From Alkalispirillum mobile (lineage in GTDB: Bacteria; Pseudomonadota; Gammaproteobacteria; Nitrococcales; Halorhodospiraceae), in the NCBI RefSeq assembly GCF_003664325.1, contig NZ_RCDA01000001.1, positions 1,116,001 through 1,180,000 on the forward strand: a DNA stretch of 64,000 bases, in the 5' to 3' direction. Of this stretch, positions 1-64,000 are shown in pieces. Below the pieces are notes generated by a model. The model saw only the letters and a program-made list of their open reading frames with translations. It was not told the DNA's origin and did not search any database. Every line of letters begins with the position of its first letter. The first letter of the stretch is position 1. A program made the position numbers and the translations under genes.

Positions 1-1
1 C

Positions 2-661
2 AAGCGGGTGATGCGCACGGGTGCCAAGGCCTACCTGGGCTTCCTCGCCATCGGCATCGTTCTTTACGGGATTTATTCCGGCGCCTTTTCCCCGACCGAG
101 GCGGCAGGGATGACCGTTGGCTTCTGCCTGTTGGCCGGCATGCTGGTCACCCGCGAGATTAAGATCACCAAGCTACCCGACGTGATGATGCGGTCGGGCC
201 AGATTGCCGGCATGCTTTGCCCGCTGATCGCCGTGTCCGTGGTCATGCAGCAGTTGCTCTCCATCCTTGGAGCTGGCGCCGTGATCACCGACCTGCTGAC
301 CGGTCTCGGTGGGTACTACACCATCCTGATCGCTTGCATGATCACGGTGCTGATCTTCGGGACGGTGCTGGAGAGCCTTCCGGTTACCATCATCCTGGCA
401 CCCATCCTGGCACCCATCGCTGTCAGCATCGGGGTGGATCCCGCGCACTTCGCCGTGATCTTCCTGGTGGGGGCTGCCATTGGCTTCATCACCCCGCCCT
501 ACGGGCTGAACCTGTACGTGGCCAGTGGCATTACTGGCATCTCGTATCTAAGGCTGGTGCCATTCATCATGCCCTACCTCGTAGTGCTGCTCATCGCCTG
601 GATGATCATCGCGTTTTACCCGCCGCTGTCCACCTGGCTGATTCAATTTGGCGGACGATGA
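2..661 (+). CDS. TRAP transporter large permease (DctM-type), C-terminal part
   Basis: The reading frame is open at the window edge, so the gene starts upstream; about 219 residues of a family that is usually near 425 are visible. The fragment is almost entirely hydrophobic, with several membrane segments, and carries the DctM-type signature around ITPPYGLNLYV near residue 162. DctM is the channel subunit of tripartite ATP-independent periplasmic transporters, which import organic acids with sodium or protons and need a DctP binding protein and a small DctQ subunit; those should lie upstream, outside the window. A strong terminator follows within 70 bp. The substrate cannot be read from this part. 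A regulator of the IclR family lies just downstream and may control it (inference). Confidence 0.9.
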   Translation, partial: KRVMRTGAKAYLGFLAIGIVLYGIYSGAFSPTEAAGMTVGFCLLAGMLVTREIKITKLPDVMMRSGQIAGMLCPLIAVSVVMQQLLSILGAGAVITDLLTGLGGYYTILIACMITVLIFGTVLESLPVTIILAPILAPIAVSIGVDPAHFAVIFLVGAAIGFITPPYGLNLYVASGITGISYLRLVPFIMPYLVVLLIAWMIIAFYPPLSTWLIQFGGR

Positions 662-691
662 AGGCGGCGGCACCCAATGCGACGCCTGAGA

Positions 692-724
692 GGGATGCCC
701 GTGACCATCGGGCGTCCCTTTTTT
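692..724 (+). terminator. Rho-independent terminator after the TRAP permease
   Basis: A 10-bp stem (692-701 with 709-718, one G-T pair) and a 7-nt loop are followed by six T residues (719-724). It lies 30 bp after the permease stop and before the IclR gene, so it should end the TRAP operon transcript and leave the regulator on its own promoter. Confidence 0.85.
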
Positions 725-823
725 GCGTCGGGCACCGCCACCGCTCCGAGGCAGGCCATGTGGTATCTTCCTCGGGAAAATCAGGGAGCAAACGATGCGG
801 GCTCATCCCGCCGGGGATCAGAA

Positions 824-1615
824 ATGGAGAAAAAGCAGAGAGCCAAAGGATCAACCGGTGAGCGGTTGTTGCGCATTCTGAGTGCTGTCGTGGAAGCGGA
901 CGGGCCGGTGGATCTGCCCCTGGTCACCGAGACGGTGGACCTGCCCAAGCCCACGGCGCACCGCCTGCTGACCCTGCTGGAGCAGCAGGGTTACCTGGTC
1001 CGTGACACCGACGGCCGCAGCTTCACGCCGGGCCCGGTCCTGAACCGGGTGGCCTGCCGGGTGCTGCAGAGCAAGGCGGCAAAAGCCCCCCGCCATGCCA
1101 TCCTGGAGCGTATTGCGGCGACGGCGGGCGAGGCCTGTAACTTGGTGGTGATGGATGGCAACCACATCACCTACATCGACCGGATCGATTCCGCGTGGCC
1201 GTTGAGCATCCGGCTGGCCATCGGCTCCGAGGTCCCCCTGCACTGCACGGCAACCGGAAAACTCCTCACCAGCCTCCAACCCAAACGGGTGCGGCGCAGG
1301 CTGCTGTCGACGTTGCCACTGAGTTCCTGGACGCCGCATACCATCACGGACCCCACAGAACTTGAGGCGGAACTCGAGACCATTCGCAAGGCGCGGGTGG
1401 GCACCGACAACCAGGAGTTCATCGAGGGCATGGTCGCCGTTTCGGTCCCCATACCGCCACCGGCCGGCCCGCCAATTGCCGCCGTGTCCATCCATGCCCC
1501 GGTGTTCCGTAAATCGCTGGCCGACCTGAAAACGCATATCCCCCTGCTGCAGGAGTCCGCTGACAAACTGGCCACGATCATTCACGATCAGGAGGGCACA
1601 GCTTCCGCTAACTGA
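824..1615 (+). CDS. IclR family transcriptional regulator
   Basis: A 263-residue protein with an N-terminal winged helix-turn-helix (about residues 12-70, including PKPTAHRLLTLLEQQGYLV) and a C-terminal effector-binding domain (TATGKLLTSL region), the standard IclR layout and length. The ATG at 824 is chosen because homology begins right after it; the frame stays open upstream to 677, but that extension has unrelated composition and crosses the gap after a terminator. IclR proteins usually control uptake and catabolism of small carboxylates or aromatics. Position between a TRAP permease and a convergent TauE/SafE permease suggests control of one of these. The 3' end overlaps the convergent gene by 8 bp. 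The effector is unknown. Confidence 0.88.
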   Translation: MEKKQRAKGSTGERLLRILSAVVEADGPVDLPLVTETVDLPKPTAHRLLTLLEQQGYLVRDTDGRSFTPGPVLNRVACRVLQSKAAKAPRHAILERIAATAGEACNLVVMDGNHITYIDRIDSAWPLSIRLAIGSEVPLHCTATGKLLTSLQPKRVRRRLLSTLPLSSWTPHTITDPTELEAELETIRKARVGTDNQEFIEGMVAVSVPIPPPAGPPIAAVSIHAPVFRKSLADLKTHIPLLQESADKLATIIHDQEGTASAN

Positions 1616-2369
1616 GGATAGCCCGCGCCACCCCGGCCACGGAGAGCACCATCAACAGCACCAGCACAAACTGCTTGAAGCGGTCCGGGTTGGCCACGTT
1701 GAACAGCCGGTGCCCCACCTTGATACCGATGAACAGCGGCACCACCATGGCGCCAGCCACCAGCAACGTATAGGTGCTGACCAGCGCGTAGGCGCCGGCG
1801 ACCCCAATCGTCAGGATATCCTTCAGCAATAGAAAGGCGACCATCGTGGCCCGGACCACGACGATGGAGACGTTGGCCGACAGGAACATCACCACCACGA
1901 TCAGCCCGCCGACGCCCGCCGCCCCGGTCATGGCACCGGACACGATACCCGTGCCGAACACCAGGCCCCGGCCGGCCTCCGATCGAAACCGGAACCCCGT
2001 CCAGAGCAGCAAGGCGGAGGCCAAGACGAGCAGGGAGATGATCAGCCTCATCATGTCATCCGGCAGGCTGGCCAGCAGAAACACCCCAGCCGGCACGCTG
2101 ATACAGGACCCCAGCATCAGCCAGGTCAGGATTCGCCGGTCAACCTGACGCCATACCGCGGGAAGCATGTGCAGGCTGGCGATTATCTCCAGCAGAAGGA
2201 GCACGGGCACAACGGCGGCCGGGGGAAACACCAGGGAGAGCAGTAGCAGTACCAATGCACTAAAGCCAAACCCGGTGTAACCGCGCACGATGCCCGCCAG
2301 AAAGACAGCCAGGGTGGCGTAAGCCACGATTCCCGGGGTTAATTCACCACTTGTGACCAACGACTCCAT
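1608..2369 (-). CDS. Sulfite exporter TauE/SafE family permease
   Basis: A 253-residue integral membrane protein with about seven or eight hydrophobic helices and the family's N-terminal half (AVFLAGIVRGYTGFGFSALV) and mid-protein glycine motif (GIVSGAMTGAAGVGG), both typical of TauE/SafE. Members export sulfite, sulfoacetate or related organosulfonates in sulfonate catabolism, but many are of unknown substrate. It is convergent with the IclR gene, overlapping it by 8 bp, and stands alone on the minus strand. The 195 bp upstream, before the BASS transporter gene, is AT-rich around 2460-2500 and may hold its promoter. Substrate assignment would be a guess. Confidence 0.85.
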   Translation of the reverse strand: MESLVTSGELTPGIVAYATLAVFLAGIVRGYTGFGFSALVLLLLSLVFPPAAVVPVLLLLEIIASLHMLPAVWRQVDRRILTWLMLGSCISVPAGVFLLASLPDDMMRLIISLLVLASALLLWTGFRFRSEAGRGLVFGTGIVSGAMTGAAGVGGLIVVVMFLSANVSIVVVRATMVAFLLLKDILTIGVAGAYALVSTYTLLVAGAMVVPLFIGIKVGHRLFNVANPDRFKQFVLVLLMVLSVAGVARAILS

Positions 2370-2564
2370 AACACCCCCATCGTTCCCACCCTGCTATCGG
2401 GCCCGCTCGCGTAATCGCCGCGTCGCGGGCCATCACGACTTCATTCCCTTCATTCGAGACAAAATGTATCACTTTTTTAGGAAACACTCATCTCGATATC
2501 CGGGACAGTCACCGTGGGGGCAAGCCGGAGCCGCGCTCCGGGGGGAACGACAGGGGTCAGGCGC

Positions 2565-3545
2565 CTAAGCCTCCGCTGGTGCTTTACCGAACACCCGGTC
2601 AGTCAGTTTCACCGACCAGGCGGCCGATTGAACCTGGATGATGAACGCCAACGCCACCACCAGGGCCGCATCGGCACCCGCCTCACCGAAGGCGTTCATG
2701 GCCAGCGCCAGGGCAATGGACAGGTTGCGCATCACGGTCCCGTAGACCAGCGCGATGCCCTCACCCCGACCCAGCAGTACCCGGGCGATGCCGGTGCTCA
2801 TGGCATAGTTGATCAGGTAAAGCAGGATGACCGGCACAGCGATGGTCAGCAGGTCACCGGGGTTGGCGATCAGGTCCTCCGCCTTCAGGGCCATGGCCAC
2901 GAAGACAATGCCCAGCACCCCCAGGGACGAGAGCGGCGGGAAACGCGGGGCCCACTGCTTCTGATAGCCCGCCTGCCCGTACCGCCGGCGCAGGTAGTAC
3001 TGGGTGATTTGCCCGGCAATCAGCGGCAGCAGCACGATGATGACGATCTGGCGGAAGACCGTCAGCAGGTCCACCGGCACCTCGGCGCCCATCAGCCACT
3101 GCACGTAGAACGGTGTGGCCAACGAGCCTACCAGCAGCCCGATCACCGTCATCTTGATGGCGGCCGGCACGTTGCCCTTGGCGAAACCGGTCCAGGCGAT
3201 GGTCATGCCGCTGGTGGGCAGCAGGGCTGCCAGCAGCAGCCCCAGGGCGAAATAGGGGTGGTCGGCCAGGAACAGCAGCCCCAGGGCAAAGGCGATGAAG
3301 GGAATAACGCCGAAGTTCACCAATAACGCCAGCCCCTGGGCCCGCCCGTCGACCCCTTCCAGTACGGAGCGCACCTTCAGGTTGACCATCATCGGGTAGA
3401 CCATCAGGAACGTCAGCGGCAGGATCAGCGTCTGCAGCCAGCCACTCGGGGCCAGTGCCCCGAAGGCGAAGCCCGCGAGCATCATGGCGGGTATGGCAAG
3501 GGTGAGCTTGCCCGTGATCTTCGACAGGATCTGAAAAAAGTTCAT
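2565..3545 (-). CDS. BASS/ACR3-like transporter, cysteine-free
   Basis: A 326-residue membrane protein with about ten hydrophobic segments. It resembles the bile acid:sodium symporter superfamily and in particular the arsenic-resistance (ACR3-like) branch: PTSGMTIAWTG followed by AKGNVP in the fourth helix region and YGTVMRNLSIALALAM near the C terminus. It is the third gene of trxA-trxB-transporter, with 2 bp between trxB and it, so it is almost certainly cotranscribed. Known ACR3 arsenite exporters depend on a conserved cysteine in helix four; here that place reads PTSGM and the whole protein has no cysteine at all. It may therefore move something other than arsenite, such as an organic or inorganic anion. 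Family assignment is firm, substrate is open. Confidence 0.8.
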   Translation of the reverse strand: MNFFQILSKITGKLTLAIPAMMLAGFAFGALAPSGWLQTLILPLTFLMVYPMMVNLKVRSVLEGVDGRAQGLALLVNFGVIPFIAFALGLLFLADHPYFALGLLLAALLPTSGMTIAWTGFAKGNVPAAIKMTVIGLLVGSLATPFYVQWLMGAEVPVDLLTVFRQIVIIVLLPLIAGQITQYYLRRRYGQAGYQKQWAPRFPPLSSLGVLGIVFVAMALKAEDLIANPGDLLTIAVPVILLYLINYAMSTGIARVLLGRGEGIALVYGTVMRNLSIALALAMNAFGEAGADAALVVALAFIIQVQSAAWSVKLTDRVFGKAPAEA

Positions 3546-3547
3546 GG

Positions 3548-4531
<984 letters not shown>

Positions 4532-4578
4532 TCAAGGGAATGCTGGGGGCCCCGGCGCCCGGGGCCTGCGGGCGGTGA

Positions 4579-4914
4579 TCAGCCGGACTGACCCTCGCTG
4601 GCGTGCTGTTCCACCCAGTCCCGCAGCTGCGCCTTGTTGAGCACACCGACCTGTTGGCTGACCAACTCGCCGCCGTTGAACAGCATCAGCGTGGGCACCC
4701 CGCGCAGGCCGTACTGAGCGGCCAGCTCCTGGTTGTGGTCGACGTTGACCTTGGCGATGGTCAGCCGGTCACCCAACTCCTCGGCCAGTTCGTCCAGGAT
4801 CGGCGCCACCATCTTGCAGGGGCCGCACCAAGGGGCCCAGAAATCGACCAGCACCGGCCGGTCACTATTCAGTACCTTGTCGTTGAAATCCTGTGCAGAC
4901 ACGTCGATAGGCAT
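4579..4914 (-). CDS. trxA: Thioredoxin
   Basis: A 111-residue classical thioredoxin with WCGPC (Cys30, Cys33) and the cis-proline of GVPTLML at Pro74. It reduces protein disulfides and serves peroxidases, reductases and ribonucleotide reductase. It is the first gene of a three-gene operon with trxB and a BASS-family transporter; the promoter and an operator-like palindrome lie 70-110 bp upstream, in the gap shared with a divergent ArsR-rhodanese regulator. The C-terminal tail (EGQSG) is slightly longer than in E. coli TrxA. The start is the ATG preceded by a GGAGGGCGACC ribosome binding site. Confidence 0.95.
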   Translation of the reverse strand: MPIDVSAQDFNDKVLNSDRPVLVDFWAPWCGPCKMVAPILDELAEELGDRLTIAKVNVDHNQELAAQYGLRGVPTLMLFNGGELVSQQVGVLNKAQLRDWVEQHASEGQSG

Positions 4915-4982
4915 GGTCGCCCTCCGCTCCTCGTTGGGTAATTCGGCTCACGACCGCGAATGGGCACATCCGGCGGCCAGTC

Positions 4983-5002
4983 GATCAATATATTCGTTGA
5001 TC
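4983..5002. promoter_or_regulatory. Operator-like inverted repeat upstream of trxA
   Basis: GATCAA at 4983-4988 and its exact complement TTGATC at 4997-5002, separated by 8 bp. ATCAA-spacer-TTGAT is the kind of dyad bound by ArsR-family repressors. Read on the minus strand it overlaps the -10 box and the likely start point of the trxA-trxB-transporter promoter, where a repressor would block transcription. The divergent ArsR-rhodanese protein is the obvious candidate ligand. The dyad is seen; its binding protein is inferred. Confidence 0.55.
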
Positions 5003-5028
5003 TTAATTTATTAACACGGGCTTGCCAA
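5000..5028 (-). promoter_or_regulatory. Predicted sigma-70 promoter of trxA-trxB-transporter operon
   Basis: On the minus strand, TTGGCA (5023-5028) and TAAGAT (5000-5005) are separated by exactly 17 bp, in the most AT-rich part of the 348-bp gap between trxA and the ArsR gene. A small palindrome, TTAATTTATTAA (5003-5014), lies in the spacer, and an ArsR-type dyad covers the -10. The rest of this gap (5029-5262) shows no further gene. Confidence 0.6.
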
Positions 5029-5262
5029 CCTCCAGCTCCGGATCCATACCGTCACGCCCGGCGGCCTCTCTGTACTCGGTTAGTGTTGCACCGGGTCGAT
5101 GTCTTTCTGATGGCCGACGCCGTGGTCGGCGCCAACGGCAGGCAGAAGACACCGGATGGTTTTTATACGGTCCCATGTGCACGCCGCCCCCGATCGACAT
5201 AGACTAGGCCCGCTGGCCCAAGCTGCCCCAGACGCGCGGGCGGCAGCAACGCAGGAATAACC

Positions 5263-5934
5263 ATGACCGACACCCCCGAAACCACCCGCAAGCGCGACCT
5301 CCTCGCCCAGATCGCCACCGTCGGCAAGGCCCTGGGCCATGCCTACCGGCTGGAACTGCTGGAGCATGTCGCCCAGGGCGAGCGGACGGTGGAGACCCTC
5401 ACCCAACTGACCGGCCTGCGCCTGGCCACCGTCTCCCAACACCTGCAGCACCTGCGCCGCGCCGGGCTGGTCCGCACCCGTCGTGAGGGCAAGTACATCC
5501 ACTACCGGGTGGCCGGCGACGACGTGGTCAACCTGGTCAACAGCCTGCGCGCCGTAGCTGAAAACAACCTCTCCGAGGTGCAGCGGCTGGTTCAGGACTA
5601 CTTTGATGGCTCGGAGGCGCTGGAGGCCCTGCCCACGGATGATCTACTAGAGCGGGTCCGGGAGGGTTCAGTGACCCTGCTGGACGTGCGCCCGGAAGAG
5701 GAATACCGCGTGGGCCACCTACCGGGTGCCATCAACATCCCCGCCCGGGAACTGGAGCGGCGGCTGCGGGACCTGCCTGAGGGCCGCGAGGTAGTCGCCT
5801 ACTGCCGCGGCCCCTACTGCGCCCTCTCCCACGACGCGGTGCGACTGCTACGCGAGCGGGGTGTCCGGGCGCTGCGGCTGGAGTCCGGCTACCCGGAGTG
5901 GAAGGCCGCTGGCCTGCCAGTGGAGGATGACTGA
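5263..5934 (+). CDS. ArsR-family regulator fused to a rhodanese domain
   Basis: A 223-residue two-domain protein. Residues 15-95 form an ArsR-type winged helix (TGLRLATVSQHLQHLRRAGL as recognition region); residues 125-220 form a rhodanese domain (LLDVRPEEEYRVGHLPGAIN) with active loop CRGPYC at Cys181-Cys186. These two are the only cysteines in the protein, so it lacks the ELCVCDL-type arsenite/antimonite site of classical ArsR. A rhodanese cysteine can carry persulfide or react with oxidants, so the sensor is probably this loop. Divergent from trxA-trxB-BASS transporter with an ArsR-type dyad on that promoter. Its 3' end faces an AEC transporter with a 10-bp gap. The ligand is not known. 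Confidence 0.88.
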   Translation: MTDTPETTRKRDLLAQIATVGKALGHAYRLELLEHVAQGERTVETLTQLTGLRLATVSQHLQHLRRAGLVRTRREGKYIHYRVAGDDVVNLVNSLRAVAENNLSEVQRLVQDYFDGSEALEALPTDDLLERVREGSVTLLDVRPEEEYRVGHLPGAINIPARELERRLRDLPEGREVVAYCRGPYCALSHDAVRLLRERGVRALRLESGYPEWKAAGLPVEDD

Positions 5935-5944
5935 TTCCGTTCAC

Positions 5945-6820
5945 TTACATCAGAATGGCCAGCAGCACCGGCAGATAGACCAAAGACAGCAACGTGGAGA
6001 CGAAGACCAGGCTGGCCACGTACTCCGGTTCACGGTCCGCGCGTACCGCAAACAGGTAATTGAACACCGCCACCGGCATGCTCATCTGCAGGATCAGGAT
6101 GGCGTGGGCCATGGGCGGCAACCCCACCATATAGCCCACGCCCCAGGCCAGTAGCGCTGCCACCGGGATCCGCAACAGGCTGAAGGTCACCCCCGACATC
6201 AGGCTGGTCACCTGGATGCTGCCCAGGGAAACGCCCAGCGTGATCAGCATCAGCGGCACGGTGAAACCGGAGATCAGGTCCACGGTGTTGTCCAGCCAAA
6301 GGGGCAGATCGGTGTCGGTGATCAGGAGCGCCACCACGATGACGATGGCGTAGACGGTGGGGGTCCGAACGAGGGTCTTCAGGGGGTTGCCCCGGCTGGC
6401 CATGACCGTCCCCAGGGTGAACTGGAACAGGGTAACGGTGATCATCACCGTGATGCCGAAGGCGAAGCCGGTACCGCCGAAGGCGTAGAGCACCACCGGG
6501 AGCCCCATGTTGCCGGTGTTGGGGTACATCATCGGCGCCAGTACCACGCGCCAGTCCCTGTTCAGCAGCCGAGCCATGAACACCGTCGCCGCCCCCATCG
6601 CCAGCACCACCAGTGCCGTGGCCAGCATGGTGCGGCCAAAGCCGCCCAGATCGATGTCCGCCCCGGAGACCGCTGCCAGCACCAGCGCCGGCGTGCCGAT
6701 GTTGAATACCAGGCGGGTGACAAAATCCACCGGGTAGGGGTGACCGAGCTTCACCCAAGTGAACCCCAGCCCGGCACCGGCGAGCACGGGGGCCATGACA
6801 GCGAACAGTTCGGCAAGCAT
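5945..6820 (-). CDS. AEC (auxin efflux carrier) family transporter
   Basis: A 291-residue protein with about ten hydrophobic helices in two five-helix halves, as in the AEC family. Recognisable parts are the conserved polar stretch MMYPNTGNMGLPVVLYAFG in the middle and SMPVAVFNYLFA near the end. Bacterial members move dicarboxylates such as malate or malonate, or related compounds; the substrate cannot be predicted here. The start is placed at the ATG at 6820 (MLAELFAVMAPVLAG), where the first helix begins; an upstream in-frame extension to 6961 has no membrane character. It is a single gene, convergent with the ArsR-rhodanese gene and divergent from a small membrane protein gene. Confidence 0.85.
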   Translation of the reverse strand: MLAELFAVMAPVLAGAGLGFTWVKLGHPYPVDFVTRLVFNIGTPALVLAAVSGADIDLGGFGRTMLATALVVLAMGAATVFMARLLNRDWRVVLAPMMYPNTGNMGLPVVLYAFGGTGFAFGITVMITVTLFQFTLGTVMASRGNPLKTLVRTPTVYAIVIVVALLITDTDLPLWLDNTVDLISGFTVPLMLITLGVSLGSIQVTSLMSGVTFSLLRIPVAALLAWGVGYMVGLPPMAHAILILQMSMPVAVFNYLFAVRADREPEYVASLVFVSTLLSLVYLPVLLAILM

Positions 6821-6972
6821 ACGGCGTGGTCCGGGGTAAGCAGTGGGCGAAAAGCCGAGTATTCTCTGCAGGATTGCACCCCGGCGCAACCGGCCGGCCC
6901 GGTGCAACCGCTGCACGGCAACCCGGGGATCGCTACAATGTGCGCCTTCGACGGACGACACACACCACGCCC

Positions 6973-7182
6973 ATGGACCCGAAACCGACGCCCCGCCACC
7001 TGATGCTCCACATCATCGCCGCCCTGCTGGTCATTCTGGCCGGCGTCATCTGGCTGATAGTGCAGTGGCGCAGCGACAGCCCGGTCAGTGACCTGGAGGC
7101 GAGCCTGCCCCACGTACTGGTACTGGGCGGCTTCGCCTGGTACGTCATCACGCGGCTGCGCATCTGGCGGCACCAACGCTGA
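6973..7182 (+). CDS. Small two-helix membrane protein, unknown
   Basis: A 69-residue protein starting at the ATG at 6973. It has a short basic N terminus, one helix at about residues 11-32 and a second at about 46-64, then a basic end (RLRIWRHQR). That topology places both ends in the cytoplasm. Upstream in-frame codons to 6826 read through sequence without membrane or family character and are not included. It is not recognised as a named family. It sits alone between a divergent AEC transporter gene and a convergent rRNA methylase gene. Confidence 0.6.
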   Translation: MDPKPTPRHLMLHIIAALLVILAGVIWLIVQWRSDSPVSDLEASLPHVLVLGGFAWYVITRLRIWRHQR

Positions 7183-7232
7183 CCGCAAACCTCGGGCGAC
7201 GCTCCCCGCTCATGGTCCCCGAAGGCAGCCGC

Positions 7233-8648
7233 TCAGGACACCTCTGAGGCCCAGCTCCGCGGGTACAGGCTGGTCAGCTGGCGGCTGCCATCCTGCTCCA
7301 CCGGGCTGACGACACCCAGCCCCAGGCCATAACCTCGGCGGCGCACCACCACTGAGCCGCTCTCACCCAGCTCAATGCCCTGCCCCGGCCGTAGCGTGAC
7401 CACCTGACGGGCGGTATAGCCCTGGGCCTGCACATCATCCAGATCCACCACATTGCGCCGGACATGAGGGGCCAGCGCCATCACCCCGGCAGTGGTCAAT
7501 TTGGGCGGTTTGACCTGCACGCCCACCGTCGGCAAACCGAAGAAGGCGCGCTCCGGCCGGACCGGCGGCTCGTGGTCGGCGGCGATCAGCTGGGCGTACT
7601 TGCGCCCGCGGTGCACCAGGCGCAGACCCTCCAGCACCGTGTCGGGAATGGCGTAGCGCTGCAGGATGCCGCGGATCCAGTGATCGTCGGCGGGCACCTC
7701 CTCGGCACGTTCCGCTTCGCGGCAACTGCCCCCGACCTTTTCGAGTAGTGCTATGAAGAACCCGCCGGTGTTGTTGTGGTGCGGCCAGAGGCGCGCAGCA
7801 TTCACCAGGGCGGGCAGGAAGCTCTGCCCCTGCCATTCGGTCAGCCCGGAAGAAAGGTGCAGCCCCGGCAGGCTCACCGGCAGCAGCCGCAGGTCGTCCG
7901 GATAACGGCGCAGCAGGGTGTCCACCACCTGCTCGTTCTCCTCCGGGGCGAAGGTGCAGGTGGAGTAGACGATCCGCCCGCCGGGCCGACACAGGCGCAC
8001 GGCCTTGTCCAGAATGGCCACCTGGCGGCTGGTCAGGCGCTCGCGGGTCTCGCACAGCGCCTGCGCGGAGCGCTGGCTGGACTTGCGCACCGTGCCCTCG
8101 CAGGTGCAGGGCACGTCGGCGATGATGCGGTCGAACCCGCCGGCCTGCGGCGAGTAGTCCTGCGCCGGGCGGCAGGTGACCGAGACGTTCATCAGGCCCA
8201 GCCGCTTGATCAGGTGGCGGATGGCCGCTAAACGCCCCTTGGCCACGTCATTGGCCACCACGGTGCCGCGGTTGCCCAGTGCCAGCGCGGCCTGCGCGGT
8301 CTTGTTACCCGGCGCGGCGCACAGGTCCAGCACCCGGTGGCCGGACTGCGGGTCCAGCAGGGTGACCGGCACCATGCTCGCCTCCTCCTGGGCGTGGTAC
8401 AGCCCGGCGGCCTGGCCCCAGTGCACCCCCGGGCGCAGCCCCTCGGCCAGGCGCAGGGCGCGCGGGTGCCAGCCTACCGGCTTGGCTTCCACCCCGTCCT
8501 CTGCCAGCAGCGCCTGCAGCGCGTCGCGGCTGATGCGCTCGGGATGGGCCCAGATCGTGGTGGGGAGGGGCGTGGAGACCGCGGCCCGGAAGGCCGGCCA
8601 GTCATCCACCACCTCGCGGTAGCGGTCCAGGCAGTCATTGACGGGCAT
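7233..8648 (-). CDS. rsmF: RsmF-like 16S rRNA m5C methyltransferase
   Basis: A 471-residue protein of the NOL1/NOP2/Sun family, close in length to E. coli RsmF (479). The SAM-binding motif DLCAAPGNKT is at 108-117, the motif IV cysteine in DVPCTCEGT at 181, and the catalytic cysteine of YSTCTFAPEEN at 231; after residue 300 comes the PUA-like C-terminal half seen in RsmF. RsmF methylates C1407 of 16S rRNA. Motif IV here has an extra cysteine (PCTC instead of the more usual PCS). The ATG at 8648 with AGGAACC before it is preferred over a GTG at 8666. It follows the DUF3422 gene by 24 bp and is probably cotranscribed. Orthology to RsmF rather than another Sun-family enzyme is likely but not certain. 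Confidence 0.82.
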   Translation of the reverse strand: MPVNDCLDRYREVVDDWPAFRAAVSTPLPTTIWAHPERISRDALQALLAEDGVEAKPVGWHPRALRLAEGLRPGVHWGQAAGLYHAQEEASMVPVTLLDPQSGHRVLDLCAAPGNKTAQAALALGNRGTVVANDVAKGRLAAIRHLIKRLGLMNVSVTCRPAQDYSPQAGGFDRIIADVPCTCEGTVRKSSQRSAQALCETRERLTSRQVAILDKAVRLCRPGGRIVYSTCTFAPEENEQVVDTLLRRYPDDLRLLPVSLPGLHLSSGLTEWQGQSFLPALVNAARLWPHHNNTGGFFIALLEKVGGSCREAERAEEVPADDHWIRGILQRYAIPDTVLEGLRLVHRGRKYAQLIAADHEPPVRPERAFFGLPTVGVQVKPPKLTTAGVMALAPHVRRNVVDLDDVQAQGYTARQVVTLRPGQGIELGESGSVVVRRRGYGLGLGVVSPVEQDGSRQLTSLYPRSWASEVS

Positions 8649-8672
8649 CGGGGTTCCTGTATCCACGCCGGG

Positions 8673-9980
8673 TCAGTGTCCGCTGCGACCGACCACGCGC
8701 CGCTTGACCCAGCGCACGCCCAGCCAGACAGCGGCCACCACCACGGGCACCGCCGCGCCGCGCAGCAGGTCCACGGGGACGTCCAGGCCAGCGGCATGGC
8801 CAGCGCCGAGCAGGTAGCCCACCAGCGAGACGCCGTAGTAACTGATGGCCACCACGGACAGGCCTTCCACCGTCTCCTGCAGGCGCATCTGCAGGCGGGC
8901 ACGGCGATTCATGGAGTCCAGAAGATCGCGGTTCTGCGCCTCCAGGGCCACGTCCACACGGGTGCGCAGCAGGTCGGCGGTGCGTGCCACCCGCAACGCC
9001 AGGGACTCCTGGCGACGGGCCACCGACTCGCAGGTCTGCATCGCCGGCTCCAGGCGCCGATCCAGAAACCCCTTGACGGTCTGCAAGCCCGGCACCCGCT
9101 GCTCCCGCAGTTCCGCCATGCGTCGCCCCACCAGCGAGTAGTAGGCCCGCGCCGCGTTGAAGCGATAGTGGGTGGCGTTGCCGATGCGCTCCACCTTGGC
9201 GGCCAGCGAGGAGAGCTCGGCAAGCAGCCCCTGCTCGTCCTCCAGCGCGCGAATGTCCGCCAGCTGCTGGGTCATGTCCGCCAACCGCTCCTCCAGCGCC
9301 GTCAGCTCCGGGCTGACCTCCTGCGCCACCGGGAAGGCGAGCAGGGCCATCATGCGGTAGGTCTCGATCTCCAGTAGCCGCTGCACCACACGGCCCGCCT
9401 GGCGCTCCCGCAGGCGGATGTCTCGCACCAGAAAGCGCGAGTAGCCGTCCTGGTGGATGCGGAAATCGGTCCAGGCCCGGGCCGCACCGTCGGACACCAC
9501 ACTGCCCACGACGGTGTTCTGATTAAACAGGGCTACCGTCTCGGTGAGGCTGCGGGCGGGCATGTCCGCGGCCTCCAGCCCGAGGTGGATGCCCACCATG
9601 CGTTGGCCAGGCAGCGCCTGCAGCCAGTCCAGCGGCACCTGACAGATCGCGGGCTCGGTAAAGGGGTTATCGAACTCACCCTGGACAAAGAATGTGTACG
9701 TGGAGAACTCCGTACGCCGTTCCCACTTCAAGCGGAACGGCCCGAAGTCAGCGCTCAGGTGGGTGGCACCCGGCGTTGGCGGCGCGACACCGAAGCGGCG
9801 GCACAATTCGGCCACGTGTTCACGGTCATCAGCAGCCCCGTAACGGCCGGAGAGCATGGCCAGGTGCGACACCCGCACCGGTGCGCGCAGGATCTCGAAA
9901 GGCCGGGCATGGACCTCGTCGTGAATCGCACGGCGTAGCGGGTGATCGGGCAGGTGCTGGTTCTCGCTGTCTTGGTTCAT
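8673..9980 (-). CDS. DUF3422 family membrane-anchored protein
   Basis: A 435-residue protein. The N-terminal part begins with the family's HPLRRAIHDEVHARPFE motif, followed by a mixed domain, a long helical, coiled-coil-like stretch (about 230-370) and two C-terminal membrane helices (about 372-420) ending in RWVKRRVVGR. This is the pattern of the conserved DUF3422 (COG4949-type) membrane-anchored proteins of Proteobacteria, whose function is unknown. The start is the ATG at 9980; about 120 in-frame codons upstream run antisense through the start of uup and are artefactual. It lies upstream of the RsmF-like gene and divergent from uup with a 133-bp gap. Confidence 0.85.
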   Translation of the reverse strand: MNQDSENQHLPDHPLRRAIHDEVHARPFEILRAPVRVSHLAMLSGRYGAADDREHVAELCRRFGVAPPTPGATHLSADFGPFRLKWERRTEFSTYTFFVQGEFDNPFTEPAICQVPLDWLQALPGQRMVGIHLGLEAADMPARSLTETVALFNQNTVVGSVVSDGAARAWTDFRIHQDGYSRFLVRDIRLRERQAGRVVQRLLEIETYRMMALLAFPVAQEVSPELTALEERLADMTQQLADIRALEDEQGLLAELSSLAAKVERIGNATHYRFNAARAYYSLVGRRMAELREQRVPGLQTVKGFLDRRLEPAMQTCESVARRQESLALRVARTADLLRTRVDVALEAQNRDLLDSMNRRARLQMRLQETVEGLSVVAISYYGVSLVGYLLGAGHAAGLDVPVDLLRGAAVPVVVAAVWLGVRWVKRRVVGRSGH

Positions 9981-10113
9981 GCGGGGGAAAGATACCGCAG
10001 CGCGTGGCCGGGGCAAAGCTGGTGTTCTGTCGCACTCGCGCACGCCCGGCTCTACGGTGGCCTCCGGACGATGTAGAATGTCTGCCCCCTCGGCAATGCG
10101 ATGAGGACCTGAA

Positions 10114-12027
10114 TTGGCGCTGCTCCACCTGCACGACATCCACCTGGCCTTCGGCGGCCCGACCCTGCTGGACGGGGTCAGCCTGCAACTGGAACCGGGT
10201 GAGCGCATCGCGCTGCTCGGCCGCAACGGCTGCGGCAAGTCCTCGCTGCTGCGACTGCTGGCCGGCGAGCACATCCCCGACAGCGGCCGCATCGAGGGAC
10301 TGGACAAACTCAACGTGGCGCTGCTGCCCCAGGACATCCCCGAGCGCATGGCCGGCTCCGTCTACCACGTGGTGGCCGAAGGGCTGGGCGAGCTGGGTGA
10401 GTTGGTCGAGCGCTACCACCGCATCAGCGGCCAGGTGGCCACCGGCGACCCCGCCGCCATGGACAGCCTGGAACGGGTGCAGCACGAGCTGGAAAGCCGG
10501 GGCGGCTGGGCGCTGCACAACCGCGTCGAAGCCACCCTGAGCCGGCTGGGCCTGCCGGCGGACGCCCGCTTCGACGAGCTCTCCGGCGGTCTGCGCCGGC
10601 AGGTGCTGCTGGCCCGGGCACTGGTCCGCGAACCGGACCTGCTGTTGTTGGACGAGCCCACCAACCACCTGGACCTGGAGGCGATCAAACGGCTCGAGGA
10701 GGTGATCGCCACCACCGATGCCGCCGTGGTCTTCGTCACCCACGACCGCGCTTTCCTGCGCCGGGTGGCCACCCGCATCGTCGAGATCGACCGGGGGCAG
10801 GCCCACAGTTACCCGGGCGACTGGGACAATTACCTCCGCCGGCGCGACGAGAGGCTGAACGCCGAGGCGCAGGCCCAGGCGCGGCAGGACAAGCTGCTGG
10901 CACAGGAGGAGGCCTGGATTCGCCAGGGCATCAAGGCGCGGCGCACGCGCAACCAGGGCCGGGTCCGCGCCCTGCAGGCCTTGCGTGAGCAGCACGCTGC
11001 CCGCCGCACCACCCAGGGCACCAGCCGCCTGGACATCCAGTCGGCCGAGCAATCGGGCAAGCTGGTGGCCGAGGCCGAGCACGTGGGCTTCACGCTACCC
11101 GACGGCCGGGCGCTGATCCGCGACTTCTCCTCCACGGTGCTGCGCGGCGACCGCATCGGACTGGTGGGCCCCAACGGCGTGGGCAAGACCACGCTGCTCC
11201 GCCTGCTGCTAGGACGCATCCAGCCCACCGAGGGGCACATCCGCACCGGCACCCGGCTGGAGGTGGCCTGGTTCGACCAGCTGCGCGAGACGCTGGACGA
11301 CGACCGCAGCGTGGCGGACAACATCGCCGAGGGGCGCGAGTTCATCGAGGTGGGCGGCAAGCGCACCCACGTGCTGGGCTACCTGCAGGACTTCCTGTTC
11401 ACCCCCGACCGGGCGCGCAGCCCGGTGCGCAGCCTCTCCGGCGGTGAGCGGGCCAGGCTGCTGCTGGCCCGGCTGTTCACCCGTCCGGCCAACCTGCTGG
11501 TGCTGGACGAACCCACCAACGACCTGGACATGGAGACGCTGGAGCTGCTTGAGGATCGGTTGGCGGATTTCGACGGCACCGTGCTGCTGGTCAGCCACGA
11601 TCGCGAGTTCATGGATCAGGTGGTCACCAGCACCTGGGTGTTCGAGGGCGAGGGGCGCATCACCGAGCACGCCGGGGGCTACAGTGACTGGCTGCGCTAC
11701 CGTGCACAGCGCGATGCCGAACAGGCGCGGCAGGCCCGCGCTGCCACGGCCGCCGTCCGCCCCGACGGCGGGCGCCCAGCGGCCAGCAGCCGCCGGCCGG
11801 CCAAGCTGGGCTACAAGGCGCAGCGGGAACTGGCCAGCCTGCCGGAGACCATAGAACGGCTGGAGGCGCGGCAGGCCGAAGTGCAGCAACGGCTGGCCGA
11901 CCCCGCCATCTACCGGGACAGCCCGGATGACATCCCCCGACTCCAGGCCGAGCTGAACGAATTGGAGACGGAGCTGATGACCGCCTTCGAACGCTGGGAG
12001 GAACTGGAGGCCCAGCGCCAGGTCTGA
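10114..12027 (+). CDS. uup: ABC-F ATPase, Uup-like
   Basis: A 637-residue protein with two ATP-binding cassettes and no membrane domain. Walker A motifs are GRNGCGKSS (36-44) and GPNGVGKTT (about 350); signatures LSGGLRRQ and LSGGERAR; Walker B blocks LLLLDEPTNHLD and LVLDEPTNDLD. The last 80 residues are a helical, coiled-coil-like arm. ABC-F proteins bind the ribosome or nucleic acid; Uup affects transposon excision, replication intermediates and translation. The start is TTG at 10114, with GAGGACC upstream; the ATG at 10101 is out of frame and gives a three-codon peptide. Divergent from DUF3422; a small membrane protein gene follows at 85 bp. Confidence 0.93.
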   Translation: MALLHLHDIHLAFGGPTLLDGVSLQLEPGERIALLGRNGCGKSSLLRLLAGEHIPDSGRIEGLDKLNVALLPQDIPERMAGSVYHVVAEGLGELGELVERYHRISGQVATGDPAAMDSLERVQHELESRGGWALHNRVEATLSRLGLPADARFDELSGGLRRQVLLARALVREPDLLLLDEPTNHLDLEAIKRLEEVIATTDAAVVFVTHDRAFLRRVATRIVEIDRGQAHSYPGDWDNYLRRRDERLNAEAQAQARQDKLLAQEEAWIRQGIKARRTRNQGRVRALQALREQHAARRTTQGTSRLDIQSAEQSGKLVAEAEHVGFTLPDGRALIRDFSSTVLRGDRIGLVGPNGVGKTTLLRLLLGRIQPTEGHIRTGTRLEVAWFDQLRETLDDDRSVADNIAEGREFIEVGGKRTHVLGYLQDFLFTPDRARSPVRSLSGGERARLLLARLFTRPANLLVLDEPTNDLDMETLELLEDRLADFDGTVLLVSHDREFMDQVVTSTWVFEGEGRITEHAGGYSDWLRYRAQRDAEQARQARAATAAVRPDGGRPAASSRRPAKLGYKAQRELASLPETIERLEARQAEVQQRLADPAIYRDSPDDIPRLQAELNELETELMTAFERWEELEAQRQV

Positions 12028-12111
12028 CTCCACCAGGCCCGGCCGGCATTCTGCCTGCCGGGATATGGTGTTACATTGGTCGCCGGGTCGCCCGGCGAAA
12101 CCAGAGGTCGT

Positions 12112-12399
12112 ATGCAAACAGCAAATACCCCCGGCAACCTGATCGGCCGGGTCATCGGCGTGCTCGGCGCCATCGTGGTGATCGGCTTCACCGCCTTTCT
12201 GGGCATTTTTGTCTTCCTGGCCCTGCTCGGTGTGGCCGCCGTGGGGGCCGTGGTCTTTGCGGCACGCCTGTGGTGGCTGCGCCGCCAGCTGCGTCAGGCC
12301 GCAGAACGCGGCCGGGCGCGTCACCAGCAACAGCAGCCTCGCGGCGGTGGCAACATCATCGAAGGCGAGTACCGCCGGGACGAGGATCAGCGACCCTAG
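12112..12399 (+). CDS. Small membrane protein, unknown
   Basis: A 95-residue protein starting at the ATG at 12112, preceded by AGAGGTC. Residues about 10-52 are strongly hydrophobic with GG/AG patterns (one long or two close helices), followed by a basic, arginine- and glutamine-rich tail ending in EGEYRRDEDQRP. The charge pattern suggests a cytoplasmic C terminus. Not recognised as a named family. It lies between uup and the M23 peptidase gene (54-bp gap) on the same strand, so it may be transcribed with either. Confidence 0.65.
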   Translation: MQTANTPGNLIGRVIGVLGAIVVIGFTAFLGIFVFLALLGVAAVGAVVFAARLWWLRRQLRQAAERGRARHQQQQPRGGGNIIEGEYRRDEDQRP

Positions 12400-12453
12400 T
12401 CGCCGCCGGCGTCCTGCCCCGGGCACACCACAGAACAAAACGGGCGAAGGACT

Positions 12454-13413
12454 GTGAGGGATCGTTTCACCCTGACGATTACCGATTACCGGGGGTCCCG
12501 GCACTACTCACTGCACCAGCTGGTCAAGCGGGTGGCAATGGGGGTGGTCGGGGCTGTAGCCCTGGCGTTTCTGGTCGGCACGGCGCTCATCTGGTGGCTC
12601 AACCACAACCTGGCCGAACTGGCCGAACGGCGCGACCACGTCCAACGCGAGTACGAACACCTGCAGGAGCACAAGACCCGGGTGGTGCAGGCCATCGAGC
12701 GGCGCAACTCGGAACTGAGCCGGGTCATCGACGAACAGTCCGCAGAACTCAACCAGCTCGACCTGGAGCTGGGGCACATTGAGGCCATGGTGGGCCTGCG
12801 CCCGGAGCCGGAGCAGGAGCGCAGCCAGCGCCTGGACGTAGCCAGCCAGACCGCGCTTGAGCGCGCGCTGATGCTGCAACAACTCCCCAGCGGCCACCCG
12901 GTGGACGGCGACAGCCGGCTCACCAGCGGCTACGGCTGGCGCAAGCACCCGGTCACCGGCGAGCGCTCTTTCCATGGCGCGGCCGACTACGCGGCGGACC
13001 GGGGCACCGAGGTGGTGGCCACCGCCGACGGGGTGGTCAATTACGCCGCCCGCCACAACAGCGGTCTGGGCAAGCTGGTCATCGTCGACCACAACTTCTC
13101 CTTCAAGACCTACTACGCCCACCTGCACGAGATCCAGGTCCAGCAGGGCGAGTTCGTCCGCGAGGGCACCGTGATCGGCACGGTGGGTAGCACCGGGCAG
13201 GCCACCGGGCCGCACCTGCACTACGAGGTCTGGCACCTGCAACGCAAACTCAACCCGGAGCCGTTCGTCGCCTGGGATATCGATAACTACGAAGCACTGT
13301 TTGAAGAAGAGGGCCGGGTACAATGGGACTCCTTGGCAAAGGGAATAAAACGCAATCTAAGCCTTCAGGAACAACAGTTATCGCTGCGGGCACCGAGTTC
13401 TCCGGAGAACTGA
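12454..13413 (+). CDS. Membrane-anchored M23 (LytM-type) metallopeptidase
   Basis: A 319-residue protein with one N-terminal membrane helix (about 28-49), a coiled coil (about 52-112) and a C-terminal peptidase M23 domain (about 150-272). Zinc ligands are visible: His174 and Asp178 in FHGAADYAAD and the HLH pair His254/His256 in GPHLHYEVW. Such enzymes cut peptidoglycan cross-bridges in the periplasm, and in several bacteria an M23 peptidase works with a bactofilin, whose gene follows here and overlaps this one by 91 bp. The start is GTG at 12454 with GAAGG before it. The 30-residue tail after the peptidase domain is encoded in the overlap and is not part of the fold. Confidence 0.9.
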   Translation: MRDRFTLTITDYRGSRHYSLHQLVKRVAMGVVGAVALAFLVGTALIWWLNHNLAELAERRDHVQREYEHLQEHKTRVVQAIERRNSELSRVIDEQSAELNQLDLELGHIEAMVGLRPEPEQERSQRLDVASQTALERALMLQQLPSGHPVDGDSRLTSGYGWRKHPVTGERSFHGAADYAADRGTEVVATADGVVNYAARHNSGLGKLVIVDHNFSFKTYYAHLHEIQVQQGEFVREGTVIGTVGSTGQATGPHLHYEVWHLQRKLNPEPFVAWDIDNYEALFEEEGRVQWDSLAKGIKRNLSLQEQQLSLRAPSSPEN

Positions 13414-14027
13414 CCTGCGAATCGGCACTGCACCTGGACGGCACCGTACGCGGTACCATCCGGGCCCAAGGTGACGTATCCATCGGCGAGAGCGGCCGGC
13501 TGGAAGGGGGCATCCAGGCCGAACGGCTTGTGGTCAGCGGTCACCTGGAGGGTGACGTCGACTGCCACTCGCTGGAGATCGTCACCAACGGCAAGGTCTT
13601 CGGCGAGGTCTACAGCGATGCCTTTGTCATTGAGCCGGGTGGACTGTTCCGCGGTCAGAGCCACTCCCGGGACGAGGAGCGGCTGGCTCTGCCGGACCAG
13701 CAGGCGCAGGCCCTCGCAGCCGGGTCTGTCCAGGACCAGCCCGCCGTTAACGAGCCCACCGCCACTACCGACGACGAGGTGGATGCGGAGGAAGCGCCGG
13801 AGCCGGCGCCCGCCAAAGCGGAGGCAGACGATGCCACCACCGAAGAGGAACCGCTGCCGGAGGCGTCACAGCCCGAGGACGACACCCCCGCCGAGGAGGT
13901 AGAGACCGACCGGCCGCCCGCCGCAGCCCGGGACAACATGGCCGAAGCCCCGGGTCGCTCCGCGAGCAAGGACAACCAGGTGACACCGCAGCCCGCGCCC
14001 CACCAGACGGTCTGGGACCGGCGGTGA
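13323..14027 (+). CDS. Bactofilin (polymer-forming cytoskeletal protein)
   Basis: A 234-residue protein. Residues about 17-118 form the bactofilin beta-helix core, with repeated short strands such as LHLDGTVRGTIRA, GRLEGGIQAE and GHLEGDVDC. The N terminus is short and basic (MGLLGKGNKTQSK). The C-terminal half (about 122-234) is acidic and low in complexity (runs of E, D, A, P), much longer than the core needs, and probably disordered. Bactofilins polymerise without nucleotide and position cell-wall enzymes. The ATG lies 91 bp inside the upstream M23 gene, the classic partner. A gene for a ParM-type actin follows at 154 bp, which is unusual company. Confidence 0.92.
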   Translation: MGLLGKGNKTQSKPSGTTVIAAGTEFSGELTCESALHLDGTVRGTIRAQGDVSIGESGRLEGGIQAERLVVSGHLEGDVDCHSLEIVTNGKVFGEVYSDAFVIEPGGLFRGQSHSRDEERLALPDQQAQALAAGSVQDQPAVNEPTATTDDEVDAEEAPEPAPAKAEADDATTEEEPLPEASQPEDDTPAEEVETDRPPAAARDNMAEAPGRSASKDNQVTPQPAPHQTVWDRR

Positions 14028-14181
14028 AGACCCGGCGGACCGGTCATGGTGGCCGGCTGCCGGGCTGTGATAGCATCCGGCAATAACGTTAATGAATCAG
14101 TAGTCATCGGCGCGCCCGCCCGGCTTCATTGAGCCAGGCCGGGACGGCGACAGCAGACAGTCATCCAGGGGGGATCTGCCA

Positions 14182-15345
14182 GTGGAACGTTGCATCGGTC
14201 TGGACATGGGCTACGGCTTCATCAAATCAGATGACGGCCGGGAGGGGCACGTCTTCCCCAGCGTGGTCGGCGAGGGTTCCTCCGGGGCCCCCATGGCGCT
14301 GGGTTTCCGCCAGCCGCCGCCCACGGAGGACCTGCGGGTCACCGTAAACGGCAAGCACTACTTTTTGGGTGACCTGGCCATCCGCCACTCCCGGATCGCC
14401 CATCGCGGCCTCTCCCCCACCCGTTCCGAAGGCGACGACCTGCGCATCCTCTTTCTCGGCGCGCTCTCCATGTACTGCCGCGAGACCATGAACAACTTCT
14501 ACGTGGTCACCGGTCTGCCCCCGGGCCGCATGCACCTGGCGGACGACCTTACACGGCAGTTGCGCGGTGACCACGAGGTCATCCGCCAGACCGGCGGTCA
14601 GCGCTTCGGGGTGAGCATCCGCATCGACCGGATCGAGGTGGTGCCTCAGCCGGTGGGCACCTACTGGTCCGAGGTGCTCGACAACCGCGGGCAGCTGCGC
14701 GCGAGCAACCCGATGCTCAAGGGCCGTATCGGCATCATCGATATCGGCTTCCGCACCAGCGACCTGGCCACCATCGTGGACGGCGAGTATTCGCCGGCGT
14801 TCAGCCGCACCGTGCCCATCGGCATCTCCACCGGCTACGACACCATCTCCTCGTCGCTCAGCACCGAGTACGGCCTGGAGCGCGAGACCTACACGCTGGA
14901 CGACTCCATCATCTCCGGCTCCATCAATGTCTCCGGCCAGCCGGTGGACATCAGCGGGCTGCGCGACCAGGTGTTCGAGGAGCTGGCCACCAAGCTGCTG
15001 GTGGAGGTGCGCTCCCAGTGGCAACTCGCCGAGTACGATCACATCCTGATCACCGGCGGTGGCGGCCAGGTGCTGGAGAAATACCTGCGCCCGCGCATGT
15101 CCCAGGCCCTGCTGGTAAACGACCCGGTCACCGCCAACGCGCGGGGCTACTTCGCCTGGGCCTACCACAACACCCAGCAGGCCATGGCCAGCGAGGCACC
15201 GGCCCAGCAACCGACCGGTCAACAGCCGCAAACGCCGCCGCCGGCCGGCAGCGAGCAACAGCCGGTCGGCAGCAGCTACGGCAACCTGGACCAGTCGCCC
15301 GGTCAGCAGAGCACCCCCTACGGGGGCGGCGGCCAGGAGCGGTAA
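14182..15345 (+). CDS. ParM/StbA-type actin-like ATPase, chromosomal
   Basis: A 387-residue actin-like protein of the ParM/Alp group. Phosphate motif 1 is LDMGYGFIK (7-15), phosphate motif 2 DIGFRTSDL (187-195) and the adenosine motif TGGGGQ (291-296). Residues 331-387 are a glutamine/proline-rich tail that is probably disordered. ParM filaments move plasmids together with a ParR adaptor and a parC site; neither a ParR-like gene nor a parC-like repeat array is seen here, and the neighbours are bactofilin and an M23 peptidase, pointing to a cell-structure role instead. The start is GTG at 14182 after a GGGGGGATC ribosome binding site. A strong terminator follows the gene. The cellular role is unknown. 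Confidence 0.85.
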   Translation: MERCIGLDMGYGFIKSDDGREGHVFPSVVGEGSSGAPMALGFRQPPPTEDLRVTVNGKHYFLGDLAIRHSRIAHRGLSPTRSEGDDLRILFLGALSMYCRETMNNFYVVTGLPPGRMHLADDLTRQLRGDHEVIRQTGGQRFGVSIRIDRIEVVPQPVGTYWSEVLDNRGQLRASNPMLKGRIGIIDIGFRTSDLATIVDGEYSPAFSRTVPIGISTGYDTISSSLSTEYGLERETYTLDDSIISGSINVSGQPVDISGLRDQVFEELATKLLVEVRSQWQLAEYDHILITGGGGQVLEKYLRPRMSQALLVNDPVTANARGYFAWAYHNTQQAMASEAPAQQPTGQQPQTPPPAGSEQQPVGSSYGNLDQSPGQQSTPYGGGGQER

Positions 15346-15370
15346 ACGCCGCTGCTCGCCGGCACACGAA

Positions 15371-15403
15371 CCCGGCAGGCCTGTGGGGCCTGCCGGGTTT
15401 TTT
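15371..15403 (+). terminator. Rho-independent terminator after the ParM-like gene
   Basis: A perfect 10-bp GC stem (15371-15380 with 15388-15397), 7-nt loop and six T residues (15398-15403). It closes the M23-bactofilin-actin cluster and separates it from the convergent RRM gene. Confidence 0.9.
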
Positions 15404-15419
15404 GTGCCCGGCCGGGCGG

Positions 15420-15725
15420 TCAAAGCGATCGGTGAACCACCCGTCGGCGCAGGCGCAGGGCGCGCGGCCCCCGGGGCTGCTTCTCGTGGGCCGGGTTCAC
15501 CCGCAGGGCGCGCCCCCGGTAATGGCGCCCATCCAGCGCGGCAATAGCCTCCCGGGCCGCCTCCGGGTCCATCTCCACAAAGGCGAACCCCCTGGGCTCA
15601 CCGCTGCTGCGATCCAGCACCAGGCGCGCGGACCAGACCCGACCAAAGGGCTGGAATAGCGTCTGCAGTGCCTGTTCGTCACAGTCCGTGGGCAGGTTGC
15701 CCACGTAGATCTGCTGCCTTGTCAT
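15420..15725 (-). CDS. Small RRM-domain RNA-binding protein
   Basis: A 101-residue protein made of a single RNA recognition motif (RNP2 IYVGNL at 6-11; RNP1 RGFAFVEM at about 45-52) plus a basic tail rich in arginine (RGPRALRLRRR). This is the bacterial glycine-poor Rbp type, implicated in RNA binding and cold response in other bacteria. The start is the ATG at 15725; the frame upstream to 15836 crosses the shared promoter region. Divergent from the phasin gene with a 133-bp gap that contains a duplicated repeat, so the two could share regulation. Confidence 0.85.
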   Translation of the reverse strand: MTRQQIYVGNLPTDCDEQALQTLFQPFGRVWSARLVLDRSSGEPRGFAFVEMDPEAAREAIAALDGRHYRGRALRVNPAHEKQPRGPRALRLRRRVVHRSL

Positions 15726-15786
15726 GGTGGCATCCTCTCCCGTCCGGCATGGCCTACCCAAGCAGTATAGAAGGCTTTTTGGCGCT

Positions 15787-15826
15787 TGTTGCAACGCACC
15801 AAAACGCGTGCTATGTTGCAACGCAC
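15787..15826. repeat. Pair of identical 13-bp repeats at the phasin promoter
   Basis: TGTTGCAACGCAC occurs at 15787-15799 and again at 15814-15826, 27 bp apart. Each copy contains the perfect palindrome GTTGCAAC, so each can be a dimer site. The first covers the -35 and the second the end of the -10 and the start point of the predicted phasin promoter. This looks like an operator pair for a repressor; PhaR, the PHA-responsive repressor of phasin genes, is the natural candidate but its gene is not in the window. Confidence 0.65.
15789..15817 (+). promoter_or_regulatory. Predicted phasin promoter
   Basis: TTGCAA (15789-15794) and TATGTT (15812-15817) with 17-bp spacing, 42 bp before the phasin start codon. 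Both boxes are imperfect (four of six each), but both lie inside the repeated GTTGCAAC elements, which supports a repressed promoter. Confidence 0.5.
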
Positions 15827-15858
15827 AAGCTATCAATCATGCCTTTGGAGGTATCACC

Positions 15859-16392
15859 ATGTACGAACAGATCAACGAACAGATGCAGTCTCAGATCGAG
15901 ACCGTCCGCAAGCAGCTGGAGAGCCAGGGCGAGCCCATGCGCCGCATGTTCAGCCTGATGCTGGACGGTGTCGAGCAGTACAGCCAGCTGCAGCTGGACA
16001 TCGCCCGCTCCTGGTCCGAGCTGACCTTCAACCAGGCGCGCCAGATCCTGGAAATCAGCGATCAGGCCAGTCTCCAGAACTACCTGGAGAGCCAGAAGGC
16101 CCTGGCGGAGCAGTGCAACCGCAAGATCAACGAGGACGCCAACAAGCTGGCCGACCTGGGCCGCGATTTTGGCGAGCAGGTGAGCAAGCTGGCCACCGAG
16201 ACCGGCGTGCCGCTGACCGTCATCCCGGGCACCAGCAGCAGCGCTGACTCGACCAAAAAGAGCACCGGCAGCAGCTCTACCACCAGCAAGAGCACCAGCG
16301 GTGCCAGCAGCAGCCGTCGCAGCAGCTCCAGCACGGCCGGCAGCAGCAGCAAGACCAGCAGCCGCTCCAGCTCCAGCAGCAAGTCCGCGTAA
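15859..16392 (+). CDS. Phasin family protein
   Basis: A 177-residue phasin. Residues about 1-125 are amphipathic helix and match the phasin domain (LMLDGVEQYSQLQLDIARSW is typical), which coats polyhydroxyalkanoate granules. The last 50 residues are almost only serine, threonine, lysine and glycine, encoded largely by AGC/ACC codons, a low-complexity tail longer than usual. The start at 15859 has a strong TGGAGG ribosome binding site; the open frame upstream crosses the promoter. Its presence implies PHA storage, though no pha synthase genes lie in the window. A bidirectional terminator separates it from purD. Confidence 0.9.
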   Translation: MYEQINEQMQSQIETVRKQLESQGEPMRRMFSLMLDGVEQYSQLQLDIARSWSELTFNQARQILEISDQASLQNYLESQKALAEQCNRKINEDANKLADLGRDFGEQVSKLATETGVPLTVIPGTSSSADSTKKSTGSSSTTSKSTSGASSSRRSSSSTAGSSSKTSSRSSSSSKSA

Positions 16393-16432
16393 GCGGCAGA
16401 GGCTGCGCCGCCTGCCCTCGCGGCAGGCGACC

Positions 16433-16473
16433 AAAAAAAGCCGCCGCCCCCTCCAGGGGACGGCGGCTTTTTT
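16433..16473. terminator. Bidirectional terminator between phasin and purD
   Basis: GCCGCCGCCCC pairs with GGGGACGGCGGC (one bulged A). Seven A residues precede and six T residues follow the hairpin, so it can end transcription from both sides: phasin on the plus strand and purD on the minus strand. Confidence 0.85.
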
Positions 16474-16500
16474 CTGCCGCGGGAATGGCGTCGGAGCGGT

Positions 16501-17796
16501 TTAGCCCTGTGACTGCTCCCGCTCAATGGCGCGGTAGCCGATGTCCCGCCGGCAGAAGGCACCCTCCCAGCTGATCTCGTCCACCAACCGGTAAGCCCCC
16601 GCCTGCGCTTCACCCACGGTGTCCCCCAGCGCACAGGCGCAGAGCACCCGCCCGCCGTTGGTCAGCACCTGGCCGTCATCATCGAGCGCGGTCCCGGCGT
16701 GGAACACCTTGATGCCCTCCGGGTAGGCCTCGCGCAGCCCGGCGATCACATCCCCTTTGCGGTAGCTGCCCGGGTAACCACCCGCGGCCAGGACCACGCC
16801 CAGCGACGCCTGCGGCTTCCACTCCGCCTCGACCTCCGGCAGGCGGCCATCCAATGCCGCCTCGCACAGGCTCAGCAGGTCGCTGTCCAGACGCATGAGG
16901 ATGGGCTGGGTCTCCGGGTCACCCAGTCGGCAGTTGTACTCCAGCACCTTCACGCCGCCCTGCCCGTCCACCATGAGCCCGGCGTACAGGAAACCGGTGT
17001 AACGGCGCCCCTCCTCGGCCAGCCCCCGCACCGTCGGGTGAATGACCTGCTCCATCACCCGGTCATACAGCTCCGCGGTAAGGACAGGCGCGGGGGAGTA
17101 AGCCCCCATACCGCCGGTATTCGGGCCCTGGTCGCCCTCGTCACGGGCCTTGTGATCCTGGGAGGAGGCCAGCGGGAGCACGTGCTCGCCGTCCACCAGG
17201 GCGATGAAGCTCAGCTCCTCGCCCTGCAGAAACTCCTCGACCACGATCCGCTGCCCGGCCTCGCCGAAGGCGGTGCCACTCAGCATCTCCTCGGCGGCCA
17301 GCAGGGCCTCGCCCAAGGTCTGCGCCACGGTGACGCCCTTGCCGGCCGCCAGGCCATCGGCCTTGACCACGATGGGCGCGCCCTTCTCGCGGATATAGGC
17401 CTGGGCCGACTCCAGGTCAGTGAACACCTGGTACTCGGCGGTGGGGATTTCGTACCGGGCGAGAAAGTGCTTGGTGAAGGCCTTGGAGCCCTCCAGTTCC
17501 GCCGCGCTGCGGGTGGGGCCCAGGCAGCGCAGGTTGTTGTCCTGGAAGGCATCGACAATACCCGCCACCAGCGGGGCCTCGGGGCCGACCACGGTCAGCG
17601 CCACCTCTTCGTTGCGCGCCAGCTGAACGAGCGCGGGGATGTCGCTGGCCCCCACGGCCACGTTGCGCACCCCGGGCTCCAGGGCCGTGCCCGCATTACC
17701 CGGCGCCACCAACACCTCTTCGACGCGCGGCGACTGCGCCAGCTTCCAGGCCAGGGCATGCTCGCGCCCGCCATTACCCACTACCAGCACTTTCAT
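16501..17796 (-). CDS. purD: Phosphoribosylamine-glycine ligase (GAR synthetase)
   Basis: A 431-residue ATP-grasp enzyme of full length. It starts with the PurD N-terminal motif [17 protein letters not shown] and carries the ATP-grasp lysine block [15 protein letters not shown] and the metal-binding [11 protein letters not shown]. It joins glycine to 5-phosphoribosylamine, the second step of purine synthesis. It lies 35 bp downstream of purH, in the common purH-purD order, as the last gene of a run that begins before prmA. Confidence 0.97.
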
Positions 17797-17831
17797 TTAG
17801 CGTACTCCGTCGTCTTGCTGGGCGGCCCGGC

Positions 17832-19412
17832 TCAATGCCGGAAGTGCCGCATACCCGTGAATACCATGACCAGGCCGTGCTCGTCCGCGGCGTCGATGAC
17901 CTCCTGGTCGCGCATGGAGCCACCCGGCTGGATCACCGAGCCGATCCCCGCCTCTGCGGCCTGGTCCAAGCCGTCGCGGAAGGGGAAGAAGGCATCGGAG
18001 GCCATCGCCGCACCCTGCACGCTCAGGCCCGCCTCGGCGGCCTTGTCGCGGGCGATGCGGGTGCTGAACACCCGGCTCATCTGCCCGGCACCGATACCCA
18101 GGCTGCGCCCGCCCGAGGCGAAGATGATGGCGTTGGACTTGACGTAGCGCACTACCTCCCAGGCGAACAGCAGGTCGTTCCAGGTCTGCTCGTCCGGCTG
18201 CTTTTTCGTGACCACCTTGAGGTCCGCGCGGGGGACGCGGGCGATGTCCCGCTCCTGAACCAGCACCCCCCCGCCGACCCGCTTGTAGTCCAGCCCCGTG
18301 GCACGCTCCGCGCCCCACTGGCCGCAGGCGAGCAGTCGCACGTTCTTGCGGGCGGCCACCGCCTCCCGGGCCTCGCTGCTCACCGTGGGGGCAATGATCA
18401 CCTCCACGAACTGGCGTTCGACGATGGCCGCGGCGGTCTTACCGTCCAGTTCGCGGTTGAAGGCGATGATGCCACCGAAGGCCGAGGTGGGGTCCGCCTC
18501 GAAGGCGCGGTCGTAGGCGCTGAGCAGGTCCTCGCCGATGGCCACGCCGCAGGGGTTGGCGTGCTTGACGATGACGCAGGCCGGGGCCTCGAAGGCCTTC
18601 ACGCACTCCAGGGCGGCGTCGGTGTCGGCCACGTTGTTGTAGGACAGTGCCTTGCCCTGGAACTGCTCGGCGGTGGCCACGCAGGGCTCGGCGATATCGT
18701 GCTCGCGGTAGAAGGCGGCCGCCTGGTGGGGATTCTCGCCGTAGCGCATGTCCAGCGCCTTCTCGAACTGCACGTTGAAGGTCCGCGGAAACCGGGCCGG
18801 TTCGCCCTCTTCCACGCGGGCCCCCAGGTAGCTGGCTATGGCCCCGTCGTAACGGGCGGTGTGCTCGTAGGCCTTCACCGCCAGGTTGAAGCGGGTGGCC
18901 AGGCGCAGACCGCCCTCGCGCTTGAGCGCGTCGATCAACGCCTCGTGGTCCGCCGGATCGGTGACCACGGCCACGTCGGCGTGGTTCTTGGCGGCGGCAC
19001 GGAGCATGGCCGGCCCGCCGATGTCGATGTTCTCGATGGCGTCCTCGAGGCTGCAGTCCGGGTCGGCGACGGTGCGCTCGAAGGGGTAGAGGTTCACCGC
19101 CAGCAGGTCGATGGGCTGGATGCCCTGCTCGGCCATGACCGCGTCATCGGTGCCACGGCGCCCCAGCAGGCCGCCGTGCACCTTGGGGTGCAGGGTCTTG
19201 ACCCGGCCGGCCATGATCTCGGGGAAGCCGGTGTAGTCCGAAACCTCGGTGACCGGCAGCCCGGCGTCGCGCAGCAGGCGCGCGGTACCGCCCGTGGAGA
19301 GCAGTTCCACCCCCTGCTCGTGCAGGGCCCGGGCGAACTGCTCGATGCCGGTCTTGTCGGAAACACTGATCAACGCCCGGCGCACCGGCCGGAGGTCACT
19401 CGCTGTGGCCAT
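17832..19412 (-). CDS. purH: Bifunctional AICAR transformylase/IMP cyclohydrolase
   Basis: A 526-residue protein with the IMP cyclohydrolase (MGS-like) domain at the N terminus ([32 protein letters not shown]) and the AICAR formyltransferase domain from about residue 200, including the KHANPCG block. It performs the last two steps of IMP synthesis, using 10-formyl-tetrahydrofolate. It lies 42 bp after fis and before purD on the same strand. folD, the source of its cofactor, is also in this window at 46.2 kb. Confidence 0.97.
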
Positions 19413-19454
19413 GGGAGCTGTCCTTCTGGGTTGGATTGGGGCTGAAATCGGGCG

Positions 19455-19751
19455 TTACAGCTGGTACTCGCGCAGCTTGCGGCGCAGCGTACCGCGGTTG
19501 ATCCCCAGCAGCTGGGCGGCGCGCGTCTGGTTGCCGTCAGCGTACGCCATCGCGGCCTGGATCAGCGGCACTTCCACCTCGCGCATCACCAGCTGGTGCA
19601 GGCCGTAGCAATCATGCCCGTTTAGCTGCTGAAAATACTGATCCAGGGCCTCAGAGACGGCCTCGCGCAGCGGCGCGATCGCGCCGCCGTTGTCCACGCC
19701 CGTGGAGGAATTCGTTGTTTTGGAGGGTAACTGTTGTTCCATAAGGCGCAT
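19455..19751 (-). CDS. fis: Nucleoid protein Fis
   Basis: A 98-residue protein the same size as E. coli Fis, with the C-terminal helix-turn-helix GNQTRAAQLLGINRGTLRRKL and the four-helix core before it. Fis bends DNA and controls growth-phase genes, rRNA promoters and site-specific recombination. In enterics fis follows dusB; here it stands between a DUF3426 gene and purH, an arrangement found in other gammaproteobacteria. The start may be the fourth codon's ATG rather than the first. GRE-like N-terminal residues (1-24) are variable, as usual. Confidence 0.92.
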   Translation of the reverse strand: MRLMEQQLPSKTTNSSTGVDNGGAIAPLREAVSEALDQYFQQLNGHDCYGLHQLVMREVEVPLIQAAMAYADGNQTRAAQLLGINRGTLRRKLREYQL

Positions 19752-19841
19752 CTGTCACGGGGAAAGGCTGCAGAGTGTCCTGCGGATCCCCGGGCAATGC
19801 AAGCCGCAACCCGGGGCCATCACAAACGGGTGCTACGGGCC

Positions 19842-20345
19842 TCACCGGAAGCCCAGTGCCACGCTGGGCACCTCATCAAGGGGCACCATCAACTCCAGGT
19901 GCAGGCCTACCACCTGTCCCGGGGCCAGGCCCGCCCGGCCCGGTGCCACGGGCTCGGCGGCGTCCAGGTACTCCTCGGCGGTGAACCAGCGCGCCCCCAG
20001 CGTATGCCCGTCCATGTCACGCATGTGCACGTGCATTTCGGGGAAATCCTGCCGGAACGGCGCCCCGTTGACCAGCCTGCCACGCAGGACGAGCACGTCA
20101 TCCCGGTGCCGGTGAAACTCGAATGTGCGCTCGTCCACCCGAAACGCCTCGGGCTCGCGATAGCGGGGAAGGGTACAGCCGGCCACTGCGCAGACCCCAT
20201 CTGCCCAGGGCCGCAGCTGTGGCTGCTGCGCCAACGCTTCCCGGTAAAGGTAGCTGAGCTGCCCCAGCAACAGCAGCAGAAGCAGCGCCGAAAGGCCCCA
20301 AGCCGCCCACGCGGGGCCGGTTCCCGGGCGGTGCTCTGCGGTCAT
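19842..20345 (-). CDS. DUF3426 family membrane protein without zinc ribbon
   Basis: A 167-residue protein with one N-terminal membrane helix (about 11-33) followed by the DUF3426 domain, recognisable by CAVAGCTLP and by LVLRGRLVNGAPFRQDFPEM. In most relatives an MJ0042-type zinc ribbon precedes the helix; here only about ten residues stand before it, so the ribbon is missing. The periplasmic domain has an immunoglobulin-like pattern. Function is unknown. It lies 3 bp after prmA and 90 bp before fis, the typical neighbourhood. Confidence 0.82.
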   Translation of the reverse strand: MTAEHRPGTGPAWAAWGLSALLLLLLLGQLSYLYREALAQQPQLRPWADGVCAVAGCTLPRYREPEAFRVDERTFEFHRHRDDVLVLRGRLVNGAPFRQDFPEMHVHMRDMDGHTLGARWFTAEEYLDAAEPVAPGRAGLAPGQVVGLHLELMVPLDEVPSVALGFR

Positions 20346-20348
20346 CCC

Positions 20349-21236
20349 TTACCCCCGCCGGGTACCTGTCAGCAAGGCCCAGTCCCCCTGGTACGCCGGT
20401 TCACCCATTTCAAACCACGAACTATAGCATGCCTGCACCGCCGCCACCTGACTGCGCAGGATCCCGGACAGGGCCACCCGCCCCCCAGGCCGCACGCCCT
20501 CCGCCAGTTGCTCCCCCAGCGCCAGGAGCACACCGGCCAGGATATTGGCCACCAGCACATCCGCCCGCCCGCGGGGCAGGCCCTGGTCCGGGGCCTGAAT
20601 GCGGATCCGCTCGCCAACCCCGTTGCGGCGGGCGTTCTCGGCGGTGGCCTGCAGGGCCTGCGGGTCGTTGTCCACGGCAATGCATTCGCCGGCACCCAGC
20701 AAACAACCGGCGACGGCGAGTATGCCGGAGCCACAGCCGTAATCCACCAGGCGCGTGCGGGCATCCAGCGGCTGAGCGTCGAGCCAGCGGAGGCAGAGCG
20801 CGGTCGTGGGGTGGGTGCCGGTACCAAACGCGAGCCCCGGGTCGAGGCGCAGATTGACCGCGTCGGCTGCGGGCGGGGTCTGCCCCCAGGGCACCACCCA
20901 GAGCCGCTCGCCGAAACGCATGGGGTGGAAGTCGTCCATCCAGGCCCGCTCCCACGCCCGGTCTTCCAAGGCTTCCACGTGCCAGCCCGCAGGTGCTGCG
21001 CCAAGCACCTCGCCGAGCCGGGCCTGAACGTGTAGCGGGTCCACCGCGTCAGGATCGAACAGCGCGGTCAGCCGCATGTGCGACCAGAGGCGCTGTTCGC
21101 CGGGCCCCGGCTCCAGCACCTCTTCATCGTCGGGTTCATTCAGGGTGACCGCGAGCGCGCCCAGGTCTTCAAGCAATGCCTCGACGCGCGACAACTGCGA
21201 CTGGTCACAGTCCAGGGTGATCTGGGTATGGGACAC
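20349..21236 (-). CDS. prmA: Ribosomal protein L11 methyltransferase
   Basis: A 295-residue SAM-dependent methyltransferase of normal length. The SAM motif I reads LVDYGCGSGILAVAG, and LVANILAGVLLAL is the PrmA substrate-site motif; the N-terminal part (QITLDCDQSQLSRVEALLEDLGA, read here as pieces) is the L11-recognition ferredoxin-like domain. PrmA trimethylates lysines and the N terminus of L11. It follows a small conserved hypothetical gene by 9 bp and leads DUF3426-fis-purH-purD. Confidence 0.95.
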   Translation of the reverse strand: MSHTQITLDCDQSQLSRVEALLEDLGALAVTLNEPDDEEVLEPGPGEQRLWSHMRLTALFDPDAVDPLHVQARLGEVLGAAPAGWHVEALEDRAWERAWMDDFHPMRFGERLWVVPWGQTPPAADAVNLRLDPGLAFGTGTHPTTALCLRWLDAQPLDARTRLVDYGCGSGILAVAGCLLGAGECIAVDNDPQALQATAENARRNGVGERIRIQAPDQGLPRGRADVLVANILAGVLLALGEQLAEGVRPGGRVALSGILRSQVAAVQACYSSWFEMGEPAYQGDWALLTGTRRG

Positions 21237-21245
21237 GGGGCGGGC

Positions 21246-21572
21246 TCAGCTGGCGTCGATGACCAGACAGGCGGCCTGCTCGCGGGTGAAGAAGTGCCCG
21301 TCGCGCTCGAAGCCCGAGACCAGCGAGGGCTTGACGGCCAAGACACGGCCCTGCTCGTCGCGCCGCCAGACCAGCTCCTCCGGGAGGCCGTCCAGACGGT
21401 GGAAGGGGGCCACGGAGCCGTCCCGGTTGCGGGAGAGGTAGACTACCCCCGTCTCACTGTCGAGAAACGCCGGACGGAACCCTTCCTTACGGTTGTGCTG
21501 GCTGACGCCGGCCGTACACCGAAAGGCTTCGTTCTCTCTACGCAGCTGATCTGCCGTCATGGCACGGGCCAT
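21246..21572 (-). CDS. Conserved hypothetical protein upstream of prmA
   Basis: A 108-residue soluble protein starting at the ATG at 21572, which has AGAGGTGG upstream; an in-frame start at 21605 is weaker. The sequence has a compact middle (FRPAFLDSETGVVYLSRN, then LDGLPEEL) and an aromatic end (GHFFTREQAACLVID). It is not assigned to a characterised family; the composition does not suggest membrane, secretion or DNA binding. It is 9 bp before prmA and probably cotranscribed. The gap to ppa (21573-21897) holds no other gene; it contains an AT-rich stretch and the possible ppa terminator. Confidence 0.65.
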   Translation of the reverse strand: MARAMTADQLRRENEAFRCTAGVSQHNRKEGFRPAFLDSETGVVYLSRNRDGSVAPFHRLDGLPEELVWRRDEQGRVLAVKPSLVSGFERDGHFFTREQAACLVIDAS

Positions 21573-21847
21573 GATCACCACCTCTAGCTGGTCGCTGCCC
21601 TGCAAGAGCAGCGGCGAGTCGCCTGTGTCTGAGTTAGCGGCGCAGTATCGCGAACCTGTAACAGGAAGTCCAACGAACTGTCACCGACCGTCTGTACCTT
21701 GGACCGCAGGATGGGCAATAAATGCCCGGCGATACCTCTGCCCCAGAACTCCTGACGGATTCCTTGGTATTAGTGTAAGACCGAATTCCGAACTGGCCAA
21801 GCCGGAATCCAATTTTCTCAAGAATTTTTAGTCCGATGCGCGCCAAA

Positions 21848-21874
21848 GCGGAGAAAATACTGCAGCTTCTCCGC
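21848..21874 (-). terminator. Possible terminator after ppa
   Basis: A perfect 8-bp stem (21848-21855 with 21867-21874) lies 24 bp after the ppa stop; on the minus strand it is followed by only three T residues, then an AT-rich region (21770-21840). It is a plausible but weak intrinsic terminator. Confidence 0.4.
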
Positions 21875-21897
21875 CCCAGCGCTTTGCGTCGGGCAGC

Positions 21898-22425
21898 TCA
21901 GCCCTCGTAATTCTCGATGGACTTGCGGAGCTCCTCGCGGGCGGATTCGGAATCCTCCCAGCCATCGATACGCACCCACTTGCCCGGCTCCAGGTCCTTG
22001 TAGTGCTCGAAGAAGTGGCTGATCTGGTCGAGCATGATCTGAGGCAGGTCGCTGGGGTTGTTCACGTCCTCGTACATGGCGGTGAGCTTGCCCACCGGCA
22101 CAGCCAGCACCTTGGCGTCCTCGCCCGCCTCGTCGGTCATCTTCAGCACGCCGATGGGGCGGCACTTGATGACGGAGCCGGTGATCACGGGGAAGGGGGT
22201 CAGGACCAGCACGTCGGCCGGATCGCCATCGTCGCACAAGGTGTTGGGGATGTAGCCGTAGTTGCAGGGGTAGTGCATGGCCGTGCCCATGAAACGGTCC
22301 ACGAACATCGCACCACTGTCCTTGTCCACCTCGTATTTCACCGGCTCGCCGCGCAGCGGGATCTCGATGATGACATTGACCTCTTCAGGGGCTTTGTCGC
22401 CAGGGCCTACCCGTTCCAGGATCAT
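21898..22425 (-). CDS. ppa: Inorganic pyrophosphatase (family I)
   Basis: A 175-residue enzyme, matching the length of E. coli Ppa (176). The active-site aspartates are in [11 protein letters not shown] (signature of family I), and [17 protein letters not shown] and [11 protein letters not shown] are characteristic. It hydrolyses pyrophosphate and pulls biosynthetic reactions forward; it is cytosolic and magnesium-dependent. Single gene, divergent from the membrane protein-mpl-ubiX cluster. Confidence 0.96.
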
Positions 22426-22580
22426 GAGCGCTCTCCGTTGTGTCGTGCATGTTGCCGGGGCCCGGAGCCTTGCCCGGGCGCGGAATACGCGGGAGTATAA
22501 TGGATCAAGCCGGAAAATGCTGCATTGCAGGATAAGGAATCTTCCACCCCATCACCCACCACCGGGACAATCACCCAACT

Positions 22581-23084
22581 ATGCCTTTTTTTGTGGAAAA
22601 CTTGCGTGCGCTGTTGCGCATTCTGGTCTTCCGGTCCAGCCCGGCAGACCTCTCCGCCTCGCCTAACCTGTTGGTACTGCTGGTCGCCGGCAGCCTCGGG
22701 ATCGGCTACCTGGCCGCCGGCATACTGCCCGGTTCGGGCCCCGTGGAACTGCAATTGCTGGTGGCCGCCGGGGTCACGCTGGGGCTGGTCTACCTGGCCC
22801 TGCGCCTGCGCGGGGCGCTGCCCCGGTTCAACCAGACCGCCAGCGCGGTCTTCGGCACCGACCTGCTGCTCAGCATCCCGATGCTGGGGGTGCAGCTGCA
22901 GGTGGCCGGGGCCGACGAGGCGGGCGCGGGCCTCCTGATCGTGGCGCTGGCCATCTGGGCCTGGCGCCTGGCGGTGCTGGGCTTCATCCTCTCCGAGGCC
23001 ATGGACATCCGCCGCAGCCTGGGCGTGTTGGCGGCCGTGGCCTATATGATTATCGTGCTGCAGATCGTGACCGCCCTGGACTGA
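22581..23084 (+). CDS. Multi-helix membrane protein, unknown (upstream of mpl)
   Basis: A 167-residue protein with about four or five hydrophobic helices (about 26-47, 58-75, 88-102, 112-132, 145-165). Its N terminus ([18 protein letters not shown]) is amphipathic. The overall look resembles Yip1-like small membrane proteins, but no motif secures this. It lies 36 bp before mpl on the same strand and may share its transcript. No clear ribosome binding site precedes the chosen ATG. Confidence 0.7.
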
Positions 23085-23120
23085 TCCCCGGGGCACCACG
23101 GCACCAACCAGGGAGCCGAC

Positions 23121-24488
23121 ATGCATCTACACATACTAGGTATCTGCGGCACCTTCATGGGCGGACTGGCGCTGCTGGCGCGGGAGGCCGGTTACACGGT
23201 CAGCGGCAGCGATCAGGGGATCTATCCGCCCATGAGCGCGATGCTGGCCGAGCAGGCGGTGGACCTGCGCGAGGGCTACCACGCCGAGCACCTGGAGGGG
23301 CCACCGGCACCGGACCAGGTGATCGTCGGCAACGCCCTCTCCCGCGGCAACCCGGCGGTGGAGCACGCCCTCGACAAGGGCATGTCCTACACTTCCGGGC
23401 CGCAATGGCTCGGCGAGCACCTGCTGCAGGGGCGCTGGGTGCTGGCCGTCGCCGGCACCCACGGCAAGACCACCACGGCCAGCCTGCTGGCCTGGATCCT
23501 GGAGTACGCCGGGCTGGAGCCCGGCTTCCTGGTGGGGGGTGTACCGGCCAACTTCGGCCGCTCGGCCCGACTGGGCGGCGGGCCCTTCTTCGTGATCGAG
23601 GCCGACGAATACGACAGCGCCTTCTTCGACAAGCGCTCCAAGTTCGTCCACTTCCGCCCCCGAACCCTGGTCATCAACAACATCGAGTTCGATCACGCGG
23701 ATATCTTCCCCGACCTGGCGGCCATCCAGCGGCAATTCCACCACCTGGTGCGCACCGTGCCCGGCCAGGGCCTGATCATCGCCAACCAAGACCAGGCCAG
23801 CGTCGCCGAAACCCTCGACCAGGGCTGCTGGACGCCCGTCCTGGGCCTGGGCACCGGCGTGGACAGCGACTGGCGCTACCGGGTGAACGACAGCGGCGAC
23901 CTGCTGCTGCGCGGCCCAGACGGCGCGGAGCACTGCGCCCGACTGCCGTTGCCGGGGCTCCACAACGCCGCCAACTGCGCCGCCGCCCTGCTGGCCGCCC
24001 GCCACGCGGGCGTGCCCCTGGCGACTGGTCTGGCGGCGCTGGAAGGTTTCCGCGGCGTCAAACGGCGGCTGGAGCTGCGCGGCGAGGCCGGCGGCGTCCG
24101 CGTGTACGACGACTTTGCCCACCACCCCACCGCCATCCGCGCCACCCTGGAGGCGATGCGCCCCGGGCCCGGGCGGCTGCTGGCCGTGCTGGAGCCGCGC
24201 TCCAACACCATGCGCATGGGCCTCCACCGCGACCAACTCCGCACCGCCCTGGCCCCGGCGGACGCCGTTTTCGCCCTGCAGGGGACCGGCCTGGACTGGC
24301 GGGTCGCCGATGCCCTGCATGGCATGGAACCGGCCGCCACCGTGGCCGACAGCGTCGAGGGCCTGGTCCAGGAGATCAGGGAAAAAGCCCGCGCCGGCGA
24401 CCGGGTGGTGGTGATGAGCAATGGGGCCTTCGGCGGCATACACACCCGGCTGCTGGCCGCGCTGGCACCACAGGAGGTCTCCAGCTGA
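23121..24488 (+). CDS. mpl: UDP-MurNAc:L-Ala-gamma-D-Glu-meso-DAP ligase
   Basis: A 455-residue Mur-ligase family protein. It begins with [21 protein letters not shown], typical of Mpl and not MurC, has the ATP loop [13 protein letters not shown] (about 110-122) and the C-terminal RSNTMRMG block with the DAP-type arginine. Mpl recycles cell-wall tripeptide by attaching it to UDP-MurNAc. The stop overlaps the next start by one base (TGATG), so mpl and ubiX are translationally coupled. The ribosome binding site is AGGGAGCC. Confidence 0.95.
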
Positions 24489-25129
24489 TGCGCAACCACG
24501 TCACCCTCGCCCTGACCGGCGCCTCCGGCATGCCCTACGGGCTGCGCCTGCTGCAGTGCCTGCTGCACACCGACACCCCGGTCCACCTGCTGCTCTCCGA
24601 GGCGGCGCGGGTGGTTCTGGGAATGGAGACCGAGCTGCAGTTGCCCAGCAAACCGGCGGCCATGGAGCGGCGCCTGCTCGAGTGGTGCCGGCTGCCCGAC
24701 AGTGCCCCGCTGGCTGTATTCAGCGAGCGGCAATGGACCGCGCCGGTGGCCTCCGGCTCCGGCGCCCCCCGGCAGATGGTGGTCTGCCCCTGCAGCATGG
24801 GGACCCTCTCGGCCATCGCCACCGGTGCCAGCGACAACCTGATCGAACGCGCAGCGGACGTTGTGCTAAAAGAGAGGGGTAGGCTTATCCTGGTGCCCCG
24901 GGAGACGCCCTTCTCCGACATCCACTTGGAGAACATGCTGCGACTCAGCCGCATGGGCAGCGTCATCCTGCCGGCCAACCCGGGCTTTTACCATCACCCG
25001 CAATCGGTGGAGGCGCTGGTGGACTTCATCGTGGCACGCATACTCGACCAACTGGGCGCCCCCCAGGCGCTGCTGCCCGCCTGGGGCGAGCGGCTGAGCC
25101 CCACGGCCAGCGGAGGGGGCAAGGCGTGA
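24488..25129 (+). CDS. ubiX: Flavin prenyltransferase UbiX
   Basis: A 213-residue protein with the UbiX FMN-binding start ([15 protein letters not shown]) and the signature [18 protein letters not shown] followed by [13 protein letters not shown] and LVPRETPFS. UbiX attaches a dimethylallyl group to FMN, giving the prenylated cofactor used by UbiD-type decarboxylases in ubiquinone synthesis. It overlaps mpl by one base and the Lon-N gene by four (GTGA), so the three form one tight unit. mpl-ubiX adjacency is common in gammaproteobacteria. Confidence 0.93.
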
Positions 25130-25728
25130 ACAACCGGCTCCCCCTCTTCCCACTGCAGACCGTACTCTTCCCCGGCGGCCCCCTGGTGCTTCGGCTGTTC
25201 GAGCCCCGTTACCTGGACATGGTGGCCGAATGCCTGCGCGAGGACCGGGGCTTCGGCGTCTGCCGTATCGTGGACGGCCGGGAGGCGGGCCAGCCGGCAG
25301 AACCGGAAGCGGTCGGCACCCTGGCCCGGATCGTCGACTGGGAGCAACGCACTGACGGCCTGCTGGGGATCACCGTCCGCGGCGAGCAGCGCTTTCGCAT
25401 CGTCTCGCGCGAGGTGGAAAAGAACGGGCTGCAGCGGGCGGAGGTGGAGTGGCTGCCGCAGCCGCCGGCCACACCGCTGCCGGAAGAGCACGCCGCACTG
25501 GCGGCACTGCTGGACCGCATCCTTGAACAGATTCGCGGGCCCTGGGCGGCCCTGTCCCGCCACCCCGGGGACGCCGAATGGGTGGGCTGCCGGTTGGCGG
25601 AGTTGCTGCCCATCCCGCCACAGGACCGGCAGCAGTTGCTGGAGCTGGATGACCCGGTGGAGCGCCTGGCCGTGCTCCACGAGGCCCTCAACCACGCCCA
25701 GACGACCGACGACGCGCCACAGGAATAG
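25126..25728 (+). CDS. Lon N-terminal (LON substrate-binding) domain protein
   Basis: A 200-residue protein beginning [25 protein letters not shown], the hallmark of the Lon protease N-terminal domain; it has neither the AAA+ nor the protease domain. Similar stand-alone proteins are widespread in Proteobacteria and have no settled function; protein binding or folding help is suggested. The GTG start overlaps the ubiX stop (GTGA). It is convergent with the GGDEF/EAL gene across 23 bp. Confidence 0.88.
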
Positions 25729-25751
25729 CCCGCCTCGGGGCCCGCGCGGCC

Positions 25752-27443
25752 TCAGACCGGCTCCGGGCGGTGCAGCCCGAAGCCCTGGCCGTAGGTCACC
25801 CCCAGCGCACGCAGCGCCCGCAGCGTGGCGTCGTCCTCGACAAACTCCGCAATCGTCCTCAGCCCCATCACCTGCGCCACGTTGTGGATGGACTCCACCA
25901 TGGAGCGGTCCACCGAGTCCCGCACCATGTTGCGCACGAACTGGCCGTCGATCTTCACGTAGTCCACCGGCAACTTGCGCAGGTAACCGAAAGAGGACAG
26001 GCCGGAGCCGAAGTCATCCAGCGCGAAGCGGCAGCCCCGCCCCCGCAGGGCCCGCATGAACAGGCGGGCGTGGGACAGATTGCGGATCACCGCCGTCTCG
26101 GTGATCTCCAGGCAGATCCGGCGCGGGTCAACACCGGTGCGCGCCAACTGCTTGACCAGATCATCCATGAACCCCGGTTGGCCGAGGGACTGACCGGAGA
26201 GGTTGATGTTGACCAGGTCCAGCCCGGACAGCACCGTGCCGCCATCCGCCAGCGCCTCCAGGGTGGCGGTGACCACCCAGCTGTCGATGGCGCGCATCAG
26301 CTGGTAGCGCTCGGCCGCCGGCAGGAAGGCGCCGGGCGCCACCGGCTCGCCCTCGGGGGAGACCAGGCTCACCAGCACCTCGCCGATCTGCGGCAACCCC
26401 GGCTTGAGCGGGTCGATGCGCTGCATACGCAGGCGGAAGCGGTCCTCGTCCAGGGCGTTGCGGATGGTCCGGGTCCATTGCATCTCGCCGTGGCGCTCGG
26501 CCAGCAGGCGGTCACCGGCCCGCACCACCCGCACCTGGCCCTGTCCGCCCTCCTGGGCCATGTCACAGGCCGCCTCGGCCGCCGCCAGCAACTCGCCCGG
26601 CGTGTGGTCGTCGTCCAGCGCCACCAGGCCCAGGCTGGCGCTCAGCGGGAAGGGTTGGCCGCCCCACGCAAAGCCCATCCCGGCCACCGCCGCCGACAGC
26701 CGTCCGGCCAGCCGCTTGGCCTCGTCCATCGGGCAGCCGTAGAGCAGGATGGCGAAGTCATCCCCGCCCAGGCGGGCCACCGTGTCGGAATCGCGGACCT
26801 GGTCCTGCAGCAGGTCCGCCACCTGCTTCAGCAACTCGTCCCCGGCCAGTTGGCCGCAGGTGTCGTTGAGCAGTTGCAGCTGATCCAGGTCCAGGTAGCA
26901 GAGGGCGTGCGGCCGGCCGAGCTCGCCGGTGTTCTCCAGCGCGTGCCAGAGCCGGGTCTCGAACTCCTTGCGGTTGACCAGTCCGGTGAGGGCGTCGTGG
27001 TTGGCCTGGTAAAACATCACCCGGGCCATGCCCAGCTGTTCGGTGACATCGCGCAGCGTCACCAGCAGGCGGTCCTCGCCGCCGGGCATCCGGCAGAGGT
27101 TCACGGTCACGTTGACCCAGGCCTCGCCCTCGCCGTAGCGGTCGGGCAGCACCGCCTCGTCCTCCTGGCGGGTCTCGCCGTCCGCGAGACAGAGCGCGGC
27201 CAGGTCGGGCAGCCGCTCGGCGGTGGTCTCGTCCACCAGCGGCAGCAACCGGTCCACCGGCTGGCCGATGGCCTCCGCCATGGACCAGCCGGTCAACTGC
27301 TCCGCCACCGGGTTGAGCGACAGCACCAGACCGGCCCCGTCGGCGATGACCACGCCATCGCCCACCAGGTCCAGGACGCGCTCCAGCAGCAGCGCATCCC
27401 TCTCCGCCGCCCCTTCGGGGCCCTGCCCTTGCGCCCAGTCCAT
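25752..27443 (-). CDS. PAS-GGDEF-EAL protein with altered active sites
   Basis: A 563-residue cytoplasmic protein: PAS domain (about 18-135), GGDEF domain (about 148-300) and EAL domain (about 320-560). The cyclase motif reads GGDDF (226-230) in place of GGDEF. The phosphodiesterase motif reads EVLVS instead of EALVR or EVLLR, so the substrate-contacting arginine is lost, while later residues of the site (CLEITETAV, DDFGSGLSS, VKIDG) are present. It may be a weak enzyme or a c-di-GMP receptor. It follows argG by 25 bp and may ride on its transcript. The ATG at 27443 is preferred over a GTG six bases upstream. A PilZ protein elsewhere in the window shows c-di-GMP signalling exists. Confidence 0.9.
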   Translation of the reverse strand: MDWAQGQGPEGAAERDALLLERVLDLVGDGVVIADGAGLVLSLNPVAEQLTGWSMAEAIGQPVDRLLPLVDETTAERLPDLAALCLADGETRQEDEAVLPDRYGEGEAWVNVTVNLCRMPGGEDRLLVTLRDVTEQLGMARVMFYQANHDALTGLVNRKEFETRLWHALENTGELGRPHALCYLDLDQLQLLNDTCGQLAGDELLKQVADLLQDQVRDSDTVARLGGDDFAILLYGCPMDEAKRLAGRLSAAVAGMGFAWGGQPFPLSASLGLVALDDDHTPGELLAAAEAACDMAQEGGQGQVRVVRAGDRLLAERHGEMQWTRTIRNALDEDRFRLRMQRIDPLKPGLPQIGEVLVSLVSPEGEPVAPGAFLPAAERYQLMRAIDSWVVTATLEALADGGTVLSGLDLVNINLSGQSLGQPGFMDDLVKQLARTGVDPRRICLEITETAVIRNLSHARLFMRALRGRGCRFALDDFGSGLSSFGYLRKLPVDYVKIDGQFVRNMVRDSVDRSMVESIHNVAQVMGLRTIAEFVEDDATLRALRALGVTYGQGFGLHRPEPV

Positions 27444-27468
27444 GTGCACCCGCTCGCCGTGCGCGGGG

Positions 27469-28677
27469 CTAACCGCGCCGCTGGGCGATGCGCAGGCGCA
27501 GGGCGTTCAGGCGGATAAAGCCTTCGGCGTCCTTCTGGTCGTAGGCGCCGCGGTCGTCCTCGAAGGTGGCGATGGTCTGGTCGAACAGCGAGTCGTTGGA
27601 AGAATCGCGCCCCACCAGGATCACGTTGCCCTTGTAGAGCTTGAGCCGCACCACGCCGTTGACCCGCCGCTGGGTGGCGTCGATCAGGGCCTGCATGGCC
27701 TCGCGCTCGGGGCTCCACCAGTAGCCGTTGTAAATCAGCTCGGCGTACTTGGGCATCACCTCGTCCTTCAGGTGGGCGCTCTCGCGGTCCAGGGTGATGG
27801 ACTCGATGGCGCGGTGGGCACGCAGCAGGATGGTGCCGCCCGGGGTCTCGTAGCAGCCGCGGGACTTCATGCCCACGTAGCGGTTCTCAACGATGTCGAT
27901 CCGGCCGATACCGTGCTTGGCGCCCAGGTCGTTGAGCCGGCCCAGCAGCCCGGCGGGGCTCAGCTTCTCGCCGTCGATGGCCACCGGGTCGCCGCCCTGG
28001 AACTCGATGTCGATGTACAGGGGCTCGTCAGGGGCGGACTCCGGCGAGTTGGTCCAACGCCACATGACCTCCTCACACTCCGTCCAGGTGTCCTCCAGCA
28101 CGCCGCCCTCGTAAGAGATATGCAGCATGTTGGCGTCCATGGAGTAGGGCGAGCCGCCCTCCTGCTTGCCCTCGATGGAGATGCCGTGCTTCTCGGCGTA
28201 GGCCAGCAGCTTCTCGCGGGAGTTGAGGTCCCACTCGCGCCAGGGGGCAATGACCTTGATGTTGGGCTCCAGGCCGTAGTAGCCCAGCTCGAAGCGTACC
28301 TGGTCGTTGCCCTTGCCGGTGGCACCGTGGGAGACCGCATCGGCACCAGTCTCGCGGGCGATCTCCACCTGGCGCTTGGCGATCAGCGGCCGGGCGATGG
28401 ACGTACCCAGCAGGTACTCACCCTCGTAGATGGCGTTGGCCCGGAACATGGGGAAGACGAAATCTCGGGCAAACTCCTCGCGCAGGTCGTCAATGTAGAT
28501 CTCCTTGATGCCGAAGGCCTCGGCCTTCTTGCGCGCCGGCTCCAGCTCCTCACCCTGGCCCAGGTCGGCCGTGAACGTGACCACCTCGCAATCGTAGGTC
28601 TCACGCAGCCACTGCAGGATCACCGAGGTATCCAGGCCGCCGGAATAGGCGAGCACCACCTTTTTGACGTCGCTCAT
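27469..28677 (-). CDS. argG: Argininosuccinate synthase
   Basis: A 402-residue enzyme of the ATP pyrophosphatase type with the PP-loop AYSGGLDTS at residues about 9-17 and the conserved [11 protein letters not shown] block near 118. It joins citrulline and aspartate, the second-last step of arginine synthesis. The start is ATG at 28677, right after AGGGGAG; an in-frame ATG 18 bp upstream is possible. The 235-bp gap to the divergent pyrC gene should hold both promoters. Confidence 0.97.
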
Positions 28678-28912
28678 GTCTCCCCTTCGCTTCATGCTGT
28701 ACCCCGTGCCCCACGGGGCCCGACGCCCGGGTGCTCATGCGCACCCCCGGCGGCCGGGAAAAATGGATGGATCAGGCGAATCATCATCCCTGCAGCGGGA
28801 TTTCAAATCAAGCGCACCCGCTCCCGTACCCAGGCCCGGAGCGACCTGACGGCAAACGGCGGGACGCGTATCATTGCCGCTGTCCCACGGCCATCGACAG
28901 AGGAACCGCACC

Positions 28913-29944
28913 GTGCAACGTATCACCCTGACCCGACCGGACGACTGGCACCTGCACCTGCGCGACGGGGAATTGCTGGCCACCGTGCTGCCGCACACTG
29001 CCGCGGTCTTCGGCCGGGCCATCATCATGCCCAACCTGAAACCGCCGGTGACCACCGTGGACCAGGCGGCGGCCTACCGCGAGCGCATTCTGGCCGCGCT
29101 GCCGGCGGGCATGCGTTTCGAACCGCTGATGACCCTCTATCTCACCGACAACACCCCACCGGCTGAGATCGAGAAAGCGGCGGAAAGCGGCTTCGTGCAC
29201 GCGGTCAAGCTCTACCCGGCCGGCGCCACCACCAACTCCGACGCCGGCGTCACCGACCTGGCCCGCTGCGACGAGACCCTGGCCACCATGGCGGAGAAGG
29301 GCCTGCCGCTGTGCGTGCACGGCGAGGTGACCCGCGACGAGGTGGACATCTTCGACCGTGAGGCGCACTTCATCGACGAGGTGCTGGACCCGCTGGTGCA
29401 ACGGCACACCGGGTTGCGGGTGGTGTTCGAACACATCACCACCAAGGCGGCGGTGGACTACCTGGAGCAGGCGCCGGACCGGGTGGGGGCCACCCTCACC
29501 GTCCAGCACCTGATGGCCAATCGTAACCACATGCTGGTGGGCGGGGTGCGGCCGCACTACTACTGCCTGCCGATCCTCAAGCGGGAACGGGACCGCGAGG
29601 CGCTGGTGGCCGCGGCCACCTCCGGCCATCCGCGCTTCTTCCTGGGCACCGACAGCGCCCCGCACCCCAAGGGCGCCAAGGAGTCGGCCTGCGGCTGCGC
29701 CGGGGTCTACAGCGCCCACGCCGCCCTGCCCTTCTACGCCGAGGTCTTCGAGGCGGCCGGTGCGCTGGACAAGCTGGAGGGCTTCGCCAGCCACCACGGC
29801 GCCGACTTCTACGGCCTGCCGCGCAACGCCGACACCGTCACCCTCGAGAAGGCGCCCACCCCCGTCCCCGAAGCCTACCCCGCGGGCGACGACACACTGG
29901 TGCCCTTCCGCGCCGGCGGCGAGGTCGCCTGGCGGGTGGCGTAA
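28913..29944 (+). CDS. pyrC: Dihydroorotase (PyrC type)
   Basis: A 343-residue enzyme close to E. coli PyrC (348). It starts with [12 protein letters not shown], which carries the first two zinc-binding histidines, then [16 protein letters not shown] with the lysine that is carboxylated to bridge the metals. It closes the pyrimidine ring from carbamoyl aspartate. The GTG at 28913 is chosen because homology starts there and AGAGGAACC precedes it; the frame is open further upstream. The next gene, der, starts 75 bp later. Confidence 0.95.
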
Positions 29945-30018
29945 AGCTGCGTGGTGCGGGGCGGCATCTGGTATTCTTGCCGTCCCGCAAGGCATCCGAT
30001 CCCGTTGAAGAAGGCCGC

Positions 30019-31422
30019 ATGGACCCTGTAATCGCCCTGGTGGGCCGCCCCAACGTGGGCAAATCCACCCTGTTCAACCAACTGACCCGCAGCCGCGACG
30101 CGCTGGTGGCCGACCACCCCGGGCTGACCCGCGACCGCCAGTATGGCGTGGGCAAGGTGGGTGAGCGGCCCTACATCGTGGTGGACACCGGTGGGCTGGG
30201 CGACGACCCCGAGGGGGTCGAGGCCGGCATGCGGGCTCAGGCGCTGGCCGCGATCGAAGAGGCGGACGCCATCCTGTTCATGGTGGACGGCCGCACCGGC
30301 GCCACCGCCGCGGACGAGGAACTGGCCGCCCACCTGCGCCGCCAGGGCAAACCGGTCTGGCTGGTGGTCAACAAGACCGACGGCGTGGACCACCGCCTGG
30401 CCACCGCTGATTTCCACGCCCTGGGGCTGGGCGAGCCCCTGCCCATCGCCGCCGCGCACGGCCGGGGCGTGGCCGGCCTGATGGACCGGGTGCTGGACGA
30501 GTTGCCCGAGGATTTCACCTCTGCGCACGACGAGCTGCAGGTGGAGGAGGCGGAGGGCGCTACCCGTATCGCCATCGTCGGCCGGCCCAACGTGGGCAAA
30601 TCCACGCTGGTCAACCGCCTGCTGGGCGAGGAGCGGGTGCTGGTCTACGACATGCCCGGGACCACCCGCGACAGCGTCTTCATCCCCTTCGAGCGGGACG
30701 ACCGGCCCTACACCCTGATCGACACCGCGGGCATGCGTCGCCGCGCCCGGGTGCGCGAGACGGTGGAGAAGTTCTCCGTCATCCAGACCCTCAAGGCCAT
30801 CGAGGCCGCGCACGTGGTCATCCTGGTGATCGACGCCCGCGAGGGCATCACCGACCAGGACACCCACCTGATCGGCCACGTACTCAAGTCCGGGCGTGCC
30901 CTGGTGCTGGCAGTCAACAAGTGGGACGGGCTCAACGCCGACAAGCGCCAGGCGGTGAAGACCGGGCTGGACCGCAAGCTGGCCTTCCTGAACTTCGCCC
31001 GCCGCCACTTCATCTCCGCGCTGCACGGCTCCGGCGTGGGGCTGCTTTTTGGAGCCGTGGACAAGGCGCTGGAGGCCGCCCGGCGCGACCTGCCCACCCC
31101 CATCCTCAACGAGATCCTGTCCGACGCCGTGGCCGCTCACGCCCCGCCGCTGGCGCAGGGCCGGCGGATCAAGCTGCGCTACGTCCACCAGGGGGGCAAG
31201 AACCCGCCGGTCATCGTGATCCACGGCAACCAGGTGCAGAAGCTGCCCGGCGCCTACAAGCGCTACCTGGAGAACGCCTTCCGGGACGAGCTGGATCTCT
31301 ACGGCACCCCGGTGCGGCTGGAGTTCCGCAGCGGCGAGAACCCCTACGAGGGCCGCAAAAACAAACTCACCCCGCGCCAGCAGAAGCGGCGCAAGCGCCT
31401 GATGCGCATGGTCAAGCGCTGA
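30019..31422 (+). CDS. der: Ribosome assembly GTPase Der (EngA)
   Basis: A 467-residue protein with two GTPase domains in tandem, each with its G1 loop GRPNVGKST (start of the protein and about residue 186) and with VVDTGGLG and LIDTAGMR as G3 motifs, then a KH-like C-terminal domain and a basic end ([14 protein letters not shown]). Der matures the 50S subunit. The ATG at 30019 is chosen; the frame runs open 14 codons upstream. In many relatives der follows bamB and hisS; here it stands between pyrC and grxD. Confidence 0.97.
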
Positions 31423-31556
31423 CCTGCCGGCGATTACGCCACGGACGAAAGCTGAGTGTTACACTAGGTTTTCGAGCGCGCTGCTGGGTTTTTACCCGGG
31501 CGGCTTCGCCTTAGAATCAGGGCTAACCCATTCGCCAACGAGACAGGTTAATCAGC

Positions 31557-31886
31557 ATGGATCAGGTACAGGAAGCCATCGGCAAGCAAGTCAAAGAGAA
31601 CCCCATTCTGCTGTACATGAAGGGCTCCCCCCAGCAGCCCCAGTGCGGCTTCTCCATGCGCGCGGCCCAGGCCCTGGCCGGCTGCGGCAAGGAGTTCGCC
31701 TACGTGGACGTGCTGCAGGACGAGGCCATCCGCCAGGGCATCAAGGAGTTCGGCAACTGGCCGACCATCCCCCAGCTCTACATCGGCGGCGAGCTGGTGG
31801 GCGGCTGCGATATCATCATGGAGATGTACGAGAGCGGCGACCTGCAGAAGATGGTCGACAAGGCCGCGGAGAGTGCCGACTCCTGA
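31557..31886 (+). CDS. grxD: Monothiol glutaredoxin, Grx4 type
   Basis: A 109-residue CGFS glutaredoxin: active site QCGFSM with Cys30, glutathione-binding lysine in MKGSP, and NWPTIPQLYIGGELVGGCDI. These proteins bind and transfer [2Fe-2S] clusters with glutathione. Full length and well conserved. It stands alone, 134 bp after der and convergent with rnt; the 78-bp gap to rnt holds a GC-rich hairpin (GCCTGAC/GTCAGGC at 31915-31934) without a T run. Confidence 0.95.
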   Translation: MDQVQEAIGKQVKENPILLYMKGSPQQPQCGFSMRAAQALAGCGKEFAYVDVLQDEAIRQGIKEFGNWPTIPQLYIGGELVGGCDIIMEMYESGDLQKMVDKAAESADS

Positions 31887-31964
31887 GTACCGGCCTCGGG
31901 GGCGCGGCCGGGGTGCCTGACAGCCCCGTCAGGCCGCACCGCGCCCGCCCTGGCGGCCCCAGAG

Positions 31965-32615
31965 TCAGAACGGTTCCGGGATACCGATATTCGCGTCCCA
32001 GCGGTTGACGATGCCGCAGAACAGGTCCGCGGTCTTCTCGGCGTCGTAGATGGCCGAGTGGGCCGCCTTCCCGTCCCACTGTTCCCCCGAGGCCACCAGC
32101 GCCTTGGCCAGCACCGTCTGCCCATAGGCCAGCCCCGCCAGCGTGGCGGTATCAAAGCTGGTAAAGGGGTGGAAGGGGTTGCGCTTGATCCCGCAGCGCT
32201 CCACCGCCGCGTTCAGAAACCCCAGGTCGAAGAAGCTGTTGTGGCCGATCAACACGGCACGGTTGCACCCGGTCTGACGCACCTCCTGGCGGATCGGGCG
32301 GAAGATCTTCTTCAGCGCCTCGTCCTCCGGCAGCGCCATGCGCAGCGGGTGGTCGGGGTCGATCCCGTTCAACTCCAGCGCCTTGGGCTCGATGTTGGCC
32401 CCCTCGAAGGGCTTCACGTGGCAGGTGTGCGTGGCTGCCGGGTAGAGCCGTCCGTGCTCATCCATCCGCAGGACCACGGCCGCGATCTGCAGCAGGGCGT
32501 CGGTGGCGGAGTTCAGACCACCGGTCTCCACGTCCACGACGACGGGCAGAAAGCCGCGGAACCGTTTGCTGATGCGCTGACTGAAATTGTTGCCTACCGG
32601 GTTGGGTTCGCTCAT
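31965..32615 (-). CDS. rnt: Ribonuclease T
   Basis: A 216-residue DEDD exonuclease. Exo I is [11 protein letters not shown] (Asp/Glu metal ligands), Exo [13 protein letters not shown], Exo [15 protein letters not shown]. coli RNase T (215 residues) trims the 3' ends of tRNAs and of 23S and 5S rRNA. The start at 32615 (MSEPNPVG) is preferred over an open upstream frame. Divergent from rimB, with 83 bp between. Confidence 0.93.
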
Positions 32616-32698
32616 GGTGATCTCGGACGGAAGGTGAACGGCGCATCTTAAGCAGCCGGTTACCCGCTTGCAACCGGCTACCGGCGAGGAAGGCAGTG

Positions 32699-33187
32699 AT
32701 GGCACCAAAGGCACGCAAGCGGCTCTGGGTGGGCTGGCGCGAGTGGGTGGCCCTGCCCGCCCTGGGCATCGACGCGATCAAGGCCAAGGTGGATACCGGC
32801 GCGGCCACCTCGGCCATCCACGCCATCCACGTGCACCGTTTCCGCGAGGCCGGACGCGACCGGGTGGTCTTTCAGGTCCACCCCATCCAGCGCGACACCC
32901 ACACGACGGTGGACTGCGTGGCCGACCTGCTGGATGAGCGGGTGGTGACCAGTTCCACCGGCCACCGGGAGCGCCGCCTGGTCATCCGCACCCCCTTGCA
33001 GATTGGCGATCAACGCTGGAATATCGAACTGACACTGACCAACCGGGACAGCATGGGGTTTCGCATGCTAATCGGCCGGCGCGCCATGCGCGGCCACCTG
33101 CTGGTAGACCCCAGCCGCTCCTGGCTCGGCGGTGCCGACAGCCATGCCCCCGGCCCCCGCCGGCCCATTCAGCACCACCACGAGTAA
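32699..33187 (+). CDS. rimB: RimB-type retropepsin-like protease
   Basis: A 162-residue protein of the 'ATP-dependent zinc protease' family (PF05618), which is in fact a retropepsin-like aspartyl protease: the motif [10 protein letters not shown] holds catalytic Asp32, and RMLIGRRAM is the second conserved block. In Pseudomonas the rimA-rimB-rimK operon encodes such a protease that acts on ribosomal protein S6 tails made by RimK. Here it precedes rimK by 8 bp, so the pair is clear. No rimA is seen. Start: ATG at 32699 after GAGGAAGG; a GTG three bases before is also possible. Confidence 0.85.
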
Positions 33188-33195
33188 CCGCTTAC

Positions 33196-34113
33196 ATGGC
33201 CGAACCGATGAACATTCTCATCCTCTCCCGCAACAGCCGGCTTTACTCCACCCGGCGGCTGGTAGAGGCCGGGCGGGAGCGTGGCCACCAGGTGCGGGTG
33301 ATCGATCCACTGCGCTGCTACATGGACATCAGCCCCCACCGGCCGGAGATCCATTACAAGGGGGAGAACCTGGAGGCCATCGACGCGGTTATCCCGCGCA
33401 TCGGCGCCTCCATCACCTTTTACGGCACGGCGGTGCTGCGCCAGTTCGAGATGATGGGCACCTTCCCGGTGAACGAGTCCGTGGCCATCACCCGCGCCCG
33501 GGACAAGCTCCGCTCCACCCAACTGCTGGCCCGCAAGGGTATCGGCCTGCCCCGCACCACCTTCGGCTACTCGCCGGACGACACCGACGACCTGATCGAC
33601 CTGGTGGGCGGCGCGCCCATGGTGATCAAGCTGCTGGAGGGCACCCAGGGCAAGGGCGTGGTGCTGGCGGAGACCCGTCAGGCGGCCGAGAGCCTGATCG
33701 ACGCCTTCCGCGGGCTCAACGTGCATTTCCTGGCGCAGGAGTACATCCGCGAGGCCGGCGGGGCCGACATCCGCTGTTTCGTGGTGGGCGAGCGGGTGGT
33801 GGCGTCCATGCGGCGCCAGGCCAAGGAGGGGGAGTTCCGCTCCAACATCCACCGGGGCGGTCAGGCCAGCGTGGTCCGCATCACCCCGGAGGAGCGCACC
33901 ATGGCCGTACGCGCGGCGCGCATCATGGGGTTGAACGTGGCCGGGGTAGATATCATCCGCTCGGCCCACGGCCCGCTGGTGCTGGAAGTGAACTCCTCAC
34001 CGGGGCTAGAGGGCATCGAGAAGTCCACCGGCAAGGACATTGCCGGCACGATCTACCAGTTCATGGAAAAGCATGCCCGGCTGGGCAAGACCCGCACCCG
34101 GGGCCGGGGCTAG
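33196..34113 (+). CDS. rimK: RimK-type glutamate ligase
   Basis: A 305-residue ATP-grasp ligase (E. coli RimK is 300). Recognisable blocks are [42 protein letters not shown], and [37 protein letters not shown] for the ATP and metal sites. E. coli RimK adds glutamates to the C terminus of ribosomal protein S6. It is coupled to rimB. The S6 encoded at 53.6 kb ends in alanine, not glutamate, so its substrate site deserves a look. The tail ([11 protein letters not shown]) is basic. Confidence 0.93.
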
Positions 34114-34169
34114 CGGGCCACCCCCCTGCCCGCCCCACTCGAACCGGGATGGGCGGGGGGCCGGCGCCA

Positions 34170-35231
34170 TCAGCGCGCCGGCATCACCGGGTCGTCCTCG
34201 GACGGGCCATCACCGCTGACCAGGCGGGCCTGGGCCAGGTTCTCACCGACCAGCGTCTCCACCTCGAGTACGCCCTTCACCGCGCCCGGCACCCAGGCCA
34301 CGGGCCGGCCGCTCGGGGAGCGGATCACCCGACCGCCATCGCGCACCTTAAGCTCCATGCCCTCGCTCAGGCCGGCGGCCTCACCGGCACCAAGGAAGTA
34401 GACGCCATCCTCTTCGGCAAAGCTGTGGGTGAACCAGGGCGCGTTGCCCATGCGGTCCAGCAGGCCGAGCAGGACCCGGTCCGCGTAGGCCTCCAGCGCC
34501 GGCCGGGCCACTTGGCCCTCCAGGGCCGGCAACTCCACCGAATTGCTGCCGTACTCCGCGTCCAGTCCCACGTCAAAGGTGGTGGTGCGCATCCGCACCC
34601 GGTCATCGCCGCGCGGCTCCACCTCAATCAGCGCCAGCATGCGCAGCCCCGGGTAGCGGGACAGGCCGGCCAGGCAATCGGTAATGTCACCCTCGGTGCA
34701 GCCGTAATCGGCGATCTGGGTGCGGACCAGCTCGCTGCCAGAGAACAATAGGGGGTAGTCCCGGGCCACGCCGGCCAGGGTGTTGCCCAGGCGGGTCTCC
34801 AGCTCACCGTCCGGGGACTGGATGATCACACCCACGTGGGGCAGCAGCTCGCCTTCCGGGCGCTCCGCCGGGCGGTGCACGCCGCGCTCGGTGCCCTCGG
34901 CGGCCAGCGCCTGTTGCTGCAGGGAACGCTCCAGCTCCTGGATGCGGCGCTCCATCGCTTCCTCGCGCTCACTGGCGGCGTCGTCATCACCACCACGGCC
35001 GAGCAGCCGGTCCAGCAGCGGACGCCGCTCCTCTTCGGCGTCCTCGTCGTCCTCGCACTGCTCGGGCCAGAAGACGCAGGTCAGCACACCCCGCTGATCC
35101 CCACGATCATGGTCCCAGGGGGTACGGTGCTCGCGCTCCGACGACCCGGAACCACCGGTGCCGCAGGCCGCCAGCAGGGCGGCGGTCAACAACAGGACAA
35201 ACAAAGACAGCAACTTGCGTGACACGGACAT
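34170..35231 (-). CDS. Lipoprotein with FlgT-C-like end, unknown
   Basis: A 353-residue lipoprotein: signal peptide with lipobox LLAAC (Cys22 or so), a charged low-complexity part, a coiled coil around residues 95-125, then a domain with EGELLPHVGVIIQSPDG and ADYGCTEGDI. The last 65 residues (GLSEGMELKVRDGG, PSGRPVAWV, VKGVLEVETLV) resemble the beta-barrel C-terminal domain of the flagellar protein FlgT and of several outer-membrane accessory lipoproteins; this is a sequence impression. Start at 35231; the open frame upstream is not membrane or family related. Single gene, 119 bp after the DUF945 gene on the same strand. Confidence 0.75.
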   Translation of the reverse strand: MSVSRKLLSLFVLLLTAALLAACGTGGSGSSEREHRTPWDHDRGDQRGVLTCVFWPEQCEDDEDAEEERRPLLDRLLGRGGDDDAASEREEAMERRIQELERSLQQQALAAEGTERGVHRPAERPEGELLPHVGVIIQSPDGELETRLGNTLAGVARDYPLLFSGSELVRTQIADYGCTEGDITDCLAGLSRYPGLRMLALIEVEPRGDDRVRMRTTTFDVGLDAEYGSNSVELPALEGQVARPALEAYADRVLLGLLDRMGNAPWFTHSFAEEDGVYFLGAGEAAGLSEGMELKVRDGGRVIRSPSGRPVAWVPGAVKGVLEVETLVGENLAQARLVSGDGPSEDDPVMPAR

Positions 35232-35350
35232 GATCACCCGGCAGGTCAATAGGAATGGGACGCAGAAGGGCTCAAGGGTAAGCCTGCCGCCAGCTCGCGG
35301 CAAGCCCGAATTGGGGCCCGGCGGCACGCAACCGGGCCCCTGCTCTTCGT

Positions 35351-36763
35351 TTACAACAGACCACCGAGCAGCCACTCGAGTTCGGCCAGGGTGATCGATT
35401 CACCGTTCAGCGAGAACTGCCCCTGGTCCATGCGGATCAGCATGCTGAGGCCACCGTTCTCACCCGGCACCAGCAGGCCGGCCCCTTCCAGGCCGCGAAT
35501 GGTCTGTGCCGCCTCGGCGTCCGCCTGCGCCTCCAGCATTGCCTGCATGTCATCGTCGGGCAGCTCACCCTGTTGCAGCATCCGGGTCATCATCGTGCCG
35601 GCCAAGGCGCCCGCCACCAGGTCCACCAGCGAATCGCGGCTGGCCTCCAGTTCAAACTCGGCGCGCAGGGCGGACAGGATCGCCTCCGGCTCCCCCATCA
35701 TCGCCATGGGTCCGAGCGCCTCGGGCACTACCTGCACCTGCAGGCGGCTGGCCACCGGCCCCTCGCCCAGGTCGAGGCTGAGCGGCCCCAGTCGCAGTTC
35801 GGGGGCCGCGGCCAGCAGGTCGGCAGTGCTGCTGGCCAGGGTGGAAAAGAGCTCCACCTGGTATTGCGGGTCGTCCTGCTCCAGCTCGTAGCGCTGAAGG
35901 AGCGGCGCCAGCCGCACCGCACTGTCCCAGTCGATGCGCGACAGCGCCGTGCTGAACTGCAGGGCCTCGCCCTGCCACTGGCCGGCCAGGTCGAAGGGGC
36001 CGCTGCGCAGCCCCATGGCCACACTCAACCCTTCGGGTTCACGCGCCATGCGCATGTCCAGCCCCAGGTCTTCCAGGACGACCGTCTCGCCCTCCGCCTC
36101 CACCGTGAAGCGCTCCACGGTCAGCTCGCTGTCGCCGAGCCAGAGCGCCGGTGCCGCGAGACGTTGGTCACCGGTCAGCCGCATACCCTGGATATGGATG
36201 GCGTGGGCCGCGTCGTCCGGCTCGGTCAGCTTGAGCCCGGGGGCGGTGGCATCCAGGGCCAGTTCGTCCTGGGCAGCGGGCACCGAGAAGCGGCCGGCAA
36301 GCCCCAGCCAATCGACCACCTCCGACCGATAGGCATCACCGTTGAATGTGCCGCTCAGCGCCCCGTCGAAACCGACGCGCGCATCCAGCCCCAGCAGGTC
36401 GATGCCCGCCAGGGCATCCTCGATGCCCGGGTCCACGTCCAGCAGGTCGATTTGCCGGGTCTGGATGCGCGCCGCATTCAGGCCGCCGCCGGCGAAGGGC
36501 CCATGGCCGATATCCAGATGCACCCGCATGCCCGGGGCATCCTCGCCCGGGCCGGCCAACTCGGGCCAACGCAGTTCCAGTTCCGCGGTGCTGGTGTACA
36601 GGCCGCGCTCGTAGCCATTCCCGGAGGCACGGACCTGCTGAGAGCTGTCGAGCAGATCAACCCACTCAGCGAAATGATCCTGGGTGGGGCCGGCCATCAT
36701 TACCGGTGCGGCAGCCAGTGTCAGAGCAACGATGGCCGCCAGCGCGAAGAAGATCCTTTTCAT
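35351..36763 (-). CDS. DUF945 (YdgA-like) family protein
   Basis: A 470-residue protein with an N-terminal signal peptide or anchor (KRIFFALAAIVALTLAAAPVMMAGP) and a long region rich in beta strands with the DUF945 style (repeated acidic, leucine-rich strands; LLQRYELEQDDPQYQ and PEAILSALRAEFELEASRD are typical). Such proteins (YdgA, YihF) are periplasmic and uncharacterised; the AsmA-like repeat pattern suggests envelope work. Start at 36763 with an AAGGATTTAAGC-type ribosome binding site. It lies downstream of a porin gene behind a terminator. Confidence 0.8.
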   Translation of the reverse strand: MKRIFFALAAIVALTLAAAPVMMAGPTQDHFAEWVDLLDSSQQVRASGNGYERGLYTSTAELELRWPELAGPGEDAPGMRVHLDIGHGPFAGGGLNAARIQTRQIDLLDVDPGIEDALAGIDLLGLDARVGFDGALSGTFNGDAYRSEVVDWLGLAGRFSVPAAQDELALDATAPGLKLTEPDDAAHAIHIQGMRLTGDQRLAAPALWLGDSELTVERFTVEAEGETVVLEDLGLDMRMAREPEGLSVAMGLRSGPFDLAGQWQGEALQFSTALSRIDWDSAVRLAPLLQRYELEQDDPQYQVELFSTLASSTADLLAAAPELRLGPLSLDLGEGPVASRLQVQVVPEALGPMAMMGEPEAILSALRAEFELEASRDSLVDLVAGALAGTMMTRMLQQGELPDDDMQAMLEAQADAEAAQTIRGLEGAGLLVPGENGGLSMLIRMDQGQFSLNGESITLAELEWLLGGLL

Positions 36764-36874
36764 ATGCTTAAATCCTTGTTGGGAGGGAGGGCTAACAGTA
36801 GCAGGCGCCCTGAAGGCCGGCAACGCCGTCGCCTCGGGGCAAAGCGCACCCCGACGCAGCCGTGCCACCAGCCC

Positions 36875-36914
36875 AAAACGAAGGAAGGCGCCAGCCAATC
36901 GGCTGACGCCTTCC
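36875..36914 (-). terminator. Terminator after the first porin gene
   Basis: A 13-bp stem with one mismatch (36883-36896 with 36901-36914) and a 4-nt loop; on the minus strand it is followed by TTCGTTTTG. It lies 28 bp after the porin stop and before the DUF945 gene. Confidence 0.7.
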
Positions 36915-36941
36915 CCGGTCCTTCCTGGTCAGCAGGGCTGA

Positions 36942-37994
36942 TCAGAAGCTGTGGACCACACCCAGGGAGAGGACCCAAGGGTTATCGCCGGCGTCGGGGC
37001 TGATGCCTTCGCTGCCCGAGCTAGCGTAGTAGTCGACATCGGTCGGTACGGCGGAAGAGTCGCTCTTGTTGCGAGTCATGCCGAAGATGCCGTACAGGGT
37101 GGTGCGATCGCTGATGAAGTAATCCGCGCCCAGCGCGTAAGTGGTAGCGCGCATGTCACTGTCATCGGCGTCGTAGTGGCTGATCTGGGCCAACAGCTCG
37201 ACCTGCGGGCTGACCATGAAGCCGACACCGGCACCATAGGCCTTGTCATCTTCCAGGCCAGTGCCTTCATCACTGCTGCTGTAGTCCTGATAGAAGGCGA
37301 AACCGCGCCAGACGTCGGTCATCTCGTAGCCGAACGTGGCCTGCCAGATTTTCAGCTTGTCTTCTGAATCCGGGTCAGCCGGATCGACGACGCCCTCATT
37401 GGCCTGCAAGTAACCCAGACTAGCGCTGATGGTGCCGCCGGCCTCGACCTCGCCCTCGAAGTCCAGTTGACCAACGAAGCGGGAACCCTTATCGGTGCCC
37501 TGCTCCGGACCGTAAACGGCGGAGAGGGAGAAGCCGTTGAAATCGGGGGTCACGTAGGCCAGCACGTTGTTGTGGCTAACCGCGCCATCGGGGCGTGCCA
37601 TGGTGTGCACACTGCCGACACGGTCGGCAAAGAGGTCTAGGCCGTCCAGGGTGGCGAACAGCGGATCGTCCAGCTGACCGCCGATCAGGGTGCCGAAGCC
37701 GCCTTGCAGACCCAGGAAGGACTCCGTGTTGTCGCCGAACAGGTCTCCGCCATCGGTGAACTCAACGGTGGTCTCGTACTGGAAGATACCGGTGAGGCCC
37801 ATGCCCAGGTATTCGGAACCGGTGATGCCCAGGTGGGAGAAGCGGTTGCCGATAAACTGGCTGCTGTCGCTCCGGTCGTCGGCGTGATCGACGGAGAGGT
37901 GGGCCTCGCCGTAGATGTTCAGGTCGCCGGCCATGACGGCCAGGGGGGAGGCCATCAGGGCCGCCGCGGATGCTGCGATGAATTGCTTCTTCAT
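36942..37994 (-). CDS. Outer-membrane general porin (paralogue 1)
   Basis: A 350-residue porin: signal peptide (KKQFIAASAAALMASPLAVMAG), then a run of amphipathic strands starting DLNIYGEAHLSVDHADD and ending in the phenylalanine (VVHSF) needed for assembly by the BAM machine. The barrel carries NVLAYVTPDFNGFSL and the strongly acidic loops typical of porins in halophilic bacteria. Trimers let small solutes cross the outer membrane. A second porin, of 360 residues and the same layout, lies 398 bp upstream on the same strand, and the two share most of their strand motifs; they arose by duplication. Each has its own terminator. Confidence 0.93.
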   Translation of the reverse strand: MKKQFIAASAAALMASPLAVMAGDLNIYGEAHLSVDHADDRSDSSQFIGNRFSHLGITGSEYLGMGLTGIFQYETTVEFTDGGDLFGDNTESFLGLQGGFGTLIGGQLDDPLFATLDGLDLFADRVGSVHTMARPDGAVSHNNVLAYVTPDFNGFSLSAVYGPEQGTDKGSRFVGQLDFEGEVEAGGTISASLGYLQANEGVVDPADPDSEDKLKIWQATFGYEMTDVWRGFAFYQDYSSSDEGTGLEDDKAYGAGVGFMVSPQVELLAQISHYDADDSDMRATTYALGADYFISDRTTLYGIFGMTRNKSDSSAVPTDVDYYASSGSEGISPDAGDNPWVLSLGVVHSF

Positions 37995-38392
37995 GGTGTC
38001 AGTCCTTGCTACTTGCCTGAGAAAAGCCAGTGAGTGTTGCGATTACACAACGGCCACCGTGTGCTGCACCTCACTGTCATCCGTCGTTTTAAGCCCTCTC
38101 CAGGGGATTTGCAAGCATTTTTTTGCAGTGCGGCAAACAGGGCGTTGCTTTTGCCCAACGGAAGTGCCGCGCGGGCTGGACGCACTGTTTTGGGGCATAC
38201 CTACAAGGGACACTGGGGAAGGCAGGCGAGAGCCGCCGACGGTCTAACCGTGCGACCGATGGGGCGCGTTGCTGCCCATCGTGTGGGGAAAACAGGAAGG
38301 GGAGCGATGAACAAAAACGGCCACCCGATTGGGTGGCCGTTTGAGTGCGCCTGATCAGATCAGGCGGACATCAGACAACTGCTGATCGTTGA
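37995..38392. other. Intergenic region between the two porin genes
   Basis: A 398-bp gap with no convincing gene; short open frames here lack homology and ribosome binding sites. Its right part contains the terminator of the upstream porin gene (38313-38342). Its left part must hold the promoter and leader of the 36942-37994 porin; a TGTAAT hexamer near 38044-38049 (minus strand) is a possible -10, without a convincing -35. Confidence 0.5.
38313..38342 (-). terminator. Terminator after the second porin gene
   Basis: ACGGCCACCC pairs with GGGTGGCCGT around a 4-nt loop; on the minus strand it is followed by TTTTTGT. It lies about 50 bp after the 38393-39475 porin stop. Confidence 0.85.
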
Positions 38393-39475
38393 TCAGAAGT
38401 TGTGGATGATGCCGACGGACAGGCCCCACTGGTTGTCGTCAGCACCAACGGTGGTGCCTTCATCACCAGTGCCGGTCTCGCGACCGAAGGAGCTCATGTC
38501 ACGAGCAGCGTTGCTGTCGTTGTTCATGATGGAGTAAACACCGTACAGGGTGGTGCGGTCGGTCCAGTAGTAGTCCGCGCCCAGGGCGTACATGGTGGAG
38601 TCGTCGCTGCTCAGGTCGGAGTCATAATGCATCACGTGCGCCTTGAGCTCGACCTGCGGGGCGACGTGGAAGCCAGCACCAATGCCGTAGACCCGGTCAT
38701 CGCCGCTGCCATCATCACCCTGCGCTTCGTCAAAAAGATCGCTGCTGCTGTAATCCTGATACAGCGCCATGACGCGCCAAGTGTCGGCTACGGAGTAAGA
38801 AGCCAGGGCCTGCCAAACCTTGTGCTTCTCGTCGAAGCCGAGGTCCAGCTTTTCGTCGACCACACCCTCGTTCGCCTGCAGGTAGGCCAGCGAGAAGAAC
38901 AGGTTGCCTGCGCCGACTTGGTTGTCGTAGCGACCTTCGACCACGAAGCGGTCACCCTTGTCCACACCCTGATCCGGGCCGTAAACGAAGGTGCCGCTGA
39001 AACCCTCGAATTCGGGGGTCACGTAGGCCAGCACGTTGTCGTGGCGGGTGTTGTTGCCCGGGGTGCTGGTCAGGTTCTGCACGTCACCCAGACGGTCACC
39101 GAACAGCTGGTTCTGGTCGATGGCGGTCTTCAGCGGGTCGTCGATGCGGCCACCCAGGATGGTGCCGAAATCGCCCTGCAGACCCAGGTAGCTGGTCCGG
39201 TTGTCGCGGAACAGGCCATCGTCGTTGTTGGTGGGCATAGCGGCTACTTCGTACTGGAAGATACCGGTCAGGCCCATGCCCAGGTACTCGGAACCGCGGA
39301 TGCCGAGGCGGGAACCGTTGGAGGACAGGAACTGGCTGGACTCGTCACGGTCGTCCAGGTGATCCACGGACATGTGAACACGGCCGTAGATGTCCAGGTC
39401 GCCGGCGGCGGCGGTGGCGATGGCCAGCGGGGAGGCCATGGCCGCGGCGGCGGCAAAGGTGATGATCTTCTTCAT
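38393..39475 (-). CDS. Outer-membrane general porin (paralogue 2)
   Basis: A 360-residue porin with signal peptide (KKIITFAAAAAMASPLAIATAAAG), first strand DLDIYGRVHMSVDHLDD, the shared internal block NVLAYVTPEFEGFSGTFVYGPDQG and the terminal phenylalanine (GIIHNF). It matches the 350-residue neighbour along its whole length. Start at 39475 with GAGGAGAAACGCCCC before it, a strong ribosome binding site, and a good predicted promoter 110 bp upstream. The acidic extracellular loops differ most between the two, which suggests different permeability or regulation. Confidence 0.93.
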   Translation of the reverse strand: MKKIITFAAAAAMASPLAIATAAAGDLDIYGRVHMSVDHLDDRDESSQFLSSNGSRLGIRGSEYLGMGLTGIFQYEVAAMPTNNDDGLFRDNRTSYLGLQGDFGTILGGRIDDPLKTAIDQNQLFGDRLGDVQNLTSTPGNNTRHDNVLAYVTPEFEGFSGTFVYGPDQGVDKGDRFVVEGRYDNQVGAGNLFFSLAYLQANEGVVDEKLDLGFDEKHKVWQALASYSVADTWRVMALYQDYSSSDLFDEAQGDDGSGDDRVYGIGAGFHVAPQVELKAHVMHYDSDLSSDDSTMYALGADYYWTDRTTLYGVYSIMNNDSNAARDMSSFGRETGTGDEGTTVGADDNQWGLSVGIIHNF

Positions 39476-39583
39476 GGGGCGTTTCTCCTCAGAAACAGTA
39501 GCGGCGAATTTCGCTTCCCTCTCGGGTTGTTGCTTACCTGCAACATTTTTTAGTGATGTCGCGTGGCAACGTCACGTGGGAGT

Positions 39584-39612
39584 TTTATACAACACGCTCT
39601 GGAGGCGTGCAA
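39584..39612 (-). promoter_or_regulatory. Predicted promoter of the second porin gene
   Basis: On the minus strand, TTGCAC (39607-39612) and TATAAA (39584-39589) with a 17-bp spacer, preceded by an A/T tract (around 39620-39632) like an UP element. It leaves a leader of about 100 nt before the porin start. The rest of the gap to lgt (39476-39877) holds no gene; an AT-rich stretch at 39620-39720 may also serve lgt. Confidence 0.55.
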
Positions 39613-39877
39613 GTCTGAAAAGCAAAAAAATTAAGGCGATGGCGTTGTTTTTTGACGACATTAGGCGGCATCGCCCCGGCACTATTGCTGTTTTTTTCGC
39701 GCAACATGCTGAATAGACCGAGAAATCTCTTTCCTTGCAGCAGCTTGCAGGCAGAAGCTCAGGTGCTGAGGAAAGTTTGGCCGGGTTGGGCGCGGACACC
39801 GAGGGGATGGGTGGGCAGTGCGCAAACCACACCGTCGGGCGCTGCGCGTCAGCCGGGCGAACGGGTATGATGCGCGC

Positions 39878-40663
39878 ATGATCACTTATCCTGACATCGA
39901 CCCGGTCGCCATCCAGCTCGGGCCCCTGGCCGTGCACTGGTATGGCCTGATGTACGTGTTCGGCTTTGCCGCCGGCTGGTGGCTGGGCCGCATCCGCGCG
40001 AAACGGCCCCACTCGCCCCTCACCCCGACCCAGGTGGACGACCTGGTCTTTTATATCGCGGTGGGCATAGTGGCCGGCGGCAAGCTGGGTTACCACCTGT
40101 TTTACAACCTGGGCGGCATCGCCGCAGACCCGCTCTCGCTGCTGCGGCTTTGGGAGGGGGGCATGTCGTTCCACGGGGGCATGCTGGGGGTATTCATCGC
40201 CTGCTGGCTGTTCCAGCGCAAGGTGGGCTGCGGGTTCTTCCGCATGACCGACTTCGTGGCACCGCTGATCCCACCGGGGCTCGGCTTCGGACGCATCGGC
40301 AACTTTATTAACGGCGAGCTCTGGGGGGCGCCCAGCGACCTGCCCTGGGCCATGGTCTACCCACCCCTGGGCCCGGATCCGCGCCACCCCTCGCAGCTGT
40401 ACCAGGCCCTGCTGGAGGGGCTGGTACTGTTCGCTATCGTCTGGTGGTTCTCCAGCCGCCCCCGCCCGGCGATGGCGGTCAGCGGGGTCTTCCTGGTCGG
40501 CTACGGTACCTTCCGCTTCCTGGTGGAGTTCGTCCGGCTCCCGGACGCGCACATCGGCTACCTGGCCTTCGGTTGGGTGACCATGGGGCATGTGCTGACG
40601 CTGCCGATGATTCTGGGCGGGGCATTGCTGCTGTGGCTGGCTTACGGCAAGAGCAAGGGCTGA
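39878..40663 (+). CDS. lgt: Prolipoprotein diacylglyceryl transferase
   Basis: A 261-residue membrane enzyme with about seven helices. It has the N-terminal [10 protein letters not shown], the HGGMLG block with the essential histidine region, and the Lgt signature [16 protein letters not shown], whose arginine and asparagine are catalytic. It transfers diacylglycerol from phosphatidylglycerol to the lipobox cysteine, the first step of lipoprotein maturation; several lipoproteins are encoded in this window. Start at the ATG at 39878; the open frame upstream has no family similarity. Confidence 0.95.
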
Positions 40664-40744
40664 CCTTGAGCGGGTCGGCCAGCCGGCTTCTACAATCCGG
40701 GGCAATAATCACGGCCGCATGGACCTGTTCGCCCGGGAGCCCTG

Positions 40745-41932
40745 ATGGATTTCAACGCCTATCGCCAAGCCCTCTCTGATTGGCTGCAAGGGGCCGAACT
40801 GCCCTTCTCCAACGAGGAGTTCTCCACCCGCCTGAACCAGACCCGCGCCCTGATGCAGCACGCAGGCCGAGACGCCCTGTTGCTCACTGATCCGGCCGAC
40901 ATCTTCTACCTCACCGGCTACCACACCTTTGAGGTTTCGGTGCACACCGCGCTGGTGGTGACGGCGAACCGCCTGGTCTTGCAGGTGCCATCCATCGAGA
41001 CAGGCCCCGCCGTGGTGACTGCCACTGTGGATGAGGTGATCGGTTACCGGTGGGAGGGCATTGATGAGGTGATCACGCCGCTGGCCGATCTGTTGGCACC
41101 CTGCCGCGCTATCGGACTGGACACCTTCAGCGCCGGGCTGCGCCTGGGCGTCATCCAGCCCCTGCAGGAGCGCCTGGGGCAGGAGCGTTTTCATGGCGAT
41201 GGCGGAGCGCTACTGGATGGTCAGCGACTGGTCAAACGGGAGGTGGAGTTGGCCTGTCTGCGGGAAAGTGCCCGGATCACCGCCGCCGGGCTGGCTGCGG
41301 CCGAGGCAATCATCACGCCCGGTATCACGGACAGTGATGTGGCCGCCGAGGGTGCCAGGGCGCTTATGGCAGAAGGCAGTGAATTCATGAGCCTGCAGCC
41401 GATCGTCACCAGCGGGCAACGCAGCAGCGTGATTCACCTGAACCACAAGCGCACACCGATCGTTGCCGGCGATCCGGTGTTTCTGGAGTTTGGATCGGCT
41501 TATCAGCGCTACACCGCGCCCATGATGCGCACCGCGGTGGCCGGCCGCGCCAGCCCCGAGATGCAGGCGGTGCGGGATGTCTGCCGGGGTATTTTTGAAG
41601 CGCTGACAGACGCCATGCGGCCCGGCCGGACGTTTGATGATGCGGCGCAGGCGGCGGAGAAAGTGCTGGCGCCCCACGCCGATCGCCTGTTTTTCTCCGG
41701 CGTGTTCGGCTACGCCGTGGGCGCGCAGTTCCCGCCCAGTTGGGTGGAGGGGACGGGCTTTATCGCCCGCGGTCAAATGCGCCCCTTCGAGGAAAACATG
41801 GTCTTGCATCTGCCGATCTGCCTCCGCCTGCCCGGGCAGTGGGGCATTGGCATCAGCGATACCGTGCAGGTCACCGCCACTGGCGGCGTGCCCCTTACCA
41901 ACAACGACTGGGCGCTTAATGAGCGGCCATGA
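40745..41932 (+). CDS. M24-family, creatinase/DoeA-like hydrolase
   Basis: A 395-residue protein with the creatinase N-terminal domain (about 25-150) and the pita-bread M24 fold (about 155-385). The metal ligands of aminopeptidase-type M24 enzymes are absent: the place of DLG...SD reads LEFGSAYQRYTAPM, and the GHG-type histidine site reads FGYAVGAQFPPSW. That is the pattern of metal-independent members such as creatinase and ectoine hydrolase DoeA, so it probably cleaves a C-N bond in a small molecule, not a peptide. It lies 81 bp after lgt and 151 bp before the ergothioneine operon. A role in compatible-solute or betaine-type catabolism is possible but not shown. Confidence 0.75.
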   Translation: MDFNAYRQALSDWLQGAELPFSNEEFSTRLNQTRALMQHAGRDALLLTDPADIFYLTGYHTFEVSVHTALVVTANRLVLQVPSIETGPAVVTATVDEVIGYRWEGIDEVITPLADLLAPCRAIGLDTFSAGLRLGVIQPLQERLGQERFHGDGGALLDGQRLVKREVELACLRESARITAAGLAAAEAIITPGITDSDVAAEGARALMAEGSEFMSLQPIVTSGQRSSVIHLNHKRTPIVAGDPVFLEFGSAYQRYTAPMMRTAVAGRASPEMQAVRDVCRGIFEALTDAMRPGRTFDDAAQAAEKVLAPHADRLFFSGVFGYAVGAQFPPSWVEGTGFIARGQMRPFEENMVLHLPICLRLPGQWGIGISDTVQVTATGGVPLTNNDWALNERP

Positions 41933-42083
41933 GGCTGGAGTGGCGGGCTGCGCAAAGCGTGAACCACAGCAAGATACCTGAAATACTTGTACTGAAGCTA
42001 TACGGCGGCTATATGAATATATGTTGATATTGAACCCGTAACCACGCGGTTCGTGACATGACGCTGATTGAGGGACCAGCACC

Positions 42084-42869
42084 GTGTGCAGAATGGCAGC
42101 CTATACCGGGCCTCGGCTACCGCTGGAAATCTTCCTGAACCACCCGCCACACAGCCTGATCCAGCAGGCGCACGCCCCACGTGAGACCCTGTCCGCCACG
42201 GTCAATGCCGACGGTGTGGGTATCGGGTGGCTTGATGCCGCCGGGCGCCCCGCCACCTACCGCTCAACACTGCCCGCCTGGGCAGACCCCAACCTGGAAT
42301 CACTGGGCCGGTCGCTGGAGAGCGCCCTCTGGGTAGGTAACGTCCGCAGCGCAACAGACCCGCTATCCAACGGATACGCCAACACGCAGCCCTTTATCGG
42401 GGACGACCTGTTATTTCTGCATAACGGTTTCATGGAAGCGTTTGGCACTGCCCTCCGAGGTCGTTTCCGGCGTGCTCTGGAGAGCCGATTTGAGGCGGAC
42501 ATTCACGGCACCACCGACTCTGAATACCTGTTTGCCCTGCTGCGCCAGGAGGCAGCGTCATCTGACAACGGACTGGAAGCCGCCCTGCGGCCCACACTGG
42601 CACGGGTTCAGGACTGGTTGGCCACCGCCGACGCCCATGCACTACTCAACCTGGTCGTGGCGCAGGGGGCTCGGCTCATTGGTGTGCGCCATGCCGTTGG
42701 CATGGACTGCCCCAGCCTGTACGCCCACCCCGCACATCCGGCGTTCCGCGGCGGCGCCCTGATTGCCTCGGAGCCTCTGGACAACCACGACGGTTGGACA
42801 CCCATCCCCCCGCACCATACGTTCACCCTGGAGCCTGGCGCCGATGCGGTTTCCCCTATACCCCTCTGA
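42084..42869 (+). CDS. egtC: Ergothioneine synthesis glutamine amidotransferase-like protein EgtC
   Basis: A 261-residue class II amidotransferase with the N-terminal nucleophile Cys2 (MCRMAAYTG), exposed after removal of the initiator, and GNVRSATDPL and LFLHNGFMEAF as substrate-site blocks. EgtC removes the glutamate from gamma-glutamyl-cysteinyl hercynine sulfoxide in ergothioneine synthesis. It overlaps egtB by 26 bp, so the genes are coupled. Start is GTG at 42084. The AT-rich 100 bp before it probably contain the operon promoter. Neither egtA nor egtE is present in the window. Confidence 0.88.
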   Translation: MCRMAAYTGPRLPLEIFLNHPPHSLIQQAHAPRETLSATVNADGVGIGWLDAAGRPATYRSTLPAWADPNLESLGRSLESALWVGNVRSATDPLSNGYANTQPFIGDDLLFLHNGFMEAFGTALRGRFRRALESRFEADIHGTTDSEYLFALLRQEAASSDNGLEAALRPTLARVQDWLATADAHALLNLVVAQGARLIGVRHAVGMDCPSLYAHPAHPAFRGGALIASEPLDNHDGWTPIPPHHTFTLEPGADAVSPIPL

Positions 42870-44070
42870 AGCGGTCGCGCCACGGGACCGGGCCGACGCG
42901 CTTCAGGCCCTGGCCAGCCACCATGGGCGGGCGCGGGCTCTCGCCGAGACGCTTACCGAGGCGCAACTGCGTCGGCAATACCATCCGGAGCTGAGCCCGG
43001 TCGGCTGGCACCTTGGCCATTGCGCCCTGATGGAACACCACTGGGTGGAAGAACGTGTGGGCGAGGCTGCCCCGGACAGCGCGCTGCACGCCCTCTATTT
43101 CCCGGAACTGAGCCCAAAGGATGAGCGCGCAACCCGCCTGCCGGCGAGGGACGCGCTCATGGCGTGGACCACCGGGGTGCATGAGCGCACCCTGAGCCGG
43201 TTTGCCGACCCGCCCGGCTGGCTGAACGCCCACCCCCTGATGGCGGATGACTACCTGCTCCACTTTCTGGAGCAGCACTTCGCCCAGCACCACGAGACGC
43301 TGCTCTACTGTCTGACGGCCATCACCGCATCAGAGCCCGCCTCAGCGCCCGGGCCCGATGGAGACGGAACACCCTACTCCGCGCCAACCGGGCCCGACGC
43401 CATTCACCTGGCCCCGGGGCGGTACCGCGTCGGGGCCGACCATGTGCGCGCCTACGATAACGAGCGGCCGAGCCACACCGTGCAACTGGAGGGCGCCTGG
43501 CTGGCGCGCCGCCCGGTAACCAACGCCCAGTGGCTGGCCTTCATGGCGGCCGGCGGTTACGGCGACGACACCTGCTGGTCGAACGAGGGCGCGGCCTGGC
43601 GCGAGCGGAATCGGGTCACATACCCGTGGAACTGGCATCCGCTCGAAGGGGGGCGCTTCATTTCTAGCGGCCCCCTCGGATACGAGCCGCTCCAGCCCGA
43701 TGCGCCGGTCAGCGGCATCAGCCACTACGAGGCCGAGGCGTTCGCGCGCTGGGCCGGGGCCCGCCTGCCCCACGAGTTCGAGTGGGAGGCGGCCGACCGC
43801 CAGGGGCTGCTGACCGATACCGGTCGGGTCTGGGAGTGGTGCAGCAACCCCCTGGCCCCCTACCCCGGTTTCAGGCCGTTCCCCTACGACGGCTATTCCA
43901 TGCCCTGGTTCGACGGCGAACACCCGGTTTTGCGCGGTGGCTGCCGATTCACGCATCCGGGCATCAAGCGGTCCTCTTTCCGCAACTTTTTCCAGCGTCA
44001 CGTCCGGCATCAGCAGGCCGGCCTGCGGCTGGCCTGGGATACGCCGCCAAGCGAGGTAAAAACGCCATGA
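42844..44070 (+). CDS. egtB: Ergothioneine sulfoxide synthase EgtB
   Basis: A 408-residue protein with an N-terminal DinB-like domain and a C-terminal formylglycine-generating-enzyme (sulfatase-modifying) domain, the EgtB layout. Three iron-binding histidines are expected; candidates are His56 or His59 of GWHLGHCAL and the pair in EQHFAQHHE (His145, His149). C-terminal blocks RPVTNAQWLAFM, RLPHEFEWEAA, RGGCRFTHPG and KRSSFRNFFQ are typical. It couples hercynine with gamma-glutamylcysteine or cysteine using oxygen. The ATG at 42844 lies inside egtC; the stop overlaps the DUF427 start (ATGA). Confidence 0.93.
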   Translation: MRFPLYPSEAVAPRDRADALQALASHHGRARALAETLTEAQLRRQYHPELSPVGWHLGHCALMEHHWVEERVGEAAPDSALHALYFPELSPKDERATRLPARDALMAWTTGVHERTLSRFADPPGWLNAHPLMADDYLLHFLEQHFAQHHETLLYCLTAITASEPASAPGPDGDGTPYSAPTGPDAIHLAPGRYRVGADHVRAYDNERPSHTVQLEGAWLARRPVTNAQWLAFMAAGGYGDDTCWSNEGAAWRERNRVTYPWNWHPLEGGRFISSGPLGYEPLQPDAPVSGISHYEAEAFARWAGARLPHEFEWEAADRQGLLTDTGRVWEWCSNPLAPYPGFRPFPYDGYSMPWFDGEHPVLRGGCRFTHPGIKRSSFRNFFQRHVRHQQAGLRLAWDTPPSEVKTP

Positions 44071-44546
44071 CCCGTCCATCTGAGACCGAGTCCGTCTGGG
44101 ACTACCCGCGCCCACCCCGGGTAGAGCCCGTGCATGCGCGCCTCCGGGTCATCCATGAGGGCGGGCCCCTGGCGGATGCCGACGGCGGGTTCCGGGTGCT
44201 GGAGACGTCCCACCCACCCTGCTACTACCTTCCCCCCGCGCGTATCGACTGGTCCCGGCTCACGCCCAGCGAGACGCGCACCTTCTGCGAATTCAAGGGG
44301 CACGCGCGTTACTGGGACCTGCAGACGGCGTCGGGCACCGTGCGAGACGTCTGCTGGGCCTACGACGACCCGGTGGCCTCCCATGCAGATATCGCGGGCT
44401 ACGTCTCCTTCTATGCTGGGCGGGTGGACGCCTGCTACGTGGGCGACGAACGCGTTCGGGCCCAGGCGGGAAGCTTCTACGGCGGCTGGATCACCAGCAA
44501 TATTCACGGCCCCTTCAAGGGCGAACCTGGGACGGAGGGATGGTAG
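44067..44546 (+). CDS. DUF427 domain protein in the ergothioneine operon
   Basis: A 159-residue protein whose middle matches the DUF427 fold: VWDYPRPPRVEP at the start, ETSHPPCYYLPP, FCEFKGHARYWD, WAYDDPVASHADIAGYVSFY, and YGGWITSNI near the end. DUF427 proteins are small beta-rich, tryptophan/tyrosine-rich proteins of unknown function, found across bacteria and fungi. Here it is placed between egtB and egtD with an ATGA overlap at one side and 6 bp at the other, so it must be translated with them. A direct role in ergothioneine synthesis, such as replacing a missing step, is a hypothesis from position only. Confidence 0.85.
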   Translation: MTRPSETESVWDYPRPPRVEPVHARLRVIHEGGPLADADGGFRVLETSHPPCYYLPPARIDWSRLTPSETRTFCEFKGHARYWDLQTASGTVRDVCWAYDDPVASHADIAGYVSFYAGRVDACYVGDERVRAQAGSFYGGWITSNIHGPFKGEPGTEGW

Positions 44547-44552
44547 ACGGCC

Positions 44553-45542
44553 ATGGGCGATCACACCGCAATGCAGGCAGGCGTTGAGTACGCCGAGGCA
44601 CCGATAAACCACGCTGAGGACACACAGGGGTTCCTGCATGATGTCCTGGAAGGGCTGGCGCAATCACCGGCGATGCTGTCCCCCAAGTACTTCTACGATG
44701 CGACCGGCTCCCGGCTGTTTGATCGGATCTGCAAGTTGCCGGAGTACTACCTGACGCGCACGGAGATGGCGATTCTGGAGCGTTCAGCGCCAGCCATTGC
44801 CGACCAGCTCGGCCCCGGGGTGCTGCTGATCGAGCCCGGCAGCGGCAGCTGCGCCAAGGTGGGCCGACTATTGCGACACCTCTGCGCCCCCGCCGGCTAT
44901 GCCCCCGTCGAGATCTCCGGCGAGCACCTGCACGCCAATCTGTCGCATCTGCGCGGGGCATTCCCCGACCTGCCCATCACCCCGGTGTGCGCGGACTTCA
45001 CCACACCGTTCAGCCTCCCGTCGGACATCCCGGAAACGCGCCGACGGGTGGTGTTCTTCCCCGGCTCCACCATCGGCAACTTCCCGCCGGAGGCGGCGGT
45101 GGACCTGCTGCGCGGGTTCCGCGGGTTGCTGGACGACCGGGGCGGGCTGCTCCTCGGCGTGGACCGGCGCAAGGACCCGCGCATTCTGGAGGCCGCCTAC
45201 GACGATGCCGCCGGGGTGACCGCCGCGTTCAACCGAAACCTGCTGGTGCGCATGCGGGACGAGCTGGGCGCCGAGGTGAACCCGGCGGGCTTTCGCCACC
45301 GGGCGCTGTGGAATGACGAGTGCAGCCGCATCGAGATGCACCTGGTGAGCCGCGGGCGGCAGACCATCCGCGTTGGCGGCCGGACGCACGGGTTCCACGA
45401 CGATGAGCACATCGTCACCGAGTACAGCTACAAGTACTCCGCCGAGGGCATGCAGCGCCTCGCCGCGCAGGCGGGGTTCCGGGTCTCGGCACAGTGGAGC
45501 GATGACCGTGAATGGTTCAGCGTCCTCTGGCTCACGACGTGA
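44553..45542 (+). CDS. egtD: L-histidine N-alpha-methyltransferase EgtD
   Basis: A 329-residue SAM-dependent methyltransferase, length as in mycobacterial EgtD (321). Key blocks: LSPKYFYDATGSRLFDRICKL (read in parts), LIEPGSGSCAKVGRLL (SAM site), FFPGSTIGNFPPEAA, and the C-terminal TEYSYKYSAEG. It trimethylates histidine to hercynine, the first step of the pathway. It ends the egtC-egtB-DUF427-egtD run. The ribosome binding site is GGAGGGATGG. Downstream is a bidirectional terminator shared with a tRNA operon. Confidence 0.94.
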   Translation: MGDHTAMQAGVEYAEAPINHAEDTQGFLHDVLEGLAQSPAMLSPKYFYDATGSRLFDRICKLPEYYLTRTEMAILERSAPAIADQLGPGVLLIEPGSGSCAKVGRLLRHLCAPAGYAPVEISGEHLHANLSHLRGAFPDLPITPVCADFTTPFSLPSDIPETRRRVVFFPGSTIGNFPPEAAVDLLRGFRGLLDDRGGLLLGVDRRKDPRILEAAYDDAAGVTAAFNRNLLVRMRDELGAEVNPAGFRHRALWNDECSRIEMHLVSRGRQTIRVGGRTHGFHDDEHIVTEYSYKYSAEGMQRLAAQAGFRVSAQWSDDREWFSVLWLTT

Positions 45543-45624
45543 TCGCCCGGAGCTGCGACGCTTGCGGTGGCAGAACGCAGTAAGGGGCCGGTTTGGCTGG
45601 CGCGGGGGGTACTGACTGGAGGAA

Positions 45625-45651
45625 AACCGGCGGCTACGGATGTAACCGCCC
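45625..45651. terminator. Hairpin terminator between egtD and the tRNA operon
   Basis: GGCGG-C-TAC pairs with GTA-A-CCGCC around GGAT (45629-45650). On the minus strand it is followed by GGTTTTCC, directly after the tRNA-Lys gene; on the plus strand by GATTTTA after egtD. It can stop both convergent transcripts. Confidence 0.65.
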
Positions 45652-45659
45652 GATTTTAC

Positions 45660-45735
<76 letters not shown>

Positions 45736-45741
45736 TGAAGA

Positions 45742-45818
45742 TGGGGTGAGCGATGGGATTTGAACCCACGACCGCCGGAGCCACAATCCGGAGCTCTACC
45801 AACTGAGCTACGCCCACC
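45742..45818 (-). tRNA. tRNA-His (anticodon GTG)
   Basis: Includes encoded CCA and the extra 5' G (position -1, base 45818) that is special to tRNA-His and pairs with discriminator C73. The anticodon loop TTGTGGC gives GTG. T arm TGGGTTCAAATCCCA. Confidence 0.97.
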
Positions 45819-45856
45819 ATAATGCTTGTTACAACGCTGCCTGCGGGGCCGAAAAC

Positions 45857-45933
45857 TGGCGCGCCCGGCAGGACTCGAACCTGCAACCGTCGGCTTAGAA
45901 GGCCGATGCTCTATCCGATTGAGCTACGGGCGC
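45857..45933 (-). tRNA. tRNA-Arg (anticodon TCT)
   Basis: 77 nt with encoded CCA. Acceptor GCGCCCG/CGGGCGC, anticodon loop CTTCTAA giving TCT (codon AGA, rare in this GC-rich genome), T arm CAGGTTCGAGTCCTG. Confidence 0.97.
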
Positions 45934-45980
45934 TTGTTCGGTGCCCCGGCCCAGCCGACTTGGCCCTGCTTTGCAGGATT

Positions 45981-46057
45981 TGGTCGGGGTGGAGGGATTT
46001 GAACCCCCGACTTCCTGCTCCCAAAGCAGGAGCGCTACCAGACTGCGCTACACCCCG
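45981..46057 (-). tRNA. tRNA-Pro (anticodon TGG)
   Basis: 77 nt with encoded CCA. Acceptor CGGGGTG/CACCCCG, anticodon loop TTTGGGA giving TGG (codon CCA), T arm GGGGGTTCAAATCCCTC. First gene of the operon. Confidence 0.97.
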
Positions 46058-46098
46058 TTGCAATACCCGGCTGCCCGGGCAGCGTGATCGGGACGCAG

Positions 46099-46127
46099 AT
46101 AATACAACTGCCCCACAGCCGGGTCAA
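46099..46127 (-). promoter_or_regulatory. Predicted promoter of the tRNA operon
   Basis: TTGACC (46122-46127) and TATTAT (46099-46104) on the minus strand with exactly 17 bp between, about 40 bp before the first tRNA. The boxes match the sigma-70 consensus at five of six positions each. Confidence 0.75.
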
Positions 46128-46237
46128 ATGAAATTATGACCCAAGTTGAGGCAGCCGGTAGGGCGTGACAGAATTCGGGGCTTTCCAGTCACGGGCCGTC
46201 GCGGCCCCACCCTTCGCATCAATCAGCGGGTACCAGC

Positions 46238-47098
46238 ATGAGCGCACAGATTCTGGACGGTAAGGCCATCGCGGCAGAGCTGCGGGAGGACGTTCGCAAG
46301 CAGGTGGAGGCCCGCGTGGCCGCCGGTGGCCGCCAGCCGGGACTGGCCGTGGTGCTGGTGGGCGCCGACCCCGCCTCCACGGTGTACGTGGGCAAGAAGC
46401 GCCAGGCCTGCGAACAGCTGGGCATGCACTCCACCGCCCACGAGCTGCCCGCGGAGACCACCCAGGAGCAACTGCTGGCCCTGGTGGACGAACTGAACGG
46501 CCGCGACGAGATCGACGGCATACTGGTGCAACTCCCCCTGCCCGATCATATCGACGAGCAGACGGTGATCGACCGCATCAGCCCCGAAAAGGACGTGGAC
46601 GGCTTCCACCCGGTGAACATGGGCCGGCTGACCCTGCGCCTGTCGGGCCTGCGGCCCTGCACCCCGCACGGCGTCATGACCATGCTGGAGAAGACCGGCA
46701 TCGACCTGGTAGGCAAGGACGCGGTGATCATCGGCCAGTCCAACATCGTCGGCCGCCCCATGGCCATGGAGCTGTTGAACGCCCGCTGCACCATCACCAT
46801 CTGCCACAGCCGCACGCAGAACCTGGCCGAGCGGGTGAAGGCGGCGGATGTCGTGGTGGCCGCGGTGGGCCGGCCCGGGTTCGTGCCCGGCGACTGGATC
46901 AAGCCCGGGGCGATCGTCATCGACGTGGGCATTAACCGGCTGGAGTCGGGCAAGCTCACCGGCGACGTGGACTTCGAGGGCGCGAAGGAGAACGCCGGCT
47001 GGATCACCCCGGTGCCGGGCGGTGTCGGCCCCATGACCGTGGCAACGCTGATGGCCAACACCCTGGAGGCCGCCCGGGCCCGTGACAGCCGGGGCTGA
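46238..47098 (+). CDS. folD: Methylenetetrahydrofolate dehydrogenase/cyclohydrolase
   Basis: A 286-residue bifunctional enzyme of normal size. The catalytic lysine is in [16 protein letters not shown], and [22 protein letters not shown] and [13 protein letters not shown] are standard FolD blocks. It converts 5,10-methylene-THF to 10-formyl-THF, which feeds PurH (17.8 kb). Start at the ATG at 46238. It lies alone between the tRNA operon and a PilZ gene. Confidence 0.97.
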
Positions 47099-47192
47099 AC
47101 GGCTCTATAGTTGAGGCACTGCCGTTTCAGCCGACGGGCCGCGCGCCGCCGGTCGACGGCGCCGCTTCAAGCAACGGACAAGGGAAGGCCAG

Positions 47193-47567
47193 ATGACCGA
47201 CCAAGCAGACCGCCGGCGCTTCACCCGGGTGCGCTTCCAGGCCCCGGCCCGGCTGGACGGGCCCGATGGTGCCGTACCGGTTGAGGTGGTGGACCTGTCG
47301 ATGAAGGGCGCCATGCTGGCCGTGCCGGCGACCTGGGGCGAGACGGCCGAGGCGGAGGCGCTGTATACCCTGACCCTGAGCCTCACGGCAGAGGACCGGA
47401 TCGTCATGGAGCTGAAGCCGGCGCACCTGCACGGCAAGGTGATCGGCTTCCGGTGCGAGCGGATCGATGTGGACAGCCTGACCCTGCTGCGCCAACTGCT
47501 GGAGGCCAACTCCGGCGACGTGGAGCTGATCCACCGGGAGCTGGAGCAGCTGGCGCCTCAGGACTGA
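47193..47567 (+). CDS. PilZ domain protein
   Basis: A 124-residue single-domain PilZ protein. The c-di-GMP motifs are visible: RRRFTRVRF at the start (RxxxR) and DLSMKGAML in place of the usual D/NxSxxG. The last 30 residues are helical. Such proteins relay c-di-GMP to motility, polysaccharide or pilus systems; no partner lies next to it. It is 94 bp after folD and convergent with radA across 7 bp. Confidence 0.88.
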   Translation: MTDQADRRRFTRVRFQAPARLDGPDGAVPVEVVDLSMKGAMLAVPATWGETAEAEALYTLTLSLTAEDRIVMELKPAHLHGKVIGFRCERIDVDSLTLLRQLLEANSGDVELIHRELEQLAPQD

Positions 47568-47574
47568 CGGTGCG

Positions 47575-48930
47575 CTAGAACACGGCCTCCATGGCCTCCT
47601 GCAGCCGCTCCACGCCGACCACCTCCAGCCCCTCCGGCAGCTTCCGCGGCCGGTTCTTGCGCGGCACGATGGCGCGACGAAAGCCGTGCTTGGCGGCCTC
47701 CAGCAACCGCTCCTCGCCGTTGGGCACCGGGCGGATCTCGCCGGCGAGCCCGATTTCCCCGAACACCACCGTATCCAATGGCAGCGGCCGGTCACGCAGG
47801 CTGGAGAGCACTGCCAGCACTGCCGGCAGGTCGCTGGCGGTCTCGCTGACCCGCACACCCCCGACCACGTTCAGAAAGACGTCCAGCCCGTGCATGGCCA
47901 CGCCACCGTGGCGGGCCAGCACGGCCAGCAACAGCGACAAGCGGTTGCCATCCAGCCCCACGGCCACCCGGCGCGGGTTGCTCAGGGGGCTGTCGGCCAC
48001 CAGCGCCTGCACCTCCACCATGAGCGGTCGGCTGCCCTCGCGGGTGACGGTCACCAGACTGCCGGGCACCGCCGATTCATGGCGGGACAAAAAGATGGCC
48101 GAGGGGTTGCGCACCTCCTTCAGACCGTCCTCCTGCATGGCGAAGACGCCCAGCTCGTTGGCCGCGCCAAAGCGGTTCTTCACCGCCCGCAGCAGGCGGA
48201 AGCGGCTGCCGGAGTCGCTCTCGAAGTAGAGCACGGTATCGACCATGTGCTCCAGCACCCGGGGCCCGGCCAGCGCCCCCTCCTTGGTGACATGTCCCAC
48301 CAGGAAGAGCGCGGTACCGCTACGCTTGGCGTAGCGCACCAGCTGGGCGGCGGACTCGCGCACCTGGGAGACGGAGCCGGGGGCGGACTGTAGCGCCTCG
48401 GTGAAGACGGTCTGCACCGAGTCCACCACCATCACCCGGGGCCGACGGGCCTCGGCGGTGGCCAGCATGGCCTCGACACTGGTCTCCGCCAGCACCTCCA
48501 GCCGGTCCCGGGGCAGCCCCAGCCGGCTGGCGCGCAGGGCCACCTGCTGCAGCGACTCCTCGCCGGTGACATAGAGGGCGGCGTGGTCCCGCGCGAGGTT
48601 GGAGAGGGTCTGCAACAGCAGGGTGGACTTTCCAATGCCCGGATCGCCCCCCAGGAGGATGACCGCGCCGTTGACCAACCCGCCGCCAAGCACCCGGTCC
48701 AGTTCCCGCGAGTCGGTGCGATGGCGGGCCTCCTCTTCCAGCGAGACCTGGTCCAGGGTCTGCACGGCGGAGCGGGCGGCAAGACCCACGCGCCCTTTGC
48801 CCGGGGCCGCCGGTGCGCGGGTGGTCTCCTCCAGGGTGTTCCAGGCCCCGCAGTCGGGGCACTGGCCCTGCCACTTGGGGGTGATGCCCCCGCAGTCGGT
48901 GCAGACGAATTCGGTCTTGGTACGGGCCAT
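47575..48930 (-). CDS. radA: DNA repair protein RadA
   Basis: A 451-residue protein: C4 zinc finger (Cys10, Cys13, Cys24, Cys27), RecA-like ATPase with Walker A GGDPGIGKST, the RadA-specific KNRFGAANELGVF block, and a C-terminal Lon-like domain from about residue 300. RadA drives branch migration of recombination intermediates. The ATG at 48930 is right: the open frame continues more than 170 codons upstream across the alr gene, but without homology. It follows alr by 50 bp. Confidence 0.95.
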   Translation of the reverse strand: MARTKTEFVCTDCGGITPKWQGQCPDCGAWNTLEETTRAPAAPGKGRVGLAARSAVQTLDQVSLEEEARHRTDSRELDRVLGGGLVNGAVILLGGDPGIGKSTLLLQTLSNLARDHAALYVTGEESLQQVALRASRLGLPRDRLEVLAETSVEAMLATAEARRPRVMVVDSVQTVFTEALQSAPGSVSQVRESAAQLVRYAKRSGTALFLVGHVTKEGALAGPRVLEHMVDTVLYFESDSGSRFRLLRAVKNRFGAANELGVFAMQEDGLKEVRNPSAIFLSRHESAVPGSLVTVTREGSRPLMVEVQALVADSPLSNPRRVAVGLDGNRLSLLLAVLARHGGVAMHGLDVFLNVVGGVRVSETASDLPAVLAVLSSLRDRPLPLDTVVFGEIGLAGEIRPVPNGEERLLEAAKHGFRRAIVPRKNRPRKLPEGLEVVGVERLQEAMEAVF

Positions 48931-48980
48931 GGTTGCGTTTCGCGGTTCCTGTGACAGTTCCGGCGGACCGGCTGCGGTAC

Positions 48981-50084
48981 TCAGGTCCGGGGTTGGCTCT
49001 CGACCACCTGGCGCGGTGCGCGCGGCGTGACCTGGCAGAACAGTTCGTAGGCGATGGTGCCGGCGCGGTCGGCCACGGTCTCCGCCGGCAGACCGTCGCC
49101 CCAGAGCACCACCCGGGCACCGGGCCGGGCCTGTGGGCAGGGGCGCAGGTCCACGGTAATCAGGTCCATGGAGACGCGCCCAAGCAGTTGTGTTTCGACA
49201 CCATCCACGAGGAGCGGCGTGCCACTGGGGGCGTGGCGGGGGTAGCCATCCCCGTAGCCGATGGCCGCCACCCCCACCGGCATGGCCTCCGGGCAACGCC
49301 AGGTGCTGCCGTAGCCGATGGGTGCGCCGGCGGGGAGCTGCTTGACGCTGATCAGGCCGCTTTCCAGGGTCATAACCGGGCGCAGGTCGGGGCGCGCACG
49401 GCCCTGGTCGACAAAGGGCGTGGCGCCGTAGAGCGAAATGCCCGGCCGAACCCAGTCGCAATGGGCGGCGGGCCAGCCCAGCGTGCCGGCGGAGTTGGCC
49501 GCGCTGCGCGGCCCGGGCAGGCCGGCGCAGGCCTGCTCGAAGGTGCGGAGCTGTTCCGGGGTTCGCGGGCTGTCGCGATCGTCGGCCTCGGCCAGGTGGG
49601 TGAGAAAGCCGATCTCGCGAATACCGGGCAGCGCCGACAGGCGGCGGTGCACCCCGGCCACCTCGTCGGGCAGAAAGCCCAGCCGGTGCATGCCGCTGTC
49701 GACCTTGATCCAGATATCCAGCGGCTCATGGTGGCCGGCGGCCGCCAGGGCCTCCACCTGCCAGTGGGAGTGGATAACGGGCTGGAAGGCCTCGCGGGCG
49801 TGCAGCGGGATCTCGTCGGCGGAGAAGAAGCCGCCCAGCAACACCACGGGTTGCGTGGCACCTGCGGCGCGGATTGGCCGCGCCTCGTCCACACCGCTGA
49901 CGGCGAAGCACTCGGCCTCGGGCATGAGGGTGCGTGCCACCCGCTCCAGCCCGTGGCCGTAGCCATCGCCCTTGATGACCGCCATCACACGGGCATCGGA
50001 GGCACTGGCGCGCAGCACCCGGTAGTTGTGACGCAGGGCGTCCAGTGAGATTCGTGCCCGGGTTGGCCTGGCCTCGCCGCGCAT
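48981..50084 (-). CDS. alr: Alanine racemase
   Basis: A 367-residue PLP enzyme of the Alr type. The PLP lysine is Lys38 in AVIKGDGYGHG (the more usual motif is VKADAYGHG), and the second catalytic tyrosine lies in PIGYGSTWRC; GRVSMDLITVDL is the third conserved block. It makes D-alanine for peptidoglycan. The ATG at 50084 follows AGGGAGGGGG; an upstream in-frame start at 50168 would overlap dnaB by 50 bp. dnaB-alr-radA order is common in this group. Confidence 0.93.
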   Translation of the reverse strand: MRGEARPTRARISLDALRHNYRVLRASASDARVMAVIKGDGYGHGLERVARTLMPEAECFAVSGVDEARPIRAAGATQPVVLLGGFFSADEIPLHAREAFQPVIHSHWQVEALAAAGHHEPLDIWIKVDSGMHRLGFLPDEVAGVHRRLSALPGIREIGFLTHLAEADDRDSPRTPEQLRTFEQACAGLPGPRSAANSAGTLGWPAAHCDWVRPGISLYGATPFVDQGRARPDLRPVMTLESGLISVKQLPAGAPIGYGSTWRCPEAMPVGVAAIGYGDGYPRHAPSGTPLLVDGVETQLLGRVSMDLITVDLRPCPQARPGARVVLWGDGLPAETVADRAGTIAYELFCQVTPRAPRQVVESQPRT

Positions 50085-50118
50085 CAGCGCCCCCTCCCTG
50101 CCCCGTCGCGGTGCCGGC

Positions 50119-51507
50119 TCATTCGGGCATCCCGCCGGCGGGGTAGTATTCCTCGATGTGGTTCTCAAAGCGCGTGAACCGGCCCAGGAAGGTGAGCTTC
50201 ACCGTGCCGATGGGGCCGTTACGCTGCTTGCCGATAATGATCTCCGCCACGCCCTTCTCCGGCGTGTCCGGGTTGTACACCTCGTCCCGGTAGATAAAGA
50301 CGATCACGTCTGCATCCTGCTCAATCGCGCCAGATTCGCGAAGATCGGACATGACCGGACGCTTGTTGGGGCGCTGTTCCAGCGAGCGGTTGAGCTGGGA
50401 CAGGGCGATGACCGGGACGTCCAGTTCCTTGGCGATGCCCTTGAGGGAGCGGGAGATCTCGGAGAGCTCCTGGGCGCGGTTCTCCTTGGCACCGGGCACC
50501 TGCATCAGCTGCAGGTAATCGATAACGATCAGCCCGAGCCCATGTTCGCGCTTGAGCCGGCGGGCGCGGGCGCGCATCTCCGAGGGCGATAGCCCGGGGG
50601 TATCGTCGATGAACAGCTTGGCCTGGGAGAGCAGGCTTAGGGTAGACGTGAGCCGTGGCCAGTCGTCATCCTCCAGCCGGCCGGAGCGAATGCGTTGCAG
50701 TTCCACCCGCCCCAGCGAGGAGAGCATACGCATGGCCAGCGAATCGCCCGGCATCTCCATGCTGAATACCGCCGTGGGCGCGTCCTGCTTCATGGCCGCA
50801 TGTTCGACGATATTCATCGCCCACGTGGTCTTGCCCATCGACGGGCGTCCTGCAACGATGACCAGGTCGCCGTCCTGCAGGCCGGAGGTCATGCGGTCGA
50901 AGTCGTCGAACCCGGTGGCCAGGCCGGTGACCTCGCCCTCCTGGCGGTAGAGCTGGTCGATGCGCTCCACCACGCCCGGCAGCAGCTCCTTCAGCCCGCG
51001 GAAGCCCTGCTTGTGCCGGCCGGTTTGCTCGGCGATGCGGAAGATATTGCGCTCGGCCTCGTCCAGCAGGGTCTTGCTGTCGCGGCCCTCGGGCTGGAAC
51101 GCGCTCTGCACCACGTCGGTACCGACGCGGATAAGCTGCCGCATGACGGAGCGCTCGCGGACGATGTCCGCGTAGGCTTTGATGTTGGCGGCACTGGGGG
51201 TGTCGCTGGCCAGCGCACCCAGGTAGGCCATGCCGCCGGCAGCCTCCAGCAGCTCGTTGTTCTTCAGCCACTCGGAGATGGTGACCGCGTCCACCGGGTG
51301 GCCTTCGTCGGCCATGGTGGCAATAGCCCGCCAGATCAGACGGTGATCGCGGCGGTAGAAGTCCTCCTCGGTGACCCGGTCCGCAACCTGGTCCCAGGCG
51401 TTATTGTCCAGCATCAGGCCGCCGAGGACGGCCTGCTCCGCCTCTAGCGAGTGCGGCGGGACCTTGAGGGCTTCTGTCTCAGCGCTATCGGAAGGGTTCT
51501 GCACCAT
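50119..51507 (-). CDS. dnaB: Replicative DNA helicase DnaB
   Basis: A 462-residue protein: N-terminal domain starting LKVPPHSLEAEQAVLGG, linker, and RecA-like C-terminal domain with Walker A AGRPSMGKTT and DYLQLM. It is the hexameric replication helicase. No intein is present. The ATG at 51507 is preferred; one at 51540 is also possible and adds eleven residues. It lies between rplI and alr. Confidence 0.96.
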   Translation of the reverse strand: MVQNPSDSAETEALKVPPHSLEAEQAVLGGLMLDNNAWDQVADRVTEEDFYRRDHRLIWRAIATMADEGHPVDAVTISEWLKNNELLEAAGGMAYLGALASDTPSAANIKAYADIVRERSVMRQLIRVGTDVVQSAFQPEGRDSKTLLDEAERNIFRIAEQTGRHKQGFRGLKELLPGVVERIDQLYRQEGEVTGLATGFDDFDRMTSGLQDGDLVIVAGRPSMGKTTWAMNIVEHAAMKQDAPTAVFSMEMPGDSLAMRMLSSLGRVELQRIRSGRLEDDDWPRLTSTLSLLSQAKLFIDDTPGLSPSEMRARARRLKREHGLGLIVIDYLQLMQVPGAKENRAQELSEISRSLKGIAKELDVPVIALSQLNRSLEQRPNKRPVMSDLRESGAIEQDADVIVFIYRDEVYNPDTPEKGVAEIIIGKQRNGPIGTVKLTFLGRFTRFENHIEEYYPAGGMPE

Positions 51508-51606
51508 ATCACCGAGCGGATCGCGGACCGGCCCCGGCATTGTACCGCGCTAATGGCGCGACGGCATGCCGGGGCGCGGGTCGCGTGGCCTGCGCGTGGG
51601 CGCCGC

Positions 51607-52062
51607 TCAGGCCTCGTCGCCGCCCTGCACCACGATCTTGACCATGGCGGTCACGTCGGTGTGCAGGCCGAGCTCCAGCTCGTACTCGCCGGTGACGCGG
51701 ATCGGGCCCTCGGGCATCCGCACCTCACGGCGCTCCACCTCGACGCCGGCGGCGGTGATGGCATCGGCCACGTCCTGGGTACCGACGGAGCCGAACAGCT
51801 TGCCCTCGTCACCGCTCTTGGCGCTGATGGTGACGGACAGCCCCTCGAGCTGCTCCTTGCGGGCCTCGGCCGCGGCCAGGACCTCCTGGGCCTGACGCTC
51901 GAGTTCGGCACGCCGCTCTTCGAAGTAGCGGATGTTTTCCTGGGTGGCCGGCTTGGCCTTGCCCTGGGGCAGCAGGTAGTTGCGGCCGTAGCCCGCACGG
52001 ACCTTCACGCGATCACCCAGATCACCCAGGTTGGCCACCTTTTCCAGCAGTATGACTTCCAT
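51607..52062 (-). CDS. rplI: 50S ribosomal protein L9
   Basis: A 151-residue protein of standard length: N-terminal domain [19 protein letters not shown] with the conserved [13 protein letters not shown], a long connecting helix, and the C-terminal domain. Last ribosomal gene of rpsF-priB-rpsR-DUF2232-rplI. Start at 52062. Confidence 0.97.
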
Positions 52063-52102
52063 CGTTCTCAGACCTCGACAGTCGGAATGTAGACCCGCGC
52101 AC

Positions 52103-52981
52103 TCAGCCCGGGTAATCGTTCTGATCCTGATCGTCCAGCTTGCGGCGCCACTTGAACAGGGCATCCGCAATGCCGATCAGGGCCACCAACTGAAACACGA
52201 TCGGCATCAGCAGATAGGCCGTCACCAGCCAGGCCACGCTCATGCCCCGCGCCTTGACGAAGGCGTGGGCCACGGCCATGGCCTGCACCGCAAACAGTGC
52301 GCTGGCCACCAGGGCCAGGTCAGCCACCAGGCCGACTCCGGTGAACATGCTGGCAGCGACCAGCATCAGCGCCAGAATGCCCGCCTCCCGGCCCAGGTCC
52401 AGGCCGTGGAACTCGGCCTGGAAGCCACCCGGGTTGTAGAGCAGCGCCTGCCACCAGCGGCCCAGCAGGAGCGCCAGCAGCGCAGCCCCCATGAGCCCCA
52501 CGGCCCAGAAGCCGGTCATCCGCGGCAGCATGCTCTCGTCGAACATCTGCCAGGTGGGGTCGCCCTCCGGCATGCCCCCGAGGATGCCGTCCATGACCTC
52601 ACGCCAGTAGGCGTGCAGATCGCCGTGCATCAGGTGCAGGCTGAGCACCGCCAGCCCGCCCAGCACCCCGAGGATCTGCAGGGTGGCGCTCAGCGAGACC
52701 GTTCGCCGCAGCCAGAAGGCCAGCAGCAGCACCGGCGCCCAGAGCTCGATCCCCAGCTGGAACGCCGGGGCTGGCGTGCCCATCAGCAGCCAGTAGAGCG
52801 CCCCCAATCCGGCGAGGGCCGGTACCGCGACACCCAGGCCATCGGCGACCCCGCGGCGCAGGGTCACCAGGGCCAGTACGGCGGCACCGACCCACCCCAG
52901 CAGGGGCACCAGACCGGCGCCGGCCGCCACGGCCACCGCCTGCCAGCGCCCACCCATCACGAAGGTGGCGAGACCGCGCAT
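52103..52981 (-). CDS. DUF2232-like membrane protein in the S6-S18-L9 operon
   Basis: A 292-residue protein with about eight hydrophobic helices and a charged C-terminal end ([17 protein letters not shown]). Such a YybS/DUF2232-type gene is found between rpsR and rplI in many gammaproteobacteria, so position supports the family. Function is unknown. It lies 23 bp after rpsR and 40 bp before rplI on the same strand. Confidence 0.82.
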
Positions 52982-53004
52982 GACCTATCTGCCGTGACCG
53001 CGAA

Positions 53005-53229
53005 TCAGTGGCGGTCGGTGTAGGGCAGCAGGGCCAGGTAACGGGCCCGCTTGATGGCCCGGGCCAGCTGACGCTGGTAGCGGGCGCTGGTGCCGGTGAT
53101 CCGGCTCGGGACGATCTTGCCCGTTTCGGTGACGTAGTTGCGCAGGGTGTTGAGATCCTTGTAGTCGATCTCTTTCACACCCTCGGCGGTGAAGCGGCAG
53201 TACTTGCGGCGACGGAAGAAGCGTGCCAT
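53005..53229 (-). CDS. rpsR: 30S ribosomal protein S18
   Basis: A 74-residue protein: [22 protein letters not shown] at the start (read in parts) and [23 protein letters not shown] in the core, both typical of S18. It pairs with S6 in the 30S platform. It lies 5 bp after priB. Confidence 0.97.
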
Positions 53230-53234
53230 GTCGA

Positions 53235-53576
53235 TTACTCCTGATGATGTTCTTCGGTTGTGTCCAGCCGGGTGATGCGCCGGGCGCAGAGGATCAGCTT
53301 GTAGTCCTCGCGCTGGTCGGTACGCGCCAGGTAGCCCCGGACTTCCAGCGGTGTACCGGCGGGCAACTGGCCCAACCCCTCGCAGAGCGCCTTGCCGGCG
53401 GCCCTGACCCCCAGCCGCAGTGTCTGGCTGCGGGGCACCCCGGCCTCGATCTGCTCCGACTGGTGGTCCAGCGCGAAGCGGGCGATGGGGATGCCGGCGG
53501 GGGACTCGCGGAGGCTGACCCGGTCGACCAGCACCCCGGTGAAGATCACCCGGTTACTGGGCTGCCCGTCGGGCAC
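53235..53576 (-). CDS. priB: Primosomal replication protein N
   Basis: A 113-residue OB-fold protein (E. coli PriB is 104). [11 protein letters not shown] and [19 protein letters not shown] match the family. PriB helps load the replication machinery at stalled forks and lies, as usual, between rpsF and rpsR. It is 11 bp after rpsF. Confidence 0.92.
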
Positions 53577-53587
53577 CGGGACGGGCC

Positions 53588-53947
53588 TCAGGCCTCGGCC
53601 TTGCGGTCGCCCTCTTCCTCGTCCTTCTCCTGGCTGCGCGCCAGCGGGGAGGCCTCGGTCACGGCCTCTTCACGGCTGAGGACCATGTTCCGGATGACGG
53701 CGTCGTTGAAGCGGAACAGCGATTCCAGCTCGTCCAGCTCGTCCTTGCCGCACTCGACGTTCATCAGGACGTAATGGGCCTTGATGAGCTTGTTGATCGG
53801 GTAGGCGAGCTGCCGGCGACCCCAGTCTTCCAGGCGGTGCACCTTGCCGCCCTTGGACTCGACGATGCCGGTGTAGCGCTCGATCATCGAGGGCACCTGC
53901 TCGCTCTGGTCCGGATGGACCATGAAAACGATTTCGTAGTGTCGCAT
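53588..53947 (-). CDS. rpsF: 30S ribosomal protein S6
   Basis: A 119-residue protein with [18 protein letters not shown] and [20 protein letters not shown], typical of S6. The C-terminal tail is acidic and ends [12 protein letters not shown], so the last residue is alanine. E. coli RimK adds glutamates to an S6 that ends in glutamate; a rimB-rimK pair is present in this window. Start at 53947 with AAAGGAGTG. Confidence 0.96.
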
Positions 53948-53982
53948 TTTCACTCCTTTCGGGTATCCGGCCGACTTTGCGT

Positions 53983-54006
53983 TGCCGGCCTGAACAGCCT
54001 CCGGCA
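53983..54006 (-). promoter_or_regulatory. Leader hairpin upstream of rpsF
   Basis: In the rpsF leader (minus strand) TGCCGG and CCGGCA enclose a 12-nt loop, 35 bp before the start codon. S6:S18 autoregulate such leaders in many bacteria, with a CCG-containing hairpin. The match is only structural, so this is a suggestion. Confidence 0.3.
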
Positions 54007-54040
54007 TACAACCGTGAGGCAAGGTTTTGACAAGCGCGCA

Positions 54041-54069
54041 AGTATAAGGCGCCTGTCAACAAAGATCAA
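54041..54069 (-). promoter_or_regulatory. Predicted promoter of the rpsF operon
   Basis: TTGATC (54064-54069) and TATACT (54041-54046) on the minus strand, 17 bp apart. The -35 box overlaps the stop codon of rlmB, so the ribosomal operon would have its own promoter inside the end of the upstream gene. Confidence 0.65.
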
Positions 54070-54809
54070 AGCTGGCGTTGGCGCAGCGCTTCCCAGAGCA
54101 GGATGCCGGTGGCCACAGAGACGTTCAGGCTCTCCACCCGCCCGGTCATAGGGATGCGCACCAGCACATCACAGGCCTTGCGGGTGAGCCGGCGCAGGCC
54201 CTTGCCCTCGGCCCCCATGCACAGGACCAGCGGCCCGGTCAGGTCGGCCTGCCAGTGCTCGGCCCCACCCTCGCCGGCCGCGCCCACCACCCACAGGCCG
54301 CGGTCGCGCAGTCCGGCCAGCGTGCGGGCCAGGTTGGTGACCTGGTAATAGGGCACCCGCGCTGCCGCCCCGCTGGAGACCTTGTGCACCACCGGCGTCA
54401 GGCCCACCGCCCGGTCACGGGGGGCGATCACCCCGTGCACGCCGGCGGCCTCGGCGCTGCGCAGGCAGGCGCCGAGGTTATGCGGGTCCTGCACCTGGTC
54501 CAGCACCAGCAGCAGGGGCGGGGCGGGCAGCCCGTCCAGGTGGGCGGCCAGGTCGTTGTCATCGAGCGGCGTCGGGCCGCGGTAACGGATGACCACCCCC
54601 TGGTGCACGGCACCGCCGGTCAGCTCGTCCAGTTGCTTGCGCGGTACCCGCTGGATGGGCAGGTCGCGCCCCTCCAGGGTGCGCAGCACCCGGGCCAGCC
54701 GGGCGTCGCGGCGACCCTTCTCCACCCAGACCGCCTCGATGGCATCGGCATCGCACGCCACCGCGGCCCGCACCGCGTGCAGGCCGTAAAGCAGCTCCGT
54801 CTCGCTCAC
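54066..54809 (-). CDS. rlmB: 23S rRNA (guanosine-2251-2'-O) methyltransferase
   Basis: A 247-residue SpoU/TrmH-family enzyme: substrate-binding N-terminal domain (LYGLHAVRAAV), then the knotted domain with LVLDQVQDPHNLGACLRSAEA (read in parts), LCMGAEGKGLRRLT and MTGRVESLNVSVATGI. RlmB methylates G2251 of 23S rRNA in the peptidyl-transferase centre. Its start overlaps the rnr stop (ATGA), the usual rnr-rlmB couple. Confidence 0.95.
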   Translation of the reverse strand: MSETELLYGLHAVRAAVACDADAIEAVWVEKGRRDARLARVLRTLEGRDLPIQRVPRKQLDELTGGAVHQGVVIRYRGPTPLDDNDLAAHLDGLPAPPLLLVLDQVQDPHNLGACLRSAEAAGVHGVIAPRDRAVGLTPVVHKVSSGAAARVPYYQVTNLARTLAGLRDRGLWVVGAAGEGGAEHWQADLTGPLVLCMGAEGKGLRRLTRKACDVLVRIPMTGRVESLNVSVATGILLWEALRQRQL

Positions 54810-57082
54810 TGCCGGCGGCTCCGGCGCTTGCGCCCCCCGCCGCGCTTGCCACCGCCCTGCTCGGCACCGGGCAGCGGATTGCCCTCGGCGTCCAGCGGGT
54901 GGGCGACCATGCTGAAGTCGATCTTGCGCTCGTCCTTGTCCACCCGGGCGATCTGCACGCGCACGCGGTCGGTCAGACGGTACTCCTTGCCGCTGCGCTC
55001 GCCGAGCAGGCGGTGGCCCACCGGGTCGAAGTGGAAGAAGTCACTCTCCAGCTGGGTCACGTGGACCAGGCCGTCGACGAACAGGTCCTCCAGTTCGATG
55101 AACAGGCCGAAGCTGGTGACACCGCTGATCACGCCGTTGAACTCATCGCCCAGGTGCTGCTGCATGTACTCGCACTTGAGCGTGAGCAGGGCATCGCGGG
55201 TGGCATCGTCGGCCCGCCGCTCACAGGTGGAACAATGCTCGCCCAGGGCCACCAGCTCATCGTGGCGCACCGGGTAGCTGCCGCCGGTGCCGCCGTCGAG
55301 GATGTGGCCGATGGCCCGGTGCATCATCAGGTCGGGGTAACGGCGGATGGGCGAGGTGAAGTGGGCATAGGCGTCCAGCGCCAGGCCGAAGTGGCCGGAG
55401 TTGTCCGGTCGGTAGTCGGCCGCCTGCATGGAGCGCAGCATCACGGTCTCGATCAGGTGGCGGTCGGGCCGGTCCTTCACCTGCTGCATGATCTCGGCGT
55501 AGTCGGCGGCGCGCGGCTTGTCGCCGCCCCCGAGTTGCAGACCGATACCGCTGAGGAACTCGCGCAGCGAGACCAGCCGGTCCTCCGGCGGGGTGTCGTG
55601 CACGCGGTAGAGTCCGCCGATGCGCTGACGCTCCAGGAAGCGGGCGGCGCAGACGTTGGCGGCGATCATGCACTCCTCGATCAGTTTGTGCACGTCATTG
55701 CGCCGGGTCGGCGCAATGCTGACGATGCGTCCCTGCTCGTCGAACTCGATGTCCGCCTCGCTGCTCTCGAAGTCGATGGCGCCGCGCCGCTCGCGTGCGC
55801 TGCGCAGGGCCCCGTACAGCTCGTAGAGGTGGTGCAGGTGCGGCAACAGGTCGGCGTGTTCGGCGGCGCCCTCCGGGTCATCTCCCTGCAGCAGACCCCA
55901 GACCTGCTCGTAGGTGAAGCGGGCGTGGGAGCGCATGACCGCGCGCAGAAAGCGCGAGCGCTTGATCTCACCGTTGCGGTCGATGAGCATCTCGCAGGCC
56001 ATGCACAGCCGGTCCACCTTGGGGTTGAGCGAGCACAGGCCGTTGGAGAGCACCTCGGGCAGCATCGGCACCACGTTGCGCGGGAAGTAGACCGAGGTGG
56101 CGCGGTTCTGCGCTTCGTCATCCAGCGCGGTGCCCGGGCGCACGTAGTGGGAGACGTCGGCGATGGCCACGGTGAGCTTCCACCCGCTGGGGGTAGGCTC
56201 ACAGTAGACCGCGTCGTCGAAGTCGCGGGCATCGGCGCCGTCGATGGTCACCAGCGGCGTATCGCGCAAGTCCACCCGGTCGGCCTTGGCCGCCTCCGGC
56301 ACCTGCTCGCCCAGGTGGGCGATCTCGCGATCCACGGCCTCGGGCCACTCCACGGGGATACCGTAGGTCTCGGCCGCGACCTTGATCTCCATGCCCGGGT
56401 CGATGTGCTCGCCGAGCACCTCGACCACCTGACCCAGGGCCTGGCGGCGCTCGGTGGGCTGGGACCGGATCTCCACCACCACCATCTGGCCGCTCACCGC
56501 GCCGGCGCCCTCGTGGGCCGGCACGATGATGTCGTGGCTCATGCGCTTGTTCTCGGGCATGACGAAACCGATGCCGCTCTCTTCAAAGTAGCGGCCCAGC
56601 AACCGGCTGTTGGCGCGCTCCAGCACCTCGACCAGCTCCCCCTCGGGGCGCTTGTCCTCGCCCAGACCGACCACGCGGGCAATGGCCCGGTCGCCGTGCA
56701 TCAGCGCCCGCATCTGGCGCGGGGGCAGGTAGACCCAGGCGCTGCCGTCGTCCGGACGCAACCAGCCGGAGCCGTTCTGATGGCCCTGGATGCGGCCGCG
56801 CACCAGGTCCCGGTTGTCGACAATGACGTAACCGCGTCGGCGGTTGCGCACCAGCTGACCGTCGCGCTCCATGGCACGCAGGCGGCGGCGCAGGCCCTCT
56901 TGTTGGTCGGGGTCGGTCAACTCCAGCAGCTCTGCCAGCTCCTGGCGGGTAAAGGGGCGACCATGGGCGCCGATCACCTCCAACAGGTACTCACGGCTGG
57001 GCACCGGGCGGTCGTACTTCTGCTGCTCGCGGTCCAGGTAGGGGCCCTGCTGGGGTAACTTGCTGCGTTTGCGTTTTGCCAT
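54806..57082 (-). CDS. rnr: Ribonuclease R
   Basis: A 758-residue exonuclease: helix-turn-helix N-terminal part (REYLLEVIGAHGRPFTRQELAELL, read in parts), two cold-shock domains, RNB catalytic domain with DARDFDDAVYCEP carrying the metal-binding aspartates, S1 domain (about 640-725) and a basic lysine/arginine-rich tail (GKRGGGRKRRSRRQ). It degrades structured RNA 3' to 5'. It overlaps rlmB by four bases. Confidence 0.96.
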   Translation of the reverse strand: MAKRKRSKLPQQGPYLDREQQKYDRPVPSREYLLEVIGAHGRPFTRQELAELLELTDPDQQEGLRRRLRAMERDGQLVRNRRRGYVIVDNRDLVRGRIQGHQNGSGWLRPDDGSAWVYLPPRQMRALMHGDRAIARVVGLGEDKRPEGELVEVLERANSRLLGRYFEESGIGFVMPENKRMSHDIIVPAHEGAGAVSGQMVVVEIRSQPTERRQALGQVVEVLGEHIDPGMEIKVAAETYGIPVEWPEAVDREIAHLGEQVPEAAKADRVDLRDTPLVTIDGADARDFDDAVYCEPTPSGWKLTVAIADVSHYVRPGTALDDEAQNRATSVYFPRNVVPMLPEVLSNGLCSLNPKVDRLCMACEMLIDRNGEIKRSRFLRAVMRSHARFTYEQVWGLLQGDDPEGAAEHADLLPHLHHLYELYGALRSARERRGAIDFESSEADIEFDEQGRIVSIAPTRRNDVHKLIEECMIAANVCAARFLERQRIGGLYRVHDTPPEDRLVSLREFLSGIGLQLGGGDKPRAADYAEIMQQVKDRPDRHLIETVMLRSMQAADYRPDNSGHFGLALDAYAHFTSPIRRYPDLMMHRAIGHILDGGTGGSYPVRHDELVALGEHCSTCERRADDATRDALLTLKCEYMQQHLGDEFNGVISGVTSFGLFIELEDLFVDGLVHVTQLESDFFHFDPVGHRLLGERSGKEYRLTDRVRVQIARVDKDERKIDFSMVAHPLDAEGNPLPGAEQGGGKRGGGRKRRSRRQ

Positions 57083-57213
57083 TCTGTTATCTTCGGTCCT
57101 GTTTTCGAATCGTGTCAGTTATTTGTCGGCCACACCCGGGGTCAATGGCTCGAAGGATACGCCCTGCACCGGCCAATGCAAACCGCGCGGCACGAGAAAT
57201 CGCGCCGGAGGTG

Positions 57214-57242
57214 TTGACGACCCCGGGGCGGATCCGTATAGT
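57214..57242 (+). promoter_or_regulatory. Predicted promoter of tRNA-Leu
   Basis: TTGACG (57214-57219) and TATAGT (57237-57242), both five of six to consensus, with a 17-bp spacer, followed by a GC-rich discriminator. It starts about 30 bp before the tRNA, as expected for a stable RNA gene. Confidence 0.8.
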
Positions 57243-57278
57243 TTGCGCCCAGTCGACGGTGAGTCATCACCACGACAC

Positions 57279-57365
57279 GCCGAGGTGGCGGAATTGGTAG
57301 ACGCGCCAGCTTCAGGTGCTGGTGGGGGCAACCCCGTGGAGGTTCAAGTCCTCTCCTCGGCACCA
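57279..57365 (+). tRNA. tRNA-Leu (anticodon CAG)
   Basis: 87 nt with encoded CCA. Acceptor GCCGAGG/CCTCGGC, anticodon loop TTCAGGT giving CAG (codon CTG, the dominant leucine codon here), long variable arm (GGGGGCAACCCC region), T arm GAGGTTCAAGTCCTC. Single-gene unit with its own promoter and terminator. Confidence 0.98.
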
Positions 57366-57376
57366 ACACCGCGAAA

Positions 57377-57406
57377 GGCCGGTCCCGAAAGGGTCCGGCC
57401 TTTTTT
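57377..57406 (+). terminator. Terminator of tRNA-Leu
   Basis: GGCCGG-T-CCC pairs with GGG-T-CCGGCC around a GAAA tetraloop, then six T residues (57401-57406). It begins 12 bp after the tRNA end. Confidence 0.9.
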
Positions 57407-57453
57407 GTTTGGGTTTGGGCGAGCGGCGCAGCCGCCGGCGCCACGAGGGGCGC

Positions 57454-57918
57454 CTACTGCATCTCCCACTGCCCGTCCGCCGTACGGCACGCCTCGCCGG
57501 TCACGGTCTCGCGCTGTCCGTCGATCACCGCCTCTGTCTCGAAGGTCCGGCAGGGCTGACCGCCCGCATCCCGGGTCTCGGTAGGCGTGACCTGGTATTC
57601 ATGGCCGGTGTTCGGGTTCTGCCACTCGGAGGACTGGTGGTCGGGCTGCGTCTCCAGCGTCTGCCCCATCCGCTGCCGGTCTACCTCGTCCATGGTCTCG
57701 CCGATACTGGCGCCGATCGCGGAGCCGGCCAGCGTGCCGCCGATAATGGCCGCGGTCTGCCCGGTGCCGCCACCCACCTGGGAACCGAGAATGCCGCCCA
57801 GCGCGCCGCCGACCACCGCCCCGGTCTGCTCCTGCGTGGGTCCGCCCTGCTGGGCACAGCCGCCCAGCACCAGCGCCGCGGCCAGTAACGCAGCCAGCAT
57901 GGTGGTTCGCTTCTGCAT
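57454..57918 (-). CDS. Outer-membrane lipoprotein, 17-kDa surface antigen type
   Basis: A 154-residue lipoprotein: signal peptide with lipobox VLGGC (Cys21), then a glycine-zipper segment (about 32-75) with repeated GxxxG motifs (AVVGGALGGILGSQVGGG and IIGGTLAGSAIGASIG) that can span the outer membrane, and a C-terminal domain with two cysteines (PCRTF and EACRT). It matches the Rickettsia 17-kDa antigen type. Function of the family is unclear, probably structural. Start at 57918. Single gene. Confidence 0.88.
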   Translation of the reverse strand: MQKRTTMLAALLAAALVLGGCAQQGGPTQEQTGAVVGGALGGILGSQVGGGTGQTAAIIGGTLAGSAIGASIGETMDEVDRQRMGQTLETQPDHQSSEWQNPNTGHEYQVTPTETRDAGGQPCRTFETEAVIDGQRETVTGEACRTADGQWEMQ

Positions 57919-58058
57919 AATGCCTTCCCTCGCTTGTCCAAACGTGTCACGGCCGTTGGACAATGGGGAGGGCAACGCCGTTCCACGGACCGGGAAGGGG
58001 CCACGGGGAGGGACGCGCGCCCGGCGAACAGCCCACCGGACGCGCGATAGCCGGGAGA

Positions 58059-59411
<1,353 letters not shown>

Positions 59412-59451
59412 TCACGCGGTTGAGCGGGCCACGCCCACGATGCCACCACCG

Positions 59452-60657
59452 CTAAAGGGGCTGGGTGACCCAATGCCCCTGATCGTCCTGTTGCAAGCGG
59501 CGATCACAGCCCTGCGCTGAGGCGCCACCCTGCTGACCGGGGAGCGCCTGCACCACCCGCTCCCCCTCACCGCGCAGGGCCTCGATGGCGCGCATGAGGT
59601 CCGGCTCGTCGCCCCAGGGGGCGAGGATGCCGCCACGGGCCGTTGCCGTCGGCACGCCGTCCGAGACCTGGACCAGCGTGCGCAGGTCGGCACTGAAGCC
59701 GGTGGCCGGGCGCGGGTTGCCGAACACGCGGCCGATGTCGTCGTACCGGCCGCCGCGGGCCACTTCGGAGCCGTAGCCGGGCACCAGCGCCGCGAAGACG
59801 ATGCCGGTGTGGTAGCCGTATCCGCGCAACTCGGCCAGGTCAAAGTGCAGCGGCAGGTCGGGCAGCCGGCGCTCGAGGCCGGCGGCCACGCCCCAGAGAT
59901 TGCGCAGGGCCTGACGGACGCTCTCCGGCGCCTCCGCCAGCACCTCGCCGGCGTGATCCAGGGCCTCGACGCCGCCGTTGAGCTGGGGCAGCGCGCGGAG
60001 CATGCGCCGCCAGGGCTGATCGATGCCGGCCTCGTCCAGCAACTCGTCGATCTCGGCCACCGCCTTGCGCTGCAGGGCCTCCAGCAACGCCGCTTCCTGC
60101 GCGGCGTCGCAGCCGGCCGCCCGGGCCAGCCCGCGGAAGACACCCACGTGGCCCAGATCCAGGTAGGGCTGGCTGATGCCGGCCGTGCGCAGACTGGACA
60201 CCGCCAGCGAGATGATCTCGATGTCGCTTTCCACCCCGGCGTGCCCGAACAGCTCGGCACCCAGCTGCACCGGGTTGCGCGAACGGGAGATGCCCTCCGG
60301 TCGCGCATGCAGGACGCTACCGATGTAGCAGAGGCGGGTGGGCGCCTCCCTCCGAAGTCGATGGGCATCAATGCGCGCCACCTGCGGGGTGATGTCCGCG
60401 CGCACCCCCATCAGCCGTCCGGTAAGCTGGTCGGTCAGCTTGAAGGTCTGCACGTCCAGGTCGTGGCCGGTGCCGGTGAGCAGCGAGTCCAGGTACTCGA
60501 TGAACGGCGGCATCACCAACTCGTAGCCCCAGCTGTTGAACTGGTCGAGCAGCTTGCGGCGCAGGCCCTCCAGCTGCCCGGCCTGGCCGGGCAGCAACTC
60601 GTCCACGCCCTCTGGCAGCAGCCAGCGGTTGTCTTTGCTGAAGGCGGAATCGCTCAT
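59452..60657 (-). CDS. hisZ: ATP phosphoribosyltransferase regulatory subunit HisZ
   Basis: A 401-residue protein related to histidyl-tRNA synthetase but without the anticodon-binding domain: WLLPEGVDELLPGQA at the start, VMPPFIEYLDSLLTG, and DLTGRLMGVRADITPQVARIDAHR-like blocks (read in parts). HisZ binds and activates the short form of HisG in histidine synthesis. HisG itself lies elsewhere. Start at 60657. It follows hflC behind a terminator. Confidence 0.93.
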   Translation of the reverse strand: MSDSAFSKDNRWLLPEGVDELLPGQAGQLEGLRRKLLDQFNSWGYELVMPPFIEYLDSLLTGTGHDLDVQTFKLTDQLTGRLMGVRADITPQVARIDAHRLRREAPTRLCYIGSVLHARPEGISRSRNPVQLGAELFGHAGVESDIEIISLAVSSLRTAGISQPYLDLGHVGVFRGLARAAGCDAAQEAALLEALQRKAVAEIDELLDEAGIDQPWRRMLRALPQLNGGVEALDHAGEVLAEAPESVRQALRNLWGVAAGLERRLPDLPLHFDLAELRGYGYHTGIVFAALVPGYGSEVARGGRYDDIGRVFGNPRPATGFSADLRTLVQVSDGVPTATARGGILAPWGDEPDLMRAIEALRGEGERVVQALPGQQGGASAQGCDRRLQQDDQGHWVTQPL

Positions 60658-60738
60658 GGGAAGTCCTTCAGTTCCGGGAAAGTACGACAGGTCCGGTGCA
60701 CGTGCGTTTGCCGAGCATGATACCCGTTTACCTGCCAT

Positions 60739-60766
60739 AAAAAAGGCCGGGCCTCTCGGCCCGGCC
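60739..60766 (-). terminator. Terminator after hflC
   Basis: A perfect 9-bp GC stem (60745-60753 with 60758-60766) and a TCTC loop; on the minus strand it is followed by six T residues (60744 down to 60739). It lies 24 bp after the hflC stop and separates it from hisZ. Confidence 0.9.
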
Positions 60767-60789
60767 CCGATTCCGGCGCTGGAAACCGG

Positions 60790-61677
60790 TTACGGCATCT
60801 CCAGCCCGTTCATACCATTATTGAAGTACTGGAAGAACTCGCTGTTCGGCGACAACACGAGGATATCTTCCTTGGAGCGGAAGGTGGCGCTGTAGGCCCC
60901 GAGGCTCCGGTGGAACGCGTAGAACTCTGGATCCTCGCCGTGGGCGTTGGCGTAGATCGACGCGGCCTGGGCGTCACCCTCACCACGAAGGCGCTCGGCA
61001 TCACGGTAGGCCTCGGCCAGGATCACCGTGCGGCGGCGATCGGCCTCGGCGCGGATCCGCTCACCGGCCTCCTCACCCAGGGCGCGCAGCTCGCGGGCCA
61101 CCCGCTCACGCTCGGCCGCCATGCGCTGGAAGATGGACTCGTTGACATCCTCCGGCAGGTCGATGCGCTTCAGCCGGACATCCAGCACCTCGATGCCCAC
61201 GTCCTTCGCGGAGTCCGCGGCCCGCTCCCGCAGGATGTCCATGATCTCCACGCGCTCGCCGGAGATAACGTTCTCCACCGTGCGCTGGCCGAACTCGTCC
61301 CGCAAGCCCTGCTGCACGATCTCTCGCAGCCGGGAGTTGGCCCGCTGGAAGTCACCGCCCGCGAAGGAGACGAAGAACTCGGTCGGGTCCTCGATCCGCC
61401 ACTTGACGAACGAGTCCACGATCAGGTTCTTGTTCTCGGCGGTCAGAAAGCGCTGTGGCTCAGCGTCCAGCGTCTGCACCCGGCGGTCGAACTTGCGCAC
61501 GTTGTTGACGAAGGGGAGCTTGAAATGCAGCCCGGGCTCGAAGTCGTCACGCACGACCTCACCCAAGCGGAATTTCAGGGCGAACTCCCGCTCGTCCACG
61601 GTAAAGACCGAGAAGTAGGCCAGGATGGCGGCCACTACCAGGACCGGCACCACGACTGTCTTGACCATCTGGTTCAT
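60790..61677 (-). CDS. hflC: Membrane protease modulator HflC
   Basis: A 295-residue SPFH/band-7 protein with one N-terminal membrane helix (about 7-27) and the HflC blocks FTVDEREFALKFRLGE and VDSFVKWRIEDPTEFF. With HflK it forms a large cage around FtsH and limits its proteolysis. Start overlaps the hflK stop (ATGA). Longest-match length for the family is about 300. Confidence 0.94.
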   Translation of the reverse strand: MNQMVKTVVVPVLVVAAILAYFSVFTVDEREFALKFRLGEVVRDDFEPGLHFKLPFVNNVRKFDRRVQTLDAEPQRFLTAENKNLIVDSFVKWRIEDPTEFFVSFAGGDFQRANSRLREIVQQGLRDEFGQRTVENVISGERVEIMDILRERAADSAKDVGIEVLDVRLKRIDLPEDVNESIFQRMAAERERVARELRALGEEAGERIRAEADRRRTVILAEAYRDAERLRGEGDAQAASIYANAHGEDPEFYAFHRSLGAYSATFRSKEDILVLSPNSEFFQYFNNGMNGLEMP

Positions 61678-63059
61678 CAGCGCACCTCCCGGGTCCGCAG
61701 CGAGTCACGGGCGCGTTCGGTCGGTGTGACCGCATCCCTGCCGCCCAGCGGAGGCGCCATGGAAAGATCCCGCGCCTCATCGTTGTCATCCTCCTGCACG
61801 GCGTCACTACGCTCGAGCATGCGGTCCAGAGGCAGGTACATGAGTGACTGGCCACTCTCCACGTCCATCATGATCTTGCTGGTGCTGCTCAGGACACGCT
61901 CCATGGTCTCCAGATAGAGGCGCTGACGGGTAACCTCCGGTGCGTTCTGGTACTCGCCCAGCAGCGCGGTGAAGCGGTCGGTCTCACCCTCGGCCTGCGC
62001 CACGACCTGCTCACGGTAGGCCTGCGCCTCCTCGCGTTGGCGGGCCGCCTGACCCTCGGCGCGCGGAATCAGTGCGTTCGCATAGGCACGGGCCCGGCTG
62101 ATGGTGCGCTGCTGGTCCTCACGGGCGCGAATGGCGTCCGCGAAGGCCGGCTGAACCTCTTCCGGCGGCTGGGCGTCCTGGATGGCCACCCGAACCAGCG
62201 TCAGGCCGGCCTGGTAGCGGTCCAAGGCTGTCTGAATGAGCTGCTCGGACTCATCCGCCACCTGGGCACGCCCCTGGGTCAGCACCCACTCCAGCGGAGT
62301 GATGGCCGCCCTGGCGGTGTCGTCGGCACCGGCCAGCAGGGACTCCAGCTCTTCCTCAGTGAGCTCGTCGGCGAGTTCGTCGGCAATCTGACCGAATTCC
62401 TCGCCCGGACTCACATCAGCATCCTCAGGGGCCTCGGCCTTGCCGACCACCTCGCGCAGGGCGCTCTCGGCCAGCTGCTTGAGGGTGTCGTCCGGCTGAC
62501 GGAAGTTGAAAAGGTACTCGGCCGGGTCGCTGATCCGGTACTGGATCGCCACTTTGAGGTTAACGATGTTCTCGTCCCGGGTAAGCATCAGCGCCTCACG
62601 GAGCACGGCGCGGGTGCGATCACCCATGGATTCGTAACCGATCTCGATGGTCCGCACCTCGGAGACGTCCACCCGCTCCACGCTGCCGATGGGCCGCGGG
62701 AAGTGCCAGTGGGGCCCCGGCTGGGTCACGCCGGTGTTGGCGCCGAAGGTCAGCTCCACGCCGCGTTGGCCCTCGTCGACAATGTAGATGCCGGAGGCCA
62801 GCCAGCCGGCCACCACCAGGCCGCCGAGCAGCGCGATGCCCTTGGCACCCGGCCCTTTGAAGTTCTGGCCGGAACCACCGCCGTCACCGGCGCCGCCACC
62901 CTTTTTGCTGCCGAACAGCTGGGTGACCTTGTCACGCATCTTGTTGATGGCCTCGTCGAGGTCGGGCGGGCCCTGATTGTCGCCGCCGCCCCCGCCACCG
63001 CGGTTGCCGCCACCACCCCAGGGATCGCGGTTGCCGCCGCCTGGCTCATTCCACGCCAT
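61677..63059 (-). CDS. hflK: Membrane protease modulator HflK
   Basis: A 460-residue SPFH protein with a glycine/asparagine-rich N terminus (about 5-35), one membrane helix (about 74-93) and the band-7 domain. GAGDGG-rich start, YIVDEGQRGVELTFG and MLTRDENIVNLKVAIQYRI are typical. Residues about 215-250 hold an acidic insertion (DADVSPGEEFGQIADELADEL, read in parts) that is not usual in HflK and lies inside the band-7 region. It is coupled to hflC. Confidence 0.93.
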   Translation of the reverse strand: MAWNEPGGGNRDPWGGGGNRGGGGGGDNQGPPDLDEAINKMRDKVTQLFGSKKGGGAGDGGGSGQNFKGPGAKGIALLGGLVVAGWLASGIYIVDEGQRGVELTFGANTGVTQPGPHWHFPRPIGSVERVDVSEVRTIEIGYESMGDRTRAVLREALMLTRDENIVNLKVAIQYRISDPAEYLFNFRQPDDTLKQLAESALREVVGKAEAPEDADVSPGEEFGQIADELADELTEEELESLLAGADDTARAAITPLEWVLTQGRAQVADESEQLIQTALDRYQAGLTLVRVAIQDAQPPEEVQPAFADAIRAREDQQRTISRARAYANALIPRAEGQAARQREEAQAYREQVVAQAEGETDRFTALLGEYQNAPEVTRQRLYLETMERVLSSTSKIMMDVESGQSLMYLPLDRMLERSDAVQEDDNDEARDLSMAPPLGGRDAVTPTERARDSLRTREVR

Positions 63060-63152
63060 GGATGTCTCCGTGGTTAAGGGTTGGATCTAGATGCGCCGGA
63101 AGGCGCAACCGGTGATTGTAATGACGCCGCAGTGAAAACCGCAAGGCGCCCT

Positions 63153-64000
63153 TCAGGATGGACTGTCCGCCGGGTACTCCGGTTCCAGCGGTGTTTCCAG
63201 GCCTTCGTTGCTCTGCAGGCGCTCGAGTTCGCGCCGGGGCAGGTCCACCAGCAGGTCCAGCGAGCCGTCGTCCTGTACCTGCTCGTCCAGCACTTGACCG
63301 AGCTGATAGAACCGGGCCCGCAGGCGCCCCTGGTGTACGGGCAGGTGAACCCGACCCCGCACCCGGCCACTGCCCAGTTCCTCGGCCACCGCGCCGAGCA
63401 GGTCATCCAGCCCCCGGCTCTCGGCCGCGGACACCCAGACGGCCTCCGGCTGGTCTTCCTCGTCGCGCAGGACACCCACCGGGTGCTGGCAGAGGTCCGC
63501 CTTGTTGTAGACCGTGAGCACCGGCACCTCGCCGGCACCGATCTCGGCGAGCACGCCCTGCACCTCGCGGCTGTGGTCGGCGCGGTCCGGGTCGGCGGCG
63601 TCCACCACGTGGAGCAGCAGGTCCGATTCGCCCACCTCTTCCAGGGTGGAGCGGAATGCCGCCACCAGGCCGTGAGGCAGGTCACTGATAAAACCGACGG
63701 TGTCGGCCATGATCACCGGCTGGCCGTCGGGTAACTCGAGGCGGCGCAGGGTGGTGTCCAGCGTGGCAAACAGCCGGTCGTCGGCGTAGATGCCGGAGCC
63801 GGTCAGTGCATTGAACAGGGTGGACTTGCCGGCGTTGGTGTAACCCACCAGCGAGACCACCGGGAACTCCTGCCGGCGCCGCGCCTGGCGCCCCTGGGCG
63901 CGCTGACGCCGCACCTTGTCCAGCTTGCGCTCCAGCTGCTTAATGCGGGTGCCGAGCATCCGGCGGTCCATCTCCAGCTGGGTCTCACCCGGGCCGCGCA
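63153..64000 (-). CDS. hflX: GTPase HflX, C-terminal part
   Basis: The gene runs off the right edge; about 282 residues are visible, beginning inside the conserved GPGETQLEMDRR block. The GTPase domain follows with G1 GYTNAGKST, G3 DTVGFISDLPH and G4 NKADL. HflX splits stalled or stressed 70S ribosomes and binds 50S subunits. The GTPase domain is complete, the N-terminal domain is missing. It lies 93 bp before hflK, as in the hfq-hflX-hflKC order. Confidence 0.95.
   Translation of the reverse strand, partial: RGPGETQLEMDRRMLGTRIKQLERKLDKVRRQRAQGRQARRRQEFPVVSLVGYTNAGKSTLFNALTGSGIYADDRLFATLDTTLRRLELPDGQPVIMADTVGFISDLPHGLVAAFRSTLEEVGESDLLLHVVDAADPDRADHSREVQGVLAEIGAGEVPVLTVYNKADLCQHPVGVLRDEEDQPEAVWVSAAESRGLDDLLGAVAEELGSGRVRGRVHLPVHQGRLRARFYQLGQVLDEQVQDDGSLDLLVDLPRRELERLQSNEGLETPLEPEYPADSPS

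Follow-up and report, generated by a model that had tools for sequence, protein, structure and literature searches.

A ParM-type actin gene usually adjoins a bactofilin gene in an actin clade of gammaproteobacteria and Bacillota

Bactofilins are widespread shape determinants, and their pairing with M23 peptidases is already described. In the BacA-LmdC system of Hyphomonas neptunium, R. rubrum and others, the two genes overlap by 17 bp in H. neptunium, where the peptidase contacts bactofilin via its N-terminus, and bactofilin and M23 genes are adjacent in 226 species (PMC10945521). The passages of that paper considered here mention actin as MreB or in reference titles and name no ParM-type actin as a partner; together with those on the Myxococcus BacNOP-PadC-ParABS system they give M23 peptidases and ParA-type partition as the partners of bactofilins, and no actin (PMC10945521, PMC9178275). 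In Myxococcus a bactofilin polymer serves as scaffold for another partition ATPase, which is of the ParA type, in contrast to the actin described below (PMC9178275). Among ParM-type actins, Dh-cParM1 of the cParMR systems is chromosomal and conserved in its genus, and chromosomal ParMs apparently without ParR are already in print, so a missing ParR alone proves nothing (PMC12270681). The cyanobacterial FcmB is likewise chromosomal and of ParM descent; rod shape requires it, which is a precedent for the recruitment of ParM-type actins to shape, and its gene lies beside fcmC (PMC12645912). The word bactofilin is absent from the main text of both papers (PMC12270681, PMC12645912).

The window, by which we mean the whole stretch of 64,000 nucleotides of Alkalispirillum mobile DNA analysed here, carries the same bactofilin-M23 pair followed by a ParM/Alp-type actin in one run of genes (Table 1). 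An earlier note, made from the letters of this DNA, had described this run as chromosomal and its first two genes as a known pair; profile matches to all three proteins, the 1.75 Mb contig that carries the window (genome size 2.95 Mb) and the BacA-LmdC work (PMC10945521) bear this out. The bactofilin gene lies directly beside the M23 gene, its ATG placed inside the M23 3' end to give an overlap of 91 nt, and the peptidase has the layout given for LmdC, with a short cytoplasmic N-terminus, a single membrane helix and a C-terminal M23 domain (PMC10945521). The bactofilin, the sole PF04519 match of the genome, scores 89.4 bits against the Pfam cut-off of 27.9; its domain spans residues 18-113 and is followed by a 119-residue tail rich in A/E/P/D, and its N-terminal MGLLGKGNK resembles, by eye, a bactofilin membrane-targeting peptide. 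We aligned the M23 peptidase with those of nine relatives from the window's family (f1), four actin-less relatives from the order and four Bacillota M23s. The H...D and HLH residues, which we take to be the metal-site motifs, are present, and the N-terminal segment is conserved across the gammaproteobacterial rows.

Table 1. Features of the gene run, in positions of the window.
Feature	Position	Strand	Length	Evidence or remark
Small hydrophobic protein	12076..12399	+	107 aa	5' of the M23 gene
M23 peptidase, LmdC-type	12454..13413	+	319 aa	PF01551, E 4.9e-31
Parts of the M23 peptidase				N-terminal segment (RDRFTLTITDYRGSRHYSLHQ), hydrophobic segment, coiled-coil-like stretch (by eye), C-terminal M23 domain
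Bactofilin	13323..14027	+	234 aa	PF04519, E 1.9e-25
Gap between bactofilin and actin	14028..14181	+	154 nt	without parC-like repeat array
ParM/Alp-type actin	14182..15345	+	387 aa	ALP_N PF17989, E 1.6e-34; MreB-like_C PF21522, E 2e-14
Hairpin then T-run, likely terminator	15371..15403	+		fold -33.4 kcal/mol, z -6.4

The small hydrophobic protein is found at the same place in eight of the nine f1 relatives, and in the ninth the contig ends. The strong hairpin and T-run, absent from the list of a pattern scan, likely close the gene run. In the cParMR work, the actin loci were examined for a neighbouring ParR (PMC12270681), whereas in the window a bactofilin stands beside the actin and no ParR was seen. 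None of the neighbours tested is ParR-like; besides the bactofilin these are a small membrane protein, an RRM protein and a phasin. Gaps of 154 nt and 74 nt leave no room for a ParR gene. Between 11900 and 16000 there are two-copy repeats only and no parC-like direct-repeat array; the locus has neither the ParR adaptor gene nor the parC centromere of a ParCMR system beside its actin, in agreement with the earlier note. The same genome encodes a separate MreB (491 bits) and, elsewhere, a ParB, so that the ParM-type actin need not be required for elongation or chromosome partition. We rejected a defence role, as neither the actin nor the bactofilin matched a PADLOC profile at E 0.01.

Nucleotide motifs, the ALP_N domain and the fold all place the actin in the ParM/Alp superfamily. 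The motifs lie where they had been proposed, at 7-15, 187-195 and 291-296, and residues D8/G10/G12/K15, D187/G189/T192/D194 and G292-G294 show no variation across an alignment of 20 sequences. The AF2 model has a mean pLDDT of 79.5, with an actin fold over residues 1 to about 336. Foldseek and VIA had the actin as sole query. By Z, the closest solved structure was Dh-cParM1 (8x1i; Z 34.4, with 24% identity across 333 residues), followed by the cyanobacterial ParM-type CorM, compared by its PDB entry (9rmi; Z 31.5) and weak by sequence (E 9e-9). The actin reaches 80.6 bits with the ParM equivalog NF010498 (curated cut-off 417) and 33.9 bits with the FcmB model NF052678 (curated cut-off 300), and does not match the MreB_Mbl model PF06723 at E 0.01.

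On a tree of 69 rows out of 117, the actin belongs to a clade of 38 sequences with support 100/100, 22 of them gammaproteobacterial and 16 from Bacillota, a label resting on G325, G326 and G327, named Bacillota-type MAGs, and for the rest on the class of G325. The same-strand neighbour is a bactofilin for 31 of the 38 (the window and 30 of the 37 loci that were fetched; loci found by two routes count once), and all 30 neighbours in the fetched loci are also PF04519 matches over the cut-off at that place. Seven members have no bactofilin neighbour, six of the 22 gammaproteobacterial ones (L036, L037, L038, L224, L225, L226) and one of the 16 from Bacillota (L208), and all 37 clade genomes searched contain a bactofilin. 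The bactofilin lies upstream of the actin in gammaproteobacteria and downstream in Bacillota; the remaining neighbour genes listed differ between the two groups, some of the lists having been made by taking the longest ORF, a rule prone to error where DNA is rich in GC. Outside the clade, a bactofilin occurs within 1.5 kb at two of 78 actin loci, 62 of which have flanks of 1 kb or more on each side, a set that omits five distant Bacillota actins (L193-L197); one of these, L196 from genome G398, has a bactofilin directly downstream. At L217 and L219, likewise outside the clade, an M23-bactofilin pair lies 5-8 kb away from the actin. Many rows of the tree are near copies, Fisher tests ignore kinship, and five changes of the adjacency label suffice on it; chance would give a direct neighbourhood at roughly 0.2% per locus, assuming two bactofilins in 2500 genes.

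One scan of relatives used two peptide patterns, kept 80 of 166 and is not a census. In f1 the actin is found in nine of eleven relatives, always with the M23 and bactofilin genes; the other two relatives, 83% and 77% complete, show neither actin nor bactofilin. Among 14 genomes of f2, five have both genes, three the actin only, two this bactofilin type only (G031 and G037, beside DUF4340 as in the others) and four neither. Coupling of actin and bactofilin is not obligate, because f2 includes actin-only and bactofilin-only genomes. In all five f2 genomes with a bactofilin adjoining the actin the M23 gene is located elsewhere, and the loci fetched for the 16 Bacillota members gave no M23 match, so that the triple was rejected as a unit; the M23 gene adjoins the bactofilin-actin pair only in the window and the nine f1 relatives. 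Elsewhere in the order, as in six genomes of one genus, M23-bactofilin sets occur without actin, hence the function of that set does not need the actin, and a link to spiral cell shape was dropped since many order relatives have such sets. Among cultured strains, the named records of Halorhodospira neutriphila (DSM 15116) and H. abdelmalekii (DSM 2110) contain all three genes, and in Aquisalimonas lutea CECT 8326 bactofilin and actin are adjacent.

The linked bactofilins do not form one clade (AU p 5.2e-5, 26 linked rows among 37). This test used 37 of 54 rows, after 17 long or second-copy rows were dropped, and trees of 98 columns; it omits five linked rows (L207, L212, L222 twice and L223), and L198 was never in it because of a split domain hit. 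Gammaproteobacterial linked bactofilins group with bactofilins from the same order that have no actin and are 50-58% identical to the window's; those of Bacillota are at 26-31%. Since the linked bactofilins are not one clade, a single actin clade seems to have taken bactofilins of at least two lineages as partners. Among genomes of the Bacillota class, 12 of 15 actin carriers encode two or more bactofilins above the cut-off, versus four of 139 others, and in each of the 12 the actin's neighbour is one of these copies; G398, with the distant actin directly upstream of a bactofilin, is one of the four.

The repeated neighbourhood suggests two unrelated filament systems working together, and a functional pairing of bactofilin and actin is in our judgement quite probable. 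We lean modestly towards a fuller mechanism, in which a ParM-type actin would have left plasmid partition to become the partner of a bactofilin, a membrane-bound, non-polar and nucleotide-independent polymer that would act as a scaffold anchoring and placing a dynamic actin filament driven by ATP, as ParR-parC does in plasmid ParM systems. This bactofilin may, in the window's family, also be coupled to the LmdC-type M23 peptidase, leading to local peptidoglycan cutting and to cell shape or polarity. We infer contact between actin and bactofilin, polymerisation of the actin, anchoring by bactofilin and an output in wall growth or shape. A combined machine of two filament systems and a wall hydrolase, as the earlier note had it, is plausible from genome context: the bactofilin-actin part recurs, but the M23 peptidase lies outside the conserved core, and the three genes keep together in all nine actin-bearing f1 relatives but not in f2 or the Bacillota loci. 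The broader idea of a distinct actin family with bactofilin as dedicated partner in place of ParR, a two-polymer cytoskeleton in at least two assemblies with different bactofilins in gammaproteobacteria and Bacillota, we regard as evenly balanced. The pairing of bactofilin with an actin looks new, that of M23 with bactofilin being already known (PMC10945521); in the open-access literature, which leaves subscription journals aside, we found no title or abstract opening joining bactofilin to a ParM-type actin, though 13 papers there contain both terms. If true, the pairing would link the actin and bactofilin filament classes, add a further ParM-type actin, after FcmB, with a cell-biological task and give a testable function to genes annotated merely as ParM-like.

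The two genes might instead share an operon without contact or joint filament, through simultaneous need or an inherited old locus, as the few independent events on the tree (five label changes), the seven of 38 members without a bactofilin neighbour and the f2 loci with just one of the genes would allow. Two phyla with opposite gene order, distinct flanks and distinct bactofilin descent, the extra bactofilin in carriers and the low rough level of chance neighbourhood make this improbable.

Other readings keep the two proteins together or return the actin to a plasmid. As ParM kin move DNA, and bactofilin filaments hold ParA and ParB, with BacNOP organising ParABS in Myxococcus (PMC9178275), the pair could position or segregate a cargo such as DNA, an organelle or a polar complex, the bactofilin as landmark and the actin as motor; the M23 peptidase is unmatched in the fetched Bacillota loci, so the output could be something other than wall cutting. 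We think this unlikely, though it deserves weight: no ParR-like gene or parC-like repeats adjoin the actin, the ParB lies elsewhere in the genome, and a wall hydrolase goes with the bactofilin throughout the actin-bearing members of the window's family. That the actin is a stranded partition protein still serving a plasmid through a remote ParR would fit its ParM-like fold and sequence and the existence of chromosomal ParMs with ParR (PMC12270681), but it is a single-copy gene on a 1.75 Mb contig, maintained at 62-71% identity across two families with unchanged gene neighbours in nine relatives. Its best-ranked plasmid matches are about 30% identical (1593 records) and its best-ranked phage matches 28% (44 records), with one viral contig at 32%; a recent plasmid or phage source was rejected on these identities, and the stranded-plasmid reading is very improbable. 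Nor is the actin's place beside these genes peculiar to one strain, a possibility the earlier note had raised, given the nine f1 relatives and the bactofilin-actin pairs of Bacillota. The preferred reading remains the actin recruited to a bactofilin scaffold.

Clade-specific actin residues, which include R75, S78, E83, D86, P114, R116-H118, W162, I244 and W326, are candidate contact positions; residues 76-83 are of low confidence in the AF2 model, and we therefore claim no interaction surface. Both filament proteins of the window do carry long low-complexity C-terminal tails; that of the actin has 55 residues rich in Q/P/G/S, and residues 341-387 are mostly predicted disordered, with pLDDT below 50 at 341-351 and 353-387. 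As a common feature the actin tail did not hold up, since in 14 of 15 Bacillota actins with an adjacent bactofilin only 6-29 residues follow the conserved Trp (the fifteenth is unscored), and the actin tail was rejected as a general bactofilin contact. Gammaproteobacterial tails measure 38-63 residues in the 14 loci L022-L035, 48 in L037 and 26-34 in L036, L038 and L223-L226, a contrast confounded by kinship; L223 is short-tailed, yet it has a bactofilin neighbour.

The actin encoded in the window belongs to a clade in which a bactofilin neighbour recurs, the linked bactofilins differ in descent, and most Bacillota carriers hold an extra bactofilin copy. It lies on a contig that makes up 1.75 Mb of the 2.95 Mb genome; in this genome the actin matches only itself, the window bactofilin is the only PF04519 match, and a separate MreB and a separate ParB are also encoded. 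No sigma-70-like promoter was found in the actin-bactofilin-M23 region by a pattern scan, which also did not list the hairpin at 15371-15403. An RRM RNA-binding protein gene (15423-15725, minus strand) lies between the actin and phasin genes of the window; it has no match at that place in nine relatives of the same family, where phasin is the next match after the actin.

Features of the M23-bactofilin-actin locus in window coordinates
Feature	Position	Strand	Basis and remarks
M23 peptidase gene	12454-13413	+	Pfam Peptidase_M23
Bactofilin gene	13323-14027	+	Pfam Bactofilin; start 91 nt inside the M23 gene
Actin gene	14182-15345	+	Pfam ALP_N and MreB-like_C; 154 nt after the bactofilin gene
Strong hairpin and T-run, 3' of the actin gene	15371-15403		Fold computation; absent from the pattern-scan list

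By sequence and predicted structure the window actin is of ParM/Alp type and not MreB, because its top NCBIfam match is plasmid ParM (80.6 bits, far under the cut-off of 417), its best solved relatives by sequence are Dh-cParM1 and pCBH ParM, and its AlphaFold2 model aligned best, among the chains compared, with Dh-cParM1 (Z 34.4), CorM (Z 31.5) and pCBH ParM (Z about 30). The model has a mean pLDDT of 79.5, with residues 341-387 mostly below 50. The long actin tail stressed in the earlier note is present in some gammaproteobacteria, but only part of them has it.

Strong actin matches (65-71% identity) occur in 17 of 58 relatives from the order, 9/11 in the window's own family and 8/14 in a second family; a raw tally of 20/59 also counted two weak matches and the genome that carries the window. 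The three genes stay together in the own family, where all nine actin-bearing genomes keep the order M23-bactofilin-actin-phasin, but not in the second, where no M23 gene lies beside the pair. Two actin-less genomes of the own family (83% and 77% complete) are also without a bactofilin match. Bactofilin immediately precedes the actin in five of the eight second-family carriers and the actin stands alone in three, the layout being gldG-DUF4340-(bactofilin)-actin (gene names are our reading); in two actin-less genomes, G031 and G037, bactofilin still adjoins DUF4340. Exactly the five bactofilin-actin genomes encode elsewhere a full-length M23 of the LmdC type (49-51% identity), and M23 matches in the other seven actin-bearing gammaproteobacteria outside the own family are partial and domain-level only. 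Judged by these locus states and by where the LmdC-type M23 occurs, that peptidase and this type of bactofilin are gained and lost together, and the actin is a separable partner. Across the second-family actin loci (L031-L038), the gldG-DUF4340 ABC-transporter set, again named on our reading, adjoins in 7/8 and a GreB-like gene lies on the other side in 6/8.

When 84,980 species genomes were scanned by pattern for actins outside the order, 166 relatives emerged, with 79 loci kept. Among 274 genomes drawn evenly from the window's class, its own genome included, eight others had an actin match, each at most 35% identical. In three Bacillota-type MAGs (46-56% identity) bactofilin directly follows the actin. 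The class of one of these has some actin match in 54/154 genomes, 15 of them at 42% or more; these 15 and genome G326 make up 16 Bacillota members, in 15 of which bactofilin is the next same-strand gene downstream. Genes flanking the pair vary by lineage, judged from a rough gene list.

A careful tree built from 69 of 117 actin rows places these 16 and 22 gammaproteobacterial sequences in one clade (support 100/100). The gammaproteobacterial actins branch from within the Bacillota ones, though the AU test did not reject a tree that keeps the Bacillota actins as one clade (p 0.127). A bactofilin adjoins 31/38 actins inside the clade compared with 2/78 outside; the latter two (loci L220 and L221) branch closest to the clade (support 92/88), and next to each of these actins lies a divergent M23-bactofilin pair. 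Constraining the linked bactofilins to one clade was rejected (AU p 5.2e-5; 37 rows, 98 alignment columns), so bactofilin descent does not follow actin descent. The gammaproteobacterial linked bactofilins group (100/100) with seven actin-less bactofilins of the same order, four of which adjoin an M23 gene. On the simplest reading, one actin clade came to adjoin a resident bactofilin more than once. A distant actin of genome G398 (30% identity; L231:2928-4581), whose locus did not enter the trees, also has bactofilin directly downstream, perhaps a further independent pairing; four other distant actins examined alongside it have none directly following.

Bactofilin was found in 37/37 clade genomes searched, and over the cut-off in 84/154 genomes of the Bacillota class. 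At least two bactofilins over the cut-off occur in 12/15 carriers of the clade actin versus 4/139 other genomes of that class (hand-counted from tables; Fisher p 3e-12 with no kinship correction), and each of the 12 carriers has one of its copies beside the actin. The exceptions are G327 and G463, with a single bactofilin each, and G459, whose second match falls below the cut-off.

Each component is already known, as are the M23-bactofilin pair, chromosomal ParMs and FcmB as a shape-determining ParM-type actin. No bactofilin-actin pair appears in the titles or abstract openings of the literature searched, and the word bactofilin is absent from the main text of the cParM (PMC12270681) and FcmB (PMC12645912) papers. 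We suggest that the actin binds the neighbouring bactofilin, which would anchor it to the membrane; the actin seems to have no anchor of its own, since in the AlphaFold2 model its chain starts directly with the first strand. For relatives of these proteins, published work describes a short N-terminal peptide that lets bactofilins bind membranes (PMC12448750) and a cytoplasmic N-terminus of LmdC that binds bactofilin (PMC10945521). In the window's family, M23, bactofilin and actin would together make up a unit for wall remodelling; the Bacillota pair of actin and bactofilin may serve a different output. Alternatively the pair may position cargo, or the two may be no more than neighbours. Against the reading proposed here, 7/38 clade members are without a bactofilin neighbour, the second family has genomes with actin only and with bactofilin only, many tree rows are near copies, adjacency takes only five changes on the actin tree and the bactofilin alignment is just 98 columns long; moreover PMC12270681 already reports ParM cassettes that appear to lack ParR. 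The bolder reading, a bactofilin-anchored actin family, has about an even chance of being right.

Many chromosomal ParM-type actins at 27-36% identity (loci L110-L166) come mostly from Desulfuromonadales, Desulfobacterales and Mariprofundaceae-type MAGs, and their fetched loci gave no bactofilin match. At L122 and L127, from two Bacillota MAGs, a distant actin has, roughly 2 kb away on the opposite strand, an M23 gene that matches the profile of the window's type (E about 1e-73), with no bactofilin there. In one Bacillota-class genome (G341; L215:13-3597), three ParM-type actin genes stand in tandem, 32-38% identical to that of the window. A 1560 aa signalling protein (L222:208-4890; Pkinase, AAA_16, GAF and LuxR-type GerE domains from a Pfam search of the L222 copy) is encoded directly upstream of an actin-bactofilin pair, and a similar long protein lies just upstream of the actin at L211.
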